NCBI RefSeq assembly: GCF_025685565.1
Contig: NZ_JAGSYE010000001.1
Coordinates: 1,612,001-1,676,000, forward strand
Reading direction: 5' to 3'
DNA: 64,000 nucleotides
DNA from: Granulicella aggregans
Lineage (GTDB): Bacteria > Acidobacteriota > Terriglobia > Terriglobales > Acidobacteriaceae
The notes under the pieces are model-generated. The model was not told the DNA's origin. It worked only from the letters and a program-made list of their open reading frames with translations, and made no database searches. Shown here piece by piece: positions 1 to 64,000 of this stretch (within the stretch, counting starts at the first letter, position 1; each line of letters opens with the position of its first letter). The position numbers and the translations under genes were made by a program.

Positions 1-2
1 GC

Positions 3-158
3 CTGGTCGCCATGTTTGCGCTGTTCTTGTCGACGGGATGCTCGGCGCATCTACCGGCGCACACGGCACCCGGAACGTATCGCGTTACGGTCAACGGATA
101 CTCTCCCGTCCTCAATCAGAGCCGGAGTTTTGACCTTACTGTTGTCGTGACGGAGTAA
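3..158 (+). CDS. C-terminal end of a lipoprotein/Ig-like repeat protein (5' truncated by window edge)
   Basis: An open frame enters from the window edge and ends at TAA 156-158. It gives about 51 residues: a short hydrophobic stretch with a Cys (FLSTGCSAH), then a segment of the GTYRVTVNGYS...TVVVTE type. This is the usual C-terminal beta-strand ending of acidobacterial secreted proteins with bacterial Ig-like domains. Only the tail is visible, so the function cannot be named. It converges on the response-regulator gene, whose stop codon is at 164. Confidence 0.5.
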   Translation: MVAMFALFLSTGCSAHLPAHTAPGTYRVTVNGYSPVLNQSRSFDLTVVVTE

Positions 159-163
159 TCGGC

Positions 164-805
164 CTATAGATTCAGGAAGCCGCGCTGCAGTGCGATCACG
201 ACGGCCTGCGTCCTGTCGCTGGCCTGCAGCTTCTGCAGGATGTTCTTCACGTGCATCTTTACGGTGTCTTCCGTGATGAACAGGAGTTGAGCGGCTTCCT
301 TGTTGCTCTTGCCTCGCGAGATCAACGTGAGAACCTCGACCTCGCGTTCACTCAGCTTGCGCGATCCGATGTAGGTCGCCAACTTCTCCGTGGTCTCAGC
401 AGGCAGGGCCTTTCCACCTGCGACGACACGACGCAATTGCTCGGCCAGCGCCCCGCCCTCGATCCCTTTCAGAAGATATCCGCACGCACCCGCGCTGATT
501 GCTTCATACACCGATGCATCGCCCTGCGCCGAGGTCAGCATCACCACTCGCGTCAGTGGATCGAGCGCGAGCAGCGTTCGCAATACTTCAATGCCGCTCT
601 GGTCCGGGAGCCGCAGGTCCAGCAGCACCACATCCGGCTTCTCCGCCTGGAACATCTCGATGGCCGCTTGTCCATTGGCCGCAAGCCCGGTCACGCTGAT
701 GTTGTATCGCGCGAAGATGCCTGCAAGGCCCTCTCGCACCATCGGGTGGTCGTCGACGATCAGTACCTTCAGCGTTGCCGTATGCACAGCTTCAAACGCT
801 ATCAT
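164..805 (-). CDS. NarL/LuxR-family response regulator
   Basis: 213 residues with an N-terminal receiver domain and a C-terminal LuxR-type HTH. The acidic pocket is D18/D19 (IVDDHP), the phospho-acceptor is D63 in LLDLRLP, and the conserved Lys lies in GYLLKG. The HTH part is about residues 150-210 (LSEREVEVL, then TEDTVKMHVKNIL). It is the cytoplasmic output partner of the propeller histidine kinase that lies 17 bp upstream on the same strand; the pair is almost certainly one transcription unit and a cognate two-component system. The signal sensed is unknown. Length and motifs are normal for the family. Confidence 0.93.
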   Translation of the reverse strand: MIAFEAVHTATLKVLIVDDHPMVREGLAGIFARYNISVTGLAANGQAAIEMFQAEKPDVVLLDLRLPDQSGIEVLRTLLALDPLTRVVMLTSAQGDASVYEAISAGACGYLLKGIEGGALAEQLRRVVAGGKALPAETTEKLATYIGSRKLSEREVEVLTLISRGKSNKEAAQLLFITEDTVKMHVKNILQKLQASDRTQAVVIALQRGFLNL

Positions 806-822
806 GCGCGACCTCCATCTCT

Positions 823-3800
823 CTACTGCATAGGTTCATGGAACGTTGCTTCGTCACGCCGCCATCGAAGCCGCCACCATCGCGTCTTCGCAGGCCGCAG
901 GTCTGTCTCAAGCCTGATCCTGGTCCCTCCTCCGATTCTGCTCTCGACGGTCAGCAGGGCGTCGATGCGCCGCGCGTGTGCCTGCATGCCTGGCAGCCCG
1001 AAGTGGCCGGCGCGCCCTTTCGTCCGCATCTCCTCACTCATCCCGACGCCGTCGTCTTCCACCTGCACGGTCAGCTTCTTCGCTTGATAGAGGACTTTGA
1101 CCTGGATCACCTTCGCGCCCGCATGACGAAACGCATTCGCCACGGCTTCGCGGCAGATGCTGTAGACCTCGTCGCGCAGGAATGGATGCAGCTCTCGTGG
1201 CTCGCCCTTGCTTTCCAGCACGAACAACGGCAGGTCTCCCAGGCGAAACTCCATCTCCACGTGGCCCAGCAGCTCAAGCAGGCTGTACTGGATCCCGGCC
1301 ATTGAGTGCAGGTTCGAGACGATATCGCGGCTGCGGCCGATCATCTCGCGCATCCGCGCCGCGAGATTGCTCAACGAGTCTCTTGCGACCTCGGGGTCTT
1401 CGTTCAATTGCAAACCCAGCAACTCAAGCTGCAGCGCCGTCCCTGTCAGGTCCTGGATGAAAGTATCGTGGATATGGGATGCTAGCCGCTCGCGCTCCGC
1501 CGAGCGCTCCTGGAATCGCAGGTTCAAGGCTTCTGCCTTACGCAGCGTCCTTCTTCGCGTCACCTCGACCACGACCACGGCAAGGCCAGCGATGGCGACG
1601 AACAGAAACCATCGCGTCTGCCAGAAGAACGGCTTCAGCCACACCGCGACGGCGTCGGCGACCGGCCCCGGCTCGCCGGTCCTGCTCAACGCCTGCACTT
1701 CGAAGCGATAGCGCCCTGGCGGGATGCCCATGTACGAAGCCTCACGCGCCTCGCCCGCGTTCACCCAATCACTGTCCCAACCCGTCAGACGATAGCGAAA
1801 CCGTACCTGCTCCGGCGCGATGAACACCGGCGCCGTAAAGGAAAACGTCAGCCGATGCCTTCCCGGCTTTACGGTCAACGGCCCAGCGCCGAAGTGCTCT
1901 TCATCGACAGCAATATCATCCAGGACTGCTCGAGGCAGTTCCCTTGCCTCGACACCGGGCTCCGCTACCGCAGGCCCGGAGGCCGTCGCAAACCATAGTC
2001 GCCCATCGTCCGCTCGCACGGCCGTCACCTGCCCCATGGGCAGCGCCGCTCGGCTTCGCAATCCATCGGCAGCGGTAAATAGCTCGGGCACAATTCGCTT
2101 CGAATCCTTCAGGAACGCTTCGATCTGGGCCCGCGATATCCGGCACACGCCTCGCGCTGTAGCGAGCCACAGATCTCCGCGCGCATCCTCCGCCAACGAG
2201 AAGACAGCGTCGCCCGGGAGCCCGTCTTCCTGGGTCAACGCCCAGCTCTTCGAACCGTTGTGCCCGTCGCTTTCGTAGACCAGCCCATTCGAGGTCCCGA
2301 GATAGACTCCGCCATCGTGCGAAAACGCGATCCCATTCACCACACTCTTGGTGGCGAACGCCTGCTGCCATCGATGTCCATCCCATCGATAAGCACCGGA
2401 GCTTGCGCCCGCCCACAACACTCCATGGTCATCGAAGGCGAGTGCCCACACCATCGTGTCCGCGATGCCGTCAGCCGCTCCGAACGCGGTGATCACACCG
2501 TCGCGCCATCGATAGACGCCCTTGCGCAGCACGCTGAACCAGAGGCTCCCGTCCGCGGCCCTCACGGGCGATGAGACATACCCCGCAGGCACGCCTTCTA
2601 TCTTTTGATAACGTCCGCTTCGGAACCGGTAAAGGCCGTAGTCCGCCATCGCAACAACCGGGTTTCGCTCATCGTCCGCAAATCCACGCACCTGTCCGCG
2701 TCGAACTCCCTGAGCGACTCCGAAGCTTTGCCACGTATCGCCGGCCAGTCGCGCCACGCCCTCTTCGAGCGTTCCTACCCAGATCGACCTGGCCTGGTCC
2801 TCAAAGATCGCGTCGTACTGAACGTGTCCCTTCGGCAGGCCATCGCGCTCGGTGTAACTGACGAACGTCCCCTTGTGCATCTGTTGCAGGCCGGAGATCG
2901 TGCCCACCCAGATATCTCCGCTCCTGTCCTCGAAGAGCACGCGAGCATCGTTGCTCGCCAGCCCGTCACGTACGTCCAGCATCTCGAGCTTGCCATCGGC
3001 GAAGCGGCTGATCCCTTCAAGACCTCCACTTGCCATCCACAGGCCGCCAGAGTGATCCTTCATCACATCGACCAGTTCGTCCGGGCCTTGCTTGCCAGTC
3101 ACGGTAAAGTTGTCCTTCTCGTACATTGAGAGATGGTGACCATCGCCCGCATATAGCCGCTTGTCTGGCCCGTAGTAGAGAAGGTTCACGTTGGGCAGAG
3201 GGTACACCCGCACGACTCGCCCCTCTCGCACCTGCGTGATTCCCTCGCCGTCGGCGAACCATAGCTGCCCCTCCTGATCGACGGCGGCGCTTCTGACCTT
3301 GTCCAGTGCGATCGGTAGCTTCACCGGCTCAACACCGGCACCATCGGCCCGATACATCCCCGATTTGGTCCTTACAAAAACGGCTGGATCATCCGCTCTG
3401 CTCAAGATCTGTTCGATAGGCAAAGTCTTGCCACCGAGCACGACTGCGCTAAATCGCTGTCCCTGATACTTGAACAAACCGGTAGACGTTCCCACCCAAA
3501 GTGTCCCCTTCGCATCGACCGCAAGGGCAGTGATGCGGTGCCGCAGGGCAGGCGGTGCATCCTGCGCGAACGTCCGAAACCTGAGGCCGTCAAACCGCGC
3601 CAGGCCGCCATTTGTCCCTATCCAGAGAAAGCCGTCAGGTGTCTGCGCAATGGCGGTGATAAAGTCCTGCGGCAATCCCTGCTCCGTGGTCCACGTAGTC
3701 AACACCTCATGACGAAGCGGCCGTATTGCCGCGCCAAAGGACAATCTTGTATCACTTTCAACGAGCGCGGCAAGGATCAACAGCGGCGCGACGAGGAGCC

Positions 3801-3861
3801 ATTTTGACTGCGCTCCTGCGGCTTTAGACCTGATGTGGGCAGGCTTCCATAAGCTTGTCAT
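823..3861 (-). CDS. Two-component sensor histidine kinase with periplasmic beta-propeller (reg_prop / Y_Y_Y / HisKA_3)
   Basis: 1012 residues. An N-terminal hydrophobic segment is followed by about 650 residues of propeller repeats (LWIGTNGG, LWVGTSTG and similar), a Y_Y_Y-type Ig-like module (RFRYRLTGWDSDW), and one transmembrane helix near residues 750-765 (FLFVAIAGLAVVVV). The kinase core follows. The phospho-acceptor is H798 in SHIHDTF, slightly divergent from the usual RELHD motif. The N-box is near N909 and the ATP-lid Asp is in VEDDGVGM (about 936). This is a hybrid-style extracellular sensor, but without its own receiver. The cognate regulator follows 17 bp downstream. Such sensors usually respond to polysaccharide or similar extracytoplasmic ligands in Bacteroidetes and Acidobacteria; the ligand here is unknown. 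Confidence 0.93.
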   Translation of the reverse strand: MTSLWKPAHIRSKAAGAQSKWLLVAPLLILAALVESDTRLSFGAAIRPLRHEVLTTWTTEQGLPQDFITAIAQTPDGFLWIGTNGGLARFDGLRFRTFAQDAPPALRHRITALAVDAKGTLWVGTSTGLFKYQGQRFSAVVLGGKTLPIEQILSRADDPAVFVRTKSGMYRADGAGVEPVKLPIALDKVRSAAVDQEGQLWFADGEGITQVREGRVVRVYPLPNVNLLYYGPDKRLYAGDGHHLSMYEKDNFTVTGKQGPDELVDVMKDHSGGLWMASGGLEGISRFADGKLEMLDVRDGLASNDARVLFEDRSGDIWVGTISGLQQMHKGTFVSYTERDGLPKGHVQYDAIFEDQARSIWVGTLEEGVARLAGDTWQSFGVAQGVRRGQVRGFADDERNPVVAMADYGLYRFRSGRYQKIEGVPAGYVSSPVRAADGSLWFSVLRKGVYRWRDGVITAFGAADGIADTMVWALAFDDHGVLWAGASSGAYRWDGHRWQQAFATKSVVNGIAFSHDGGVYLGTSNGLVYESDGHNGSKSWALTQEDGLPGDAVFSLAEDARGDLWLATARGVCRISRAQIEAFLKDSKRIVPELFTAADGLRSRAALPMGQVTAVRADDGRLWFATASGPAVAEPGVEARELPRAVLDDIAVDEEHFGAGPLTVKPGRHRLTFSFTAPVFIAPEQVRFRYRLTGWDSDWVNAGEAREASYMGIPPGRYRFEVQALSRTGEPGPVADAVAVWLKPFFWQTRWFLFVAIAGLAVVVVEVTRRRTLRKAEALNLRFQERSAERERLASHIHDTFIQDLTGTALQLELLGLQLNEDPEVARDSLSNLAARMREMIGRSRDIVSNLHSMAGIQYSLLELLGHVEMEFRLGDLPLFVLESKGEPRELHPFLRDEVYSICREAVANAFRHAGAKVIQVKVLYQAKKLTVQVEDDGVGMSEEMRTKGRAGHFGLPGMQAHARRIDALLTVESRIGGGTRIRLETDLRPAKTRWWRLRWRRDEATFHEPMQ

Positions 3862-3892
3862 TGCGATCTCTTATCATCGCATTCGATCCGGG

Positions 3893-4105
3893 AAAGCGAG
3901 CCTTTCCGTGAATGCTGCAAGGGAAATCCGCTTATGGAGAAGGTTTTTCGATGCGATCTTCCAAAAAGTCAAAATGGAAGAATGGTCGGCCCTAGTGGAC
4001 GTTTTCCGAAATTCCATGGCGTTCCCGGACTTTCGACACTGGGAGCTTGAGCGTGTGCCAACGTTGGCCCGTATCGCTGGATCGATATCTTTGGCAAGCC
4101 TTTGA
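3893..4105 (+). pseudogene. C-terminal remnant of a large serine recombinase
   Basis: A short open stretch reads ...FFDAIFQKVKMEEWSALVDVFR... and ends at a stop at 4103-4105. It matches, in the same order and with the same spacing, the C-terminal segment seen in the second remnant at 28547-28880 (FSVDALSV...PFN, then IFQKVK(M)EEWSG after frame repair). This style of C-terminus belongs to large serine recombinases with a zinc-ribbon domain. The 35 bp at 3955-3989 are nearly identical in DNA to 28854-28887. No N-terminal catalytic part remains and the kinase gene begins just upstream, so this is a relic marking the left side of the accessory region. Confidence 0.55.
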
Positions 4106-4128
4106 CTCTGGCATTGTGGTTGATACAA

Positions 4129-4159
4129 CGATGAAGCTCCTAAATGGGGAGCTTCATCG
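4129..4159. repeat. 12-bp perfect stem-loop
   Basis: The arms CGATGAAGCTCC (4129-4140) and GGAGCTTCATCG (4148-4159) are exact inverted repeats around a 7-nt loop. No T-run follows on either strand, so a classic intrinsic terminator is unlikely. It lies between the recombinase remnant and the IS remnant and may be part of a mobile-element end. Confidence 0.6.
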
Positions 4160-4314
4160 GGACAATCGTCTTAGAGCGGCTTTCCGCGATCCAATGGTTC
4201 GGCGCTAAGTCGGGGTGGCCAGACCGATGTTTGTACCAGTTGGATCGCTAGTGTAGCGCATTGATGAAGGGCCCAGCATTTCTATACCAAGGTCAGAGTT
4301 AGTCTTCGACCGGT

Positions 4315-4737
4315 TTAGGTTCCAGCCAGTACGCGGCTAGCCGCGTACTGGCTGGCGAACTCGCTTGGCGTCCTGTCCGCGAGAGATGCGTGAGGACGAC
4401 TGTCATTATATTCGCGTCTCCAGGCTTCGATCAGATGCTTTGCCTCCTTCAGATTCATGAACCAGTGGGTGTTCAGGCACTCGGCGCGGAAGGTCCCATT
4501 GAAGCTTTCTACGAAGGCGTTGTCAGTCGGCTTGCCGGGCCTTGAGAAGTCGATCTTTGCCCCGTTCTGATAGGTCCACAAGTCCATGGCGTGACTGGTG
4601 AACTCGCTGCCGTTATCACAGAACAACACCTTGGGGACGCCACGGTCGAGTTTCATCTTGTTCAGAGTGCGCACCACGTCGTCGCCCTTCAAGCTCTGAC
4701 CAACCTCTGGTCCAAAAATACCGAGGCCGATCACCAC
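4315..4737 (-). pseudogene. IS3-family transposase, C-terminal part of the DDE integrase domain
   Basis: 140 residues with the second catalytic Asp (LFCDNGSEF) and the catalytic Glu (FVESFNG, then FRAECL) of the rve/DDE fold, plus the usual REYNDSRPHASL ending. The first catalytic Asp and the N-terminal helix-turn-helix region (OrfA and the start of OrfB) are missing, and no frame upstream restores them. The element is therefore a dead 3' fragment. Its presence supports the view that 4-29 kb is a region of repeated insertions. The subgroup (IS407-like) is a guess. Confidence 0.85.
4322..4355. repeat. 34-bp perfect palindrome at the transposase 3' end
   Basis: The arm at 4322-4338 is the exact reverse complement of 4339-4355, with no spacer. 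It sits inside the last codons of the IS3-type transposase fragment. On the minus strand it would form a strong hairpin right before the stop codon. No T-run follows. Confidence 0.75.
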
Positions 4738-4847
4738 AGGCCGTCGGCATCTGACCCATTAGCATCGGTGAGCAATCGTCAGGCCGCTTTTTCTCTGTGC
4801 TTTTCGGTGCTAGGCTACATTCGAACCATTCCCTCTGAGGTATTGCC

Positions 4848-4991
4848 ATGATCGACTTGTACTCAAAGCTGCGGGCGGCGTTGACCAAATTTAGGGATCA
4901 CCAAGCTCCGGCGCACAGCAAAGACGAAGATAGCTGGCTCGAAATCAGCTTTCGCTTCAGGCTCCAGTTCGGCGACAAGACCACGGATTAG
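4848..4991 (+). CDS. Possible small protein of 47 residues, unknown
   Basis: ATG at 4848 preceded by GAGG about 8 nt upstream. The frame (MIDLYSKLRAALTKF...) runs to TAG at 4989-4991. It ends just before the GTG start of the next frame at 4998. It could be a small upstream partner, for example of a toxin-antitoxin-like pair, but no motif is recognised and the length gives little statistical support. Confidence 0.25.
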   Translation: MIDLYSKLRAALTKFRDHQAPAHSKDEDSWLEISFRFRLQFGDKTTD

Positions 4992-4997
4992 TGAACG

Positions 4998-5528
4998 GTG
5001 GGACGGAATCTCGACGCCGAACGAAACAGGGACCGGATGGACGCGATCGCGTGGGCAATTATCGACGCGCACGTCCCGCCGGTGCGACCGCTTGGCTATA
5101 AGAGTTCCCGGCCTGCAAACTTCGCGGAACTGAGTAAGGCGGTCGAAGCCTTCCGTTCCGACTATCCGGAGGACCTTGATCCGTTGCCGGGTACGTGGCC
5201 CGCGTTCGAGCACGCCTGGTCGAATTTCCTGCACGAGTTTTTCTACTGGAGGCTCGCCGACTTCTTTGCTGTGCCGCCTCCCGAGACTCTCGGGCTCGAG
5301 CGTGGAGCCCTTCTCGCAGGTGCGGCGGAGTACCTGTGTCGCCGGTACGACCTCGACCTTCCCGACTGGATCGACGATCCGCAGTATGTCTTGCCAGAGA
5401 TCTACGACTTCTGGGGAGACATCACGCCCGAAGTCCGCGCCATGCGGTTCCGTCGTGTGCAGCGATCATCTCCCGAATTTCTCAAGCGGAACGTAGTCTT
5501 CGAGGCTCGGAATCTAATCGTGCTCTAA
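4998..5528 (+). CDS. Unknown protein, 176 residues
   Basis: GTG start. It is soluble, rich in aromatic and acidic residues (WPAFEHAW, FFYWRLADFF), and ends with PEFLKRNVVFEARNLIVL. This ending resembles that of proteins annotated as putative HTH-type antitoxins in actinobacteria, but the N-terminus shows no clear HTH, so this is a loose impression only. It lies alone between an IS remnant and a small membrane-protein frame. The true start could be later (Met14). Confidence 0.5.
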   Translation: MGRNLDAERNRDRMDAIAWAIIDAHVPPVRPLGYKSSRPANFAELSKAVEAFRSDYPEDLDPLPGTWPAFEHAWSNFLHEFFYWRLADFFAVPPPETLGLERGALLAGAAEYLCRRYDLDLPDWIDDPQYVLPEIYDFWGDITPEVRAMRFRRVQRSSPEFLKRNVVFEARNLIVL

Positions 5529-5671
5529 ATCGCTGCATCGCACGCTGTTCACACAGGGTACGGCAAACGCAACAGGGTAACGAAGAGCAATTCATTCTCG
5601 CCGATGGATGATAGGGTCTCTCCCCTTTCATCAAGATGCGCCAAGGATCGCGCATTAGGGTAATCCGCAAC

Positions 5672-6016
5672 TCAAGCCCGAAGCCGGCGATTCCGGCTGT
5701 GAAGGAATTCTGCCGTGAGCCAGAGCATTGCAAAAGCCATGATGCGGTAGGAAACCATCCCATGCCCGCTTCTTCTCAGAACGAAGAAGCCAAGAAACAT
5801 CGCAGCCAAATTGATCAGGCTGCACACGCTAAGGGCGAACGCATATCTCTTGGACTCTGGGGCCTCTTGGGATTTGCCCGGCAACCCTAATCGGGCAAAC
5901 AGGCCTGCACCCAGAAACCCTTCCCAAAATGAGTCTGAAGCTAACTTCAAGAGATCCTCCTGGCTGCCGCCTAGACTACAGTTCCCTCGCTTCAGGGGAC
6001 TTATTTCACATCTCAC
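5672..6016 (-). CDS. Small putative membrane protein
   Basis: Up to 114 residues. The C-terminal two thirds look genuine: FWEGFLGAGLFARLGLPG, then two hydrophobic segments (FALSVCSLINLAAMFLGFFVL and MAFAMLWLTAEFL). The N-terminus before LLKLASDSFWEG may be too long. No family is recognised. It has no operon partner on its strand. Confidence 0.4.
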   Translation of the reverse strand: MRCEISPLKRGNCSLGGSQEDLLKLASDSFWEGFLGAGLFARLGLPGKSQEAPESKRYAFALSVCSLINLAAMFLGFFVLRRSGHGMVSYRIMAFAMLWLTAEFLHSRNRRLRA

Positions 6017-6352
6017 TCTCTATCCCGCTCTCATCCTCAGTTGTCAGCGCCGAGCCAGAGGCACTAAAAGCTGTGCCTCGCCGAGTCCTCGATTTAATAG
6101 AAGTACATGATTGTCTTCTCTTCCACGTGTGGATACCGTCGCATAGGGATATAGACGTTCATAAGCGTATTCCATGAGGCCCTGTGTGGAGAACTGGATT
6201 GACCAGGCGCAGCGGCGAGCGCGGTTTCTCTTTGAATCGACCCGACGCCTGGTGCCGTGAGCGTAGGGAAGGAATACTGTGGTCGGAGTTCGAAGCAAGC
6301 ATTAATGGTTGCTGTGATTGCCCATGACGACTCTAGCTCGGGAGGTAGCACG
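6017..6352. other. Intergenic stretch, no gene seen
   Basis: Short overlapping frames on both strands show no recognisable protein. The last bases carry GGAGG (6341-6345), the ribosome binding site of the XapX gene. A promoter for the following operon presumably lies here but no clear -35/-10 pair stands out. Confidence 0.4.
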
Positions 6353-6628
6353 ATGAAGTTGCTGCTCGGTCTTTTGATTAGTTTCGCGGTCGGTGTGGGA
6401 TGCCGGTTTTTCGATATCCCCGTTGGCAGCCCGCCCGTTGTCCCTGGTGCCTTGTTGGTACTCGCGATGACGCTTGGCTACTCGTCGACAAACACGTTTC
6501 TGAACCGGCGAAATCGTCCGGCGACTACCTCTTATCTCTGCGGAGGGCCGTCAGGCAACACAGCGAGCGAAGAGATGCGCGATAGACCCTTGGCATCGCA
6601 AGGCACAAAAGAAAGGACTAGAGCATGA
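6353..6628 (+). CDS. XapX-domain (DUF1427) small membrane protein
   Basis: ATG 6353 follows GGAGG by 7 nt. The first about 50 residues are the compact XapX domain: a hydrophobic helix (LLGLLISFAVGVGCRFF), then PVGSPPVVPGALLVLAMTLGY, which is highly typical. A polar tail of about 35 residues is unusual and probably variable. The TGA stop overlaps the ATG of the isochorismatase-family gene (ATGA, 6625-6628), so the two are translationally coupled. XapX-domain proteins often sit next to isochorismatase-like or aromatic-metabolism genes; their role is unknown. Confidence 0.8.
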   Translation: MKLLLGLLISFAVGVGCRFFDIPVGSPPVVPGALLVLAMTLGYSSTNTFLNRRNRPATTSYLCGGPSGNTASEEMRDRPLASQGTKERTRA

Positions 6629-7254
6629 GTGGATACGATTCTCTCTTGAAGCCGCAGGATTGTGTGCTCCTGCTGGTGGACTTTCAGGCCGGACTTGGCT
6701 TTGGCGTTGAGTCAAGTCCACGGCAACCACTGGTGGCGAACGCCGTTGCCCTGGCAAAGACTGCTGCGGCGTTCAGCGTCCCAGTGGTTGCCTCCACATC
6801 GGCGTCGCATGTTTACAGTGGCCCATTGTTGCCTGCCTTGCAGGCGGTGCTGCCCGCAGTCAAATCCATCGAGCGCAGAAGCATGAACGTTTGGGAGGAC
6901 GAGGCTGCGCGGTCGGCGGTGCTGGCAGCGAACAAGAAGCGTCTCATCATCGCCGGATTCCTTACCGAGGCGTGCGTTTCCTTTCCCGTCCTCTCTGCGC
7001 TGAAAGATGGTTTTGAAGTTTTTGTTGTCGGTGATACCTGTGGCGGGTTGACCCCTGCCGGTCACGAACTTGCGTTGCGACGAATGGAGGCGGCAGGGGC
7101 CCAGCTCGTAAGCTGGATTCAAGTCTTGCTGGAGTTTCAGCGCGACTGGACTCACCACGAAACCTATGAGGCGGCCCGGGCGATTGTTGAAGAGAACGGG
7201 GGCGGGTATGGGATGGGGCTAGCCTATGCACGCACGATGATTCACCCGACCTGA
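6625..7254 (+). CDS. Isochorismatase-family cysteine hydrolase (YcaC-like)
   Basis: 209 residues with the whole isochorismatase-like fold. Catalytic Asp is D19 (LLLVDFQ) and nucleophile Cys is C117 (IIAGFLTEACVSFP). The middle basic residue of the Asp-Lys-Cys triad appears to be Arg in the IERRSMNVW segment. It probably hydrolyses a small amide or ester; the substrate cannot be read from the sequence. It is coupled to XapX upstream by a 4-bp overlap and followed 35 bp later by an MhqO-like dioxygenase. A paralogue occurs at 10827-11534. Confidence 0.88.
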   Translation: MSGYDSLLKPQDCVLLLVDFQAGLGFGVESSPRQPLVANAVALAKTAAAFSVPVVASTSASHVYSGPLLPALQAVLPAVKSIERRSMNVWEDEAARSAVLAANKKRLIIAGFLTEACVSFPVLSALKDGFEVFVVGDTCGGLTPAGHELALRRMEAAGAQLVSWIQVLLEFQRDWTHHETYEAARAIVEENGGGYGMGLAYARTMIHPT

Positions 7255-7289
7255 ATCCCAGAGACCACATCGCGTTCGAGGAACAATTC

Positions 7290-8270
7290 ATGCCAGCGCC
7301 AATCGTCGGTTTACATCACGTCACTGCGATCGCCTCTGATCCGCAACAGAATCTCGACTTTTACACCCAGGTACTTGGGCTTCGGTTCGTCAAGCGGACT
7401 GTCAACTTCGACGATCCGGGGACATACCACTTCTACTTCGGCGACGACGCTGGCTCGCCGGGGACGATTCTCACATTCTTCCCGTGGCCTCACGCCGCCA
7501 GAGGAACTACGGGGCTCGGCGAGGTTACCAGAACGGCATTCAGTGTGCCTCTCGGTTCGCTTGAGTATTGGCTGCAGCGTCTCAGCGATCAAAGGATATT
7601 GGTGGAACGTTCAGGGCGTCGTTTTCAGGAAGATGTGCTGACCTTTGCCGATCCCGATGGCATGAAGATCGAGATCGTTATTCATGCAGATGCGGGCGAA
7701 GCGAATGCGCCGCGCTTTGCATCCGTGCCGTCGGAGTATGCGATCCGTGGATTCTTCGGGGTCACGCTCTATGAGCAGCAAGAGGGTGAGACCACGAAGA
7801 TTCTCAATATGATGGGATTCCACAAAGTCGCTGAGGAAGGCAATCTGCTACGCTTTCGAGCGGAAGGTGACGCTCTTGGAAACCACATCGACCTGCTGAT
7901 CGATCCGGTCGGCGGCTACGGGCGCCCTGGTGCTGGGTCCGTGCATCACATCGCGTTTCGGGCCAAGGACGATGCCGCGCAGCGTGAATGGCGAGAAGGG
8001 ATTGCGAAGTATTTGGACGTGACTCCTGTGCTTGATCGGACCTACTTTCATTCGATTTACTTCCGAGAACCGGGAGGCGTGCTCTTCGAGCTTGCGACGG
8101 ACCCGCCGGGCTTTTCGCTCGACGAGCCAATCGAATCGCTGGGGGAGGCTTTACGCATCCCCGAATGGCTGGAGCCACGACGGGAGTCAATCGAAAAGCG
8201 GCTGGCACCCATCACGCTGCACAAGGAGATGCCGCCGATTGAGGTTTGTAATGGAGGGAAAACACTATGA
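7290..8270 (+). CDS. Ring-cleaving extradiol dioxygenase, VOC superfamily (MhqO-like)
   Basis: 326 residues with two vicinal-oxygen-chelate modules. The first starts GLHHVTAIASD with the metal-binding His; the second contains SVHHIAFRAKDD; a late Glu (GVLFELATDPPG) would be the third ligand. Length and motifs match the MhqA/MhqO group, which opens hydroquinone- or catechol-type rings and protects against quinones. The last 4 bp overlap the next gene, an esterase of the MhqD type. The same dioxygenase-esterase pairing is found in Bacillus mhq operons. Confidence 0.87.
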   Translation: MPAPIVGLHHVTAIASDPQQNLDFYTQVLGLRFVKRTVNFDDPGTYHFYFGDDAGSPGTILTFFPWPHAARGTTGLGEVTRTAFSVPLGSLEYWLQRLSDQRILVERSGRRFQEDVLTFADPDGMKIEIVIHADAGEANAPRFASVPSEYAIRGFFGVTLYEQQEGETTKILNMMGFHKVAEEGNLLRFRAEGDALGNHIDLLIDPVGGYGRPGAGSVHHIAFRAKDDAAQREWREGIAKYLDVTPVLDRTYFHSIYFREPGGVLFELATDPPGFSLDEPIESLGEALRIPEWLEPRRESIEKRLAPITLHKEMPPIEVCNGGKTL

Positions 8271-8917
8271 ATCTCGATCCGCACCGGCTTGGCGCTGTTC
8301 GAATGTCTGGGGCTCCCATGAAGGAGGCGGGTGGAGCTGTCATCCTGCTGCATGGGAGGGGCGGTTCGGCAGACGACATTCTTTCGCTGGCTTGTCCAAT
8401 TAAGCTGCCGGAACTGACGTATATCGCCCCGCAGGCTCTGGGAAATAGCTGGTATCCCAATTCCTTTCTAGCGCCAATTGACTCGAATCAACCCTGGTTG
8501 TCGTCGGCCCTCGGCAAAGTGCAGGCAATCGTAGACATGCTTGATCAAGCTGGTATCGGGGCAGACCGCGTGGCCATTGGCGGGTTCTCTCAAGGGGCGT
8601 GTCTTGCAACAGAGTTCGTAGCGAGCCATCCCAGACGATATGCGGGATTGTTTGCCCTTACTGGAGGCCTGATCGGACCGCTGGGTAGCGAACTGACTCA
8701 TGGAGGCAATCTGGCGGGCACACCGGCATTCTTTGGTTCGAGCGATCCAGACCCGCATGTTCCGTGGAGCCGAGTGCAGGAGTCGGCGCGGATCTTCGGT
8801 GCGATGGGAGCCGATGTGAACATCAAACGGTATGAGTACCGCGCGCACACGATCAGCAGCGACGAGCTAGAGGTTGTCCACCAACTGCTGCATGATGCCT
8901 TCTTCGCTTCGCGCTGA
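8267..8917 (+). CDS. Carboxylesterase / phospholipase-type alpha/beta hydrolase (MhqD-like)
   Basis: 216 residues. The oxyanion motif is LLHGRGGSADD, the nucleophile elbow is IGGFSQGA (Ser), and the catalytic Asp and His are in the SSDPDPHVPW and YRAHTIS regions. The ATG overlaps the dioxygenase stop (ATGA), so the pair is translationally coupled. It presumably acts on the products of ring cleavage or on related esters. It ends the four-gene unit XapX-isochorismatase-dioxygenase-esterase. Confidence 0.87.
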   Translation: MNLDPHRLGAVRMSGAPMKEAGGAVILLHGRGGSADDILSLACPIKLPELTYIAPQALGNSWYPNSFLAPIDSNQPWLSSALGKVQAIVDMLDQAGIGADRVAIGGFSQGACLATEFVASHPRRYAGLFALTGGLIGPLGSELTHGGNLAGTPAFFGSSDPDPHVPWSRVQESARIFGAMGADVNIKRYEYRAHTISSDELEVVHQLLHDAFFASR

Positions 8918-8967
8918 GCCGCAGCATTCACGCCGTGATCAACGGGATGTTTGATGTTGAGCGATCT

Positions 8968-10587
8968 CTATCGCGGGCGCTCGTCGGCGATGAAGTGCCG
9001 GACCCGCGGCGGTTCTGCTCCCAGATGAAGCGCCCACACACGATCATGAAGCAGTTGATCGGTAACGGTCACAAGCTCATGCTGGCGTTCGTGGCCAAGC
9101 CATGACTCAACCACAAACTCTTCGAGGTAACATCCTGGCGTGATGGGATCCGCAAAGAGACCCCATTGAAGTGCCCCATCCCGCCGGCGAAATGCCTCCA
9201 TCTTTTCCATTTCGCCACGAAACTCCTGTAGCCGCAGAGGATCGATCTTGTACTGTACCGTCACTAACACTGGAGCTGAGTCCTGCGGCCTGTCGATAGA
9301 CATTTGCGGCTCGGGCCAGGTGGGGGCCGAAGCAAGGTCCATTGCCTGGCCACCCTTGAGAGAGTGGCTCACAGCAAGCGGGATAGTTAGCAGCAGAAAT
9401 GCACCTGCGGCAGCGAGAGCTGCACGAACACCAAAATGAGTCGCCATGGCACCCCAGATCAGGCTGCCAAGCGCCATGCCGCCCTGAAAGACCAGAAGAT
9501 ATACCGCAAGCGCTCTCGCTTGAATCCAGGCTGGCACCACAGCTCGCGTCGCGACGTTCAAGCTCGATAGCAGCGCGATCCAGCCAACTCCAGCCAGCAG
9601 CATGAGCAAGATGAGCATGGGGAAGGAGTGGACGAACGCCGAAGCAAGGGTAGCGACTCCGAAGAAGGCGGTCGCGGTCCCCACGAGAGCATCCAAAGAC
9701 AGCCGACCTCTGATAGATGGAAGCATGGCAGCGCCGATGAGCGCTCCCGCACCTAATGATCCAAGCAATACACCATACGCCGACGGTCCCCGCTTGAGCT
9801 CACGCACGACTATCGGTAGCAACGCCCATAGAGCACTGCCTGAGACCACGAAGCTTGCGGTCCGCACCAACACCGTCCTTAGTTCGGGTGAGTAGCGAAC
9901 GTATCGCAGCCCCGCGCGTACCGCACCTGTGAAACGCTCGGCGGGCAGCACGGACTTCTTTGCTGTCTCGCGCCACCGGTGCAGCACAACGAGAACAGCA
10001 GAGAACGATAAGGCATCGACAGCGAAGTTAGTTCCTGCACCGAACCTTGCCACTACAAAGCCGCCCAAAGCCGGCCCGATTGCGCGCGCCAGATTGTAGC
10101 CAACGCTATTGAGCGAAACAGCCGCGACGAGCTGTGACTTCGGAACCAAGTCGCTGACGATCGCTTGAAAGGGCGGAGCCTCCAAGGCTTCTCCCAGACC
10201 GACTCCACATGTGAATGCCAGCAGTGCAGCCGGAGTTACACGACCTGATAGCGTACATACCGCCAGTCCCGAGACAACCGCCAACAGGGAGTAATTGCTT
10301 ACGAGCAGGAGGAGCCGACGCGGAAAGATGTCTGCCAGAGCGCCTGCAGGAAGAGCAAGGAGGAATATGGGAAGGCCGGCAGCGGTTTGTACCAGAGAGA
10401 CCAGCATCGGCGAGGTCGTGATCGAGGTCATCAACCAAGCGGCGCCGACGGCCTGCATCCAGCCGCCTAAGTTCGAGACGAGCGTGGCGAGCCAGAGCGA
10501 CCGGAATGCCGTGCCCCGAAGCGGACTCCAAGAAGAGGGAGGACTGGAAGCGCCGCTTGTTTCTTCCGAAGTCGAGCTCATGCTCAT
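8968..10587 (-). CDS. MFS exporter (EntS/MFS_3-like) with C-terminal monooxygenase-like domain
   Basis: 539 residues. Residues about 25-410 are a 12-helix major-facilitator transporter of the DUF894/EntS type (FRSLWLATLVSNLGGWMQAVG at the start). The last about 110 residues form a separate soluble ferredoxin-like domain (PVLVTVQYKIDP...EEFVVESWLGHERQHE), as in antibiotic-biosynthesis-monooxygenase/Dabb proteins. This fusion is known in the family. It probably exports a small toxic or siderophore-like molecule; the soluble domain may bind or modify it. It is convergent to the esterase and divergent from the second isochorismatase gene. Confidence 0.85.
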   Translation of the reverse strand: MSMSSTSEETSGASSPPSSWSPLRGTAFRSLWLATLVSNLGGWMQAVGAAWLMTSITTSPMLVSLVQTAAGLPIFLLALPAGALADIFPRRLLLLVSNYSLLAVVSGLAVCTLSGRVTPAALLAFTCGVGLGEALEAPPFQAIVSDLVPKSQLVAAVSLNSVGYNLARAIGPALGGFVVARFGAGTNFAVDALSFSAVLVVLHRWRETAKKSVLPAERFTGAVRAGLRYVRYSPELRTVLVRTASFVVSGSALWALLPIVVRELKRGPSAYGVLLGSLGAGALIGAAMLPSIRGRLSLDALVGTATAFFGVATLASAFVHSFPMLILLMLLAGVGWIALLSSLNVATRAVVPAWIQARALAVYLLVFQGGMALGSLIWGAMATHFGVRAALAAAGAFLLLTIPLAVSHSLKGGQAMDLASAPTWPEPQMSIDRPQDSAPVLVTVQYKIDPLRLQEFRGEMEKMEAFRRRDGALQWGLFADPITPGCYLEEFVVESWLGHERQHELVTVTDQLLHDRVWALHLGAEPPRVRHFIADERPR

Positions 10588-10670
10588 CGGGACGGAACAC
10601 TCCCTTCACAGATTTACGCGCAACGTTTCACTCACGATAAGTGCCGCAGAAAGGAAGGAGTATCACGACT

Positions 10671-10706
10671 TTCTATTAGTGAGGGTATCCGCGCCGACTA
10701 ATAGAA
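10671..10706. promoter_or_regulatory. Candidate operator: 10-bp inverted repeat between divergent genes
   Basis: TTCTATTAGT (10671-10680) and ACTAATAGAA (10697-10706) are exact inverted repeats separated by 16 bp. They lie in the 239-bp region between the divergently transcribed MFS and isochorismatase genes. This geometry suits a dimeric repressor or LysR/HxlR-type regulator. No regulator gene of that kind is adjacent. Confidence 0.5.
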
Positions 10707-10826
10707 ATTGATGATAGGCACGCTCTACCTTCAGGCATAAGGTGAACTTGATCCGAAGCGGTCTTTGCGATTACCGCATAGAAGACTCGCGGCAATCTAT
10801 GACACGAACCATCAAAGGAGAATGCA

Positions 10827-11534
10827 ATGTCCAGTCCATTCCATATTGCGGAGCGAAGCGAGAAGGGTCTCCTGACTCCTCACAACTGCGTCCTTGTCCA
10901 GATCGATCTTCAGCCGCAGATGCTCTTCGCGGTGACGAACTTCGATCGCCAGGCAGTGATCAACAACAATGTCGTTCTAGCCAAAGCGGCCTTGATCTTT
11001 GGTGTTCCCAATGTGCTCTCAACCGTCGAGACGAAGAGCTTCAGCGGGCTCGTCTGGCCGCAGATCCAGGCTTTGTTTCCTGACCAGAAGCCGATCGAGC
11101 GGACGTCCATGAACTCATGGGACGACAAGAACTTCGTCGCAGCCGTCGCGAAGACGGGCAAGAAGAAGATCGTCTTGTCGGGTCTTTGGACGGAAACCTG
11201 CGTTGCGCTCGCCACGATCCAGGCCATGTACGACGGCTATGAGGTCTACGTCGTCGAGGACTGCTGCGGGGACGTGAGCGCGCTCTCGCACGAGAACGCG
11301 ATGAAACGCGTCATCCAGGCGGGAGCGAAGCCCGTGACAGCGCTTTCCGTGATGCTGGAGTGGCAGCGGGACTGGGGCCTGACCGATACCTATGCTGCCG
11401 TGATGGACGTGGTGAAGAACCACGAAGGCGAATACGGGATCGGGGTGGAGTATGCATACACGATGATCCACGGAGCCAAGCCAACGAAGTTCCCGGAGTA
11501 TGTGATTCCCGGCGCGGCGTTGGTCGGCAAGTAA
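10827..11534 (+). CDS. Isochorismatase-family cysteine hydrolase
   Basis: 235 residues; AAAGGAG ribosome site just upstream. Catalytic Asp in VQIDLQPQ and nucleophile Cys in LSGLWTETCVAL; the IERTSMNSWDD segment is shared with the paralogue at 6625-7254. The C-terminus (YAYTMIHGAKPTKFPEYVIPGAALVGK) is typical of the group often annotated as hydrolase near YtcJ-type amidohydrolases. First gene of a five-gene plus-strand unit reaching 16415. Substrate unknown. Confidence 0.87.
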   Translation: MSSPFHIAERSEKGLLTPHNCVLVQIDLQPQMLFAVTNFDRQAVINNNVVLAKAALIFGVPNVLSTVETKSFSGLVWPQIQALFPDQKPIERTSMNSWDDKNFVAAVAKTGKKKIVLSGLWTETCVALATIQAMYDGYEVYVVEDCCGDVSALSHENAMKRVIQAGAKPVTALSVMLEWQRDWGLTDTYAAVMDVVKNHEGEYGIGVEYAYTMIHGAKPTKFPEYVIPGAALVGK

Positions 11535-11590
11535 CACAACAAATCTGGCTCACCTTCGTTGCCTGGACGTTTGTAGCAAAGGAGCGAACC

Positions 11591-12511
11591 ATGTTGTCAT
11601 TTCGTAAAGCGAGCACGGCCTTGGGCACGGCCATCTTGGCGATGGCCGTGCTCTCTCATTCGTCTATGGCACAGAGCGCCAGCCATGATTTCGCTGCAGG
11701 CGGCGAGTTGGCTGTGGGATCGCAGTATGACACGACCCACGTCTATGTCTCGCCTGCGGACCTTAATGCGTTTGTCACGAGTTTCACAGCGACATTTGGC
11801 GGGCATACCTCGAAGAAGATCGTCTCAAATGTTCTCCCCGAGGCAAGCAGCACCGAGTTTCAGTATGTCTGGACGCCATCCGGCAATCTCTCCGTGTTTG
11901 CCTTTGATACGCCGATTCCATATCCATTTGGATTGGAGCGGACCGGTCTGCTGGTGACTGATCTGCCGGAGGCTGTCAAAGCAGCCCGAGCGTCCGGTGC
12001 CGAGATCGTCGTGGAACCGTTCAAGGATCCGATTGGACTCGATGCGGTCGTTCAGTGGGATGGAGGAGTGAAGACCCAACTCTACTGGCACACGACAGCT
12101 CCCAGCTATGAGGCGTTGGAGTACGTACCGGAGAATCGAGTATATGTCTCACCAGACCGCGCGGAGCAATTCGCCCGCCAGTATCTGGCGTTTACACGAG
12201 GCAAGTTAGTCGCCGAAGAGAAGAGTTCCGATGGGGCTGAGATAGGCCGGCCTGGGACAACGTACCGACGTATCCGTATCGAATCGAAGTTCGGCAAGCT
12301 GACGATCCTAGTGACAGACGGTCACCTTCCTTACCCGTTCGGTCGAGAACTCACCGGCTATGAGGTAAAGGACCTGGATTCGACGTTAGCAAAGGCGAAG
12401 AAAGCCGGAGCGAGTGTCCTGTGGGGTCCGTACGACGCAGGAGATCGCAGCGAGTCGATCGTGCAGTTCCCGGGCGGTTATATCGCCGAGGTCCACGCAC
12501 TCAAGAAGTAG
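11591..12511 (+). CDS. Exported protein with two glyoxalase/VOC-like modules
   Basis: ATG 11591 is chosen because it follows AAAGGAGCGAACC and gives a good Sec signal peptide (AILAMAVLSHSSMAQSA). The mature protein has two halves with the same pattern: THVYVSPADLNAFVTSF and NRVYVSPDRAEQFARQY, each followed by a PYPFG segment and an EIVVEPF or SVLWGPYD strand. This is an internal duplication of a VOC fold acting in the periplasm. The clear metal-ligand set of enzymes is not obvious, so it may bind rather than convert a ligand. It lies in the operon with isochorismatase and amidohydrolase genes. Confidence 0.75.
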   Translation: MLSFRKASTALGTAILAMAVLSHSSMAQSASHDFAAGGELAVGSQYDTTHVYVSPADLNAFVTSFTATFGGHTSKKIVSNVLPEASSTEFQYVWTPSGNLSVFAFDTPIPYPFGLERTGLLVTDLPEAVKAARASGAEIVVEPFKDPIGLDAVVQWDGGVKTQLYWHTTAPSYEALEYVPENRVYVSPDRAEQFARQYLAFTRGKLVAEEKSSDGAEIGRPGTTYRRIRIESKFGKLTILVTDGHLPYPFGRELTGYEVKDLDSTLAKAKKAGASVLWGPYDAGDRSESIVQFPGGYIAEVHALKK

Positions 12512-12615
12512 CCAGATATGCCTTATTAGTACGCCGCTACCGCTCCGCTCCGCGAGCGGCGGCAGGATCTGTGCGCTTTTGCGAGCCCAGTAACTCAACC
12601 CAAAAGGAGTCTTTC

Positions 12616-14436
12616 ATGGTTCCCAACACAATTCTCTACAACGGAAAGATCGCTACAAACGGCACCCCGCGCTTCGTGGAAGCGGTTGCTATCGAAGATG
12701 GCAAGATTACGGCCATCGGAACTGACGGCGAGGTGCTCGCGCTTCAGGGGCCCAGCACAAAGCTCATCGACCTAAAGCGGCATACGGCGATCCCGGGATT
12801 GAATGATTCGCATATCCACACCATCCGTGGCGGCCTCAACTTCAACATGGAACTGCGCTGGGATGGAGTACCGTCACTGGCCGACGCGCTAAGCATGCTC
12901 AAGGAACAGGCACAGCGGACCGCTCCGCCTCAATGGGTGCGGGTTGTCGGCGGCTGGAATGAGTTCCAGTTTGCCGAGCGGCGCATGCCGACGATCGCTG
13001 AGATCAATGAGGCAGCGCCAGAGGTCCCGGTCTTTGTGCTTCACCTTTACGACCGCGCGTGGCTGAACGGGGCTGCACTGCGCGCCGTTGGTTATACGAA
13101 GGGCAACGTTCCGTCATTTCCTGCCGGCGAGGTCGAGTATGACAGCAACGGCAACCCGACCGGCATGATTATCGCCAAGCCGAACGCAAACATTCTCTAC
13201 TCGACTCTAGCCAAAGGGCCGAAGCTTTCGCACGAAGACCAACTCAACTCGACGCGTCTCTTTATGCGCGAGTTGAATCGGTTCGGGCTGACCAGCGCTA
13301 TCGACGCCGGTGGCGGCTTCCAGAACTTCCCCGACGACTACGAAGTTATCAACGAGCTGCATAAGAGCGGCGATATGTCCCTACGCATCGCCTACAATCT
13401 CTTCACACAGAAGCCAAAGCAGGAGTTGTCCGACTTCCAGCGCTGGACGGGAATGGTCAAGCCTGGTCAGGGCGACGACTACTTTCGAGTGAACGGCGCT
13501 GGCGAGATGCTCGTGTTCTCCGCAGCAGACTTCGAGGACTTCCTGGTTGAACGTCCCGATGTGCCGGCGGTGATGGAAGGGGAGCTGGAGGCGGTGGTGC
13601 GCCATCTTGCCGAAAACCGCTGGCCATTCCGGCTTCATGCGACCTATGACGAGACGATCTCCCACGCGCTGAATGTCTATGAGAGGGTAAACCGCGATGT
13701 CCCGCTGGAGGGACTGCATTGGTTCTTCGACCACTGCGAGACGGTCTCGGAGCGCAACCTAGAACGCATCAAGGCTCTCGGTGGCGGAATCGCGATCCAG
13801 AACCGGATGGCCTTCCAGGGCGAGTATTTTGTTGATCGTTACGGCAAACAACAAGCGGCGCACACACCGCCAATCCGCAAGATGCTGGAGCTCGGAATTT
13901 CGGTCGGCGCGGGGACTGACGCCACCCGTGTCTCCAGCTACAATCCATTCCTCTCGCTCTATTGGCTAATCACGGGCAAGACGGTCGGCGGATTGGGACT
14001 CTATCCGCAAGAAAACCGCATGAGCAGCGAGGAGGCGCTGCGGCTTTACACAATTGGTTCGAGCTGGTTTTCGTCGGAGGATGGCAAGAAAGGTTCGATC
14101 GCAGTGGGTCAGTTCGCGGACCTGGCTGTGCTCTCCGCCGACTTCTTCACCATCCCTGAAGAAGATATTCGCGATCTAGAGTCGGTCTTGACGGTCACGG
14201 GCGGCAAGGTGGTCTATGCGGCGGATAACTTTGAGCCGCTCGCGCCGCCGTCGTTGCCGGTCAGCCCAGATTGGTCGCCCGTCAAGACTTATGGAGGCTA
14301 CGCGAAGAACAATTTGTATCCCGCAGCTGTCCATGCACGGACGCAGCAGCCAGTCGCGCAAACAGCACACCGGCATCGGTATGTGCAGAGCGATGGCGGT
14401 GTATGGAGTCTTGGCTGCGATTGCTTTGCGTTCTAG
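12616..14436 (+). CDS. YtcJ-type amidohydrolase
   Basis: ATG 12616 follows AAAGGAGTC; 606 residues. The metal-binding motif IPGLNDSHIHT is near residue 65, and FDHCETV, RLHATYDE and GTDATRVSSYNPF supply later ligands of the amidohydrolase-3 fold. The C-terminus has an extra tail with HRHRYVQSDGGVWSLGCDC, a conserved feature of some acidobacterial and proteobacterial homologues. Cytosolic hydrolase, substrate unknown. Middle gene of the 10827-16415 operon. Confidence 0.87.
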   Translation: MVPNTILYNGKIATNGTPRFVEAVAIEDGKITAIGTDGEVLALQGPSTKLIDLKRHTAIPGLNDSHIHTIRGGLNFNMELRWDGVPSLADALSMLKEQAQRTAPPQWVRVVGGWNEFQFAERRMPTIAEINEAAPEVPVFVLHLYDRAWLNGAALRAVGYTKGNVPSFPAGEVEYDSNGNPTGMIIAKPNANILYSTLAKGPKLSHEDQLNSTRLFMRELNRFGLTSAIDAGGGFQNFPDDYEVINELHKSGDMSLRIAYNLFTQKPKQELSDFQRWTGMVKPGQGDDYFRVNGAGEMLVFSAADFEDFLVERPDVPAVMEGELEAVVRHLAENRWPFRLHATYDETISHALNVYERVNRDVPLEGLHWFFDHCETVSERNLERIKALGGGIAIQNRMAFQGEYFVDRYGKQQAAHTPPIRKMLELGISVGAGTDATRVSSYNPFLSLYWLITGKTVGGLGLYPQENRMSSEEALRLYTIGSSWFSSEDGKKGSIAVGQFADLAVLSADFFTIPEEDIRDLESVLTVTGGKVVYAADNFEPLAPPSLPVSPDWSPVKTYGGYAKNNLYPAAVHARTQQPVAQTAHRHRYVQSDGGVWSLGCDCFAF

Positions 14437-14510
14437 GTGAAGGAAGTAGGCGCGCCGAGGCCGGAGCAGAGCCGAGTCTCGATTCCGACTCTTCAGACCA
14501 GAGAGGTGCC

Positions 14511-15968
14511 ATGCAACCCCGATTGAGACAACACGGCCGACGGCGCAAAGTCATCGCGGCGTTCAGTCTCTCACTCGGCATTCTCTCGCCTATGTTCGGG
14601 CAAACGGGCGTACTCACCGAAGCACCTCCAGCCGACCGAAGTTACAAGATTTTGCGGGAGGATGAAGACTGGACTTTCCTGAGAGAGAAAGCGCTGCGGC
14701 GAGACATCTGGGACCCAGTCAAATACATTCCAATGAGTTGGAAGAGCGATGAGTGGTATTCGACTGTTGGGGGTGAGATCCGCGAGGTATGGGAGCAGAT
14801 CGGCAATGACGAGTTCGGTCAGACCCCTTATTGGAATGGCTATCTTCTCCAGCGCTACATGGTCCACGTGGACACGCATTACGGCCCGCACCTTCGTACC
14901 TTCGTCCAGTTGAAGAGTGGCCTCGAAGACAATCGTATTGGCGGCCCGCGAATCATCGACGAAAAGCGACTCGACTTCCTCGCGGCCTACCTTGAGTTTG
15001 GCACTGCCGGTGAGCGAGAGGATCGTGACTTTATCAAACTCCGCGTTGGCCGCCAGGAGCTGAACTATGGGTCTGGCAGACTCGTCTCGGTTAGGGAAGG
15101 CCCAAATGTCCGCCAGAGCTTCGACGGTTTCAAGGTCCGGGGTAAGGTTGGCGGTTGGCACGTCGACGGCTGGGCCGTGCGCCCCGATCTCGACAAACCT
15201 GGCTTCTTCAACAACGCGCCGAACCACGCGACCGAGTTCTGGGGAGTGTACGCAACCCGTCCAGTAACGAAGCTTGCCTCCGCGGACGGCTACTACCTGG
15301 GACTCGATCGTCAGTCCGCGACGTTCAATCGTGGAACGGCTCATGAACTGCGTCACACCCTTGGCGTTCGGCTTTGGAGGCCGATCGCCCTGAAAGAAAA
15401 GCGGTGGGATTTCGACGACGAAGCGGTTTGGCAGTTCGGCAGCTTTGGTACAGGAGGGATCAGGGCTTGGACAGTCGCCTCGGACCACGGCTACAGCTTC
15501 CTCGATACTCCACTGCGCCCCCGCGTGAGCGTGAAGGCGGATCTCTCCAGCGGCGACGATCCGAATAAGAAGGATCTTGGCACATTCAACCCGATCTTTC
15601 CGCTTGGCAACTACTTCGGGGTTCTTGCCTCGACCGGCCCCGGTCCAGTGAACTTCATGGACATTCATCCCAGGCTGCAGACGCAGTTCCCGCATGGCGT
15701 GACGGTCTCTACCGATTGGGTCTTCCAATGGAGGCAAAGCACCTTGGATGGAATCTATACGGTTCCAGGTTCGCTCCTGCGACCCACAGGAACGAGCCGC
15801 GCGAGGTATGTGGGCGACCGGCCCGGAATTGAGGTGAAATGGCAAGTAGATCGCCACCTCTGGATGCAGGCAGACTACGGCATCTTCGACCCCGGCAACT
15901 TCATCAAGCAGACCCAGCCAGCGAAGGACCTCAATTATTGGGCGCTCTGGGCCGGGTACAAGTTTTAA
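14511..15968 (+). CDS. Outer-membrane porin of the alginate-export (AlgE-like) family
   Basis: ATG 14511 after GAGAGGTG gives 485 residues with a signal peptide (AAFSLSLGILSPMFGQ). The mature protein has the Alginate_exp pattern (YSTVGGEIREVWEQIG, LRVGRQELNYGSGRLVSVREGPNVRQSFDG) and ends in an aromatic residue (WAGYKF) suited to a beta-barrel. In this family many members are not alginate-specific; here it probably serves the small-molecule pathway encoded around it. Confidence 0.83.
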   Translation: MQPRLRQHGRRRKVIAAFSLSLGILSPMFGQTGVLTEAPPADRSYKILREDEDWTFLREKALRRDIWDPVKYIPMSWKSDEWYSTVGGEIREVWEQIGNDEFGQTPYWNGYLLQRYMVHVDTHYGPHLRTFVQLKSGLEDNRIGGPRIIDEKRLDFLAAYLEFGTAGEREDRDFIKLRVGRQELNYGSGRLVSVREGPNVRQSFDGFKVRGKVGGWHVDGWAVRPDLDKPGFFNNAPNHATEFWGVYATRPVTKLASADGYYLGLDRQSATFNRGTAHELRHTLGVRLWRPIALKEKRWDFDDEAVWQFGSFGTGGIRAWTVASDHGYSFLDTPLRPRVSVKADLSSGDDPNKKDLGTFNPIFPLGNYFGVLASTGPGPVNFMDIHPRLQTQFPHGVTVSTDWVFQWRQSTLDGIYTVPGSLLRPTGTSRARYVGDRPGIEVKWQVDRHLWMQADYGIFDPGNFIKQTQPAKDLNYWALWAGYKF

Positions 15969-15977
15969 GGAGGTCGC

Positions 15978-16415
15978 ATGAACCGCTTACAGACCGCTTC
16001 TCTGATCACGGCGCGAGTTCTTCTTGCGCTTGTATTCCTACTGAACGGCCTCGGGATTGTCGATCAGAGCGAAGCGCTCCGCGAGTTGATCGGTCGGGGG
16101 GCCCCGGTCAGCATCGCGCCCACACTCTTATGGATTGCGCGAGCCGTGGAGGTCATCGCCGGCGCTTCGCTGGCCTTCGGGATCGCTCCGGAACTCGCCG
16201 CTGTTGCACTCATTGGCTTCCTGATCCCCGCGACATGGGTGGGCCATCCATTCTGGCTCGAGAAAGGCGAGAGCATCTACATACCGCAGCTCATCAACTT
16301 CTTCAAGAATGTGGCGATCATCGGGGGGCTGCTATTCGTCGCATCCATCGGCAACCAGACGTCCCTGTTAAGTACGTCCGTACTGTATCGCCGGAAACTC
16401 AAGCCCCCAAGTTAG
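15978..16415 (+). CDS. DoxX-family membrane protein
   Basis: 145 residues with four hydrophobic helices (ARVLLALVFLLNGLGIV, LWIARAVEVIAGASLAFG, LAAVALIGFLIPATW, NVAIIGGLLFVAS). It is preceded by the perfect ribosome site AAGGAGGTCGC and starts 9 bp after the porin stop. It ends the five-gene operon. DoxX proteins are linked to thiol or redox homeostasis in some bacteria; the role here is open. Confidence 0.82.
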   Translation: MNRLQTASLITARVLLALVFLLNGLGIVDQSEALRELIGRGAPVSIAPTLLWIARAVEVIAGASLAFGIAPELAAVALIGFLIPATWVGHPFWLEKGESIYIPQLINFFKNVAIIGGLLFVASIGNQTSLLSTSVLYRRKLKPPS

Positions 16416-16585
16416 CTCAAAATCTAATCCAGAAGTTGCCGGCGTCAAGCGCCGTGATGACCAGTTTGTGCGACTTGAAAGCAAGTCCACCCCTCGGGCC
16501 ACGAGGAAGTGTTAATCCCAAAGGACTAGGCCAACGATATTGAGGGTGGCAGGAGCCTTAGTGTTACCGCTCGCAGAGCAAACAT

Positions 16586-17362
16586 TCATATCTGGGTTCC
16601 CATTTTTTGGGGCAAATTTAGGCCGCCTCCCGAATCTTCGGGAGACAGACTCCCACGCCAGAGCGGAATTCGGAGCTTGATGGACATTCTGACGAGGTCC
16701 GCCAAAGATTCAGCTTCCATCTTCCGCATGACTTGGCTTCTATGGATCTGTAGAGTGACTTCGGATATTCCCAGCAAAGACGATGCTTGCTTATTCAATA
16801 AGCCCCGGACAACCAGGGAAAATACTTCCCTTTCGCGCGGTGTCAGCCGAGCGAAGCGGCTCCTCAGCTTCGCCGCTTCTGCCTTCTGCGCACACCGCCG
16901 CCTATTGAATGCGAAGGCTTTTCTAATTGCTGTAAGTAACGCCGGTGAGTCGAGTGGTTCGGTCAGGAAATCAAACGCGCCCGTTTTAATTGCTGAGACG
17001 GCGGACGCAACATCAGGGTGGTCGCTGATGAATATGATCGGGGGAGCTTCAGCCTTCACCATCTTCCTTAGCAACTCTAGACCCCTGCAATCGGGCATGC
17101 AGAAGTTCACGATGACGCATGATGCCCTCTCCCTGTCGCTGAATCGCACGTACTCCTCTGCCGAAGGGAAGGCGATTACCTCTATCCCAACTGCGCTCAG
17201 AGCGGCCGAAATCTCGGTTCGAACATTCTGGTCGTCCTCAACGAGATGTACGATCTCTCGTTCGGTCTCGCAATCCGCAACGCGGTGATCTCGGAGGGAT
17301 GTCTGCTTTAGAAAGGGCCTAGGAGTCAAGACGACTTCGCTGGCAAATTCGAGAACTGGCAT
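16586..17362 (-). CDS. FixJ-type regulator with a degenerate receiver (phospho-acceptor Asp replaced by Asn)
   Basis: The start at 17362 is preferred because AAAGGTGG precedes it (258 residues); an earlier in-frame ATG is at 17446. The receiver keeps the acidic pocket (VEDDQNV). The residue at the phosphorylation position is N86 (CVIVNFCMP instead of ..D..MP), and the conserved Lys is E135 (FLTEPLD). The LuxR-type HTH is intact (LTPREREVFSLVVRGL, then ISEVTLQIHRSQVMRKM). It is therefore probably a phosphorylation-independent or constitutively set transcription factor. No kinase lies beside it; it converges on the DoxX operon end. Confidence 0.88.
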   Translation of the reverse strand: MPVLEFASEVVLTPRPFLKQTSLRDHRVADCETEREIVHLVEDDQNVRTEISAALSAVGIEVIAFPSAEEYVRFSDRERASCVIVNFCMPDCRGLELLRKMVKAEAPPIIFISDHPDVASAVSAIKTGAFDFLTEPLDSPALLTAIRKAFAFNRRRCAQKAEAAKLRSRFARLTPREREVFSLVVRGLLNKQASSLLGISEVTLQIHRSQVMRKMEAESLADLVRMSIKLRIPLWRGSLSPEDSGGGLNLPQKMGTQI

Positions 17363-17647
17363 GGTGACCACCTTTGAACTGCCATGACTTCTGTGACACA
17401 ACGTGTCAAGGGAATACAAACAAGTCATGGTGTTGCGTGATACCAAAGCTCGAGAATGGGAATCACGCTAATGGAATTCTGTTATGCGGTAATTATCTGG
17501 ATACTATTGACGGGACGAAATCCCCATTGGGGGCGTCTCAGACAGCTCTTTCGGATGGAAATGAGGTGCCCCCAATCCGAACGTCACGACAAGCGACTGC
17601 GCTGGTCCTATGTGCGGTTCCCGACAGAAGAGCGGCGTCGCATTGAG

Positions 17648-18019
17648 CTATCGGCGGGGGGAAACAATAAGAAGCTTTCTTCCAAAGAGACGAGCGTCAA
17701 CGGAGTATGCGCCAGGACCTAAGACAGCTACTACCGCGCTGCTCAGTATCGAAAGAGCAAGATGAAAGCCATGCTCTCCCTTAACCTCCCAGGTAGCTGC
17801 CAGTTGTATGAGGCAGCTGAGGACTGCCGCGTAAGGAGTCAACAGGCCGAGGCAAAGAAAGATAGCGGGCAATATAAAAGCCAGGGATACCCATACTGTT
17901 GTTACGAGCGTCCAGTGAGCGGAGCCCTCCCAGACTAAGTTGATGGCAACAAGAATGCGCAGGAGAAAGAGCGCCGCGCCCGCCGTCCCCGTTGGGAACA
18001 TGGAATATAGTCTCTGCAC
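17648..18019 (-). CDS. DoxX-like small membrane protein
   Basis: 123 residues with about four hydrophobic segments (AALFLLRILVAINLVW, WVSLAFILPAIFLCLGLL, AVLSCLIQLAATW, SILSSAVVAVLGPGAYSVD). Starts MQRLYSMFPTGTAG, matching the broken copy at 22896-23037. The YSVDARLFGRK ending is typical of DoxX relatives. It stands alone on its strand; function unknown. Confidence 0.7.
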   Translation of the reverse strand: MQRLYSMFPTGTAGAALFLLRILVAINLVWEGSAHWTLVTTVWVSLAFILPAIFLCLGLLTPYAAVLSCLIQLAATWEVKGEHGFHLALSILSSAVVAVLGPGAYSVDARLFGRKLLIVSPRR

Positions 18020-18311
18020 ACGGGTGAGGTTACTCTGTCGCGCTGGCGACAGATAGCCCCGAACGGAGGGACAATCAACTATTCTTTCGGATAGTGCAAA
18101 TCTCTACCAAGGCAATGTATCTTATCGTTCACGATCTTCCTGTAGGCGCATGCGGAAGATTGGCGCTCAGCTCGAGTTGTGGAGCCGGGTAGACAGCGGC
18201 ATTGAATGGAACTCGCAGCCCCTCGGCGGTGGCTCATTCGAGCGGCCTGAATCGATCGCATTGAATCTGTCTGATATGGTTCGCGCTGGGACAGATTGGA
18301 GTCGGACGACC

Positions 18312-18935
18312 ATGACGAGAAAGATCACAGTGATTTGTGTTGACGATCATCCTGTTCTCCGAATGGGCATCGCGGCAATCATAGCCGGTGAGCAAGACAT
18401 CGAGTTGGTGGCGGAAGCAGCGAGCGCGCAAGACGCCATCGAACTCTTCCGCATCCATCGCCCAGATGTCACTTTGATGGATCTGCAGATGCCTGGCATG
18501 AACGGCATCGAAGCGATGCTTGAGATACGCGAGGAGTTCCCGCAAGCCCGTTTCATTGTGCTCACGACCTACCAGGGTGATGCGCAGGCGCTGCGCGCGC
18601 TGAAGGCCGGCGCGTCCGGCTACCTTCTGAAGAGCATGCTCCGGAAGGAGCTAATGAATGCCATCCGCACGGTGCATGCCGGACGCCGCTGCATTCCGCC
18701 CGAGATCGCCGCGGAGCTGGCTGAGCATGTGACCGACGATGCGCTCAGTGATCGAGAGACGGAAGTTCTTCGCAGGGTGGCGATGGGCACCCCAAACAAG
18801 ATCATAGCCGTTCACCTTAATGTCTCGGAGGCGACTGTAAAGGGACATATGAAAAGTATTCTCTCCAAGCTGGGGGCAAACGACAGGACCCATGCTGTGA
18901 CGATCGCGATGAAACGGGGCTTCATCGATGGATAG
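18312..18935 (+). CDS. NarL/LuxR-family response regulator
   Basis: ATG 18312 gives 207 residues. Receiver with VDDHP (D11/D12), phospho-acceptor D57 (TLMDLQMPG) and Lys in GYLLKSM; HTH from about 145 (LSDRETEVLRRV, EATVKGHMKSIL). The stop overlaps the start of a broken propeller-kinase gene (18928), so its original partner kinase seems lost. The neighbouring intact propeller kinase (19380-22661, opposite strand) might now be its partner, which is inference. Confidence 0.9.
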   Translation: MTRKITVICVDDHPVLRMGIAAIIAGEQDIELVAEAASAQDAIELFRIHRPDVTLMDLQMPGMNGIEAMLEIREEFPQARFIVLTTYQGDAQALRALKAGASGYLLKSMLRKELMNAIRTVHAGRRCIPPEIAAELAEHVTDDALSDRETEVLRRVAMGTPNKIIAVHLNVSEATVKGHMKSILSKLGANDRTHAVTIAMKRGFIDG

Positions 18936-19413
18936 TTCCGTACATCAAAGCAATTCAAATAATTCGCTCACCGCTGGTTTTCGTAAAGTGCGCCTTCGAT
19001 GGCGGACCGGAACGATCTCTGAGGTCTATCTTGTAAGGTCGCTAACTGGAGTCTTAACGCTAACTACCATCGCGCACGCCCAGGTTCTACAGGACTACCA
19101 TCACACCTGGTTGATCAACGAGAGTGGCGCTAGCACGGTCTAGGCCGTACAGCAGGCTCCCAGCGCATTCCTCTGGGTGAAAAGGTCAATCGGCGTCTAT
19201 AGATTTGAGGACATACACTTTGAATCGATTGACCAAGTTACCAATCGAGGGGTACACAATTCGACATTGCCACTGTGTTTCCATCTCCTTCAGGCTTCCT
19301 TTGGCTCACCACGCGAAGCCAGGGCTGCTGCTGTGGAAAGAGTTCGCAAGTGTAAATTGCGACCTCGGGTTTTCCTCGATCAGGTGGCTTTTCCGCCACT
19401 CAAGAGTCTTTGA
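18928..19413 (+). pseudogene. Broken propeller sensor kinase (N-terminal remnant)
   Basis: From ATG 18928 the frame reads a membrane/signal segment then QDYHHTWLINESGAST. A TAG stop follows (19141-19143). The same frame continues AFLWVKRSIGVYRFEDIHFESI, i.e. the first propeller blade of the reg_prop family (normally ..LWLGT..GLFRFDG). A shift to the +2 frame near 19270-19300 then gives GLLLWKEF, another blade motif. The sequence runs out at the end of the convergent kinase gene. So a stop, a frameshift and a 3' deletion have destroyed this sensor. Confidence 0.6.
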
Positions 19414-22400
19414 ATTCGCCGCCGAAGTGAATGTTCTCGATTATGTGGCAATCCAATCCACTCAGGTATCCATAGATCCACCTCGGTACCGGCGCCGGAC
19501 TGGCTCCATATCTTTAGTTCGGCGCGAATGTACTCGGCCCGCTCGCGCATGCCCTTGAGCCCCCAGTGCCCGATTCGCCCGCTCTCAAGAATCTTCGTAT
19601 CGATACCTCGGCCGTCGTCCCGGACGATCATCCGCACGCCCGAATGGGAGTAGGTAATCTCGGCCTCAATGGTTGCCGCGGCCGCATGGGTAAATGCGTT
19701 GACCAATGCCTCCCGCATAATGAGATACGCCTCATCGTGTACGATCGCGTCAAGCTCTTGTGGTTTGCCGAGTACGGAGAATCGGAACTCTGCCGGATGA
19801 CTCAGTGCCAATTGCTCACCGCACCGGGCAAGGCGTTCGGACAATTCTCCACTGTGGATGTTCTCTTGACGGAGTCCCTGCACGCTTTGCCGACCTTCCA
19901 GCAATACCTCATCCGCGGAATCCAGCACCTTTTCCATAACCCGATGTGCTGTGTGATCGCGGGGAATGCTGGCCATCACGGCTTGAAACTGCAGGATCAA
20001 TCCCTGAAACCCCTGAAGTAAAGTATCGTGCAAGTCACGTGCGATTCGATTGCGCTCGCTCAACCGCTCCGCCAGACGGATATTGTATTGCTCTTGGATC
20101 TGATGGACCCGGAAGCGATAGACGCCCCATAAGACCAGGCAGATCGCAGTTCCGTTCGCGCTTCTGAACCACCACGTCTCCCAGAACGCAGGCAATATTT
20201 CAATATGAAGTGCGATTCCGGGGTCGGACCAGACCCCTCGGCTGGTTGCGCCCTGAACTCGAAATGTATAGTCGCCCTTCGGCAGCGTCGTGTAACTCGC
20301 GATCCTCTGATCGCTTCCCACTTCGTGCCACTCGCTGTCCAGTCCGTCCAATCTGTACCGGTATCGGTTTGTTGTGGTGTTGAAGTAGCTCAGCGCAGAG
20401 AACTCGATCGAGAAGCCATTTTGCCTATGTGAAAGCTGAACCGTATTTGAATAGGCAATCGACTGCTTCAGAGGAGAATCTTGCCCAATCGGAACCGAAA
20501 CTCCTGCAAGCTGAAAGTCGGTCAGCACAGTTGTTGGAACGTACGAGGAGTCTTCGATCCGATCGGGAAAAAACGCAGTTGCTCCGCTGAATCCGCCAAA
20601 AAACATCTCGCCCTGCGGACTCTGAAAGCATGTGGACCAGCCCGTAAAGTCAGATCCGGGTAGGCCGTCCGCGACCGAGAAGTTTACGAACCGCTGCGTC
20701 CTCGGATCGAATCGCGACAACCCGTTGTTGGTCCCCATCCATAAATCGCCTCGCTGATCCTCCAGAATGCAACTCACCACGTTGCCGGCCAGCCCATCTC
20801 TTTCATAAAAACTGTGGGCCTTTCCGGTTTCAATATCGAATTTGTCCAGTCCGTTTTGAGTACCCAGCCAAAGCGTCCCGGTCCGGTCAAATGTGACAGA
20901 ATTCACTCGGAGGTCGCTCACGCTCTGGGGATCGTCAGGGTTGTGTTGGTAGACATTGAATTGACCGGTCTTCGGATCGAAGCGATGCAGGCCGGTTTGA
21001 GCCCCCAGCCAAAGCATCCCTTTTCGGTCCTCTGCGATTGCCGAGTATTTGACGCTCGATTGTGCGTCCGGAGTGAACGTGACGAAGGTATCTTTTGCCT
21101 TGTCCAGTCGGCTGACGCCTCCATAGGTGCCCGCCCACAGGGTCCCTTCACGGTCAAACATTAGTCGCATAATCGGATTGTTGTTGAGATTGTTCGCGTC
21201 GGGACGGCTCAAATATGGCCTCAGTTGACCTGTCTCTCGATCGATGATCTCGACTCCCCGATGATAGGTCCCTGCCAATAAGTCTCCCGAGTGATCCTCA
21301 ACGATCGAAAGGATTTCGTTTCCCACGCCGACTCCTATAGGAACTGTATTCGTGCCTGCGCGTCGGTCGATGCGGTTGAGACCGCCCATCGAGCCAATCC
21401 AGAGGATGCCGTACCGATCCTCATAAATCGTTGTTACTAAGGGATTGACGAGGCTGCCTCGCTTCTGGGTGAAGCCCTCGAACTGCGGTGCTCTTTCACT
21501 AAAGAAGTCTGGCTCCATTTCCTGAAAACAAGTCCATATATCACCCTCCCGATCTTCAAATATGGAAATCACATTTTCTGACCCGATACTCTCACTATCC
21601 GAAGGTTGGCTTCGATAGCGGACGATCTGCCTCCGCGCCCTGTCCAGCTTCAGCAAGCCTGAGCCCAGAGAAGAAAACCAGATCGTACCGTCCCGCGATT
21701 CGAGTATGTTAACGATGTGGATCGGTGTCCGGACTCCATCTTGATCCCGATAGACCGCATGACATACTAGCCTGTTACTTCTGCGGTCCAGCGTCGCCAG
21801 CGTGCAGGAGTCTGAGGGGGTTGTGACCCAAAACTCCCCAAGCTTGTCCTCGTGAAATTCCCAAATGCCAGCCGAATCGGCGATGTGCCGAACCACCTTG
21901 CCAGTCTTGCGATCCATCTCGTCTAGCCCGCCGCCGTCCGCGACCCAGAGGTGCCCAGAACGATCCTCTCCGGTAGAATTCACATCGTTGTGCGAGATCG
22001 TGGCGTCGTTTCCGGATTCATGGACGAAGTGCGTAATCTTTCCGCTCGCTGGGTCAAGCCGGTAAAGGCCTCTGGAAGTCGAAAGCCAGAGCATCCCATC
22101 GCGATCCTCGCTGATCTGCGTTACCGGTGTGGGTACCCCACCCTGAACTTGCGGTTCGATAATGAAGTGCGAAAAGGTTTCGTTTACAGGATCGAAGCGG
22201 TCAAGAGATTGATCGCATCCCACCCACAGAGTTCCCGAATGATCGACAAATAGGCTGCGGATGTACACCCCACTGAGACTGTCGTTTCGTCCTGGCTCAT
22301 GCTTGAAGACGCGGAACTTGTAGCCGTCGAAACGATCCAGACCGTACTGGGTCCCGAACCACAAAAATCCCAGACCGTCCTGTACAACTGAAGAAACCCG

Positions 22401-22661
22401 AGTTTGCGACATGCCGGTACTGGCGGGCAGCCGCCTGAAGCGAATGTCGTGGCCAATCACAACTCCAAAATCGCGCGGGAGAGAGCCGATCTGCTGCTGA
22501 CTTTGATTGACGCCAGCATTCTTTGGAGAATTCCCGGCTTCTGCCTGAGCCCCGAAAACGGCACAGCAAACAAACAACACCGTACTTAGGGCAGGATAGA
22601 GTTTTGGCAGTGACCACGGTGGTCCATCGAACGATTTGAAAGACCGCCATAGACACTTCAT
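19380..22661 (-). CDS. Sensor histidine kinase with beta-propeller (reg_prop / Y_Y_Y / HisKA_3)
   Basis: Start 22661 is preferred because it opens a good signal peptide (LYPALSTVLFVCCAVFGAQAEA); the frame is open to 22832. About 1093 residues: more than ten propeller motifs of the LWFGTQYGLDRFDG kind, a Y_Y_Y module (RYRYRLDGLDSEW), a transmembrane helix (ANGTAICLVLWGVYRF), and a canonical HisKA_3 box RNRIARDLHDTLLQG with the phospho-acceptor His. The ATPase domain has N-box EALVNAFTHA and DDGRGID. It has no regulator on its own strand. The best candidate partner is the regulator at 18312. Confidence 0.92.
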   Translation of the reverse strand: MKCLWRSFKSFDGPPWSLPKLYPALSTVLFVCCAVFGAQAEAGNSPKNAGVNQSQQQIGSLPRDFGVVIGHDIRFRRLPASTGMSQTRVSSVVQDGLGFLWFGTQYGLDRFDGYKFRVFKHEPGRNDSLSGVYIRSLFVDHSGTLWVGCDQSLDRFDPVNETFSHFIIEPQVQGGVPTPVTQISEDRDGMLWLSTSRGLYRLDPASGKITHFVHESGNDATISHNDVNSTGEDRSGHLWVADGGGLDEMDRKTGKVVRHIADSAGIWEFHEDKLGEFWVTTPSDSCTLATLDRRSNRLVCHAVYRDQDGVRTPIHIVNILESRDGTIWFSSLGSGLLKLDRARRQIVRYRSQPSDSESIGSENVISIFEDREGDIWTCFQEMEPDFFSERAPQFEGFTQKRGSLVNPLVTTIYEDRYGILWIGSMGGLNRIDRRAGTNTVPIGVGVGNEILSIVEDHSGDLLAGTYHRGVEIIDRETGQLRPYLSRPDANNLNNNPIMRLMFDREGTLWAGTYGGVSRLDKAKDTFVTFTPDAQSSVKYSAIAEDRKGMLWLGAQTGLHRFDPKTGQFNVYQHNPDDPQSVSDLRVNSVTFDRTGTLWLGTQNGLDKFDIETGKAHSFYERDGLAGNVVSCILEDQRGDLWMGTNNGLSRFDPRTQRFVNFSVADGLPGSDFTGWSTCFQSPQGEMFFGGFSGATAFFPDRIEDSSYVPTTVLTDFQLAGVSVPIGQDSPLKQSIAYSNTVQLSHRQNGFSIEFSALSYFNTTTNRYRYRLDGLDSEWHEVGSDQRIASYTTLPKGDYTFRVQGATSRGVWSDPGIALHIEILPAFWETWWFRSANGTAICLVLWGVYRFRVHQIQEQYNIRLAERLSERNRIARDLHDTLLQGFQGLILQFQAVMASIPRDHTAHRVMEKVLDSADEVLLEGRQSVQGLRQENIHSGELSERLARCGEQLALSHPAEFRFSVLGKPQELDAIVHDEAYLIMREALVNAFTHAAAATIEAEITYSHSGVRMIVRDDGRGIDTKILESGRIGHWGLKGMRERAEYIRAELKIWSQSGAGTEVDLWIPEWIGLPHNREHSLRRRIQRLLSGGKAT

Positions 22662-22895
22662 CGCATGAACCCGCTTCACGGTTGCTGATTGCAGATATAC
22701 CGCATTCGCAGTGCTCCAAGCGACAAGGAAATTTGACCTTGCCTCGACGTCGTCCAACTTCCGGCCTCCCGCCCTTCGATTAGCTCGCTGAGGGATAGGT
22801 TTGCAGAGGAAGGTCCGAAACAGCCTTCGCAAGAGAGATTAGTCAAACCTACTTTGGAGAATGGCGATGAGGCTCGCGCGGGTTTTCTCACGAAT

Positions 22896-23037
22896 GTGCA
22901 AAGTCTGTTATCGATGTTCCCGACGGGCTTCCGGGCATCGCGCTCCTGCTTCTGCGAGTTGTCGTCGTAGCCCCCTTCCTTCATGTTGGAGCAGCGTTGG
23001 AGGCTTGTAGCTTCGCCTTGGACACTCGTCCTCGATG
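22896..23037 (+). pseudogene. Frameshifted fragment of a DoxX-like gene
   Basis: Reading from GTG 22896 gives VQSLLSMFPTG, as at the start of the DoxX-like protein 17648-18019. A one-base shift at about 22928 then restores PGIALLLLRVVVVAPFLHVGA, followed by a stop. The rest of the gene is absent. Confidence 0.5.
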
Positions 23038-23113
23038 ACTCCAACCAGCCGATCTGTGCATCGGCCCCTTCACCCCATATTCCGATCCACCGATGCTTCC
23101 ACCTAATGGGTAT

Positions 23114-23308
23114 TCAATAAACAATGGTTCTCCTTGTAAGTCCCTGTATTGTGATTTGGGCTGTGGCCGCCTTACGTAACACTGTCGGCACGATCCCTTG
23201 CTCCTCTCCTATTCCTTGAAGGGGTGTAAGAAAGGCAAGTGCCGCGGCGGATACGCCAGACGCTATGAGGTGCCTTCGCGAAATCCTCGATCCACGATTG
23301 AATCGCAT
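23114..23308 (-). pseudogene. N-terminal fragment of a Tat-exported protein, probably MBL-fold hydrolase
   Basis: 64 residues with a twin-arginine signal (ISRRHLIASGVSAAALAFL), then GIVPTVLRKAATAQITIQGL. This resembles the opening of periplasmic metallo-beta-lactamase-fold proteins, whose next segment (gsGGNIav) should follow. Here the frame ends after a few residues. The remaining 200 or more residues are absent downstream, so it is a truncated gene. Confidence 0.5.
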
Positions 23309-23373
23309 AAAGGTGTTCTCTGAACCGCGAGGATTGCAACCTGGCTAGTGTTCCAACCATGCTCGAGACCTTG

Positions 23374-23988
23374 TCATTCGACAGCTGCAATCACCGAGGG
23401 AATGAACGAGGCCACAAGATCCTGTTGTTTCACCTTGCCCTGAGCCACATCGTTTGAGCCGCCCGCGTGAATGAAGTCGACATCCGATATGCCGATGAAA
23501 CCCAGGATCATCTTGAGATAGGAGGTCTCTCGGTCCCACGATTCCATAAAGGCCCCCGCCGTATACACCCCTCCGCTGGCGATGATTACCGTACACGTCT
23601 TTCCCTTAAGCAGACCTTCATAACTTGCACTGAAGGTTAGGTTGAATCGGACGATATGATCGATATAGGCCTTCAGGATTGCAGGCGTTGAAAAGTTGTA
23701 CATCGGCGTCGCGATGAGGATGTAGTCGGCCGCAAAAAGCTCGGCAATCAGTTCGTTTGAGATGGAAATCGCTTCAGCCACCGCTGGAGAGTGATCCTCC
23801 ACCGGTGTATATGCACCGGCGATCCAGGGCAGGTCAACGAATGGCAACTCCGTTTGGAACAAGTCGCGCTCGATCACCTCACCTTCCTTGTGCTTGTCCC
23901 TCCAAGCGGCTGTGAATTCCGCGGCAAGAGCGCGGGATATCGAATATTCCCCGCGCGGGCTGGCAAGAATCGTAAGTAACTTCGGCAT
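23374..23988 (-). CDS. azoR: FMN-dependent NADH-azoreductase
   Basis: 204 residues, full length for AzoR. Flavodoxin-like start MPKLLTILASPRGEYSISRALA binds FMN phosphate; PMYNFSTPAILKAYIDHIVR is the family signature; IASGGVYT and FIGISDVDFIHAGG follow. It reduces azo compounds and quinones by two electrons, so it fits the quinone-stress theme of the region. The upstream neighbour on this strand is a broken DUF1348 gene. An AGGAGG ribosome site lies just before the ATG. Confidence 0.92.
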   Translation of the reverse strand: MPKLLTILASPRGEYSISRALAAEFTAAWRDKHKEGEVIERDLFQTELPFVDLPWIAGAYTPVEDHSPAVAEAISISNELIAELFAADYILIATPMYNFSTPAILKAYIDHIVRFNLTFSASYEGLLKGKTCTVIIASGGVYTAGAFMESWDRETSYLKMILGFIGISDVDFIHAGGSNDVAQGKVKQQDLVASFIPSVIAAVE

Positions 23989-24007
23989 GTGAACCTCCTA
24001 TGGCTCA

Positions 24008-24298
24008 TCAGTGAGGGTGAGTGTTCCGGTGGAAGTGATTAACCTCTTTGCTGGCGTGGAAAGGCGACTCTCTACAACCCCAGGCCGTCGACCCTGGATA
24101 ATCGTCAGGGCGGTGACCAAGCGGCCAGCGCAGCTCGCGATCAGACTCGGAGATTGGTAATTCGTTGATGCTGGCGAATCGGGCGTACATCAGACCCTGT
24201 TCGTCAAACTCCCAATTTTCGCTTCCGCAGGCCCTGAACCAGTTACCGGAGTCGTCGTGATACTTATAAGCGAAGCGGACGGCGAGGTGTCCGTGCCG
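24008..24298 (-). pseudogene. C-terminal part of a DUF1348 (NTF2-like) gene
   Basis: One frame reads [28 protein letters not shown], then [29 protein letters not shown]. This is the conserved C-terminal half of DUF1348 proteins. The N-terminal half is missing: at about 24290-24300 it joins a different gene start. An added tail after DDYPG looks random. Confidence 0.6.
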
Positions 24299-24387
24299 GC
24301 TTCGTCATAGAAGATGTCGACTTCATGGACGCGGATGGTTGGATAGTGAACGGGAACGGGAACGGATGGGGTGAGGTCGTTGCGCAT
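24299..24387 (-). pseudogene. First about 30 codons of an alpha/beta hydrolase gene
   Basis: From ATG 24387 the reading is MRNDLTPSVPVPVHYPTIRV, then [10 protein letters not shown], the standard opening of epoxide-hydrolase-like alpha/beta hydrolases. The oxyanion motif LLLHG that should follow is absent because the sequence switches to the DUF1348 fragment in another frame. A chimeric junction of two genes. Confidence 0.5.
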
Positions 24388-24647
24388 GGGGACTGGCTCC
24401 TGGAGGATTGGGCAGGCCGAAGCTAACTTGCCTTGCCGACGACCTTAATCCCGTCAGAGCGCCCGTGGCTATAAGGTCTTTGTATTAGACCCCCTGACCT
24501 TTCCCTACTAGCCCAATGCTGGTCTATGACTCTTCCACACGTAAGCCTCGTTATAAGAGAAAGGCATGATAGCGAGACCGGGCCCGGAGAAGTAGCTTGT
24601 GTGTTGAGTCATAGTGCCAAGCTCAAGTGTCATAAACGGGAGGCGCA
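24388..24647. other. Intergenic stretch
   Basis: No protein recognised. Probably holds the divergent promoters of the minus-strand remnants and of the 24648 gene; no convincing core promoter could be picked. Confidence 0.3.
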
Positions 24648-24983
24648 ATGATCTGTACTCCACTGATCGCAGCAGGACCTACCGCGATATTTCGCACAGA
24701 ACCGATTGGTGGACGGGCCTCATGTTCCAGATCACTCGATCGTGCCGCAAGGGAGCTGAGTGCGTTCGTTGCTGCAGTCAGCAGGCTCTATGGAGTCGCC
24801 GCAGCTGACCGCGCAGCAGATCATTGGCTCGAAGCATTCGGTGAGGTCGATAGTTGCCCTCTACCGGCGGACGAGAACGGCTGGCGCTCTATTACGATTC
24901 ACGCCGCTATCCACCTATCCAAGGCGCCTTGCATGTACCGACATTACGAAATACTGAGAAAGGAAGACGATGATCGTGACTAG
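24648..24983 (+). CDS. Small unknown protein upstream of a response regulator
   Basis: 111 residues. The core (AARELSAFVAAVSRLYGV..ADRAADHWLEAF, then GWRSITIHAAIHLS) resembles a small acidobacterial family found next to receiver proteins; I know no function for it. The ATG follows GGGAGGCGCA. Its 3' end overlaps the next gene by 14 bp, which suggests coupling. Confidence 0.5.
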   Translation: MICTPLIAAGPTAIFRTEPIGGRASCSRSLDRAARELSAFVAAVSRLYGVAAADRAADHWLEAFGEVDSCPLPADENGWRSITIHAAIHLSKAPCMYRHYEILRKEDDDRD

Positions 24984-25464
24984 GACAAGCGACATCCTCG
25001 TTGTTGACGATAGTCCCCTGCTTCGGAGCGTTTTGCTTGAGATGCTTCGGGAATGCGGCTTCTCTGTTCGCACGGCCTCAGACGGTTTCACCGCACTAGC
25101 TACGATGCGAGATCGCCTGCCCGACGTTCTGCTGTCGGACCTCCAAATGCCAGGCATGTCCGGATTCGAACTGTTGTCCATAGTGCGGCATCGCTTTCCG
25201 TCGGTGGCGGCTGTCGCGATGAGTGGAGCATATGCGGGTGCCGACATACCATCAGGCGTTGCGGCAGATGCTTTTTATCCAAAAGGCGCTTGTAGTTTCG
25301 ATCGACTGATCGAGATCGTGACTTGCCTGACGGAGTGCGGCGATCTACGCCGGCCATCCGAGATGGTTACGGTACCTACGCCGATGATCTCGCACAACTC
25401 ATCGAAGCACTTGATCGGAAGGACGCCATGTTGGTCGGACACTCGACCGGGGGCGGCGAGGTAA
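24970..25464 (+). CDS. Single-domain response regulator, C-terminus altered by a gene junction
   Basis: Residues 1-120 are a complete receiver: VVDDSPLL pocket, phospho-acceptor Asp in LLSDLQMPG, Thr/Ser position in AVAMSGAYAG and Lys in AFYPKGA. After LIEIVTCLTE (about 25330) the frame runs on for about 45 random-looking residues through a haloperoxidase gene fragment that is read in another frame. So the domain is intact but the native stop codon was lost in a deletion joining two genes. Stand-alone receivers of this style often act in signalling relays. Confidence 0.75.
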   Translation: MIVTRTSDILVVDDSPLLRSVLLEMLRECGFSVRTASDGFTALATMRDRLPDVLLSDLQMPGMSGFELLSIVRHRFPSVAAVAMSGAYAGADIPSGVAADAFYPKGACSFDRLIEIVTCLTECGDLRRPSEMVTVPTPMISHNSSKHLIGRTPCWSDTRPGAAR

Positions 25465-25982
25465 CGCGCTACGTTGGCCGGTACGGGAGCAAGCGAGTCT
25501 CGAAGCTGGTGTTGGTCGGTGCAATCCCGCCATTGATGCTGAAGACGGATCAGAACCCAGGAGGACTTCCGATCTCGGTCTTCGATGGCCTTCGGCAGGG
25601 CGTCACTGCCTATAGATCCCAATTCTTGATAGACGTCAGCATCCCTTTCTATGGATATAACAAGCCTGGCGCCAGGGTCTCGGAGGGTGTGAAAGAAGCT
25701 TTCTGGCGGATTGGTATACAGTCTTCGATCATCGCAACCTATGAATTTATAGGAGCGTTCTCGGAGACCGACCTGCTCGAAGATTTGAAGAATATCGGCA
25801 TTCCGACGCTCATCCTTCATGGCAATTCGGATTAGATTGTGCCCATCGAGGATTCGGCCCTGTTGAGTTCGAAGATCGTCAAGAACGCGACGCTGAAAGT
25901 CTATCCGGATGGTCCGCACGGCATGAGGGTAACGATGGCGGACCAGGTGAACGCCGACCTGCTGGCGTTTCTCCAATCGTAA
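25353..25982 (+). pseudogene. Chloroperoxidase-type alpha/beta hydrolase fragment with a nonsense codon
   Basis: The frame has TYADDLAQLIEALDRKDAMLVGHSTGGGEVTRYVG (nucleophile elbow GHSTGG). It then has PPLMLKTDQNPGGLP, AFSETDLLEDLKN and PTLILHGNSD, and a TAG at 25833-25835 where relatives have Gln in DDDQIVPI. Translation resumes IVPIEDSALLS and ends PDGPHGM...LLAFLQS at 25982, so the C-terminal His is preserved beyond the stop. The first about 75 residues, including the LLLHG region, are missing and replaced by the response-regulator gene. Confidence 0.8.
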
Positions 25983-26078
25983 TGAAGCGGCTTCGAAGCG
26001 ATTAGTCGACAGTAAGTAGGCTTCAGTCGGAGTTGCAGCGACCCACTAACCAACGGGAAAAATCTGGAGGAGTAGTCG

Positions 26079-26648
26079 ATGGTACGCACATGGATATTCG
26101 AAGGTCTTTCATTGGCAGCGAAGCTCGACAGCTTCGGCATAGGACTCTTACGCGTCGCCTTGGTGATCGTCTTAGTCTGGATTGGCGGCCTGAAATTCGC
26201 AGACTATGAAGCAGACGGAATCGTACCCTTGGTCGCCAACAGTCCGGTGATGAGATTCTTGTATCGCCATCCCACCGAGTATCGATCCCACATGAACAGA
26301 GAGGGAGAACTGAAGCCACAGAATCGTGAATGGCATGTGCAGAATGGTACATATATCTTTTCGCATGGCTTGGGAATAGCCATCATCTTAATCGGATTGT
26401 TGATCGCTCTCTATCCCATAAGTCCAGGGATCTCTGCTGTCGGGAGTCTGTTGCTCATCCTTATGTCGTTCACGACGCTGTCGTTCCTTGTGACAACTCC
26501 AGAGGTGTGGGTGCCCGCCCTCGGAGATACTAACCACGGATTTCCCTACCTCTCAATAGCAGGCCGGCTCCTCATTAAGGACGCAATCATGATGGCAGCC
26601 GCAGTGGTCACGCTTGCCGACTCCGCCAAAGCCGCCTTGAATCGCTGA
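26079..26648 (+). CDS. DUF417 family inner-membrane protein (YkgB/RclC-like)
   Basis: 189 residues with four hydrophobic helices. Family signatures are WIGGLKFADYEADGIVPLVANSP, SHGLGIAIILIGLLIALYP and TTLSFLVTTPEVWVP...GRLLIKD. RclC-type members respond to reactive chlorine in E. coli. It is followed 54 bp later by a cNMP-domain flavoprotein on the same strand, a likely co-transcribed redox-stress pair. Confidence 0.87.
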   Translation: MVRTWIFEGLSLAAKLDSFGIGLLRVALVIVLVWIGGLKFADYEADGIVPLVANSPVMRFLYRHPTEYRSHMNREGELKPQNREWHVQNGTYIFSHGLGIAIILIGLLIALYPISPGISAVGSLLLILMSFTTLSFLVTTPEVWVPALGDTNHGFPYLSIAGRLLIKDAIMMAAAVVTLADSAKAALNR

Positions 26649-26702
26649 GGATTGCAATCGGTGGCCGGAGGGCAAAGTAACTCAGGATTACGAGGGATCA
26701 AA

Positions 26703-28385
26703 ATGTCGTCTGCGCCATTATTGCAGAGCCCGCTCATCGCCGAGACACAGACCTTTCCGGTCCTCACGGATGCACAGATCGAACGTCTGCGTCCGTTCTC
26801 CGAGCAACGCAGGGTGGAGTGCGGGGACATCTTGTATCGTCCTGGTGAAGTCGGCGTATCTCTTTACATCCTTCTCACTGCTCATGTCGAAGTGGTTCAG
26901 CCAGATTTGAACGGTGAGCGCTACTTCGCAACGTTCAGCCCGGGTATGTTCACGGGCGAGTCCGCCATGATCGCGGAGCAGAAGATGATCGTCCTCGCCA
27001 GGGTCACCGAGGCAGGCGAGGTTCTGAAGATCAGACCTGAAGCGCTTCGAACCGTCGTTGCAAGGGACTCCGAATTGGCGGAGTTGTTTCTGCGAGCGTT
27101 TATGCTCCGGCGGCTATCGCTGATCCGGAAACAACTTGGCAATGCTGCGCTCATCGGCTCTCGCCATTCGGCAGACTCGATGCGGCTCCGGGAGTTCCTC
27201 GGGAGAAACGGTCACCCGTATAACTTCGTCGACCTCGATACCGACTCATCCGCTCAGGACCTGCTGGATCGCCTCGCCGTCAAGATCGAGGAAGTACCGA
27301 TCGTCATCTGCAATGGGGAGACGGTGCTCCGCAATCCTTCCACGATGGAACTGGCAAAGTGCCTTGGCCTGAACCAGGGTATCGATCATAGTCTGCTGCG
27401 CGACTTGATCGTGGTAGGCGGCGGTCCGGCGGGTCTCGCTGCTGCTGTGTATGCGGCCTCCGAAGGTCTCGACGTGCTCATCGTTGAGCACCATGCGCCG
27501 GGAGGACAAGCGGGATCGAGCTCGAGAATCGAGAACTACCTCGGGTTTCCTACAGGCATCTCCGGGCAAGAACTCGCAGCAAATGCAAAGGTGCAAGCGC
27601 TAAAGTTTGGGGCAAAACTGGCAGTTGCGCATTCTGTCGTCGAATTTCGTTGCCGCCGGACACCCTTCGAATTAGTGCTGGACGACGGGAGCCTTCTATT
27701 TACCAGATCGGTCGTCATAGCCACCGGCGCCCGCTATAACAAGCCGGATGTGCCGGGGATCGATCGATTTGCAGGCAATGGTGTTCACTATGGAGCGACG
27801 TACCTGGAGGCCCAGCTTTGCGAGGGTGAGGATGTCGTGGTGGTTGGCGGAGGTAACTCCGCTGGGCAGGCAGCAGTGTTCCTCGCGCAGACGGCACGCA
27901 AGGTTTACATGCTGGTTCGCGGAGCCGACATGGCTTCGACGATGTCCCGATATCTCATTCAACGGATCTCAAATAACCCGGCCATCGAATTGCAATGCAA
28001 CACGGAACTCACGGAGCTTGCTGGCAACAACCATCTTGAAGAAGTCTTATGGAGGGATAAGGTCACCCAGACTTTATCATGCGTCCAAGTGCATCACGTA
28101 TTTGTCATGACGGGCGCTTCACCCAACACCGCGTGGCTTCAGGATTGCGTCGCCCTCGACGAGAAGGGCTTTGTTCTGACTGGCCCCGACTTGCCGCTAG
28201 AAATGAAATCAGACACCGGTCAGGCGTGGCCGCTCTCCCGTCCGCCGCAGAGACTGGAGAGCAGTCTTCCGGGAGTGTTCGTGGTCGGCGACGTCCGTGC
28301 CGGCAGCGTGAAGCGTGTGGCTTCGGCGGTGGGTGAAGGGGCTAACGCAGTCAGCCTCGTTCATAGGTTTCTGGCGGAGACCTAG
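26703..28385 (+). CDS. Fusion of cyclic-nucleotide-binding domain and thioredoxin-reductase-like flavoprotein
   Basis: 560 residues from ATG 26703. Residues about 20-140 form a CAP-type nucleotide-binding domain (LYILLTAHVEVV, SPGMFTGESAMI). Residues about 155-220 are a glutaredoxin-like module (GHPYNFVDLDTDSSAQDLLD). The rest is a two-dinucleotide-domain flavoprotein (VVGGGPAGLAAAVYAASEG for FAD, VVVGGGNSAGQAAVFLA for NADPH, VFVVGDVRAGSVKRVASAVGEGA). The redox CxxC of thioredoxin reductases is replaced: GVHYGATYLEAQLC. So it is not a standard thioredoxin reductase; the electron acceptor is unknown. Confidence 0.87.
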   Translation: MSSAPLLQSPLIAETQTFPVLTDAQIERLRPFSEQRRVECGDILYRPGEVGVSLYILLTAHVEVVQPDLNGERYFATFSPGMFTGESAMIAEQKMIVLARVTEAGEVLKIRPEALRTVVARDSELAELFLRAFMLRRLSLIRKQLGNAALIGSRHSADSMRLREFLGRNGHPYNFVDLDTDSSAQDLLDRLAVKIEEVPIVICNGETVLRNPSTMELAKCLGLNQGIDHSLLRDLIVVGGGPAGLAAAVYAASEGLDVLIVEHHAPGGQAGSSSRIENYLGFPTGISGQELAANAKVQALKFGAKLAVAHSVVEFRCRRTPFELVLDDGSLLFTRSVVIATGARYNKPDVPGIDRFAGNGVHYGATYLEAQLCEGEDVVVVGGGNSAGQAAVFLAQTARKVYMLVRGADMASTMSRYLIQRISNNPAIELQCNTELTELAGNNHLEEVLWRDKVTQTLSCVQVHHVFVMTGASPNTAWLQDCVALDEKGFVLTGPDLPLEMKSDTGQAWPLSRPPQRLESSLPGVFVVGDVRAGSVKRVASAVGEGANAVSLVHRFLAET

Positions 28386-28448
28386 ACTCCCTAAGCTTCA
28401 ACGGCGTTCATCCCTGCACCTTCGCAGGTGGCATGCTCAATTCGAGGG

Positions 28449-28465
28449 GCGGCCCACAGGGCCGC
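28449..28465 (+). terminator. Short GC-rich hairpin after the flavoprotein gene
   Basis: GCGGCCC (28449-28455) and GGGCCGC (28459-28465) pair perfectly around a 3-nt loop, 64 bp after the stop at 28385. The following bases TCTCC give only a weak T-run. Confidence 0.35.
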
Positions 28466-28546
28466 TCTCCTATGTGCGGAAAGGACAGCAGAGAACTGGG
28501 TATACAGCCACCATCACTGAACGAATGTAATGGAAAGCTGTGATAG

Positions 28547-28880
28547 TCACTGCCAAGCGATATTGATACCGACAAGCTCGACGGCAAGGTCACCGAAGAC
28601 TTCTGGAAGCGGAAGATGGGCGACTGGTAGATGGAAGAACAGCAGGTAAGGATGGCCTTGGACGGGCTCACTCTCGCCGGAACGACCAATCGGGCACTGG
28701 ATGCCGAGAAGGTGTTCGAACTTGCGGATCATGCTTATTATCTTTATCTTAGCCAAGATCCGACGGAAACAGCCAAACTGCTCAGAATGATGTGTTCGAA
28801 CTTTTCCGTGGATGCGCTAAGTGTAACGCCTACATACAGATACCCATTCAACTGATCTTCCAAAAAGTCAAATGGAAGAA
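28547..28880 (+). pseudogene. C-terminal remnant of a large serine recombinase
   Basis: The frame reads DIDTDKLDGKVTEDFWKRKMGDW, a TAG stop (28628-28630), MEEQQVRMALDGL, LDAEKVFELADHAYYLYLSQ and AKLLRMMCSNFSVDALSVTPTYRYPFN. After frame repair IFQKVK(M)EEWSG runs directly into the tRNA-Pro 3' end. This is the hallmark C-terminus of zinc-ribbon serine recombinases that lie next to tRNA genes. The catalytic domain is absent, and there is one stop plus at least one frameshift. Confidence 0.75.
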
Positions 28881-28925
28881 TGGTCGGGACGACTAGATTC
28901 GAACTAGCGACCTCACCCACCCCAA
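28879..28925. repeat. Left attachment repeat (att copy, partial tRNA-Pro)
   Basis: 47 bp identical to 40259-40305. It covers the CCA end, acceptor 3' strand, T-arm and part of the anticodon arm of tRNA-Pro(GGG) on the minus strand. Identity stops sharply at 28926 inside the anticodon stem, so this copy cannot fold as a tRNA. Confidence 0.9.
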
Positions 28926-29536
28926 CGCAGGCCGCACGGGAATCTAGCCAACTACGACTGATTTTGCAGTGCATTAGGAAGCTGGTAGCAACCGATCGAA
29001 ACCCATAGTGTTCCCAGACTGTTCCCACGAATGTTCCTTCGGACTGGCCTCGCATTGCAACCGCAGCGCGAACGGTGGCCAAGCCCACGAATTCAAATTT
29101 TCGTCAGCGACAGCCTGAAATGTTAGCCGGTATTTAGCTGTCGTGCGCCGTCCTGACGTCGGTTCTTAGAAAGCAGCAGGTCACGAGACGATTGCGATGG
29201 CTGGTCGCATATGTAGAGCCGGATCCGTGTCGGACACCTTATCCAGGTTTTGCGTCGGTTCCTCCATGGGTCTGGATCTCCAACCCAGCCACGTATTCGC
29301 GCACCGTTCGGTTGCGATAACCCATAATGAGCTTTAATCCTCACAAAGATGATCCCCAACAGCATGCTCAAACGATGGTGCCAAACGCCTCGGAGCGCCA
29401 TACATATCTCATGAAATTGAGCTGATTCGTGCGGAGTCTTTCAACATCCAAGTAGGTTTTTCGTCAACTGAGAATACCCGGCGCGGATCGCTTCCGAGAA
29501 CCAGATTTTCGAGGACCTCACGACTATGAGCCGGGT
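28926..29536. other. Left end of the element without a supported gene
   Basis: Only short frames occur; the longest (29123-29401, minus) shows no family and no good ribosome site. The stretch holds the TGTTCC repeats at 29009-29037. Confidence 0.45.
29009..29037. promoter_or_regulatory. Candidate integrase arm-type sites, left end
   Basis: TGTTCC occurs three times in the same orientation at 29009, 29020 and 29032, i.e. every 11-12 bp, about 85 bp inside the left attachment repeat. A matching set sits inside the right end (40194-40222). One-helical-turn spacing and presence at both ends fit arm sites for a lambda-type integrase. Confidence 0.5.
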
Positions 29537-32194
29537 CTACAACACCCGGGGATTCAGCTCCTCCACAATAAAACGTCCCCATGTCTTGAGGACCGCCTTC
29601 GCAACGTTTCTGTATGACTTGGAAGGAATCGAATTGAGCGCCGGGGCGATGGCAGCTTCGAAGCCTTTTCCAGCGCCCGTTCTATCAAGCATCCAAGCCT
29701 CGCTTGCCAACCGAACCTTCGGGAGCCCCAAGGCCACCAACGCAATCTGCGCCCTCAGCCCCTTTTCTTCAATCTGGAGCAGGCTGGATCCCCGTTTCGT
29801 CAGCGCCGCATCGGGACCGTCGTTCTCGATCAGACCAAGAGCCCTTAAGTCATACAGTGGCTTTTCCAAATCTTTCGTCCTCAAAATTCTGCCAAGGTTT
29901 TTGAACCGAAGTAGCACCTCGTAGTCCTTCTCTGGACGCCACTGCGGAATAAACACTGCCGCGCCTGCAGGTCGCTTGGGGAGAAGCCGCAGCCGCCGAC
30001 CAAAATCCACGCCAGCGTATCGGAACCAGGCGATGAAATAGCTGGCATATGTCCGCCATGTCTTGGCACGAAAACTGTATCTTTTAAATGCTAGGCTAAG
30101 GGCTTCGACAACATCCTCATGCGAAATTGTGTCTCCTTCAATCCGCGCCAGAGTTCGTGCCAATATATGCTCCTGGAGTCTGCCTCGCATAAACGCCTTG
30201 AAATCATCTTCGCTTTGAATCGTTGGTCGGATGGTATACCGGTCCTCATCCTGGGCCTTGGTGACCGCACCCAAGTACCGGAGCTCGCGGAGACGATTCA
30301 GCGCCGTCCCCTCACTGAGCCCCGGCGAGCCGGCAAGGATCTCATCGAGGCTGGCGGTTCTTCGCCCGAGAAGAAACTTCAGGGTCTTAACGCATGGCGT
30401 CGGGAACTGCCTTAACAAAAAGCTCTCCCCAATCGGGCGAATCTTCCCCTCCACGAGATAGTCACGAAAAATGTCCCAGTAGACGTTGTATTTTGTTCCG
30501 GACTTGACGATTAGACGCCGGTTCAGTTGAAGCTGCTGGATAACTTGTTCGCTTACTTTTTCGTCAATCTCAGCAGCGTCGAAGGGGTCGCCCTCATATC
30601 CTCGCTTCGCGATGTATCTAAGAGCGCGAATCTCATCGGGCGATAGTATTTCTTCGTCTTCCTTCATCAATTCATCGACGTTTAGGTTTTGATCCACCAG
30701 TTCGTCGGGGCGAATTCCTTTACGCAGCTGATGGTAGCAGTGAATTGATAAACGCTTGATCAGCCATGGAAATCCTTGGGAGCTTTCGCTCAGTTTCCTG
30801 CGCAGGTCAAATGGGACAGCGTGGCCGCTTTCGTCCTCGAGCTGCCGGAGAACCAAATTGATTTCGGAGTCTAACATTGCGTCAACCCCGAAGGGCTCAG
30901 CCAAGTCGCGAGCTTGCTGCCATAGGCTATACGCCGGGTTGTCAATTGGGACGTTAATCTCAGATTTCCAGCTAAACCCAACAATCAAGTTCCCGGACTC
31001 GGCGTTAACGTCCAACATGAATTTATGGAACGCCTGAAACAGGTCCGCCTTGCGAAACATGTCCTCAAACTGATCGAAAACGAGAACTAGGACCTTGCGG
31101 TTTTCTGAAAGCCAATCGAGAAGAGCCCGTGCCTCAGGGGAGGCAAGAACATCGTAGTTAGACGCGACATTCGCACGACTAAATTGGGGCGGGACGAACC
31201 CACTTTTTGCCGCAGAGGCCACCATCTTCGCAAATGCCATGCCCACAAAAGCACCGGTATTGGCGGACCGCGAATCAACTGCCATGACATGGAGCCAGTG
31301 CTTGTTTCGTTTGTTCCGACTGCGTGCCCTTAGTTCCGCTATCAACGAGCTCTTGCCCCAACCAGATTTGCTTTCGATAAAGAAAACCCTTCTAGCTGAA
31401 GTTGATTCGAGGGGTGTGTGCAGAAAAGAGTAAAGATGGTGTCTTACGTCTTTTCTGCCGATAAAAAACTTCGAGCCGACTGGCCGATAGTCGTCCCACT
31501 GCTCAGCCTCCTGTATCTCAGCGACAGCATCGAGGGGGGCTGCAAAAGTTTTTGCTATTTCGACGGATTGCTCCTCTACTTTGTCGAGCCCTCGTACGTC
31601 ATCGAGGTCCGCGATGAATCTCGCTGCGTCGGCTGACAGTTCGCCACCGGATGCTGGAGTCACATGGTAATGCGTAGGAACCACTGTGTCGGAGAGAATC
31701 GTAATCCAGAAACGACCCAAATACGAGTACAGCAGGATCAGCTTTGTCGGCGTCATTCCGGCGGGTGCAGCATGAGAGGGGGCGGGGCCGACCAGTCGCG
31801 CGTGCTGGAGAAGCTCGCAGACTTTGTCGGGTCCCCAGAATATCAGATTCTTGTGTTTTATCGTCGGAACAAGGCCGGCAGCCTGGTGCTGAAGTTCGGT
31901 TGTGTGGACGAAAAATCCGTACTTGGCATGCTTTGCCACAAGCACATTGAATGAGAAATTCTTGATATCGCCCGAATCAATGCTCGTGCGCGCCTTGCAT
32001 TCAACAAGCGCCGTATCAGCTGGCCGATCCAAGTGCTCGCATAGAAGGTCAATTTCGCTTCCGGTGAAATTGACTCTTTGGACCACTTTATAGCGTTGGG
32101 TCTCCATCACAGAACGCAACAGGTTTTCGAAGAAGTCGCCTTTGGACTGTTGAGTTGCGGAAGGATCCGGAATTATCTGTACCTGCTTGATCAT
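29537..32194 (-). CDS. Mrr-like nuclease domain fused to a STAND-type NTPase, winged-helix C-terminus; candidate defence effector
   Basis: 885 residues. Residues 1-135 match a PD-(D/E)xK restriction-endonuclease fold of the Mrr kind: E23, D49 (SEIDLL) and E65/K67 (VECKART). After a linker, FFIGR at 243-247 opens a P-loop NTPase with Walker A SKSGWGKSS (275-283; Ser at the first usual Gly) and Walker B VLVLVFDQFED (368-378; D374, E377), the layout of STAND/AAA_16 ATPases. The C-terminal half has winged-helix-like segments near 605-655 and 757-805 rather than TPR repeats. Domain order nuclease-STAND-sensor recalls Avs-type defence proteins, but it is much shorter and ends differently. It lies next to the left att site, 204 bp after the two-gene unit upstream. 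Function is inferred. Confidence 0.82.
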   Translation of the reverse strand: MIKQVQIIPDPSATQQSKGDFFENLLRSVMETQRYKVVQRVNFTGSEIDLLCEHLDRPADTALVECKARTSIDSGDIKNFSFNVLVAKHAKYGFFVHTTELQHQAAGLVPTIKHKNLIFWGPDKVCELLQHARLVGPAPSHAAPAGMTPTKLILLYSYLGRFWITILSDTVVPTHYHVTPASGGELSADAARFIADLDDVRGLDKVEEQSVEIAKTFAAPLDAVAEIQEAEQWDDYRPVGSKFFIGRKDVRHHLYSFLHTPLESTSARRVFFIESKSGWGKSSLIAELRARSRNKRNKHWLHVMAVDSRSANTGAFVGMAFAKMVASAAKSGFVPPQFSRANVASNYDVLASPEARALLDWLSENRKVLVLVFDQFEDMFRKADLFQAFHKFMLDVNAESGNLIVGFSWKSEINVPIDNPAYSLWQQARDLAEPFGVDAMLDSEINLVLRQLEDESGHAVPFDLRRKLSESSQGFPWLIKRLSIHCYHQLRKGIRPDELVDQNLNVDELMKEDEEILSPDEIRALRYIAKRGYEGDPFDAAEIDEKVSEQVIQQLQLNRRLIVKSGTKYNVYWDIFRDYLVEGKIRPIGESFLLRQFPTPCVKTLKFLLGRRTASLDEILAGSPGLSEGTALNRLRELRYLGAVTKAQDEDRYTIRPTIQSEDDFKAFMRGRLQEHILARTLARIEGDTISHEDVVEALSLAFKRYSFRAKTWRTYASYFIAWFRYAGVDFGRRLRLLPKRPAGAAVFIPQWRPEKDYEVLLRFKNLGRILRTKDLEKPLYDLRALGLIENDGPDAALTKRGSSLLQIEEKGLRAQIALVALGLPKVRLASEAWMLDRTGAGKGFEAAIAPALNSIPSKSYRNVAKAVLKTWGRFIVEELNPRVL

Positions 32195-32398
32195 CTATCC
32201 TCTCAGGTGGCTTCTCGACGCAGCATGGCAGAAGACGCATGAGGCTGCTAGGCAACACACGTTGATAATGAACTGGCTAAGCGCAGACAGGTCCATCCAA
32301 GCTTAACCGAGTTCCGGGCGGCGACCTGACCCAAAGTAAGTAACAATGGTGAGGCGAAGCAGGTTTATTCAAGCCGAGATATCCATGGTTGGAAACCC
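32195..32398. other. Gap between cargo genes
   Basis: 204 bp between the 464-residue and 885-residue genes on the minus strand. It could hold a promoter for the STAND gene; no strong hairpin or core promoter is evident. Confidence 0.35.
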
Positions 32399-33793
32399 CT
32401 AAGACCGCTGGACTTCTGTATCTTCCTGCTCCACTTCGTCAAAGAGCCGTTGTGCATTAGCCAAGGGTGCATTCGGCCTTTCGGTCTCTCCGTTGTTTAC
32501 CGTCTTCACTCCTTGTGAGGAGGTAGCGGCCGGCAACTCTAGATGCTCCTGTGGGCCGATAGACTGTGACGCCTCATGATCGCCCTTCGACTCAGAGCCT
32601 GTCTGTGCCGGGTCGCTCGCCGAATCAACATGCTCTCGGCGAACGGGTTGGTACAGCGAATCTGGAATCGCATCAATCGATTTAAGGATCCGGAGAAATT
32701 CATTCACGATGCCTACTCGGCCTTTGATATCGGAATTGCGGTGCAGCTTCAGAGACTCTATCCCGTCGCGTTGTTTGAGGAAACGTTCGGATATCAAGAG
32801 GTCGGTTATTGACGGAAATGTGGCAGCAAGTTGCGGAGCCTCAATGAGCATCTTAACGATTTGCTGAATCTCCAAGATATACGGTGAGGTTGGCATGGCA
32901 AAGGCAGACTCTTCAAGAGCGGGGTGTATGCCTGTGTGCTGGTAAACCATTTCGGATGTCAACCGATGCGCTGCCCGAAAGATCCGCTTCGCGAACTTGG
33001 CGTCTATATGCCCATAGGTCAGTCCTTTTTGAATAAAGCCGTCGCGCTCTAAGGGGGATAACCCATTTGAGCGTTCACATATCTTCATCAGGAACATGCT
33101 CAATTGCGCCACGCATTCAGAGATGAGAAACTTTGTCAGCGATTCGGATACAAAGCGTTGCTCTCTGAGCTGCCGAGACAAGGAACGAAGATAGTGTAGT
33201 AGGAAATTTATCCCAGCAAATGGCTCGTGAAACCGGACTTCACCCGCGAGAGTTAGGTACAACTCGCGATTAGCTGGTTCGACCTTCAGAGCTTTTTGCC
33301 ATTCGGCCTCGTGGGCTTTGAAAAAATTGCTATCTGATACGCCAAGCCAAATCTCTGACGGGATTCCGATCGCCTTTTCTAGTTCTTCGAGGCGGGGTAG
33401 ATCCAGTATTTCGATTCCTGCCTCCTTGGCGAAATCCTTGATATCCCACTTCGTGCTACGCCGGACAAGCGTCGCACTGCTTGCGTTCACGTACTGTTTT
33501 AGCCCCGCTAACCAAAAAATGCGGTCTAGGGGGCCTTCGCCCCCACTTTTGCACTCCAGGATACGCATCTCCGGTCGGAAAAGCTCGGAATATTTGATTG
33601 CTAAGACGTCGAGATCCGTGGCGTGATTCAGATACTCGGCAGTGTATATTTGGCGTCCCTTCCGCACAAAAAATCCCATGTGTATAAAGAGTCGCGCGAC
33701 GCGACATTCTAAGGCATCGCCGGCAGCAACATTCGGCTTGGGCAGCGACGGTTGCTTTTCGGGTATTCTTGCAGAGTTCCTAGGTTTACTCAT
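32399..33793 (-). CDS. PD-(D/E)xK nuclease-like protein, cargo gene 2
   Basis: 464 residues. The N-terminal about 125 residues show a restriction-endonuclease-like signature: E29 (DALECRVARLF), D62 (TDLDVLAI) and E80-x-K82 (MRILECKSGG), followed by FWLAGLKQYVNASSATLV. This spacing fits a DNA-cutting or resolvase-like core. The middle (about 180-340) is helical and unrecognised. The last about 90 residues are polar and probably disordered. The start codon overlaps the stop of the upstream winged-helix gene by 4 bp (33790-33793), so the two proteins are made together and probably interact. No family name can be given. Confidence 0.75.
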   Translation of the reverse strand: MSKPRNSARIPEKQPSLPKPNVAAGDALECRVARLFIHMGFFVRKGRQIYTAEYLNHATDLDVLAIKYSELFRPEMRILECKSGGEGPLDRIFWLAGLKQYVNASSATLVRRSTKWDIKDFAKEAGIEILDLPRLEELEKAIGIPSEIWLGVSDSNFFKAHEAEWQKALKVEPANRELYLTLAGEVRFHEPFAGINFLLHYLRSLSRQLREQRFVSESLTKFLISECVAQLSMFLMKICERSNGLSPLERDGFIQKGLTYGHIDAKFAKRIFRAAHRLTSEMVYQHTGIHPALEESAFAMPTSPYILEIQQIVKMLIEAPQLAATFPSITDLLISERFLKQRDGIESLKLHRNSDIKGRVGIVNEFLRILKSIDAIPDSLYQPVRREHVDSASDPAQTGSESKGDHEASQSIGPQEHLELPAATSSQGVKTVNNGETERPNAPLANAQRLFDEVEQEDTEVQRS

Positions 33794-35109
33794 CGCCTGT
33801 TCCTATAAGAACGTAGTTCAAATGCTAGCCCGTCCCTCAAGTCGACGAACTCCTTGGGCAGGTCCCTCTTAAGCCTCACGGCATCTGGGGAGCTGAAGTT
33901 CTTGCCTCCGCCTTCCAGAAGCTTCAATGGTACCGATTCTGGAGGGGGGAGAATTACATTTTGCTCCAGCACGTCCCGCACCGACTCAACAACATCTTGT
34001 TTTCTGAGCTCCATATGAAATCGCCCACTGTATATTCTCGACTCGACCACACTTACGATGCCCCTCGCAAGCGGCAAAGGATAGTCCTCTCCTATCGCGG
34101 TCGCTGGCCCGACCTGTCCGTTCCGCAGGAGAGAATTTATTAGGACTGCGGGCTGCATAATCTTCCCACGATCTTGCGTCGAGTAGATTTGGCCGTAGCG
34201 TAGTGAATTCAACAGTAATTTTGAATCGTCGATCAGGTCGCGACTTGGACCCTCTCCTTTAGCGTTGGTAAAAATGCCCCAAGCGTCTGGCGCGGTCGGA
34301 AACTCGCGGATCGTGTTTCCAGATTTAAGTGAGATCGCAGACACGTCTATGATCCCAACGTTGACGAGTAGAGTTACAACCTGGTTATTTGTTCCTTTTG
34401 GGAATGGGAAGCCGGGTTTTCGCTGGACATGCCGTAATATCTCTGTCGCTTCATCCCTCTGAGCCTGCGGCAATCCCTTGATAACCTTGTAAGCATCTGA
34501 AACATTACTCTTGTAAACGTGCGGACTGTATGTTAGAGCATCTCCGCCCTCTGTCTCTGCGGTCTTACCGAGGATGCGAATTGCTACAAGCGTATGGATG
34601 GCGCTGTTGATCTCGGAATCCGAAAAACCTAGAGTGGCCAAGTGTTGGGTCAATTGACCCATCGGCGTCGGTACATGCACCGTGGATTCCAAGACTTCCA
34701 GCGCAGCTCTTGCATTTCGAGTAATGTTGTACCGATCCAGCAGCCGTGAGCATACTGCCATGACCTCCGCCTTCTCACGAACTAGCGCGTCAACACGTAG
34801 GACTGCGGGAGGAGAGACGCTGGAATCCCTGTGCACTGCGATTGCCCCCAGAGCTTCGAGGTGAACCAGACCTTCCGTTGCCTCTCTGCTCTTCAAGCGG
34901 GCATATTTGCGGAATATTTCGAATCTAGGGCCGTCCACTTCTCCTTCGGTCAGCGAACGCACCGATGAAAGAAACCCGGCAACCTTAGCCGCCAAAATAA
35001 CGGCTTCATAATCCTCGAAAACCGGATCTTCTGAATCGAAACAGCTAATTGCCTTATATAAGGCGATAGCCCAACTTCCTCGGCGCACCTGCTCAGCTAC
35101 CTGTGGCAT
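33790..35109 (-). CDS. Unknown winged-helix-like protein, cargo gene 1
   Basis: 439 residues with no signal peptide or membrane helix. Several segments look like winged helices: YARLKSREATEGLVHLEALGAIAVH (about 69-93), MGQLTQHLATLGFSDSEINSAIHTLVAIRILG (about 154-185) and NQVVTLLVNVGIIDVSA (about 243-259). No catalytic motif is seen. It is the first gene of the cargo unit and overlaps the nuclease-like gene by 4 bp. It may bind DNA and target or restrain the nuclease; that is inference. Its promoter region is shared with the resolvase gene and its res-like site. Confidence 0.7.
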   Translation of the reverse strand: MPQVAEQVRRGSWAIALYKAISCFDSEDPVFEDYEAVILAAKVAGFLSSVRSLTEGEVDGPRFEIFRKYARLKSREATEGLVHLEALGAIAVHRDSSVSPPAVLRVDALVREKAEVMAVCSRLLDRYNITRNARAALEVLESTVHVPTPMGQLTQHLATLGFSDSEINSAIHTLVAIRILGKTAETEGGDALTYSPHVYKSNVSDAYKVIKGLPQAQRDEATEILRHVQRKPGFPFPKGTNNQVVTLLVNVGIIDVSAISLKSGNTIREFPTAPDAWGIFTNAKGEGPSRDLIDDSKLLLNSLRYGQIYSTQDRGKIMQPAVLINSLLRNGQVGPATAIGEDYPLPLARGIVSVVESRIYSGRFHMELRKQDVVESVRDVLEQNVILPPPESVPLKLLEGGGKNFSSPDAVRLKRDLPKEFVDLRDGLAFELRSYRNRR

Positions 35110-35240
35110 CCGTATCCCCTGCGGTTCAGTTATTTGGATCTCTTTGTGAATGATAGATCGTAGACGAGGTATCGCTACACAGACAACGTGGGGACACCGG
35201 GGGATTGGTTCGTCAGCCGCGATCTTTCTCCGCGTTTGGG

Positions 35241-35370
35241 TGTCAGTGTTAGGTATACCTCAAACTGACATGCATCACCTGACACCTGGCAACGCATTTA
35301 GCGTCAGTATAGGGTCGAAAGTGAATTACTTGACATCAGCCACGGGAGGTCTTAGAGTCTAACCTGACAC
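35241..35370. promoter_or_regulatory. res-like recombination/operator site of the serine resolvase
   Basis: Site I is an imperfect 30-bp palindrome at 35241-35270: TGTCAGT at one end, ACTGACA at the other, centre GGTATACC. Further TGTCAG-type half-sites lie at 35279-35284 and 35302-35307 (inverted, site II) and at 35331-35335 and 35364-35369 (site III). Three subsites next to the start of a resolvase gene is the Tn3-type res plan. The site also occupies the space upstream of the cargo operon. Confidence 0.6.
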
Positions 35371-35384
35371 TCCGGGGAGGAGCG

Positions 35385-35960
35385 ATGGTGGCAGCGGCAA
35401 GACGAGGTGGCAAACGAGTCGGGTACATTCGGGTAAGCAGTGCTGACCAGAACGCTGCCAGGCAGCTCGAAGGGGTTGAACTCGACAAAGCTTTTACCGA
35501 CAAGGCGAGCGGCAAGGATGTGAAGCGGCCACAGCTTCAGGCGGCACTTGAGTATCTGCGGGACGGCGACGTGCTGATCGTTCACAGTATGGATCGGTTG
35601 GCGCGCAACCTGGTCGATTTGCGAACGATGGTGGAGAACCTTACTGAACGAGGCGTTCAAGTGCGCTTCGAGAAAGAAAACCTAATCTTCACGGGCGACG
35701 ATACGTCTGCCGCAAAGCTGTTGCTGTCGGTCATGGGGGCAGTGGCAGAGTTCGAGCGGTCTATGCTTAAGGAGCGTCAGCGGGAAGGGATTGAGATTGC
35801 AAAGAAGGCCGGCGTCTATCGAGGCCGCAGGCCGTCTCTGACTCCTGAGCGTGCAAGTGAGCTGCGTAGGCGTGTGGCCGACGGTGAGAAACGAGCTGGC
35901 CTTGCTCGGGAGTTCGGGATTTCACGCCAAACGCTTTACCAGCACGCGCCGGTCAAGTGA
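35385..35960 (+). CDS. Tn3-type serine resolvase/invertase
   Basis: 191 residues. Catalytic S18 in GYIRVSSADQNAARQL, conserved Arg cluster in HSMDRLARNLVDL, and a C-terminal HTH (LAREFGISRQTLYQHA). Length is right for a small resolvase with one DNA-binding domain. GGGGAGG lies 5 bp before the ATG. It probably resolves dimers of the excised, replicating element at the adjacent res-like site. By binding there it may also regulate itself and the divergent cargo genes. Confidence 0.92.
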   Translation: MVAAARRGGKRVGYIRVSSADQNAARQLEGVELDKAFTDKASGKDVKRPQLQAALEYLRDGDVLIVHSMDRLARNLVDLRTMVENLTERGVQVRFEKENLIFTGDDTSAAKLLLSVMGAVAEFERSMLKERQREGIEIAKKAGVYRGRRPSLTPERASELRRRVADGEKRAGLAREFGISRQTLYQHAPVK

Positions 35961-36026
35961 CACTCTTAGCCAAAACCAAATTGCTGCTACCAGCAACTCG
36001 TACCAAATCAGTCTGGGGAAATCTCG

Positions 36027-36740
36027 ATGTCAGATGTGAACTCTTCAAACGCCGGGCATGTCGAGCAAGAGACAGAAATCGACTCCTACGATCCCGATCA
36101 ATATCAGCACTACACAGAGTTTGAGAGCGACTGGTTCAAGCCGGATTACAGCAACAAGTGGGTTCTGAAGTTTCTCCAGTTCGTATCGGAAGATCATCTT
36201 CTCCAAGCTGCCTGGGACAGGATTGACCAGCAACGTGAGAGTCAAGAGGATCTTGTGAGCCTCGTTTGGGGAGCTGTAAAGGACGGAAAACGACGCCCCG
36301 AAGAAATCGAAGCAGCCCAATTACAGGCTGACCAACTTCGCCGCACACTCGCGAAGATAAATCGTTCTGTCGCAAGGGCAACGTCTGAACTGAAAACTTC
36401 GGAGACTACATACCCAGGAGTCTTAGTCTACGACTCGCCCGGCTGGCCGACGCAGATGGGTGAATTGGGGGAACGCCTTGGCGAGTGCGCTCGATTGGGT
36501 TTAGAGCTAGAAGACCATTTCAAACGCAACGCGCATCGAGGTAGGAGATCGGACGTCAGCGAAAGCTTCTACGTCTCAGTGAAGGGAATGAGAGACCGGC
36601 ACCCGCTTACTTATGAGGATATTGCTGGCCTCCTTCGTGCCGGTTACTCGGCGGCCGGCGTAGCGCAAGAGGTCGACGCGAAGGACGTTCGGGAACGGAT
36701 GTTAAGCGGGGAACAACTCTTCAAGCTGGTTCACGGTTAA
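36027..36740 (+). CDS. Unknown element protein, 237 residues
   Basis: Acidic N-terminus (EQETEIDSYDPDQYQHYTEFES). The middle is helical and likely coiled-coil (AAQLQADQLRRTLAKINRSVARATSELK). The C-terminal part has HPLTYEDIAGLLRAGYSAAGVAQEV, possibly an HTH. Not recognised. It follows the resolvase in the same direction and precedes the Rep gene, so a role in replication or maintenance is possible. Confidence 0.55.
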   Translation: MSDVNSSNAGHVEQETEIDSYDPDQYQHYTEFESDWFKPDYSNKWVLKFLQFVSEDHLLQAAWDRIDQQRESQEDLVSLVWGAVKDGKRRPEEIEAAQLQADQLRRTLAKINRSVARATSELKTSETTYPGVLVYDSPGWPTQMGELGERLGECARLGLELEDHFKRNAHRGRRSDVSESFYVSVKGMRDRHPLTYEDIAGLLRAGYSAAGVAQEVDAKDVRERMLSGEQLFKLVHG

Positions 36741-36761
36741 TCTGGCCGTATGTCCGACGGA

Positions 36762-36789
36762 CAAAATCGGCCTAAAACCCCCGATTTTG
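36762..36789 (+). terminator. Hairpin between the unknown gene and rep
   Basis: CAAAATCGG (36762-36770) pairs with CCGATTTTG (36781-36789) over a 10-nt loop, 21 bp after the stop at 36740; TTCGGTTTT follows. A second palindrome TGTCCGACGGACA (36751-36763) abuts it. It may be a terminator, or part of the Rep origin. Confidence 0.5.
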
Positions 36790-36964
36790 TTCGGTTTTAG
36801 AAATTGCCGCCGCTTGATAACTTTGAACTCGGGAGGTTGGGGAGCTGGCTGCATCTTGTAATACGTCATGCCGAGAATCGAACACACTCGTGCCTAAGGA
36901 GACAGCATCCATTCTGTTTTCTGTCACTTAGCGAGGGCGCACCAAGCCCCATCGCGGAAACTCA

Positions 36965-37720
36965 TTGTCTGCATATTTTGATCCGCTAGAAAGGATCTCA
37001 AACGATATATCGGGGTTGCTCCAGCGTCATGGCTTCGACCGCGATTCGATCCGCGTAAGGGACTGTTACGGCTGGACTCATTGCAAGTCAGCATTTTGCA
37101 TAAAGTGCGCGAGTCGGAGGGTATGGAAGCAGCGTAGCCACCTCAAAAGGGAGTTGCCGGCTCTGCTTGAGGTTGCTCCTTCTCGCCAGCTCTGGTTCCT
37201 CACCGGTGCCGCCGAGGATGGTTCCGATGTCCGGGAGCTATCACAGGCAGCGATGCTGGGGATGAATCGAATCGTGAGACATCCACGCCTAAAGAACAGG
37301 GTCATCTCCAGCTTCAGCGTGCTGGAAATAGCCCACAAGACCAATCGGGTTGATCCCTGTTGCCACGTTCATACGCTCGTTGTCACAGAACCGATGCACC
37401 AGGGCAGACACCGTATCTCTGAACGCGAGTGGATTGAGCTGTGGGAAGAATGCTGCCCTAGGCCAAGGAAGCGTGATCCCACTGTCCCTCTTGTCCGATC
37501 GAACGCTCGTAAACCCAAACCGAACCTGAGCTTTGTGGCAGAGAGAGTGCCAAGAACAGCTCAGGACATAGCCAAAGTCATCCACTACTGCACGAAGTGG
37601 GCGACACCCTGGAGGATAATAGACAGCTACCGGACCTTGCTTGCCAACCCCCACCTTTTCATTGAGCGGATCAATGCGTTGGTGGGAGTAACCAGATTCT
37701 CTGGCGAGCTACACGCCTAA
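36965..37720 (+). CDS. HUH-type rolling-circle replication initiator (Rep_1-like)
   Basis: 251 residues from TTG 36965 (an in-frame stop lies shortly upstream and the next Met is at residue 100). A Cys-rich N-terminus (C34, C40, C45, C48 and a downstream RRVWKQR) looks zinc-binding. Motif 1 is LWFLTGA; motif 2 is the HUH pair H134-V-H136 in CCHVHTLVV; motif 3 is Y208-C-T-K211. This is the arrangement of rolling-circle Rep proteins with a single catalytic Tyr. It would nick a double-strand origin, probably nearby, and let the excised element replicate. Such a gene inside a tRNA-integrated acidobacterial element is unusual. Confidence 0.75.
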   Translation: MSAYFDPLERISNDISGLLQRHGFDRDSIRVRDCYGWTHCKSAFCIKCASRRVWKQRSHLKRELPALLEVAPSRQLWFLTGAAEDGSDVRELSQAAMLGMNRIVRHPRLKNRVISSFSVLEIAHKTNRVDPCCHVHTLVVTEPMHQGRHRISEREWIELWEECCPRPRKRDPTVPLVRSNARKPKPNLSFVAERVPRTAQDIAKVIHYCTKWATPWRIIDSYRTLLANPHLFIERINALVGVTRFSGELHA

Positions 37721-37856
37721 CCCTCACCCCTTCAATCGCCGGCTCTGACTACAACCCTCTGCAGGTTCTAGGTCTCGGCTCGGAATCCCTTGAAATCATG
37801 TTGTGCCACTTCGGCCTCACGGCCGCTTGGGGACAACTCACCCTAAAAAGGAACCT

Positions 37857-38387
37857 ATGAAACGTCTAGCAAAACAGCCGAAGCCGGTTGCGGCAGAACT
37901 GTGCCCTCCGGAGCCTGTAACTCTCACCGTAACCGCGATGCCTTTGATGTTCGCCTATGCCCTTGATGGCCCAACGGAGATCCAGCACCATCGCAGTGTT
38001 CGTAGTAGCCTTGGGCCGCATTTTGGTCTGATCGCCGCGACCATGCGTGGGCTAGAGATGTTGACCAACTCCAGGGTAGGCCGTTTTATCGACGACCACC
38101 TCGCCGCTGGAACCCTGTCAATGTCCGATCCTGGCGATGCTCAATCATCGTCCGGCCCAATTCGACCAGAAACTCCGAAATTACCCCTGCGGATTTTCAC
38201 TGATAGCCAAGAACTGATTGTCGTGGGAGAGACCAGTCTCCCGGCCGCTCCCGAGTCGACGGTCAGCGACTTCGCTCAATTCAGACGGCAGCTTCTCCGG
38301 TTTGACGTTTGTTGGGAGCTGGTTTCGTCTCGCGCCGAGCGATTGGTCAACCTTCAGGCGTGGGCTCTGCAAACCTGTCTGGTCTGA
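37857..38387 (+). CDS. Unknown element protein, 176 residues
   Basis: ATG 37857 after AAAAAGGAACCT. No signal peptide or membrane helix. A Pro-rich linker (PEPVTLTV, SSSGPIRPETPKLPL) separates two small folded-looking parts; the C-terminus is SDFAQFRRQLLRFDVCWELVSSRAERLVNL. Not recognised. It lies between rep and the excisionase-like gene. Confidence 0.5.
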   Translation: MKRLAKQPKPVAAELCPPEPVTLTVTAMPLMFAYALDGPTEIQHHRSVRSSLGPHFGLIAATMRGLEMLTNSRVGRFIDDHLAAGTLSMSDPGDAQSSSGPIRPETPKLPLRIFTDSQELIVVGETSLPAAPESTVSDFAQFRRQLLRFDVCWELVSSRAERLVNLQAWALQTCLV

Positions 38388-38759
38388 CGTCGCCTGACGA
38401 ACGGGAGGAGGGGGTGGGTCGATTCCGGGACGAGTCGGCCCTCCGCGACCCACGCGCTAGTCATTTTTTTATGCCAACAAAATACGAACGTGAACCCAAC
38501 GTGCAGAGTCTGCACAGTTCCAGCGATTGAGCGCCATTGCAACCCCGCAAACCGCTTCTTCACGGGGGCTTCGGGTTCGATCACCCGAGATTAGGGGAAT
38601 TTAGACCAAGTCCCAAGCCTAGTTGTTGATTTTGAGTCACGCCTGATCGCCCACGACGTGACGCCGTTGTGGGCGCTGGCTCCTCAACCAACCCTTACCT
38701 CAAGCCTCTCCCTCAGCCCTCTTGGGAGAGTCCCGTAGACCGGGAGAAAGTAAAGACTA
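38388..38759. other. Non-coding stretch with a terminator-like hairpin
   Basis: GTGGGTCG (38414-38421) pairs with CGACCCAC (38446-38453), and a run of seven T follows at 38463-38469, suggesting transcription termination after the 37857 gene. The remaining bases to 38759 show no gene. Confidence 0.45.
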
Positions 38760-38996
38760 TTGCCCACTCAGAATCTACCTACACAAAATGATCAGCCCGT
38801 TGCCAGCTTTGAACCTCTCCTGCCAGCCAGCGCGGCGGCCGCTCTTTTGAGCGTCCACCCCGTCACCATCTTGCGGTGGGCGAGGGAGGGCAGAATCCCA
38901 TTCTTCCGCCTCGGCCGTCGAGTCGCCTTCCGAGCCTCCCAACTTAACGAATGGCTCGCAACCGCATACACTGGCATTGCCGTTCGCGCTGCCTAA
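38760..38996 (+). CDS. Excisionase-like HTH protein
   Basis: 78 residues from a TTG start preceded by GGGAGAAAG. It has a winged MerR/HTH_17 fold: LLPASAAAALLSVHPVTILRWAREGRIPFFRLGRRVAFRASQLNEWL. Such proteins are recombination directionality factors or small regulators. It sits 18 bp before the integrase gene, the usual xis-int order. Confidence 0.85.
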   Translation: MPTQNLPTQNDQPVASFEPLLPASAAAALLSVHPVTILRWAREGRIPFFRLGRRVAFRASQLNEWLATAYTGIAVRAA

Positions 38997-39014
38997 ACCG
39001 AAAAAGAGGGCAGC

Positions 39015-40193
39015 ATGAAACTAATCCACAAGCGCAATCGCTACCAACAAGGTTCTTTGACAAAAGAGACGAGAAACAGAGGATCTGACGTGTGGGTCTA
39101 TCGTTGGCGCGAGCCTGTAGGCAATGGGCAAACCTGTCAACGTAAGCGCATCGTCGGGACCGTCGACGAGTACAAAACGAAGTCGGCAGCACAGCGGGCA
39201 GTGGATGGATTGCGGCTCGATATCAATTCGACTGTTACCGCCACACAAGCGAATCACACCGTTGCAGAACTCATAGCCCACTACAAACAAGTTGAGCTTG
39301 AGAGTGGGAGGCACACCCCGAGAGTGCGACAGGTCTACAGGCACAACCTGGACGATCTAATTCTTCCGAAATGGGGAGTCTACCGATTGAAAGACGTGAC
39401 GGCGGTTGCGGTTGAGAGATGGCTGGAGTCTCTGCCATATGCGCCAGCGACCAAAACCAAGGTCAAGGGCGTATTTGGGACGTTGTTCCGCCACGGAATG
39501 CGGTATGAATGGGCAGCCAACAATCCCATTGCTCTGGTGCGGTGTAGCAGTAAGCGCGTAGAGTTGCCGGCCGTCCTCGCGCCTGAAGAGATACGTGCCA
39601 TCTTGGGGGAACTCTCCGAACCCGCTCGGACTGTCACCCTGCTGGCGGCCATAACTGGTATGCGGCGAGGTGAGCTGTTTGGGTTGAAGTGGGAAGACAT
39701 GGATTTTGAACGTCGGACTATCCGCATCGTTCGCAGTCTGGTTGACCAGATTGAGGGGCAACCGAAGACAGAGACCTCAAGGAAGCCTTTGCCGATGTCT
39801 GATTTCCTTGCGGCTGCCCTGAAGAATTGGCGACAGCAAACCAGCTACTCCGATGCCTCAGACTGGGTATTCGCAAGCCCTATGTCCTTTGGCAAGCACC
39901 CTTACTGGCCGGATATGGTTCTACGTCGTCATATCCTACCCGCAGCAAAGCGGTTGGGGATTGATAAGCGTATCGGCTGGCATACATTCAGGCGCACGGC
40001 AGCATCGCTCCTAATGTCGTCTGGTTCAAGTGTGAAGACCACACAAGAACTAATGCGCCACGCAACGGCCGGGATCACGATGGAGCTGTACGCTCAGGCC
40101 GTGACAGAAGACAAGCGGCAGGGACAGAACGCTTTATCAGACCTCATCGCCGGAGCGGGAAGTGCGAGTCTTCCAACGTGCATGTCAGCTTAG
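39015..40193 (+). CDS. Tyrosine site-specific integrase
   Basis: 392 residues. An N-terminal arm-binding part (about 1-60) is followed by a SAM-like core-binding domain (TVAELIAHYKQVELESGRHTP...) and the catalytic domain. The catalytic set is Arg in ITGMRRGELFGLKWEDMD, HTFRR in GWHTFRRTAASLL, and Tyr in GITMELYAQAV. It ends 67 bp from the tRNA-Pro gene, facing it, as expected of the enzyme that made the 47-bp repeats. Full length and apparently functional. Confidence 0.95.
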   Translation: MKLIHKRNRYQQGSLTKETRNRGSDVWVYRWREPVGNGQTCQRKRIVGTVDEYKTKSAAQRAVDGLRLDINSTVTATQANHTVAELIAHYKQVELESGRHTPRVRQVYRHNLDDLILPKWGVYRLKDVTAVAVERWLESLPYAPATKTKVKGVFGTLFRHGMRYEWAANNPIALVRCSSKRVELPAVLAPEEIRAILGELSEPARTVTLLAAITGMRRGELFGLKWEDMDFERRTIRIVRSLVDQIEGQPKTETSRKPLPMSDFLAAALKNWRQQTSYSDASDWVFASPMSFGKHPYWPDMVLRRHILPAAKRLGIDKRIGWHTFRRTAASLLMSSGSSVKTTQELMRHATAGITMELYAQAVTEDKRQGQNALSDLIAGAGSASLPTCMSA

Positions 40194-40222
40194 TGTTCCT
40201 TGCCGTTCCCACGCTTGTTCCC
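40194..40222. promoter_or_regulatory. Candidate integrase arm-type sites, right end
   Basis: TGTTCC at 40194, CGTTCC at 40204 and TGTTCC at 40216, same orientation, 10-12 bp apart. They start right after the integrase stop and lie 37-65 bp from the right attachment repeat. They mirror the set at 29009-29037. Confidence 0.5.
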
Positions 40223-40258
40223 ATTCGTGGGTTTCTAAACCAGTAAGTGATTGAAAGT

Positions 40259-40305
40259 AATGGTCGGGACGACTAGATTCGAACTAGCGACCTCACCCAC
40301 CCCAA
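40259..40305. repeat. Right attachment repeat within the tRNA-Pro gene
   Basis: 47 bp identical to 28879-28925. This copy belongs to the complete tRNA gene, so insertion kept the tRNA functional. Confidence 0.9.
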
Positions 40306-40337
40306 GGGTGCGCTCTACCAGGCTGAGCCACGTCCCG
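40261..40337 (-). tRNA. tRNA-Pro, anticodon GGG
   Basis: 77 nt on the minus strand with encoded CCA. Acceptor CGGGACG pairs with CGTCCCG. The anticodon arm is CACCC-TTGGGGT-GGGTG with GGG at 34-36, and the T-arm contains GTTCGAATC. It is the integration target of the 11.4-kb element, whose left end carries a partial copy. Confidence 0.95.
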
Positions 40338-40534
40338 ACTGTATTGCTGCCGTCTGTCAGGCTCAAGAATCGGGGGATTCAGGCCTCAGACGGCGGGGTA
40401 TGTTGCAAGATCAAGTGTACACGATACGGGGTGTAGGCCGGAGGAAGCGCGGCTCAATAAAGGGTGGTGGCCGACCCACTCATCGCGTAAGACAACGACG
40501 CGATGAATGGGGCACGGACCTGGATAAAGGCCGT

Positions 40535-40807
40535 TCAGTGGGTAGGGGCGACGAATTCCTTGGGCAGGGCTCCGCCTTCGCCGAAGAAGAACTCGTTCAT
40601 CTGCTCGACGAGAAAGTCCTGGGCCTCGCGGGTCCAGGGCTGGAGGCGGTACTCGTTAAGGAGCATCTTCTGGCGCTCGACCCACTCGCCCCAAGCCTTC
40701 TTGCTGACGTTCTTGTAGATCTTCTGGCCGAAGTCGGAGTCGAACGGGGTTTCGTCCAGACCCTCCATCTCAGCCTTGTACTTTACGCAGAAAACCATGT
40801 GTGCCAT
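40535..40807 (-). CDS. yggX: Fe(2+)-trafficking / oxidative damage protection protein, YggX family
   Basis: 90 residues, the standard length. Signature VFCVKYKAEMEGLD at the N-terminus with the conserved Cys, then PFDSDFGQKIYKNVSKKAWGEWVERQKMLLNEYRL. Cytosolic; thought to protect iron-sulfur clusters. First ordinary chromosomal gene beyond the tRNA. Single-gene unit. Confidence 0.93.
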   Translation of the reverse strand: MAHMVFCVKYKAEMEGLDETPFDSDFGQKIYKNVSKKAWGEWVERQKMLLNEYRLQPWTREAQDFLVEQMNEFFFGEGGALPKEFVAPTH

Positions 40808-40979
40808 TGTGTGCGGAATCTCCTGAGAGTTCTATTGTAAGGCGAAGGCTGGACTGTGGGGTCGCCGTCTCTTTCTTCCGGCTGAGTCATTTTTCTTGCG
40901 GCGGGTGAGGTACACTTCAGGCTCCAAAATTCCCGATGACCAGAGAAGCGCTGAAGCAGGTTTCTCCGACGGAGTTCCC

Positions 40980-41627
40980 ATGCAATTGAGTCCATCCGTA
41001 GACCCCTGGAATTCACTGGAAGTCGCAAAACTTGCGATCGGCCTGCTAACGCCGGCGGCCGTGGCTGGCCTGGGCTTTTATCTTCAGCGAGCCGCCGAGC
41101 GGCTGCACAATAAACAGATTGCCAATCAGAAGATCATCGAGAGGCGGCTGGCGATCTACGACGAGATCGCGCCGATGCTGAACGATCTTCTTTGCTACTT
41201 CACCTATGTGGGCAAGTGGCGGGAGATGGATCCGCCCGATGTGATCAAGCTGAAACGCGAGTTGGACAAGAAGCTGCATCTGGCGGCGCCGCTTTTTCCC
41301 GCCAGTTGGGCGGATAATGCTCGCGCTTTTACCCATGCCTGCTTCAAGACGTTTGGGAGGGAGTGGGGCCAGAATGCGCAACTGCGGACACTCTGGAAGA
41401 ACCGCGTTGGAGTTCACACAAAGACATGGCAGCCGGAGTGGGAGGTGTGTTTCTGTGATGAACTCGCCCGGCCGCCGGAGATTCAGCAGCTGTACCAGAA
41501 TGTAGTTGCGGAGTTTTCGCGCTCTTTCGGCGAGTTGGACTTTGTGCCGTCGAACGCGCTGGCACAGCCTTGGGAGGTCTGGAAGCAGATCGGTGAGACG
41601 CCGCCAGAGACGCCGCCAAAATCATAA
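40980..41627 (+). CDS. Unknown protein with N-terminal membrane helix
   Basis: ATG 40980 is chosen because GGAG lies 6 nt upstream; 215 residues. One helix (LAIGLLTPAAVAGLGFYLQ) is followed by a charged helical region (AAERLHNKQIANQKIIERRLAIYDEIAPMLND), then a conserved-looking soluble part with WQPEWEVCFCDEL. It resembles small bacterial membrane-anchored proteins of unknown role. It converges on the RNase R gene. Confidence 0.65.
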   Translation: MQLSPSVDPWNSLEVAKLAIGLLTPAAVAGLGFYLQRAAERLHNKQIANQKIIERRLAIYDEIAPMLNDLLCYFTYVGKWREMDPPDVIKLKRELDKKLHLAAPLFPASWADNARAFTHACFKTFGREWGQNAQLRTLWKNRVGVHTKTWQPEWEVCFCDELARPPEIQQLYQNVVAEFSRSFGELDFVPSNALAQPWEVWKQIGETPPETPPKS

Positions 41628-41632
41628 GGGAG

Positions 41633-44335
41633 CTATTTACGCTTTCCCTTTGCCTTCTTATCGCGGGTGCGGACCTTTGTTTTTGTCTTGCCCTTGGACT
41701 TTTTCTTGCCGCTGCGGTTGGGGCTGGAGTGTGGGCGGTCGCCTTCGGGGCTCGCGGCGGTCTTGGACTTCTTTCGCGGCTTGATAGCTGTGGGGTCATC
41801 TTCGGACGGGACCAGAGCGAACTGCAGGCGACGCTGCTGGCGGTCGATGCGGTCGAGCAGGACGTGGACGCGCATGCCCATCTTGAAGACGCGGCCGTTG
41901 CGGTCGCCGACGATCTGGCGGTCGGTGTCGCGGAAGCTGTAGCGGTCGTCGACCAGTGAGGTCAGCGGGACCAGGCCCTCGATGAAGAGGTCGTCGAGCT
42001 CAACGAAGAAGCCGTACTTGGTGCAGGAGAGAACGACGGCCTGAAAGTCTTCACCGACGCGGTCCTGCATGAATTTGATCTTCTTCCACTCGATGAGTTC
42101 GCGCTCGGCGTCGGCGGCGCGGCGTTCGGTCTGGCTGCACTCGCTGGCGATGGCGTCGAGTTCAGCCTCGGGGATGGGCGCTTGCGCGTCGTTCTCGGCG
42201 GCCTCCTTGTTGGCGGTCTCCATGCTGCGCTTGCGAGCTTCGGAGGACCACGGCTGCGGCGCGTCGCTGAGGATGGCGCCCCCGACGGGATCGGCACCGG
42301 AGTCCAGCAGAGCGCGGAGGAGGCGATGGACGATGAGGTCGGGATAGCGGCGGATGGGCGAGGTGAAGTGCGTATAGCTGGGGCTGGCGAGGGCAAAGTG
42401 GCCGACGTTCTTCTCGCTGTAGCGGGCCTGTTTGAGACTGCGGAGCATCAGGTAAGCGAGTATGCGTTCTTCGGGCTTGCCGGCGATTCTGGCCGTGAGC
42501 TTCTGGTACATCTGCGGCGTGACCGGAATCGACTCGGGGATCTCGTGCGTCTGCGCCTTACGATCGGTTCCGCGAACGTTGCGGCGGTCGCCCCTGGTCT
42601 GGATGCGCTTGACGGGAAGGCTGGAGAAGCCGAGCGAGTAGCCGAACTGGCTCGCGGTCTCTTCGAAGTCGACGATGCGCTTGGGGTCGGGCGTCTCGTG
42701 GATGCGGTAGATGCTTGGAACGACCTGCGACTCGATCCAGGTGGCGACGCACTCGTTGGCCGAGAGCATGAACTCTTCGATCAGCCGGTGCGACCAGCCG
42801 CGCTCGGACCGGACGATGGCGTGCATGTCGCCGTCGGGATTGAAGAGGATGACGGGCTCGGGGAGGTCGAAGTCGATGGAGCCGCGGCGCTTGCGTTTGG
42901 CGTTGAGCTTCAGCGCCAACTCGTACATACGCTCGAACTCGGGGACGAGGTCGGCGAACTGCTCGCGCGTGGAGGAGTCGCCGTCGAGCACGGACTGAAT
43001 CTGCGTGTAGGTCATGCGGCGGGCGCTGCGGATGACGCCTTCGCAGATCTCGTAGCCGAGGACCTCGCCGCGTGCGTCGACCTCCATGATGCAGGAGAGG
43101 ACGAGGCGATCTTCGTCAGGACGCAAGCTGCACATCCCGCTCGAGAGCGTGTTGGGCAGCATGGGGATGGCGCGGTCGGGGAAGTAGACGGAGTTGCCGC
43201 GCAGACGCGCTTCGAGGTCGAGCGCGGTGCCGGGCCGGACGTAGTGGCTGACGTCGGCGATGTGGACCTGGAGCTCCCAGTTGCCGCTCGGCATGGGAGT
43301 GACGAGGACGGCGTCGTCGAAGTCGCGGGCGGTCTCGCCGTCGATGGTGACGATGTTGAGGCCGCGGAAGTCTCTTCGTCTACCCTCTTCGTCAGCGATG
43401 GGCAGCGCGGCGGATTCGGTGGCTTCGGCGAGGACGTTGGCGGGAAAGACGTGTGGGAGATGGTGCTTGCGGATGATGATCTCGACGTCGACACCGAAGG
43501 CGTCGGGCGGGCCGAGGATCTCCAGCACGCGGCCCTTGGCGGGGCGGCCCGCAGAAGGGAAGTCGGTGACTTCGACATCGACGGCGATGCCTTCGAGCGG
43601 GTCGAGCTTTGACTCATCGAACCAGTGCGCCTGCTGTGTCTGTGCCTCTTCGCCGAGAACGCGATGCGTCGTGAGCTGCGGCGTGGCGGGCATCTCCATG
43701 CCATCAGGGATGAGGATGGGCTGGGTCATGCGCTCGTCGAGCGGCGTGATGTAGTTGCCGTGGAAGAGCGGGGCGTTGTCCCAGACCGCGCGGCGGCTGC
43801 TGGACTTGGCGTAGTGGAAGATGCCGACTACGGTGGGATTGCGACGGGTGAGAACCCGAGCAATCCGTCCCGACCGGCGGCCGTCGCGGCCGGGAGGGGC
43901 CTCGTCGACGAGGACTTCATCGCCCTGCATGGCACCATTGATCTCGTTGGGCGGGATGAAAAGATCGTCGTCGCGGTTGGTACTGCCGTTGGGCCGGACG
44001 AAGCCGTAGCCATCGCGGTGCAGGTCGAGCTTGCCGGCCAGAAGGCGGTCGCGGGTGGCGCGGTTTTCTAGTGGCGCGACAGCGAGATGACGTGGTGCGC
44101 GGGCGGTCTTTGCGGGGATGGCCGAGGGCATCGACCACTGCTCGTTGTTGATCTTGACCAGCTCGCCGCGCGCGGTAATGCGGGCGAGCTGTTCGAGCAG
44201 CAGGCGGCGCTCGCGCCCTCCGCCAAGGCCAAGCTCGCGGACGAGCTGCTTGTATCCCGCGCGACTGCCAGCGGACCGCTCCACGCGGCGAATCAGGTCA
44301 CGGTCGGTTTGCGGGTACGGCCCCTGCTTTGCCAT
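41633..44335 (-). CDS. rnr: Ribonuclease R
   Basis: 900 residues. N-terminal winged-helix part, two cold-shock OB domains (GYGFVRPNGSTNRDDDLFIPP), then the RNB catalytic domain with IDGETARDFDDAV supplying the metal-binding Asp residues. An S1 domain follows (FFVELDDLFIEGLVPLTSL) and a Lys/Arg-rich tail from about residue 855, all in RNase R order. It degrades structured RNA 3' to 5'. Divergent from the DUF1593 gene with a 150-bp spacer. Confidence 0.95.
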   Translation of the reverse strand: MAKQGPYPQTDRDLIRRVERSAGSRAGYKQLVRELGLGGGRERRLLLEQLARITARGELVKINNEQWSMPSAIPAKTARAPRHLAVAPLENRATRDRLLAGKLDLHRDGYGFVRPNGSTNRDDDLFIPPNEINGAMQGDEVLVDEAPPGRDGRRSGRIARVLTRRNPTVVGIFHYAKSSSRRAVWDNAPLFHGNYITPLDERMTQPILIPDGMEMPATPQLTTHRVLGEEAQTQQAHWFDESKLDPLEGIAVDVEVTDFPSAGRPAKGRVLEILGPPDAFGVDVEIIIRKHHLPHVFPANVLAEATESAALPIADEEGRRRDFRGLNIVTIDGETARDFDDAVLVTPMPSGNWELQVHIADVSHYVRPGTALDLEARLRGNSVYFPDRAIPMLPNTLSSGMCSLRPDEDRLVLSCIMEVDARGEVLGYEICEGVIRSARRMTYTQIQSVLDGDSSTREQFADLVPEFERMYELALKLNAKRKRRGSIDFDLPEPVILFNPDGDMHAIVRSERGWSHRLIEEFMLSANECVATWIESQVVPSIYRIHETPDPKRIVDFEETASQFGYSLGFSSLPVKRIQTRGDRRNVRGTDRKAQTHEIPESIPVTPQMYQKLTARIAGKPEERILAYLMLRSLKQARYSEKNVGHFALASPSYTHFTSPIRRYPDLIVHRLLRALLDSGADPVGGAILSDAPQPWSSEARKRSMETANKEAAENDAQAPIPEAELDAIASECSQTERRAADAERELIEWKKIKFMQDRVGEDFQAVVLSCTKYGFFVELDDLFIEGLVPLTSLVDDRYSFRDTDRQIVGDRNGRVFKMGMRVHVLLDRIDRQQRRLQFALVPSEDDPTAIKPRKKSKTAASPEGDRPHSSPNRSGKKKSKGKTKTKVRTRDKKAKGKRK

Positions 44336-44485
44336 AAGAACATTGCGGCAGGCGTTGTGGGAGCAATCGCAGCAGCCGACTTCAGGCTACACGATGCGAG
44401 GCGGTCATGTGCGGCTTGCGGATAGAATGCTCGCACTGCCCGAGCCGTGGCTGGGCGGGATTGAAGCGGAATGCGGGGTTGAGTT

Positions 44486-46027
44486 GTGATTAAAAGAAGG
44501 CTGCTGCTGGCGAGGTTGGTCGCTGTCTGCGCGTGTATTGCGTTTTCGATGGTGTCCATCGGTCAGACGAGCATTCCACCATCTGCCGATAACTTCACCG
44601 GTCATCCGCGCGTGGTGATTCTGAGCGACATCGGCAACGAGCCCGACGACCAGATGTCGTTCGTCCGGCTGATGCTGTACTCGAACGAGCTTAACCTTGA
44701 GGCGATGATCGCCTCGACATCGGTATGGCAGAAGACCGCCACGCATCCTGAGACGATGCATGCGATTGTTGCTGCGTATGGGCAGGTGAGGGCGAACCTT
44801 CTTCTGCACGCCAAGGGATGGCCTGAAGCAGAGACGCTGGACAAGCGAATCTTCGCGGGGCAGTCGGCGTATGGCATGGCGGCAGTTGGGAAGGGCAAAT
44901 CGTCGGCTGGGTCGCAGGCGTTGGCGAAGGCTATTGAGCGGGATGACCCGCGTCCGTTGTGGGTCTGCTTGTGGGCTGGAGCGAACACGCTGGCACAGGC
45001 GTTGATCGATCTTCGCGAGACGCACTCTGCCGCCGAGATGGATCGTCTGGTGAGCCGTCTGCGGGTGTCGTCGATCTCCGATCAGGACGATGCGGGTGCG
45101 TGGTTGCGGCGCGAGTTTCCGGGGCTCTTCTATATGGTTCAGCCAAGCTCGCAGAATGGCGAAGAGTATTACTACGCGACGTGGACGGGCATCAGCGGCG
45201 ATCTTTACTACCGCAATGGAGCGGGTGCTGACACAAGTCTTGTGACGAACGAGTGGCTAGAGAGCAACATTCGCGACAAGGGGCCGCTGGGCAAGATGTA
45301 TCCGAAGTTCATGTTCATTATGGAAGGGGATACGCCTTCTTATCTCGGCCTGATCGACAACGGATTGAACGCGTATCGCAGACCGGATTGGGGCGGATGG
45401 GGTGGCCGCTACGTTTATCGCCAGCCCTATGGCGAGACGCACCCGGTATGGGCGCAGGGCGGCGATCTGTTTATGCGGGCCACGTCGCAGGACAAGGTTC
45501 GCGGAGTAGACGGCGTCGAACATGTCTCCGACCAGGCGACGATATGGCGGTGGCGCGAGGCGTATCAGGACGACTTTGCCGCGCGCATGGACTGGACGAT
45601 CAAGGACTTCGCCCATGCCAATCACGCTCCGCTGCTGGTGGTGAATGGGAAGGCCGGGAAAGGCGTGATCGAGGTGAGGGCGGATGTGAGGCAGACCATC
45701 ACGCTGGATGCCGCGGGCAGCAGCGATCCTGACGGGAATGCGCTGCACTACCGCTGGTGGGTGTATGAGGAGGCGGGGCTGTCGGGGACGCATGGAACTG
45801 ACATTGCGATCAGCAACGCGGACAGTGCCAAGGCGACGGTGACGATCAAGTCAGCGTGTCGGGAGGCCTGGATTCCGGGGCTTATTCCATGCAAGGGTGA
45901 AGGCGTCGCGCACATCATCCTCGAAGTAAAGGACGATGGAACGCCACAGCTGACATCTTACCGGCGCGTCGTGCTGCATGTGCGGCCCCCCGCTGCGGCC
46001 GCCGATGCACCGCGTTCTCGAGACTGA
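44486..46027 (+). CDS. Exported DUF1593 (nucleoside-hydrolase-like) protein
   Basis: GTG start, 513 residues with a signal peptide (LARLVAVCACIAFSMVSIGQT). The N-terminal domain has VVILSDIGNEPDDQMSFVRLMLYSN, the Asp-rich calcium-site pattern of inosine-uridine hydrolase-like folds. The C-terminal about 110 residues form a PKD/Ig-like module (AGSSDPDGNALHYRWWVYEEAG). This is the usual architecture of secreted proteins associated with plant-polysaccharide use. Substrate unknown. Confidence 0.87.
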   Translation: MIKRRLLLARLVAVCACIAFSMVSIGQTSIPPSADNFTGHPRVVILSDIGNEPDDQMSFVRLMLYSNELNLEAMIASTSVWQKTATHPETMHAIVAAYGQVRANLLLHAKGWPEAETLDKRIFAGQSAYGMAAVGKGKSSAGSQALAKAIERDDPRPLWVCLWAGANTLAQALIDLRETHSAAEMDRLVSRLRVSSISDQDDAGAWLRREFPGLFYMVQPSSQNGEEYYYATWTGISGDLYYRNGAGADTSLVTNEWLESNIRDKGPLGKMYPKFMFIMEGDTPSYLGLIDNGLNAYRRPDWGGWGGRYVYRQPYGETHPVWAQGGDLFMRATSQDKVRGVDGVEHVSDQATIWRWREAYQDDFAARMDWTIKDFAHANHAPLLVVNGKAGKGVIEVRADVRQTITLDAAGSSDPDGNALHYRWWVYEEAGLSGTHGTDIAISNADSAKATVTIKSACREAWIPGLIPCKGEGVAHIILEVKDDGTPQLTSYRRVVLHVRPPAAAADAPRSRD

Positions 46028-46126
46028 GCTGCTGGCGGGGTGTATGTTCTTGCTGAAAACGGCGGCACCACCTATCCTGGCCGTACCTGAATCAACTGAC
46101 CATACCAACGCAGCAGAGGAGCCTTC

Positions 46127-47170
46127 GTGCCAGACGCAATCTTCATCAGCTATCGTCGTGACGACTCCGAAGGCGAGGCCGGACGCCTATTCGACGACCT
46201 GACGCGGGCCTTCGGCGACGACGCTGTCTTCATGGACGTGGCAGGCATCAAGCCCGGCATGGACTTTCGCAAGGCAATCGAGGACAACGTCTCCAGTTGC
46301 GGCGTCTTCCTCGCGATGGTCGGGCCGGCGTGGGCGACCATTGTCAACGCCACCGGGCAGCGTCGGCTCGAAGATCCAAACGACTTCGTAGCGCTCGAGA
46401 TCGCCTCTGCCCTTAAGCGCGAGGTTCCGGTGATCCCGGTGCTGGTGCATGACGCCAAGATGCCCTCCGCCGACCTGCTACCGGAGGCGCTGAGGCCCTT
46501 TGCCTATCGCAACAGCGTTGAGCTTACCCATGCCCGCTGGACCTCCGATGTGGCGCTGCTGATCGAGGCGCTGAAGGCCTATGTGACTCCGAAGAGTGCG
46601 TCCGGACCGCCGGTTCATGCAACCGTTCCGGTGCAGCTTCCCGCTCCGCATCCTCCCTCGGGCACCGTTACTCCGGCCACGGATGTCAAGAAGAAGCCCA
46701 CCGGATTGATCGCGGGAGTTGCGGTCGCGGCCGTGCTCGTCATTGCGGCGATCGTCTACTTCGCGACTCGTTCCAATCCTGCTCCAGCTCCCGACCCGAA
46801 TCACCCGGACGTCGCCGTCGCGTCCGCAGCAGGATTCGTCGGAACATGGGTGCGCACGGGCGGCCTGGGAGACGCAGACGCGCTCGGCAAACTAATCATT
46901 GCCAGCTCGGGTCCCAGTCTGACGGTCCACGCCTTCGGCAGATGCCAGGCCGCAAGTTGCGACTGGGGCGTACAGCCGGGCACGATGAGCGGGCCAAATG
47001 TGGTTGCCACTTTCTCCGCGCCGCCTAACGGCTCCGACACGTCGCGCACCGCAGTGATCACCGCGCATCCCGTGGCTGGCGGTCTGGATGTCGTCATCCA
47101 AAACAACTTCCAGAATCCCGCCGGGCCCCGGGTAAACCACTCGCATCAACTCTTCGCCAGCGGCCAGTAG
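46127..47170 (+). CDS. Membrane-anchored TIR-domain protein
   Basis: 347 residues. TIR fold at 1-150: IFISYRRDDSEGEAGRLFDDL, then FMDVAGIKPGMDF, AIEDNVSSCGVFLAMVGPAW, and a Glu at position 91 (DFVALEIASAL) where NAD-cleaving TIRs carry their catalytic Glu. A Pro-rich linker and one helix (about 192-214) follow, then an unrecognised domain of about 120 residues with two Cys (GRCQAASCDWGV), probably outside the membrane. TIR proteins may act in defence or signalling by NAD cleavage; this one has no defence partner next to it. Confidence 0.85.
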   Translation: MPDAIFISYRRDDSEGEAGRLFDDLTRAFGDDAVFMDVAGIKPGMDFRKAIEDNVSSCGVFLAMVGPAWATIVNATGQRRLEDPNDFVALEIASALKREVPVIPVLVHDAKMPSADLLPEALRPFAYRNSVELTHARWTSDVALLIEALKAYVTPKSASGPPVHATVPVQLPAPHPPSGTVTPATDVKKKPTGLIAGVAVAAVLVIAAIVYFATRSNPAPAPDPNHPDVAVASAAGFVGTWVRTGGLGDADALGKLIIASSGPSLTVHAFGRCQAASCDWGVQPGTMSGPNVVATFSAPPNGSDTSRTAVITAHPVAGGLDVVIQNNFQNPAGPRVNHSHQLFASGQ

Positions 47171-47180
47171 CCGCTGTAAG

Positions 47181-48770
47181 CTACTTTCCCCAGATGGAAT
47201 CGAGGACCAGGTCCCGGTTGCGGTGGTCGTCCTTCTCTGCGACCGGCTGTGCGCCAAGATGCATCACCTGCCAGCCTGTCGCCGCGTTGTACTTCGGCCA
47301 TGTGGGCAGACCGGCTCCGTTGGGGTCGCCAGTCTTCGCGAAGTTGCTCCAGTACTGCTGCATCTGCTTGCTGAGGGCCTGGTCTTCGGGCGTCCACTTG
47401 AAGTCAGTCAGCAGGTGCTGGCTGCCGAAGACGTAAGCGATCTCGCCGGAGTGGTATGCGGAGTCGCCGGCGGTATGGAAGGGATCGGCTGGGACGACCT
47501 CGTCGAAGCGGAAGCGATAGATGGGCTGCTTGCCCGTCGTCGCCTGGGCTTCTAACCACTTCCAGGTGGAGTAGGCGATGAAGCTGTCCGCGGTCAGGTC
47601 CGAGGCAGCGCGGATGGCTTCGGCGTCAGAGGCGGCGGTATATGCGGCGAGGACCTTCGGTGCATCGTCCCCAAACTGCTTGTTGACCGACGCCTGGAAG
47701 CTCTCTACGGTGGACTTGCTCAGCACCCCGCCCTCATCGTGGTTCCAGCCGGCCAGCAGGGGAAGATCGTTCTGCTTGCCCGCGGCAAAGATGGCGGGAA
47801 CGCTCTCCGGAAGAAGGTAGCCGTCGATTACGGGCGAGAAGCGGACGAGTTCTTTGCTGGCGGCCGGCTTGGTTGCCCGGTCCAGGAGCTCCTGCGCGGG
47901 GATGGCGCGAAGCTGCTCCAGGGTGTCGGCGTGGTAGACCTTGCTTGCGAACTCCGCGTCCTTCACCTCGGCATCGATCCGCGACCTCATCCCCAGCGTG
48001 CTCTTCGAGAAGGCACCGCCGCTCTCGCCGATGGCTTTTTGGAATAGACCTTTATCCACGGGCGACGCCATGTGCGAGCTGACCGCGAAGGATCCGGCGC
48101 TCTCGCCGAAGAGGGTCACGTTCGAGGGATCACCGCCGAACGCGGCAATGTTCTCTTTGACCCAGCGCAGGGCAGCCGTCTGGTCGAGCAGGCCGTAGTT
48201 GCCCGAGGCTTTGTTGGGCGACTCAGCCGTTAGAGCCGGGTGGGTGAAGAAGCCGAAGATGCCGAGGCGGTAGTTCATCGTGACCACGATGACGCCGTTC
48301 TCCGCGAGCACCTTACCATCCTGGCGTGCCTCGGAGGTGCTTCCGCCCTGGTAGCCGCCGCCGTAGATCCAGACCATCACGGGCAGCTTCGCCGCTTTGT
48401 TCTTCGCCGGGGTCCAGACGTTCAGGGTCAGGCAGTCCTCGCTGGGGCCGGGGTCGCGGAAGATCATGTCCTCGAAGAACGGAGCCTGCATGCAGTGCGG
48501 GCCGAAGCTGGTTGCCTGGCGCACGCCTTTCCAGCTCGCGGCGGGCATGGGCTCCCGCCAGCGCAGCGGACCGACGGGAGGGGCGGCGAACGGGATGCCG
48601 AGGAAGGTGCGGACATCGCCCTCCTGCTTGCCTGCGACCTTGCCGAGCTTGGTCTCGACTTCAAGCGAACTGCCGGATTGGGCCTGGGCGATGCCGGCAG
48701 AAGAGACGAGTGCGGCGAGCGTAGCGGTCAGCAGGAACTGCTGAAGACGGGTGGAAGGGAACAGGCTCAT
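47181..48770 (-). CDS. Secreted type B carboxylesterase
   Basis: 529 residues with a signal peptide (LLTATLAALVSSAGIAQAQ). The nucleophile elbow is LFGESAGSFAVS, the oxyanion loop is IYGGGYQGGS, and the acid and His are in the NHDEGGV and GDSAYHSGEI regions. The cholinesterase-type fold is complete; it hydrolyses esters in the periplasm or outside. It shares the strand with the TonB receptor upstream, but a terminator hairpin lies between them. Confidence 0.92.
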   Translation of the reverse strand: MSLFPSTRLQQFLLTATLAALVSSAGIAQAQSGSSLEVETKLGKVAGKQEGDVRTFLGIPFAAPPVGPLRWREPMPAASWKGVRQATSFGPHCMQAPFFEDMIFRDPGPSEDCLTLNVWTPAKNKAAKLPVMVWIYGGGYQGGSTSEARQDGKVLAENGVIVVTMNYRLGIFGFFTHPALTAESPNKASGNYGLLDQTAALRWVKENIAAFGGDPSNVTLFGESAGSFAVSSHMASPVDKGLFQKAIGESGGAFSKSTLGMRSRIDAEVKDAEFASKVYHADTLEQLRAIPAQELLDRATKPAASKELVRFSPVIDGYLLPESVPAIFAAGKQNDLPLLAGWNHDEGGVLSKSTVESFQASVNKQFGDDAPKVLAAYTAASDAEAIRAASDLTADSFIAYSTWKWLEAQATTGKQPIYRFRFDEVVPADPFHTAGDSAYHSGEIAYVFGSQHLLTDFKWTPEDQALSKQMQQYWSNFAKTGDPNGAGLPTWPKYNAATGWQVMHLGAQPVAEKDDHRNRDLVLDSIWGK

Positions 48771-48816
48771 ATGGAGCGAAAGTTTACTCTCTTAATCGAT
48801 TTATCGGCAAAAGAGG

Positions 48817-48844
48817 AAGGCCCGGATCGATTAATCCGGGCCTT
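48817..48844 (-). terminator. Intrinsic terminator after the TonB-receptor gene
   Basis: Exact 11-bp arms AAGGCCCGGAT (48817-48827) and ATCCGGGCCTT (48834-48844) with a 6-nt loop, 23 bp after the receptor stop. On the minus strand a C/T-rich tract with TTTT follows. Confidence 0.8.
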
Positions 48845-48866
48845 TACAGTCAATCGGCTTGCTGCG

Positions 48867-51800
48867 TTAGAACTCATAACGGAGGGAAAACTGCATAACG
48901 CGTGGTTTCGTGAGAAGCCTGCTTGCGACGCCCAGGTTGCCGCCGGTGAGACCGTCTCCGATCGAAGCGGGATCGAAGCGCACCGTGTTGGTCACGTTGT
49001 AGACCTCCCAGGCGAACTTCAACGTTCCGTAACGCTCCAGGCCCCAGCTCTTTGAAAGTCCGTCATCGATTCCAAAGTATCCATCGCCACGGAATTTGTT
49101 ACGTTCTCCCGCCTCACCTGGATAGGGCAAGCGAACCGGCGTACCGATACCCACATTGTTGTTGATACCGTTGGGATCTCCAGGATAGTTGCCCTCGGGA
49201 TCATCGAAGAATTGCGGATCACCGCTCTGGTCGAAGTGCCTGCGCATCTTTACGTGGCCCGTGACGACCGCATAGCTGCCGTAGGTCCAGTTGGTTGTGT
49301 ATCCAGGTTCAAAGAGAGAGAACGGAAGAGCTCCGGTCGCTCGAGCGATTCCGGACAACTGCCACCCGCCAATAAAGACATTTGCCAGCTTCCCGGAGGT
49401 CGCAAGGAAATGACGTCCGCTGCCAAACGGCAGTTGATAGACGAAGTTTCCGGTCAGGAGATGACGGGTATCGAAGTCCGCGACTCCTTTGTTGAGCTTC
49501 GGCTTCCAGGTATTGAAGATGATGCCGAAGTTATTACCGGAGGCGAAGTTATTGGCTTCGGTGTCTGAGCCAAGGTCGATCGTCTTCGAAAATGTGTAGC
49601 TAAGGTCAAATTGAAGACCATGGCTGCTGGGGTGTCTGAGAACGAACTGGGCAGCATGGTAGGAACTGGTTCCCATGCTGGACAGAGCGAATAGAGAGGC
49701 GAATTGATCCTGCCAGAAGCGCGGTTGCTGGCCCGCTGGGCACGGGTATGCGGCCCCGATGAAGGCTCCGTAGCAGTAGAAATCGAGGTCTGCAAGGGCC
49801 GTGGTCGCGCCGAGGTTCGCACGGGACGGAACCCACTCGTCGTTGTAGATCGCCTGAGTTGCGCTCTCTCCCGGGTAGTCGAAGCCAGCCATATAGGGAA
49901 AGATGTCCTCAAAGAACTGGATTGGAGCGACGGACGCATTTGGATTCGAGGAATTCGCGTCAACCAGCTTCGACAACTGCGTTCCTGCGGTGAAGTAGTC
50001 ACCCCCGCCGGCGGGATCGTTGAAGTCGGTAGGCTCCGCCAGATCTAGGTTCTGTAGCAGGTGACGTCCAAGCCTTCCGACATAGGCGAGTTCGAAGGTC
50101 AAACCCGCAGGGAACTCGTGCTGGAGCGAAAGATCGAAGGACTCCGAGTAAGGGGTCTTAATCTTGCTGTCTAGACCAGTGGTGATCGCGAAGTTGTCCA
50201 GCGGCGCGGTAAATGGAAAGGCCTGAGTTGGGGGGGCGGTGCCATTGTTGAATGGAAGCGTCCGGCGATCCGTAAACCGTGGCGAGGACTGAAGCGTATT
50301 CACGCCCGCCTGATTCGTGACTTGGCTGCTGACGCCGAACGATCCATGCTGATCGAACGCATTGACCAGGCCCTCGCCATAGTGATCGTAGTAGATACCC
50401 GCGCCGGCCCGGATGGAAGTCTTTGGGTCAGGCGAGAAGGCGACGGCAAAGCGAGGAGCAATATTATTCTTCGACTTCGGCCAGTAGCCCGGCTTTCCGT
50501 AAGTTGGGCCTGTGGGAGCAAACTGCAGGTCGGGCTCGTAGATCACTCCCTTTTGTGCTGCCGCCTCGCGCTGCATGAACCAGGCATGCGTATCGATGGT
50601 TGGAGCAACCTGCTGCCCCGTGGTCTCGTAGGGTGTTTGCAGGATGGTGTGTCGCATGCCGAAGGTGAAAGTCAGGTTGGGCCGTGCGCGCCAGGAATCC
50701 TGCAGGTAATACTCGAACTCATTCGCCTTGAAGTGGCGAGTGAGGAAGGCTCCTTCAGGCAGGAGCGACGCGGAGGTCGGGCTGTCGATGTGGTAGTTGT
50801 ATACGTCCGTGACGGATGGAATCACGCCTACGAGGTTGGCAAACGCGATGAGGTAGGAGTTCTCGTCGGAGTAGGTTGGAAGTCCCAGCGTCGCGGGGTC
50901 GGGTGGATTGCCGCCCAGCCAGTATGGATTGCTGCTCCCACTGTTGAAGGAGTTGCTATTGGTCGAGTTGTTTTGGTGAACGAGCCGCCAGTTTCCACCA
51001 ACCGAGAAGTTATGTCGGCCTTTGCTCCAACTGAGGTTATCGACGATGTTATTGACCGGCACGCTGTTGATGGAGGTGCGTGTCTCCGCCGTTGGCGAAC
51101 TGATAAAGCGGAAGTCGACGTAGTCGCCTGAGCCTACGCCGGTATTGCTGTAGCCCTGCCGGATGTATCCGTAGCGGATATCGTTCACGATGCTCGATGA
51201 GATGGTCCAGGTATCCCCTGCCGTGATGCCCTTCGTATTATCGGAAAGTACCGACGAGGGGCCTTGCCCAGGGAACTGTTCGGTCTCGCCGGTGATGTCC
51301 TTCTGCAGGTTGCCGCGAACAAACAACCTGTGCTTAGACGAGGGGTTGTAGTCGATCCTGGCAATGGTCGTATTGAGGCGAACTGGGTTCGGCGACGAGA
51401 ACGAATACGATCCCGTCGTTAGTCCATCACCGAGGGTCGAGCCATTTGCCGCCGGAAGCAAGTTGAAATAGGCAAGTGCATTCGGATCCGGCCCCGGACC
51501 CGGCGTGTACCCTGCTGTGTTGCAGACCTGGCAGCCACTGTCTAGCTGCGTCACCTGGGCCGGAGTCAGGATGCCAGCACCGTAGTTCAGGCTGCCTTGT
51601 TGATACGAGGCAAAGGGTGTCGTCTGATTGACTTCCGTGTTCTCCGCCTGACGCTGACCCTCGTAGTTGCCAAAGAAGAAGAGCTTGTCCTTCAGGATGG
51701 GGCCGCCGATTGCACCACCAAAGATATTCCGAATCAATTTGCCGGGGACATTCGCCTCGTCTGAGTTGAGCTGAGCCTGCTTATGGAACCAGTCGTTGGC

Positions 51801-52610
51801 GACGGTGAAGGTTGGGCGATGATACTCATAGAGCGCCCCATGGAACTGATTGGTTCCGGACTTCGTCACCAGACTGATCTGCGCCCCGGAGGAGCGTCCG
51901 GCATCGGCATTCGCGTTTCCCGTCGTGACACGAAACTCTTCGACGGAGTCCTGGGTCTCGCGGAGGACACCTTTGAACGCTGTCCCGGTCACCTGATCGT
52001 TATCGTCTACGCCGTCGAGTGTGACGTTGCCCTGGTCGGAACGACCGCCATTTACAGCTCCGCTGCGGCTATCGCTTGTGGTCGGAAGATAAAGTACGCC
52101 CGGTTGCATCGAGAGCAGATCGGGTACATTTCTTGTCTCACTCGGCAGTGCCTGAATCTCTGCGTTATTGGCTGAACCTCCCAGTGACGCGTCCGTGATG
52201 TTGAGCGTCTGCGCCTCTCCGCTCACGTTGATAATTTCGTTCGTTGCCTGCGGGCTCAGCGCAAAGTTAATCGTCGCGGGTTGATTTACCAGCAGCTCCG
52301 CGAACTTGACTTGGCTGCCGAATCCAGGGGCCACCGCCGTAATGGTGTACTTGGCCGGGGGAATCTGGGATAGCTGGAATTCGCCGTTTGACGACGAATT
52401 GGTCGAAAAGTTCTGCCCGGTTGCCTTATTGGAAAGGACAACCGTGGCTCCGGGTACGAGTGCGCCGGTGGAGTCTTTCACGGTGCCGCGGAGCGAGGTG
52501 GTGGCGTTTTGTGCCAGGAGTGAGGGTGCTAGCAAAGTCGAGCCCAGGTAAGACGTGGCCAGAGACGCGACAAACAGAAACACTGCGGGTATGCGAGAGC
52601 GTCCGATCAA
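48867..52610 (-). CDS. Oar-like TonB-dependent outer-membrane receptor
   Basis: 1247 residues. Signal peptide, then a carboxypeptidase-regulatory-like domain (LRGTVKDSTGALVPGATVVLSNKATGQ), a plug domain (TRNVPDLLSMQPGV, NGGRSDQGNVTLDGVDDND), and a very long beta-barrel ending in FSLRYEF. The family is hugely expanded in Acidobacteria and is thought to import or handle large oligosaccharides or peptides. No TonB box was picked with certainty. Single-gene unit. Confidence 0.92.
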   Translation of the reverse strand: MIGRSRIPAVFLFVASLATSYLGSTLLAPSLLAQNATTSLRGTVKDSTGALVPGATVVLSNKATGQNFSTNSSSNGEFQLSQIPPAKYTITAVAPGFGSQVKFAELLVNQPATINFALSPQATNEIINVSGEAQTLNITDASLGGSANNAEIQALPSETRNVPDLLSMQPGVLYLPTTSDSRSGAVNGGRSDQGNVTLDGVDDNDQVTGTAFKGVLRETQDSVEEFRVTTGNANADAGRSSGAQISLVTKSGTNQFHGALYEYHRPTFTVANDWFHKQAQLNSDEANVPGKLIRNIFGGAIGGPILKDKLFFFGNYEGQRQAENTEVNQTTPFASYQQGSLNYGAGILTPAQVTQLDSGCQVCNTAGYTPGPGPDPNALAYFNLLPAANGSTLGDGLTTGSYSFSSPNPVRLNTTIARIDYNPSSKHRLFVRGNLQKDITGETEQFPGQGPSSVLSDNTKGITAGDTWTISSSIVNDIRYGYIRQGYSNTGVGSGDYVDFRFISSPTAETRTSINSVPVNNIVDNLSWSKGRHNFSVGGNWRLVHQNNSTNSNSFNSGSSNPYWLGGNPPDPATLGLPTYSDENSYLIAFANLVGVIPSVTDVYNYHIDSPTSASLLPEGAFLTRHFKANEFEYYLQDSWRARPNLTFTFGMRHTILQTPYETTGQQVAPTIDTHAWFMQREAAAQKGVIYEPDLQFAPTGPTYGKPGYWPKSKNNIAPRFAVAFSPDPKTSIRAGAGIYYDHYGEGLVNAFDQHGSFGVSSQVTNQAGVNTLQSSPRFTDRRTLPFNNGTAPPTQAFPFTAPLDNFAITTGLDSKIKTPYSESFDLSLQHEFPAGLTFELAYVGRLGRHLLQNLDLAEPTDFNDPAGGGDYFTAGTQLSKLVDANSSNPNASVAPIQFFEDIFPYMAGFDYPGESATQAIYNDEWVPSRANLGATTALADLDFYCYGAFIGAAYPCPAGQQPRFWQDQFASLFALSSMGTSSYHAAQFVLRHPSSHGLQFDLSYTFSKTIDLGSDTEANNFASGNNFGIIFNTWKPKLNKGVADFDTRHLLTGNFVYQLPFGSGRHFLATSGKLANVFIGGWQLSGIARATGALPFSLFEPGYTTNWTYGSYAVVTGHVKMRRHFDQSGDPQFFDDPEGNYPGDPNGINNNVGIGTPVRLPYPGEAGERNKFRGDGYFGIDDGLSKSWGLERYGTLKFAWEVYNVTNTVRFDPASIGDGLTGGNLGVASRLLTKPRVMQFSLRYEF

Positions 52611-52913
52611 AACTTCCTCCGAAAGAAGCGACTACAGTTTTCCCGCTTTGATAGGTGCGGAAACGGGTCTGTTCGAATGTGAATTTGAAAGCGCGGTCTA
52701 AATTGTGAGTGCGTGTGCCCTAGTCTTTCGCAGAGAATTCACAATTGCAAGTGAATTATTGTCAGGGTTTCATCACAAGAAGACGTGCCTTATGGTGATT
52801 TTGACGCGGGAGGACTTCGAAAACCGCAGTCACGATCCCGGGCAGGCGGATCGAGACGGTCTCCTCCCAATAAGGCCCGTACATCCGCTCATATTGTCCG
52901 CTTATAATGAACT
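52611..52913. other. Divergent intergenic region between TonB receptor and rel
   Basis: About 300 bp without a supported gene; must contain the promoters of both neighbours. No clear operator repeat seen. Confidence 0.4.
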
Positions 52914-55367
<2,454 letters not shown>

Positions 55368-55396
55368 CGAATCACCCGGCAGAAGGTAGAGGAAGC

Positions 55397-56428
55397 TCAC
55401 TCCTCGATGGTCGAATGATTGTCAGCGAACTCGCGATGCTGCCTCACCTGCTCAAGAAAGATCGCGACCTCCTGGTTCACGAGGTCCGTCCGGTCGTCCT
55501 GAATGGCGTGATCGCTGTCCTTTGCGATGATCCTACGGCTTTGGCTCGACAGCCCTTTCGCCTCCTCCTGCATCTGCTCCCAAACCACGGCATTCCCTTT
55601 GGCTACCGCCGTCGGCCAGTTCGAGGGAAGCACCTGCGGATCGCGGGAGAAGATCAAAATAGGCAGCGCGCCAAAAGGCCCGGCGTGAATCGTCTCTTCG
55701 CCGGAGACTTGCTCCGCATCCAGCTCGGCTTCGATGGCGTCCACCTGCGATGGAATGCATGAGTCAGCCTTGATCCAGATGGAGTATCGCTCGAAGCCGG
55801 GCGGCACCGAGGCACACATTCCGTGCATGCGATACCAACCCATCGCGATCAGCCATTTCTGCAATGGCATCTTCCGTCGCTGGTCTTGCTGGATCTTCCG
55901 TAGCTCTGCGGGAACGCGATCGTCCTGAAGCGGCGTCGCGCCATCGACGAAGACCAGCCCCGCGAGATCGCCCGGATAGTGCGCCGCATAGGAACGCATG
56001 TAGATTCCTGCGATGGAGTGGCCCATAAGAACGAAGGGCCTCTGGATACCCGCCTTCGCAACAAGCTGATGCAACTCCCCAGAGATGTGATCTGCGTCTC
56101 GAAGACCCGGCCGCGATGCGCTCCAGCCAAACCCCGCGCGATCGTAGGAACAGACCCTCGTCAGCGTCGACAGTACGGGTTGCACCTTGGCCCAGGCGGT
56201 AAAGTCATCGCCAAGTCCCGAGTCCAGGACTATTGTTGGGGAACCCTGTCCGGTGCAATAAAGATGCATCGCGTATCCCTCGACGTCGTAGAGATTTCCG
56301 GGAATCCCCGCTTGATGGCGATAGTGCCAGAGGCTCAGAGTGTTATAGGCTGCACCCGTTACGGCACCCAGGACTATGAGGAAGACGAGCCCCAGAGCTG
56401 AGCGCGATAGGATTCTAGAGAGTTTCAT
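55397..56428 (-). CDS. Membrane-anchored alpha/beta hydrolase
   Basis: 343 residues. N-terminal helix (ALGLVFLIVLGAVTGAAYN), then an alpha/beta hydrolase fold with VLDSGLGDDFTAW, YDRAGFGWS, nucleophile elbow LMGHSIAG and a C-terminal His (DSDHAIQDD). Resembles periplasmic-facing hydrolases common in Terriglobia. Substrate unknown. Convergent with rel. Confidence 0.87.
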   Translation of the reverse strand: MKLSRILSRSALGLVFLIVLGAVTGAAYNTLSLWHYRHQAGIPGNLYDVEGYAMHLYCTGQGSPTIVLDSGLGDDFTAWAKVQPVLSTLTRVCSYDRAGFGWSASRPGLRDADHISGELHQLVAKAGIQRPFVLMGHSIAGIYMRSYAAHYPGDLAGLVFVDGATPLQDDRVPAELRKIQQDQRRKMPLQKWLIAMGWYRMHGMCASVPPGFERYSIWIKADSCIPSQVDAIEAELDAEQVSGEETIHAGPFGALPILIFSRDPQVLPSNWPTAVAKGNAVVWEQMQEEAKGLSSQSRRIIAKDSDHAIQDDRTDLVNQEVAIFLEQVRQHREFADNHSTIEE

Positions 56429-56494
56429 TGCGTTCGACTCTAGCAGGCGATGAGTGACCAGAAAGAGATCCGGCGATATCGAGGCGGCTTCCCT

Positions 56495-58891
56495 ATGAAG
56501 AGAGTTCTTTTCCTGCTTCTATGCCTATCCAGAGCGGCCTTTTGCCAGGCGAATCAAGGGGAACTGCAGCTCAGGATCACGGGTCCGGACGGAGCGCCGG
56601 TGAAGGCTCCTGTGCGAATCATCAGCGAGGGCAATCGCTACGGCAACGTTATCTCGGCAGATGTTCAAGGCCGAGCCGTCGCGCAGCATCTGCCCTTCGG
56701 GCTCTATCAAGTAGAGATCCGGCAAGCTGGATTTGCGACGATCGCCCAGACCTTCGAGATCCAGTCCTCGATTCCCTTGAGAGCGACCATGCGGCTCAAG
56801 CTTTCCGCAGTCCGGCAGTCCGTTACCGTGATTGCCGGGGATACTTTGCTCGATACGGATCAGGCTGGCTCCGTCAATCAGATCGGCGAGGAAGATATTC
56901 AGAACCGCCTCAGCTCGATCCCCGGCCGCTCGATCCAGGACCTGGTGAACTCGCAGCCGGGATGGCTCTACGAGGGCAATGCTGTTCTGCACCCGCGCGG
57001 CTCCGAGTACCAGACGCAGTTCGTCATCGACGGCATACCGCTCACCGACGACCGCTCGCCCAGCTTCGGTCCTGAGATCGAGGCCGATGATGTGCAGTCG
57101 ATGAGCATCTATACCGCGGGCATTCCTGCCGAGTATGGCCGCAAGATGGGAGGTGTGGTGGAGATCAACACGCAGCAGGACTTCGACCCCGGCTTGCATG
57201 GTCAGGTCACGTCGTACGGCGGCAGCTTCGCCTCAGCGGGAGCCTTTGCGAGGGGACAGTACACGTGGGGAAAGAACACGTTCAGCGCGAGCGGCGATGG
57301 CAGCCGGACGGACCACTATCTAAACCCGGTCGTGCCGCAGAACTACTCCAACACCGGAACCCTTGGCGACTTCGCCGCAGGTTACCATCGCGAACTGACG
57401 GCGAATGACCAGTTCAGCCTCAGCGTGCGGCATGAGCTCTCGCGCTACGACATCCCCAACGAGCTGGTGCAGCAGGCTGCGGGCCAGCGACAGAACGCGG
57501 ACAACGTCGAGACGATGGGGATCGCCGCGTATCAGCACGTCTTCTCCGCGTTTGCAGCGGGTGATCTTCACGGGATGGTGCGCGACAACGCCAACGACTT
57601 CTACTCGAATCCGGAATCAACCCCGGTCGAGGTCTCGCAACACAACTCCTTCCGTGAGGGATACTTCAAGGCCGGCTTCACCTTCAATCGAGGACGCCAG
57701 GAGTGGAAGATCGGCGCGGAGACGGACAACATTTTTCTGCACGAAGACACCAGCTATCTCATCACAAGCGACGATGACAACAGCGGGGATGCAACGCCCG
57801 TACGCGCGAATCGCAGCCGTTTGGGCCGGCCAATCTTGCCGGCCGCGCGGGTTCGACCTAGTGATGACGATGACAACGTGCCCTTCACCTTTCAGGATCA
57901 GCGCCCGGACCTCGAGCAATCGATCTTCGTGCAAGACCGGATTCGGTTGAACAATTGGACGATCTCGGCCGGTCTGCGTTGGGACCACTATCAACTCGTG
58001 GTCAACGACCAGGGAGTCCAGCCGCGCTTCTCCATCGCTCGTTCTTTCCCTCGCGCGAATACCGTGCTGCACTTCTCTTACGACCGCGTCTTCCAGACAC
58101 CATCGTTCGAAAACATCCTTCTCTCAAGCTCCACGCAGATTGAGTCGATCGATCCCGGTGACTTCCTGCGGCTGCCGCTCAAGCCATCCAAGGGTGACTA
58201 CTATGAGGGCGGCCTGAGCACTGTCTTCTCGAAGCATCTGAAGCTCGATGCGAACTTCTATCGGCGCTTCGTCAACAACTACGCGGACGACGATCAGATC
58301 GACAACACGACCATCAGCTTTCCTATCTCATTTCGCAAGTCGATCATCTACGGCGCGGAGGGCAAGATCACGGTCCCGGACTGGCATCACTTTTCGGGCT
58401 TCGCCAGCTACTCGTACATGGTGGGCAATGTCTGGAATCCGGTGACGGGCGGCATCTTTCTGGGCGATGATGCCGACGCAGCGGCGGCAAACCTCAGCGG
58501 CCACTTTCCGGACTCGCAGGACCAGCGGCACAGCCTGCGCGCTCGCGCTCGCTACCAGGTCATGCCGCGCCTGTGGCTCGCGCTGGGAACGCAGTACGAT
58601 ACCGGGCTGCCCTTCGAGTTCGGTGGTGACCGCGATCAGGCGCTCGCGCAGTATGGGCCGGAGATCATAAACCGCGTCAACTTCGACCGGGGCCGCATTC
58701 TGCCGTCGTTCCAACTAAGCGCTTCGGCTGGGCTCGATCTCTATACGAGTGAACGGTTGAAGATGCATCTTCAGGCGGATGGTGAGAACCTCAACGACGT
58801 CCTCGATGTCATCGACTTCGGGGGACTCTTCTCTGGCAATGCTATTGGGCCGCCTCGGAGTTTCGCACTGCGCCTGACGACGAACTTCTAG
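56495..58891 (+). CDS. TonB-dependent receptor with N-terminal Cna/carboxypeptidase-regulatory domain
   Basis: ATG 56495 gives a proper signal peptide (MKRVLFLLLCLSRAAFCQA); 798 residues. A regulatory-like beta domain (LQLRITGPDGAPVKAPVRI), a plug (IQNRLSSIPGRSIQDLVNSQPG, TQFVIDGIPLTDDRSPSFGPEIEADDVQSM), and a barrel ending LRLTTNF. It is shorter than the Oar-like receptor and closer to classic receptors. Divergent from the alpha/beta hydrolase. Confidence 0.9.
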   Translation: MKRVLFLLLCLSRAAFCQANQGELQLRITGPDGAPVKAPVRIISEGNRYGNVISADVQGRAVAQHLPFGLYQVEIRQAGFATIAQTFEIQSSIPLRATMRLKLSAVRQSVTVIAGDTLLDTDQAGSVNQIGEEDIQNRLSSIPGRSIQDLVNSQPGWLYEGNAVLHPRGSEYQTQFVIDGIPLTDDRSPSFGPEIEADDVQSMSIYTAGIPAEYGRKMGGVVEINTQQDFDPGLHGQVTSYGGSFASAGAFARGQYTWGKNTFSASGDGSRTDHYLNPVVPQNYSNTGTLGDFAAGYHRELTANDQFSLSVRHELSRYDIPNELVQQAAGQRQNADNVETMGIAAYQHVFSAFAAGDLHGMVRDNANDFYSNPESTPVEVSQHNSFREGYFKAGFTFNRGRQEWKIGAETDNIFLHEDTSYLITSDDDNSGDATPVRANRSRLGRPILPAARVRPSDDDDNVPFTFQDQRPDLEQSIFVQDRIRLNNWTISAGLRWDHYQLVVNDQGVQPRFSIARSFPRANTVLHFSYDRVFQTPSFENILLSSSTQIESIDPGDFLRLPLKPSKGDYYEGGLSTVFSKHLKLDANFYRRFVNNYADDDQIDNTTISFPISFRKSIIYGAEGKITVPDWHHFSGFASYSYMVGNVWNPVTGGIFLGDDADAAAANLSGHFPDSQDQRHSLRARARYQVMPRLWLALGTQYDTGLPFEFGGDRDQALAQYGPEIINRVNFDRGRILPSFQLSASAGLDLYTSERLKMHLQADGENLNDVLDVIDFGGLFSGNAIGPPRSFALRLTTNF

Positions 58892-59019
58892 CCCTCGATT
58901 CAGGTCAACCCGTACCCTCGACGAACCGGGTAACCCATTCGGTGTAGTTCCTGTTTCTCTCTTTCGATGTACAAGAAGGATCGATGCAGATGTGTTATTT
59001 CGAGACAGGGAGGGTGTAG

Positions 59020-59361
59020 ATGCTGAAGATGACGGAAAGCGGAGAACGACGGCATGCCCGAGTCCGTTACAGTTCCGGAACGGTTATGGTCCGGTCTTCA
59101 AAATCAAGCCCATTTGTCGAGGGCTCACTGATTGACATCAGTGTCAGTGGCTGCTCCATTAAGACCGCCGAACCCTTGTCCGTTAGCCCCGAAGACGTCC
59201 TCGAGCTTCGCATTGACTTGAGCACGCTGGTCTTTCGCGCAATCGGCTTCGTGCGCCGCGCTAGCGCCGGCAGCCTGTCGCTTGGCATCGAGTTCCATCG
59301 CATCGCCGAGCAGGACAAGAGCGATCTCGAAACCCTCCTCGACTACTACGCTGAAGCTTAA
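59020..59361 (+). CDS. PilZ-domain protein
   Basis: 113 residues: ERRHARVRYSS supplies the RxxxR c-di-GMP loop and LIDISVSGCSIKT the D/NxSxxG motif. A single-domain c-di-GMP receptor, probably acting on motility or exopolysaccharide. Stand-alone gene. Confidence 0.87.
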   Translation: MLKMTESGERRHARVRYSSGTVMVRSSKSSPFVEGSLIDISVSGCSIKTAEPLSVSPEDVLELRIDLSTLVFRAIGFVRRASAGSLSLGIEFHRIAEQDKSDLETLLDYYAEA

Positions 59362-59379
59362 TTTGATGACCGTGCCTGT

Positions 59380-61530
59380 CTATTGAGACAGGTCCACGGT
59401 CATCCCCAGCGACTTCACCATGAAGATGTACTCGTCAGCGGTCAGGTCGACGCGCTTCGAGAGCGGCATCCCGCCACCATGTCCAGCGCGAGTCTCGATG
59501 CGTATCAGCACCGGGTTCGTGCCTGCCTGGTCCTTCTGCATCGTCGCCGCAAACTTAAAGCTGTGCGCAGGAAAGACGCGATCGTCGTGGTCGGCGGTGG
59601 TGATCAGTGTCGGCGGATAGTGCGTGCCGGGCTTCAGGTTGTGCAGCGGCGAGTACTTGTAGATCGCCTCAAACTCTTCCTTGTTCTCCGACGGCGCGCC
59701 GTAGTCTGCCTTCCACGCCCAGCCGATGGTGAACTTGTCGAAGCGCAGCATGTCCATCACTCCCACCTGTGCGACAGCAGCGCCGAAGAGCTCCGGCCGC
59801 TGCGTCACGCAGGCACCCACGAGCAGGCCGCCATTGCTTCCGCCCTGGATGGCGAGCTTCGGCGTCGAGGTGTACTTGTTGGCGATCAGCCACTCGCCCG
59901 CGCCGATGAAATCGTCGAAGACGTTCTGCTTCTTCAGCTTCATGCCGGCCTGGTGCCAGGCCTCGCCGTACTCACCGCCGCCGCGCAGCGTTACCTGGGC
60001 GTAGATGCCGCCCATCTCCATCCACAGGACATAGCTGGGAGCGAACTGCGGCTGCAGCGAGATGTTGAACCCGCCGTAGCCGTAGAGCAGCGTCGGGTTC
60101 TGGCCATCGAGCTTGAGGCCCTTCTTGTAGCTCAGGAAGATCGGCACCTTGGTGCCGTCCTTGCTGGTGAAGAAGACCTGTTTGGTCTCGAACTTCGCTG
60201 GATCGAACTTCAACTTCGGCTGGCGATAGACCGTCGTCTTCATCGTTGCCATGTCCAACCGGTAGACCGTGGCCGGCGTGGTGAAGTTGGTGAAGGTGAA
60301 GAAGGTCTCGGTGTCCGTGCGCTTGCCGCCGAAGCCGCTTGCGGTGCCGATCGCGGGAAGTTCATATCGTCCGATCAGCTTGCCGTCGCGTGCGTGGAGT
60401 TCGACGAGACTCTGCGCGTCGGCGAGATACTGCGCGATCAGCGTGTCATGCACCATCGTCAAGCCATCGAGCGAGTTCTTCGTCTCCGGGATCAAGGTCT
60501 TCCAGTTCTCGCGCTCAGGATGCTTGAGGTCGATGCCGACGACCTTGCCGTTCGGAGCGTCGAGCGTCGTCTTGAACCAGAAGTAGGTGCCATCGTTGGC
60601 TATCGGATCGAAGGCGGCCTCTTCGGTCGTCACCAGCTTGACTGGAGCGGCGTCAGGGTGCTCGAGGTCCTTGATCGTGATCTGGTTGTTCGGGCTGGTA
60701 CCGCGGTTCATGGAGATGACGAGGTAGCGTCCGTCGTCGGTCACGCTGCCGCCGACGTTCAACTCCTTGTCATCCGGCCGCTCAAAGACCAGCGGATCGG
60801 AGAGCTGCGGCGTTCCCAGCTTGTGGAAGTAAATCTTGTGGAAGTAGTTCGCGGACTTCAGCGAACTCTCCTTGCTCAGCTTGTCGGGTCGCTCGTAGCC
60901 CTCGTAGAAGAATCCGGAGTTGTCCTTGGTCCAGCTTGCGCCGGAGAACTTCGACCACTCGACGACGTCGGGGAGGTCCTTGCCAGTGGTGATGTCGCGG
61001 ACGTGCCAGGTCACCCAGTCGGATCCCGCGTCCGAGAGCGCATAGGCCATCAGCTTGCCGTCGTCGGTGAGGCCCATGCCGTTCAGTGCAACCGTCCCGT
61101 CCTTTGAGAGCGTGTTGGGATCGATCAGCACATGCGGCTCGCCCGACAGACCTTCCTGCCAGAAGAAGACGGCTTGGTTCTGCAGGCCGGTGTTGTGGCT
61201 GTAGAAGTACCGCTTCCCCTGGCGGCCAGGCGCGGAATAGCGCTCGTAGTCCGTCAGCGCGAGCAGCCGCGACTTGATGGCATCACGGCCGGGGATAGGG
61301 TCGAGATAGCTGCGCGTCAGTGCGTTCTCGGCGTCGACCCAGGTCTTCACCTCGGGCGAGTCCACGTTCTCCATCCAGCGATAGGGATCGCTGACCTTGG
61401 TGCCGAAGTAGTCGTCCACCTGGTCTACCGTGTGCGCTTCGGGGTACTTGAGCGGCGAGGCCGGCTGTTGGGCGATGGCGACAGAGGAGGACGCGAGGGC
61501 AGCGGCGAGAACAGGCTTCATGAACTTCAT
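59380..61530 (-). CDS. Secreted prolyl oligopeptidase (S9A family)
   Basis: 716 residues with signal peptide (VLAAALASSSVAIAQQ). N-terminal seven-blade propeller (YPEAHTVDQVDDYFGTKVSDPYRWMEN is the family opening) and C-terminal alpha/beta hydrolase with catalytic Ser in IQGGSNGGLLVGA, Asp in TADHDDRVFPAHS and His in RAGHGGG. Cleaves after Pro in short peptides, likely in the periplasm. Confidence 0.95.
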   Translation of the reverse strand: MKFMKPVLAAALASSSVAIAQQPASPLKYPEAHTVDQVDDYFGTKVSDPYRWMENVDSPEVKTWVDAENALTRSYLDPIPGRDAIKSRLLALTDYERYSAPGRQGKRYFYSHNTGLQNQAVFFWQEGLSGEPHVLIDPNTLSKDGTVALNGMGLTDDGKLMAYALSDAGSDWVTWHVRDITTGKDLPDVVEWSKFSGASWTKDNSGFFYEGYERPDKLSKESSLKSANYFHKIYFHKLGTPQLSDPLVFERPDDKELNVGGSVTDDGRYLVISMNRGTSPNNQITIKDLEHPDAAPVKLVTTEEAAFDPIANDGTYFWFKTTLDAPNGKVVGIDLKHPERENWKTLIPETKNSLDGLTMVHDTLIAQYLADAQSLVELHARDGKLIGRYELPAIGTASGFGGKRTDTETFFTFTNFTTPATVYRLDMATMKTTVYRQPKLKFDPAKFETKQVFFTSKDGTKVPIFLSYKKGLKLDGQNPTLLYGYGGFNISLQPQFAPSYVLWMEMGGIYAQVTLRGGGEYGEAWHQAGMKLKKQNVFDDFIGAGEWLIANKYTSTPKLAIQGGSNGGLLVGACVTQRPELFGAAVAQVGVMDMLRFDKFTIGWAWKADYGAPSENKEEFEAIYKYSPLHNLKPGTHYPPTLITTADHDDRVFPAHSFKFAATMQKDQAGTNPVLIRIETRAGHGGGMPLSKRVDLTADEYIFMVKSLGMTVDLSQ

Positions 61531-61544
61531 TGTAGGAGTGTAAC

Positions 61545-61584
61545 GAAAAGCCCGCGACGCGCCGGGTGAGCGTCGTCGCGGGCT
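61545..61584 (-). terminator. Intrinsic terminator of the YXWGXW gene
   Basis: Arms AGCCCGCGACG (61549-61559) and CGTCGCGGGCT (61574-61584), 11 bp exact, followed on the minus strand by TTTTCG. It lies 16 bp after the stop at 61600. Confidence 0.8.
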
Positions 61585-61599
61585 GCTGCGAAATGAAGC

Positions 61600-61938
61600 T
61601 TAGCGATGGCCCCAGTCGTGGTGGTCCCCGTGGTCCTCATGGTCCCAGTGGCCTTCATGGAGCACCCAGCCGCGATCGTAGTGGTCGTAGTGCGGGTGGG
61701 TCCAAAACGCGCCGGGGTAGGGTGGACGTTCCCAGTGGCCTCCGACCCAGCGGTAGCGACCCCCGAAGGGTTCCCAATATCCGTCGATCCAGACGAATCC
61801 CGGCCCCGGGATCGCGGGGCGAACTTCATAACGAATCGGTGGCGGCGGGGTGCCGATGTACACGCCGATCTGGGAGTATGCGGGTGCGGTCACCGCTGCT
61901 GCTGCAAGGGCTGCGCTCAAAAGCCATTTCATCTTCAT
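61600..61938 (-). CDS. Exported YXWGXW-repeat protein
   Basis: ATG 61938 after AGGAGATAAG gives 112 residues: signal peptide (KWLLSAALAAAAVTAPAYS), then IGTPPPPIRYEVRPAIPGPGFVWIDGYWEP and repeats RYRWVGGHWERPP. A His/Asp-rich tail (HWDHEDHGDHHDWGHR) may bind metal. Function of this small periplasmic family is unknown. Confidence 0.85.
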   Translation of the reverse strand: MKMKWLLSAALAAAAVTAPAYSQIGVYIGTPPPPIRYEVRPAIPGPGFVWIDGYWEPFGGRYRWVGGHWERPPYPGAFWTHPHYDHYDRGWVLHEGHWDHEDHGDHHDWGHR

Positions 61939-62078
61939 AGACTTATCTCCTTTCGTGTCTTCCAGTCCTCTCAGGACTGCCGTCTTCTGAGATGCACTAA
62001 CCCGGCCTCCGGGAAAAGAGTCGCGGTGCCCTGCGGAATTTATGATGGATGGGAAGCAAGAGATCCAGGAGACCAAGC

Positions 62079-62477
62079 ATGTCCACGAACACGAAGACCG
62101 CAATTTCTACCGCCGACGCGCCAGCCGCGATCGGCCCTTACTCTCAGGCGGTCCGCGTGGGCGACATGCTGTTCGCCTCGGGACAGATTCCGATCGATCC
62201 GAAGACGGGCAACCTCGTGCCTGGCGGTATCGCCGAGCAGACGACGCAGGTGATGGAGAACATCAAGGCAGTCCTGGCGAAGGCAGGCATCGACTTCGTC
62301 CACGTGGTGAAGACGACGGTCTTCCTGAAGAGCATGAACGACTTCGCGGCGATGAACGCGATCTATGCGAAGTACCTTGCGCCCGAAGGTGTCGTGCCTC
62401 CGGCCCGCTCGACGGTTGAAGTGGCGCGGCTGCCGAAGGATGCGCTGGTCGAGGTCGAGGTAGTCGCGGTAAACTAG
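62079..62477 (+). CDS. ridA: RidA family reactive intermediate deaminase
   Basis: ATG 62079 with CAGGAG upstream; 132 residues. Signature APAAIGPYSQAV at the N-terminus, GDMLFASGQIPIDPKTG, and the active-site Arg in PPARSTVEVARLPKDALVEVEVVAV. It hydrolyses 2-aminoacrylate-type imines. 53 bp upstream of msrB on the same strand, possibly co-transcribed. Confidence 0.93.
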   Translation: MSTNTKTAISTADAPAAIGPYSQAVRVGDMLFASGQIPIDPKTGNLVPGGIAEQTTQVMENIKAVLAKAGIDFVHVVKTTVFLKSMNDFAAMNAIYAKYLAPEGVVPPARSTVEVARLPKDALVEVEVVAVN

Positions 62478-62530
62478 CGCCGCGAATCGCGGGGTCCACG
62501 CTATACGTCTAATCGAACGAGGAGATATCC

Positions 62531-62950
62531 ATGTCTGAGACTATCGAAACGCCGAAGCGCGAGAAGATCCACAAGACCGAGGCCGAGTGGCGCGAGCTGT
62601 TGACGCCGGAGCAGTTCCAAATCATGCGGCAGAAGGGAACTGAGCGCGCCTTCACGGGAGCTCTGGTGGACAACCACGCCGACGGCATCTATCACTGCGG
62701 CGCCTGTAACGCTCCGCTGTTTACCTCGGACAAGAAGTTCGAGTCGGGCAGCGGATGGCCGAGCTTCTGGCTGCCAGTAAGCGCGGACGCGATTGAGGCG
62801 ACCGAGGACACATCGCACGGGATGCGCCGCGTCGAGGTGACCTGTGCCACCTGCGGAGCGCATCTGGGGCACGTCTTCCCGGATGGCCCGAAGCCAACCG
62901 GACTGCGCTACTGCATCAACAGCGCTTCGCTGGCCTTCGAAGGCAAATAG
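62531..62950 (+). CDS. msrB: Peptide-methionine (R)-S-oxide reductase
   Basis: 139 residues, start after GAGGAGATATCC. Zinc ligands C56/C59 (YHCGACNAP) and C105/C108 ([14 protein letters not shown]), catalytic C128 in [11 protein letters not shown]. Full-length single-domain MsrB; repairs oxidised Met in cytosolic proteins. Confidence 0.95.
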
Positions 62951-63071
62951 AACCGAAACAAAGAGCCCGGGTGCCCCATCCATCGCGCCTTTGTCTTTTG
63001 CGATGGGTGGGACGTAAGACGCTCCCGAGCGATCCTTCCACAACCCACACGAACCAGCGCAAGCACGAAAA

Positions 63072-63100
63072 GCCCCAGCCGCCATCATCGCGGCTGGGGC
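63072..63100 (-). terminator. Intrinsic terminator of rpmB
   Basis: Arms GCCCCAGCCGC (63072-63082) and GCGGCTGGGGC (63090-63100), 11 bp exact, with TTTTCG following on the minus strand; 30 bp after the rpmB stop. Confidence 0.8.
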
Positions 63101-63129
63101 ACTTTCATTTACAGCTGGTTCTGTGGAGC

Positions 63130-63318
63130 TTAGCCCTTTACGACTTTGCCGGTCTTGATGCAGCTGGTGCAGACGCGCATGCGCTTGCTGATGCCGTTGG
63201 TGACGGCCTTCACGGGCTGCAGGTTGACGTTCCAGCGACGGCGGGTCGTGTTGTGGGCGTGCGAGATGTTGTTGCCGAACTGCGGGCCTTTGCCGCAAAG
63301 ATCACATTTTTGTGCCAT
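63130..63318 (-). CDS. rpmB: 50S ribosomal protein L28
   Basis: ATG 63318 is the family start ([20 protein letters not shown]); 62 residues. [18 protein letters not shown] is the L28 signature. CDLC and CTSC give a four-Cys zinc-binding version. Part of the large ribosomal subunit. Single gene between msrB and tRNA-Val. Confidence 0.96.
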
Positions 63319-63415
63319 GACTGACTCCGTGTTCCAAACTTGACGATATCGTCGCAGGGCCTTCCAGCAAACAAGCCGCATTTCCAGATAAATCGGGAGA
63401 CAATGGCTGTGGAAG

Positions 63416-63492
63416 TGGTAGGCACGTCCGGATTCGAACCGGAGACCTCTACCGTGTCAAGGTAGCGCTCTAACCAACTGAGCTACGCGCCT
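63416..63492 (-). tRNA. tRNA-Val, anticodon GAC
   Basis: 77 nt on the minus strand with encoded CCA. Acceptor AGGCGCG with CGTGCCT (one G-U pair). Anticodon arm CTACC-TTGACAC-GGTAG with GAC at 34-36. T-arm TCCGG-TTCGAAT-CCGGA. Confidence 0.95.
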
Positions 63493-63574
63493 GCGTGCGT
63501 CATTTCAGTCTAAATGGAAGCGGGCCAAAGGGCAACCCACCAGCAGCCGCGCAATAGAGGGCTCCTGCGCTAAG

Positions 63575-64000
63575 ATGGGCTATCCCGTGGCCTTCCTCGC
63601 CCAGTTCCGCGCCGCGCCCAACCTTCTTACGATGGTTCGGCTCTTTACCATCCCCTTCATCGTCATCGAGATCTTGGACGGGAACTTCGGCGTCGCCTTC
63701 TCGCTGTTCATCCTGGCCGGAATCAGCGATGGCTTCGACGGGCTGCTGGCGCGGTGGCTGAACCAGAAGACGACGCTGGGTCTCTATCTCGACCCGATCG
63801 CCGACAAGCTGCTGCTGAGCACTTTGTTCCTGGTGCTGACCCACGTGGGCATCATCCCGCGTTACGTGACGGTGCTGGTCTTCAGCCGCGACTTCGGAAT
63901 TCTTCTGATCTCGACCCTGCTCTTCGCCACGCATACGCTGCGCGACTTTCGCCCCAGCCTCTTCGGAAAGCTCAATACGCTGGTCCAGATCGTAGCTTTG
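63575..64000 (+). CDS. pgsA: CDP-alcohol phosphatidyltransferase, probably phosphatidylglycerophosphate synthase (3' end outside window)
   Basis: ATG 63575; 142 residues visible. The N-terminal APNLLTMVRLFTIPF and the CDP-OH-P signature SDGFDGLLARWLNQKTTLGLYLDPIADK (D-x2-D-G-x2-A-R-x8-G-x3-D-x3-D) are complete. Helices follow. An inner-membrane enzyme of phospholipid synthesis; PgsA is the likeliest member, but other CDP-alcohol transferases cannot be excluded from the N-terminal part. Confidence 0.8.
   Translation, partial: MGYPVAFLAQFRAAPNLLTMVRLFTIPFIVIEILDGNFGVAFSLFILAGISDGFDGLLARWLNQKTTLGLYLDPIADKLLLSTLFLVLTHVGIIPRYVTVLVFSRDFGILLISTLLFATHTLRDFRPSLFGKLNTLVQIVAL

Follow-up and report, generated by a model that had tools for sequence, protein, structure and literature searches.

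The 64,000-nt stretch of Granulicella aggregans DNA analysed here (the window) contains an 11,380-bp element that lies between perfect 47-nt direct repeats and carries xis, int, a serine resolvase gene and rep. Our analysis indicates that this element, whose cargo looks restriction/defence-like, is probably an integrative rolling-circle plasmid. What is new is that a glutamate (Glu) reported as universal in the pC194 family is, in the aligned sequences, replaced in the window Rep and its kin.

Ends, insertion site and gene content

The left repeat (attL-like, 28879-28925) is a perfect copy of the 3' part of a tRNA-Pro gene. The right repeat (attR-like, 40259-40305) lies within that gene, tRNA-Pro(ggg) (40261-40337, minus strand), which is the target and was kept whole, in agreement with the initial annotation of the element as tRNA-integrated. 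A count across the whole genome, allowing up to 3 mismatches, gave two copies of the 47-nt att word. The outer flanks are contiguous in the same-genus genome G357, where window positions 28771-28925 and 40250-40839 matched overlapping stretches of one locus (L059). Joined over a single att copy, the flanks showed 249 of 293 positions identical to this locus, including all 47 nt; the 5 gap positions are all in the left flank and the junction is ungapped. The empty site of G357 shows one precise past insertion into tRNA-Pro.

A tRNA-Pro/flank query was matched in 59 of 60 same-genus genomes. Among the matches listed, several genomes (for instance G305, G034, G209, G336 and G348) have extra copies of the att stretch, so the tRNA-Pro site looks like a hotspot. 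At G209:C2:966000-979900 (L060) the same tRNA-Pro is occupied by an element that combines other genes with an integrase related to that of the window, in which the Rep_1 profile search of same-family genomes gave no match. A methylase-like gene was noticed by eye in that element. Next to the tRNA in the window (40460-40519) lies a repeat, some 50-60 nt long and perhaps of REP type, that is dispersed: this genome has seven or more other copies, and G357 has several.

Family profiles recovered the xis-int pair and the resolvase that had been proposed from the letters alone. The Xis-like protein (38760-38996, plus strand) matched HTH_17 and the excise domain TIGR01764, and the tyrosine integrase (39015-40193, plus strand; PF00589) reads towards the tRNA. 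The serine resolvase/invertase-type recombinase (35385-35960, plus strand) carries PF00239 and HTH_7 in Pfam. Five TGTCA/TGACA words lie 5' of it, the first pair forming a 30-nt near-palindrome (TGTCAGT..CTGACA, 35241-35270) that is a possible res site. The plus-strand ORF between resolvase and rep (36027-36740) has no Pfam family above cut-off, and none was assigned to the ORF just 3' of rep (37803-38387, plus strand; searched also from 37857), a relative of which, 31% identical, directly follows rep in locus L026.

The cargo comprises three genes on the minus strand. One encodes an 885-aa restriction/defence-like protein with Mrr_cat and nSTAND1 domains in Pfam (29537-32194). In Pfam and PADLOC, the 464-aa protein (32399-33793) had no family above cut-off and the 439-aa protein (33790-35109) had none assigned; by eye the former has what we take to be a PD-(D/E)XK-like look. 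PADLOC gave no match for any of the three (29537-35109), which together form a candidate undescribed restriction/defence operon.

Pfam scans detected no Tra, relaxase or coupling-protein domains in the nine element proteins and no FtsK/SpoIIIE-like Tra in ten window proteins (these nine and one at the left edge). The host genome contains one match to a T4SS coupling protein, outside the element. The proposed likeness to pSAM2-type elements thus holds for the lifestyle and not for transfer.

The Rep protein, its active site and candidate nick sites

The rep ORF (36965-37720, plus strand) is complete and without interruption, and encodes 251 aa from a TTG start that aligns with the start of a relative from a Granulicella MAG (MSKFYPSLERVS vs MSAYFDPLERIS). 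Its product matched Pfam Rep_1 (PF01446) with E=3.7e-12 and 46.7 bits against a curated cut-off of 33.2, which bears out the Rep_1-like HUH rolling-circle initiator of the initial annotation; the only other Pfam row, zf_RING-like, stayed under its cut-off. Plasmid records matching the Rep by protein number 1071, and the 20 among the matches listed are all annotated 'protein rep', with 24-30% identity. Searches of NCBIfam, PHROGs, PADLOC, PDB sequences and a phage collection revealed no match, and viral contigs gave no relative of the Rep, either with a profile of the clade alignment or with the Rep of locus L036 as query. A first search of a collection of genome contigs revealed no relative; a second detected one locus (L068), evidently the same contig as that of L026 in the same-family genome G279. 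The rep gene is present as a single chromosomal copy in its own genome. An AlphaFold2 model built from the window Rep and L068 had a pLDDT of 39, too poor for use.

The HVH and YCTK motifs and the Cys-rich N-terminus noted initially correspond to H134-V-H136, Y208-C-T-K211 and C34, C40, C45 and C48; E121 and K204 complete the residues considered here. The four Cys, E121, H134, H136, Y208 and K211 are identical in 14/14 aligned plasmid Reps, which were chosen non-randomly from match lists and come from Bacillus, Escherichia, Klebsiella, Raoultella, lactobacilli, Streptococcus thermophilus, Exiguobacterium, one cyanobacterium and one uncultured source. Assignment to a non-Rep family or loss of the Tyr and His residues in homologues had been named as evidence against an initiator; beside the Rep_1 assignment, alignment of acidobacterial sequences showed the Tyr and Lys of YxxK kept in 15/15 and both HUH His in 13/14, the exception being L029 with HxN, and fragment L023 being without that part. 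Four weaker or more distant matches (L033, L082, L085 and L087), left out of this 15-sequence alignment, have no readable YxxK after the HUH region.

According to a review (PMC5703833), pC194 RepA depends on Tyr214, Glu142 and Glu210, the last with a presumed role in the hydrolysis by which replication terminates, and these catalytic residues are universally conserved in the pC194 family. Y208 is the equivalent of Tyr214, and E121 that of Glu142 by way of other plasmid Reps, not pC194 itself. Four residues before the Tyr (Tyr-4), Glu is found in 14/14 plasmid Reps and Lys204 in the window Rep. Its kin have Arg (L022, L026 and the fragment L023), Asp (L024), Gly (L036) or Ala (L030 and L031, blank here in the alignment and read directly from the motif) at this position, and six acidobacterial Reps keep the Glu (L025, L027, L028, L029, L034 and L035). 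Outside the family, the residue is Glu in L083 (from a third family of the phylum), Ala in L084 and Arg in L086. In L032 and in L079-L081, three long Reps of another family of the phylum, YxxxY replaces ExxxY. The two-tyrosine YxxxY arrangement is that of phiX174-type initiators.

The origin of pC194/pUB110 plasmids is given as CTT(G)TTCTTTCTTATCTTGATA, ending ..CTTATCTTGATA, in an extract of PMC5031790. Upstream of rep we found two candidate nick sites, both inside the range 36741-36964 in which the initial annotation had suggested looking for one, and neither strong. The first, CTTGATAA (36813-36820, plus strand), lies 152 nt before the rep start and is weak. Its CTTGATA comes without the CTTAT part of the pC194-type ..CTTATCTTGATA nick, is found elsewhere in the element three more times on the same strand and twice on the other, and does not occur before rep in L022 and L026, the nearest relatives. 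In plasmids, CTTGATA precedes rep by 164-326 nt in 8 of 14 stretches; for some of the remainder, the available sequence extends only a short way 5' of rep. The second candidate, CTTGTAAT (36855-36862, plus strand), is the sole 8-mer common to the window, L022 and L026 upstream of rep, where no 9-mer is shared. It was equalled in 4, 16 and 76 of 1000 shuffles for stretches of 250, 460 and 700 nt, word and stretch length having been picked after looking.

In the Glu-type loci L025, L027, L028, L034 and L035, CTTGATA was seen in the 5' coding end of rep itself (TTCACTTGATA, with the same codons in 5/5); the five form one clade, and the amino acids at this stretch are conserved as well. A constraint on the DNA of TTCACTTGATA is likely in these five, and this pC194-like nick word with its shared codons suggests that their origin may lie inside the rep gene.

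Relatives, recurrence of the layout and the resolvase

Matches to PF01446 came from 13 of 398 same-family genomes (12 above cut-off) and, in a phylum sample, from 13 of 347 (10 above cut-off); both counts include the window's own genome, and five genomes are common to the two lists. Control genomes gave 0/14. The close clade of the window Rep is rare: the window Rep alone as query had matches in 3 of 150 same-family genomes, and a profile of the window, L022 and L026 Reps matched 3 of 298 genomes of the order and 2 of 396 of the phylum, with the window's own genome counted in. The nearest relative is just 50% identical to the window Rep, and identities with the L022/L026 clade are 45-50%; the three Reps keep every nicking residue and share 78 invariant positions.

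The combination of int and Rep_1 between tRNA-touching direct repeats (19-47 nt) was found in 5 of 15 fetched relative regions. These are L022 (tRNA-Met, 45-nt repeat, ~7.0 kb, with a methylase as cargo), L025 (tRNA-Val, 47 nt, ~11.3 kb, type III-like restriction and methylase), L026 (tRNA-Val, 19 nt, ~7.9 kb, radical SAM/Alg14-like), L031 (tRNA-Val, 46 nt, ~7.9 kb, EAL-PAS) and L030 (tRNA-Ser, 21 nt, ~7.7 kb), in which nothing was recognised in the two cargo proteins scanned. L032 has a 42-nt tRNA-Val-like repeat with no tRNA called there, and the other 9 of the 15 regions, several of them short contigs, have no tRNA-linked repeat.

The contig of L024 (G101:C3; 17,435 nt) is self-repeating, its period being 8,909 nt (2 mismatches in 8,526 positions compared); such a self-repeat is the mark of an over-walked circle, and the contig therefore reads as an 8,909-bp circle. 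The unit encodes a Rep_1 protein 28% identical to the window Rep and a resolvase 57% identical to that of the window. L024 is likely a free plasmid, and the plasmid-like free state postulated for the window element is in keeping with such relatives. By eye, the unit also has a ParA-like ORF and a second plasmid-initiator-like ORF, and it is perhaps a plasmid with two replication systems. No integrase was found in the unit. Given these two ORFs, the low identity of its Rep and the missing integrase, the Rep_1 of L024 need not be the protein that replicates the circle.

Relatives of the window resolvase, 52-62% identical, lie near Rep_1 in L024, L030 and L031. A resolvase is present in 6 of 7 non-Glu loci (the window, L022, L024, L026, L030 and L031; none found on the short contig of L036), as against 0 of 6 Glu-type loci (Fisher p=0.005), a count in which the profile seeds are those same six resolvase-positive loci and may favour them, and in which one of the six, L024, has an acidic Asp that might substitute for Glu. 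The count leaves out L023 (fragment, Arg), L032 (distant, YxxxY) and L033 (no YxxK read), in which the resolvase profile found nothing, as well as the fragment L088 and the out-of-family loci L079-L087, of which L085 and L087 gave weaker resolvase matches (E about 1e-21). Because the non-Glu Reps map to one side of a single, weakly supported branch of the Rep tree (63/88), the association amounts to one observation, not thirteen. We therefore did not retain it as independent evidence, in view of this one branch, the undefined ends of several Glu-type loci and the reuse of seeds.

The resolvases fall into two subfamilies, with 52-69% identity among the window, L024, L030 and L031, 62% between L022 and L026, and 30-36% between the groups. 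As the window Rep is closest to those of L022 and L026, these elements seem to have swapped one resolvase for another without ever giving up the function, as if these close Reps needed a resolvase that may yet be replaced. A more far-reaching proposal is that Rep_1 proteins without the termination Glu form a lineage of this acidobacterial family with a dedicated multimer-cutting serine resolvase, so that replication and termination would be split between two proteins; we regard this as doubtful.

Interpretation and comparison with known systems

From the anatomy of the element, Int would insert an 11.38-kb circle at the 3' end of tRNA-Pro and, together with Xis, excise it again. In the free state, as in other members of the family, Rep would bind an origin adjoining its own gene, and Y208 and the HUH metal site would nick one strand; host enzymes would extend the 3' end and Rep would close the displaced circle. 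The serine resolvase would turn multimers into monomers. The left third is cargo, including the Mrr/STAND restriction-like protein. With Lys204 at the position of Glu210, circle closing would, speculatively, proceed via another residue or be less exact than in pC194; inexact closing would in turn make the resolvase more needed.

The missing catalytic Glu, the TTG start of rep and the single chromosomal copy speak against an integrative plasmid. They would suit an island that was inserted once as a plasmid, whose Rep no longer works and which is inherited only with the chromosome, as would the rarity of the window-type Rep and its distance from the nearest relative. However, Rep, int and xis have all stayed intact, as have the att copies, which match each other exactly, and we consider such a stranded island unlikely. 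Since Reps 45-50% identical to one another retain the nicking residues and the 78 invariant positions, rep was under selection after the Glu was lost.

Rep might instead act mainly as a relaxase, nicking the excised element for transfer via a resident conjugation system. According to PMC5714925, Rep_1 plasmids lacking a mob gene are mobilised by ICEBs1. No mob gene was seen among the nine proteins of the element that were scanned, the host genome has its one T4SS coupling-protein match, and the absent termination Glu would suit an enzyme that nicks once. By analogy with ICEBs1 and Rep_1 plasmids, Rep-driven mobilisation is possible; that it is the main role of Rep we hold to be improbable, more so than a stranded island. 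Least probable is a phage satellite or degraded prophage. Its tRNA site, int and xis are common to satellites, PHROGs matched the integrase and the excisionase, and the Xis-like protein also matched a terminase-small-subunit PHROG (E=5e-4); yet the excisionase match of this same HTH protein is far stronger (1.8e-9), no other structural or packaging family was detected in Pfam or in PHROGs at E<0.01 (six proteins, the three cargo proteins excluded), and the Rep has no phage or viral-contig relative. The weak terminase match and the lack of other phage families and phage Rep relatives led us to reject this label.

As an integrative rolling-circle plasmid, the element would belong to a family of tRNA-integrated elements of 7-11 kb that are built on an int/rep core, in many cases with a resolvase, and whose restriction/defence-like cargo can be exchanged. 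Acidobacteria abound in soil, and little of their mobilome has been described; such a family would account for part of the gene exchange among them, and vectors could be built on its members. With the Glu missing from the window Rep and its kin, a feature stated to be universal in pC194-type termination can be tested in natural enzymes. The literature searched, with most subscription papers outside its scope, describes no acidobacterial rolling-circle or integrative plasmid, and an excerpt of PMC5900883 names nothing of this kind beside prophages, transposons and IS.

With pC194/pUB110 plasmids the element shares the Rep_1 profile, the Cys tetrad, the metal Glu, HUH, YxxK and a CTTGATA word before rep, at 152 nt here and at 164-326 nt in the 8 of 14 plasmid stretches that have one. 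It differs from them in Lys in place of the termination Glu, in int/xis integration and in its resolvase. A strict definition of the pC194 family asks for the Glu210 equivalent at Tyr-4, where the window Rep has K204.

pSAM2, at about 11 kb, and other actinomycete AICEs resemble the element in size (~11 kb), tRNA att, xis-int and a rolling-circle Rep. The consulted part of PMC3218068 takes a RepSA, RepAM or Prim-Pol module as the defining trait of AICEs and gives pSAM2-type elements an FtsK-like Tra; it also cites earlier work that assigned pSAM2 to the pC194 family. The window element, in contrast, is without an FtsK-like Tra, and its replication module is Rep_1, with no RepAM or Prim-Pol domain; RepSA has no Pfam model in the list given in that part of PMC3218068. 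We rejected a strict pSAM2/AICE label, no Tra having been found. IMEs have in common with the element int/xis, cargo and no mating pore, but differ from it in that no relaxase domain was found in the element by Pfam. pHS87b of Pseudomonas aeruginosa is similar in its 11.2 kb and its 45-bp att at a tRNA 3' end and has both free and integrated forms, whereas it has phage-related genes and no known replication gene, according to an excerpt of PMC4739549. In the window element, int, att and a replication gene of its own, the combination that characterises an integrative plasmid, are present together.
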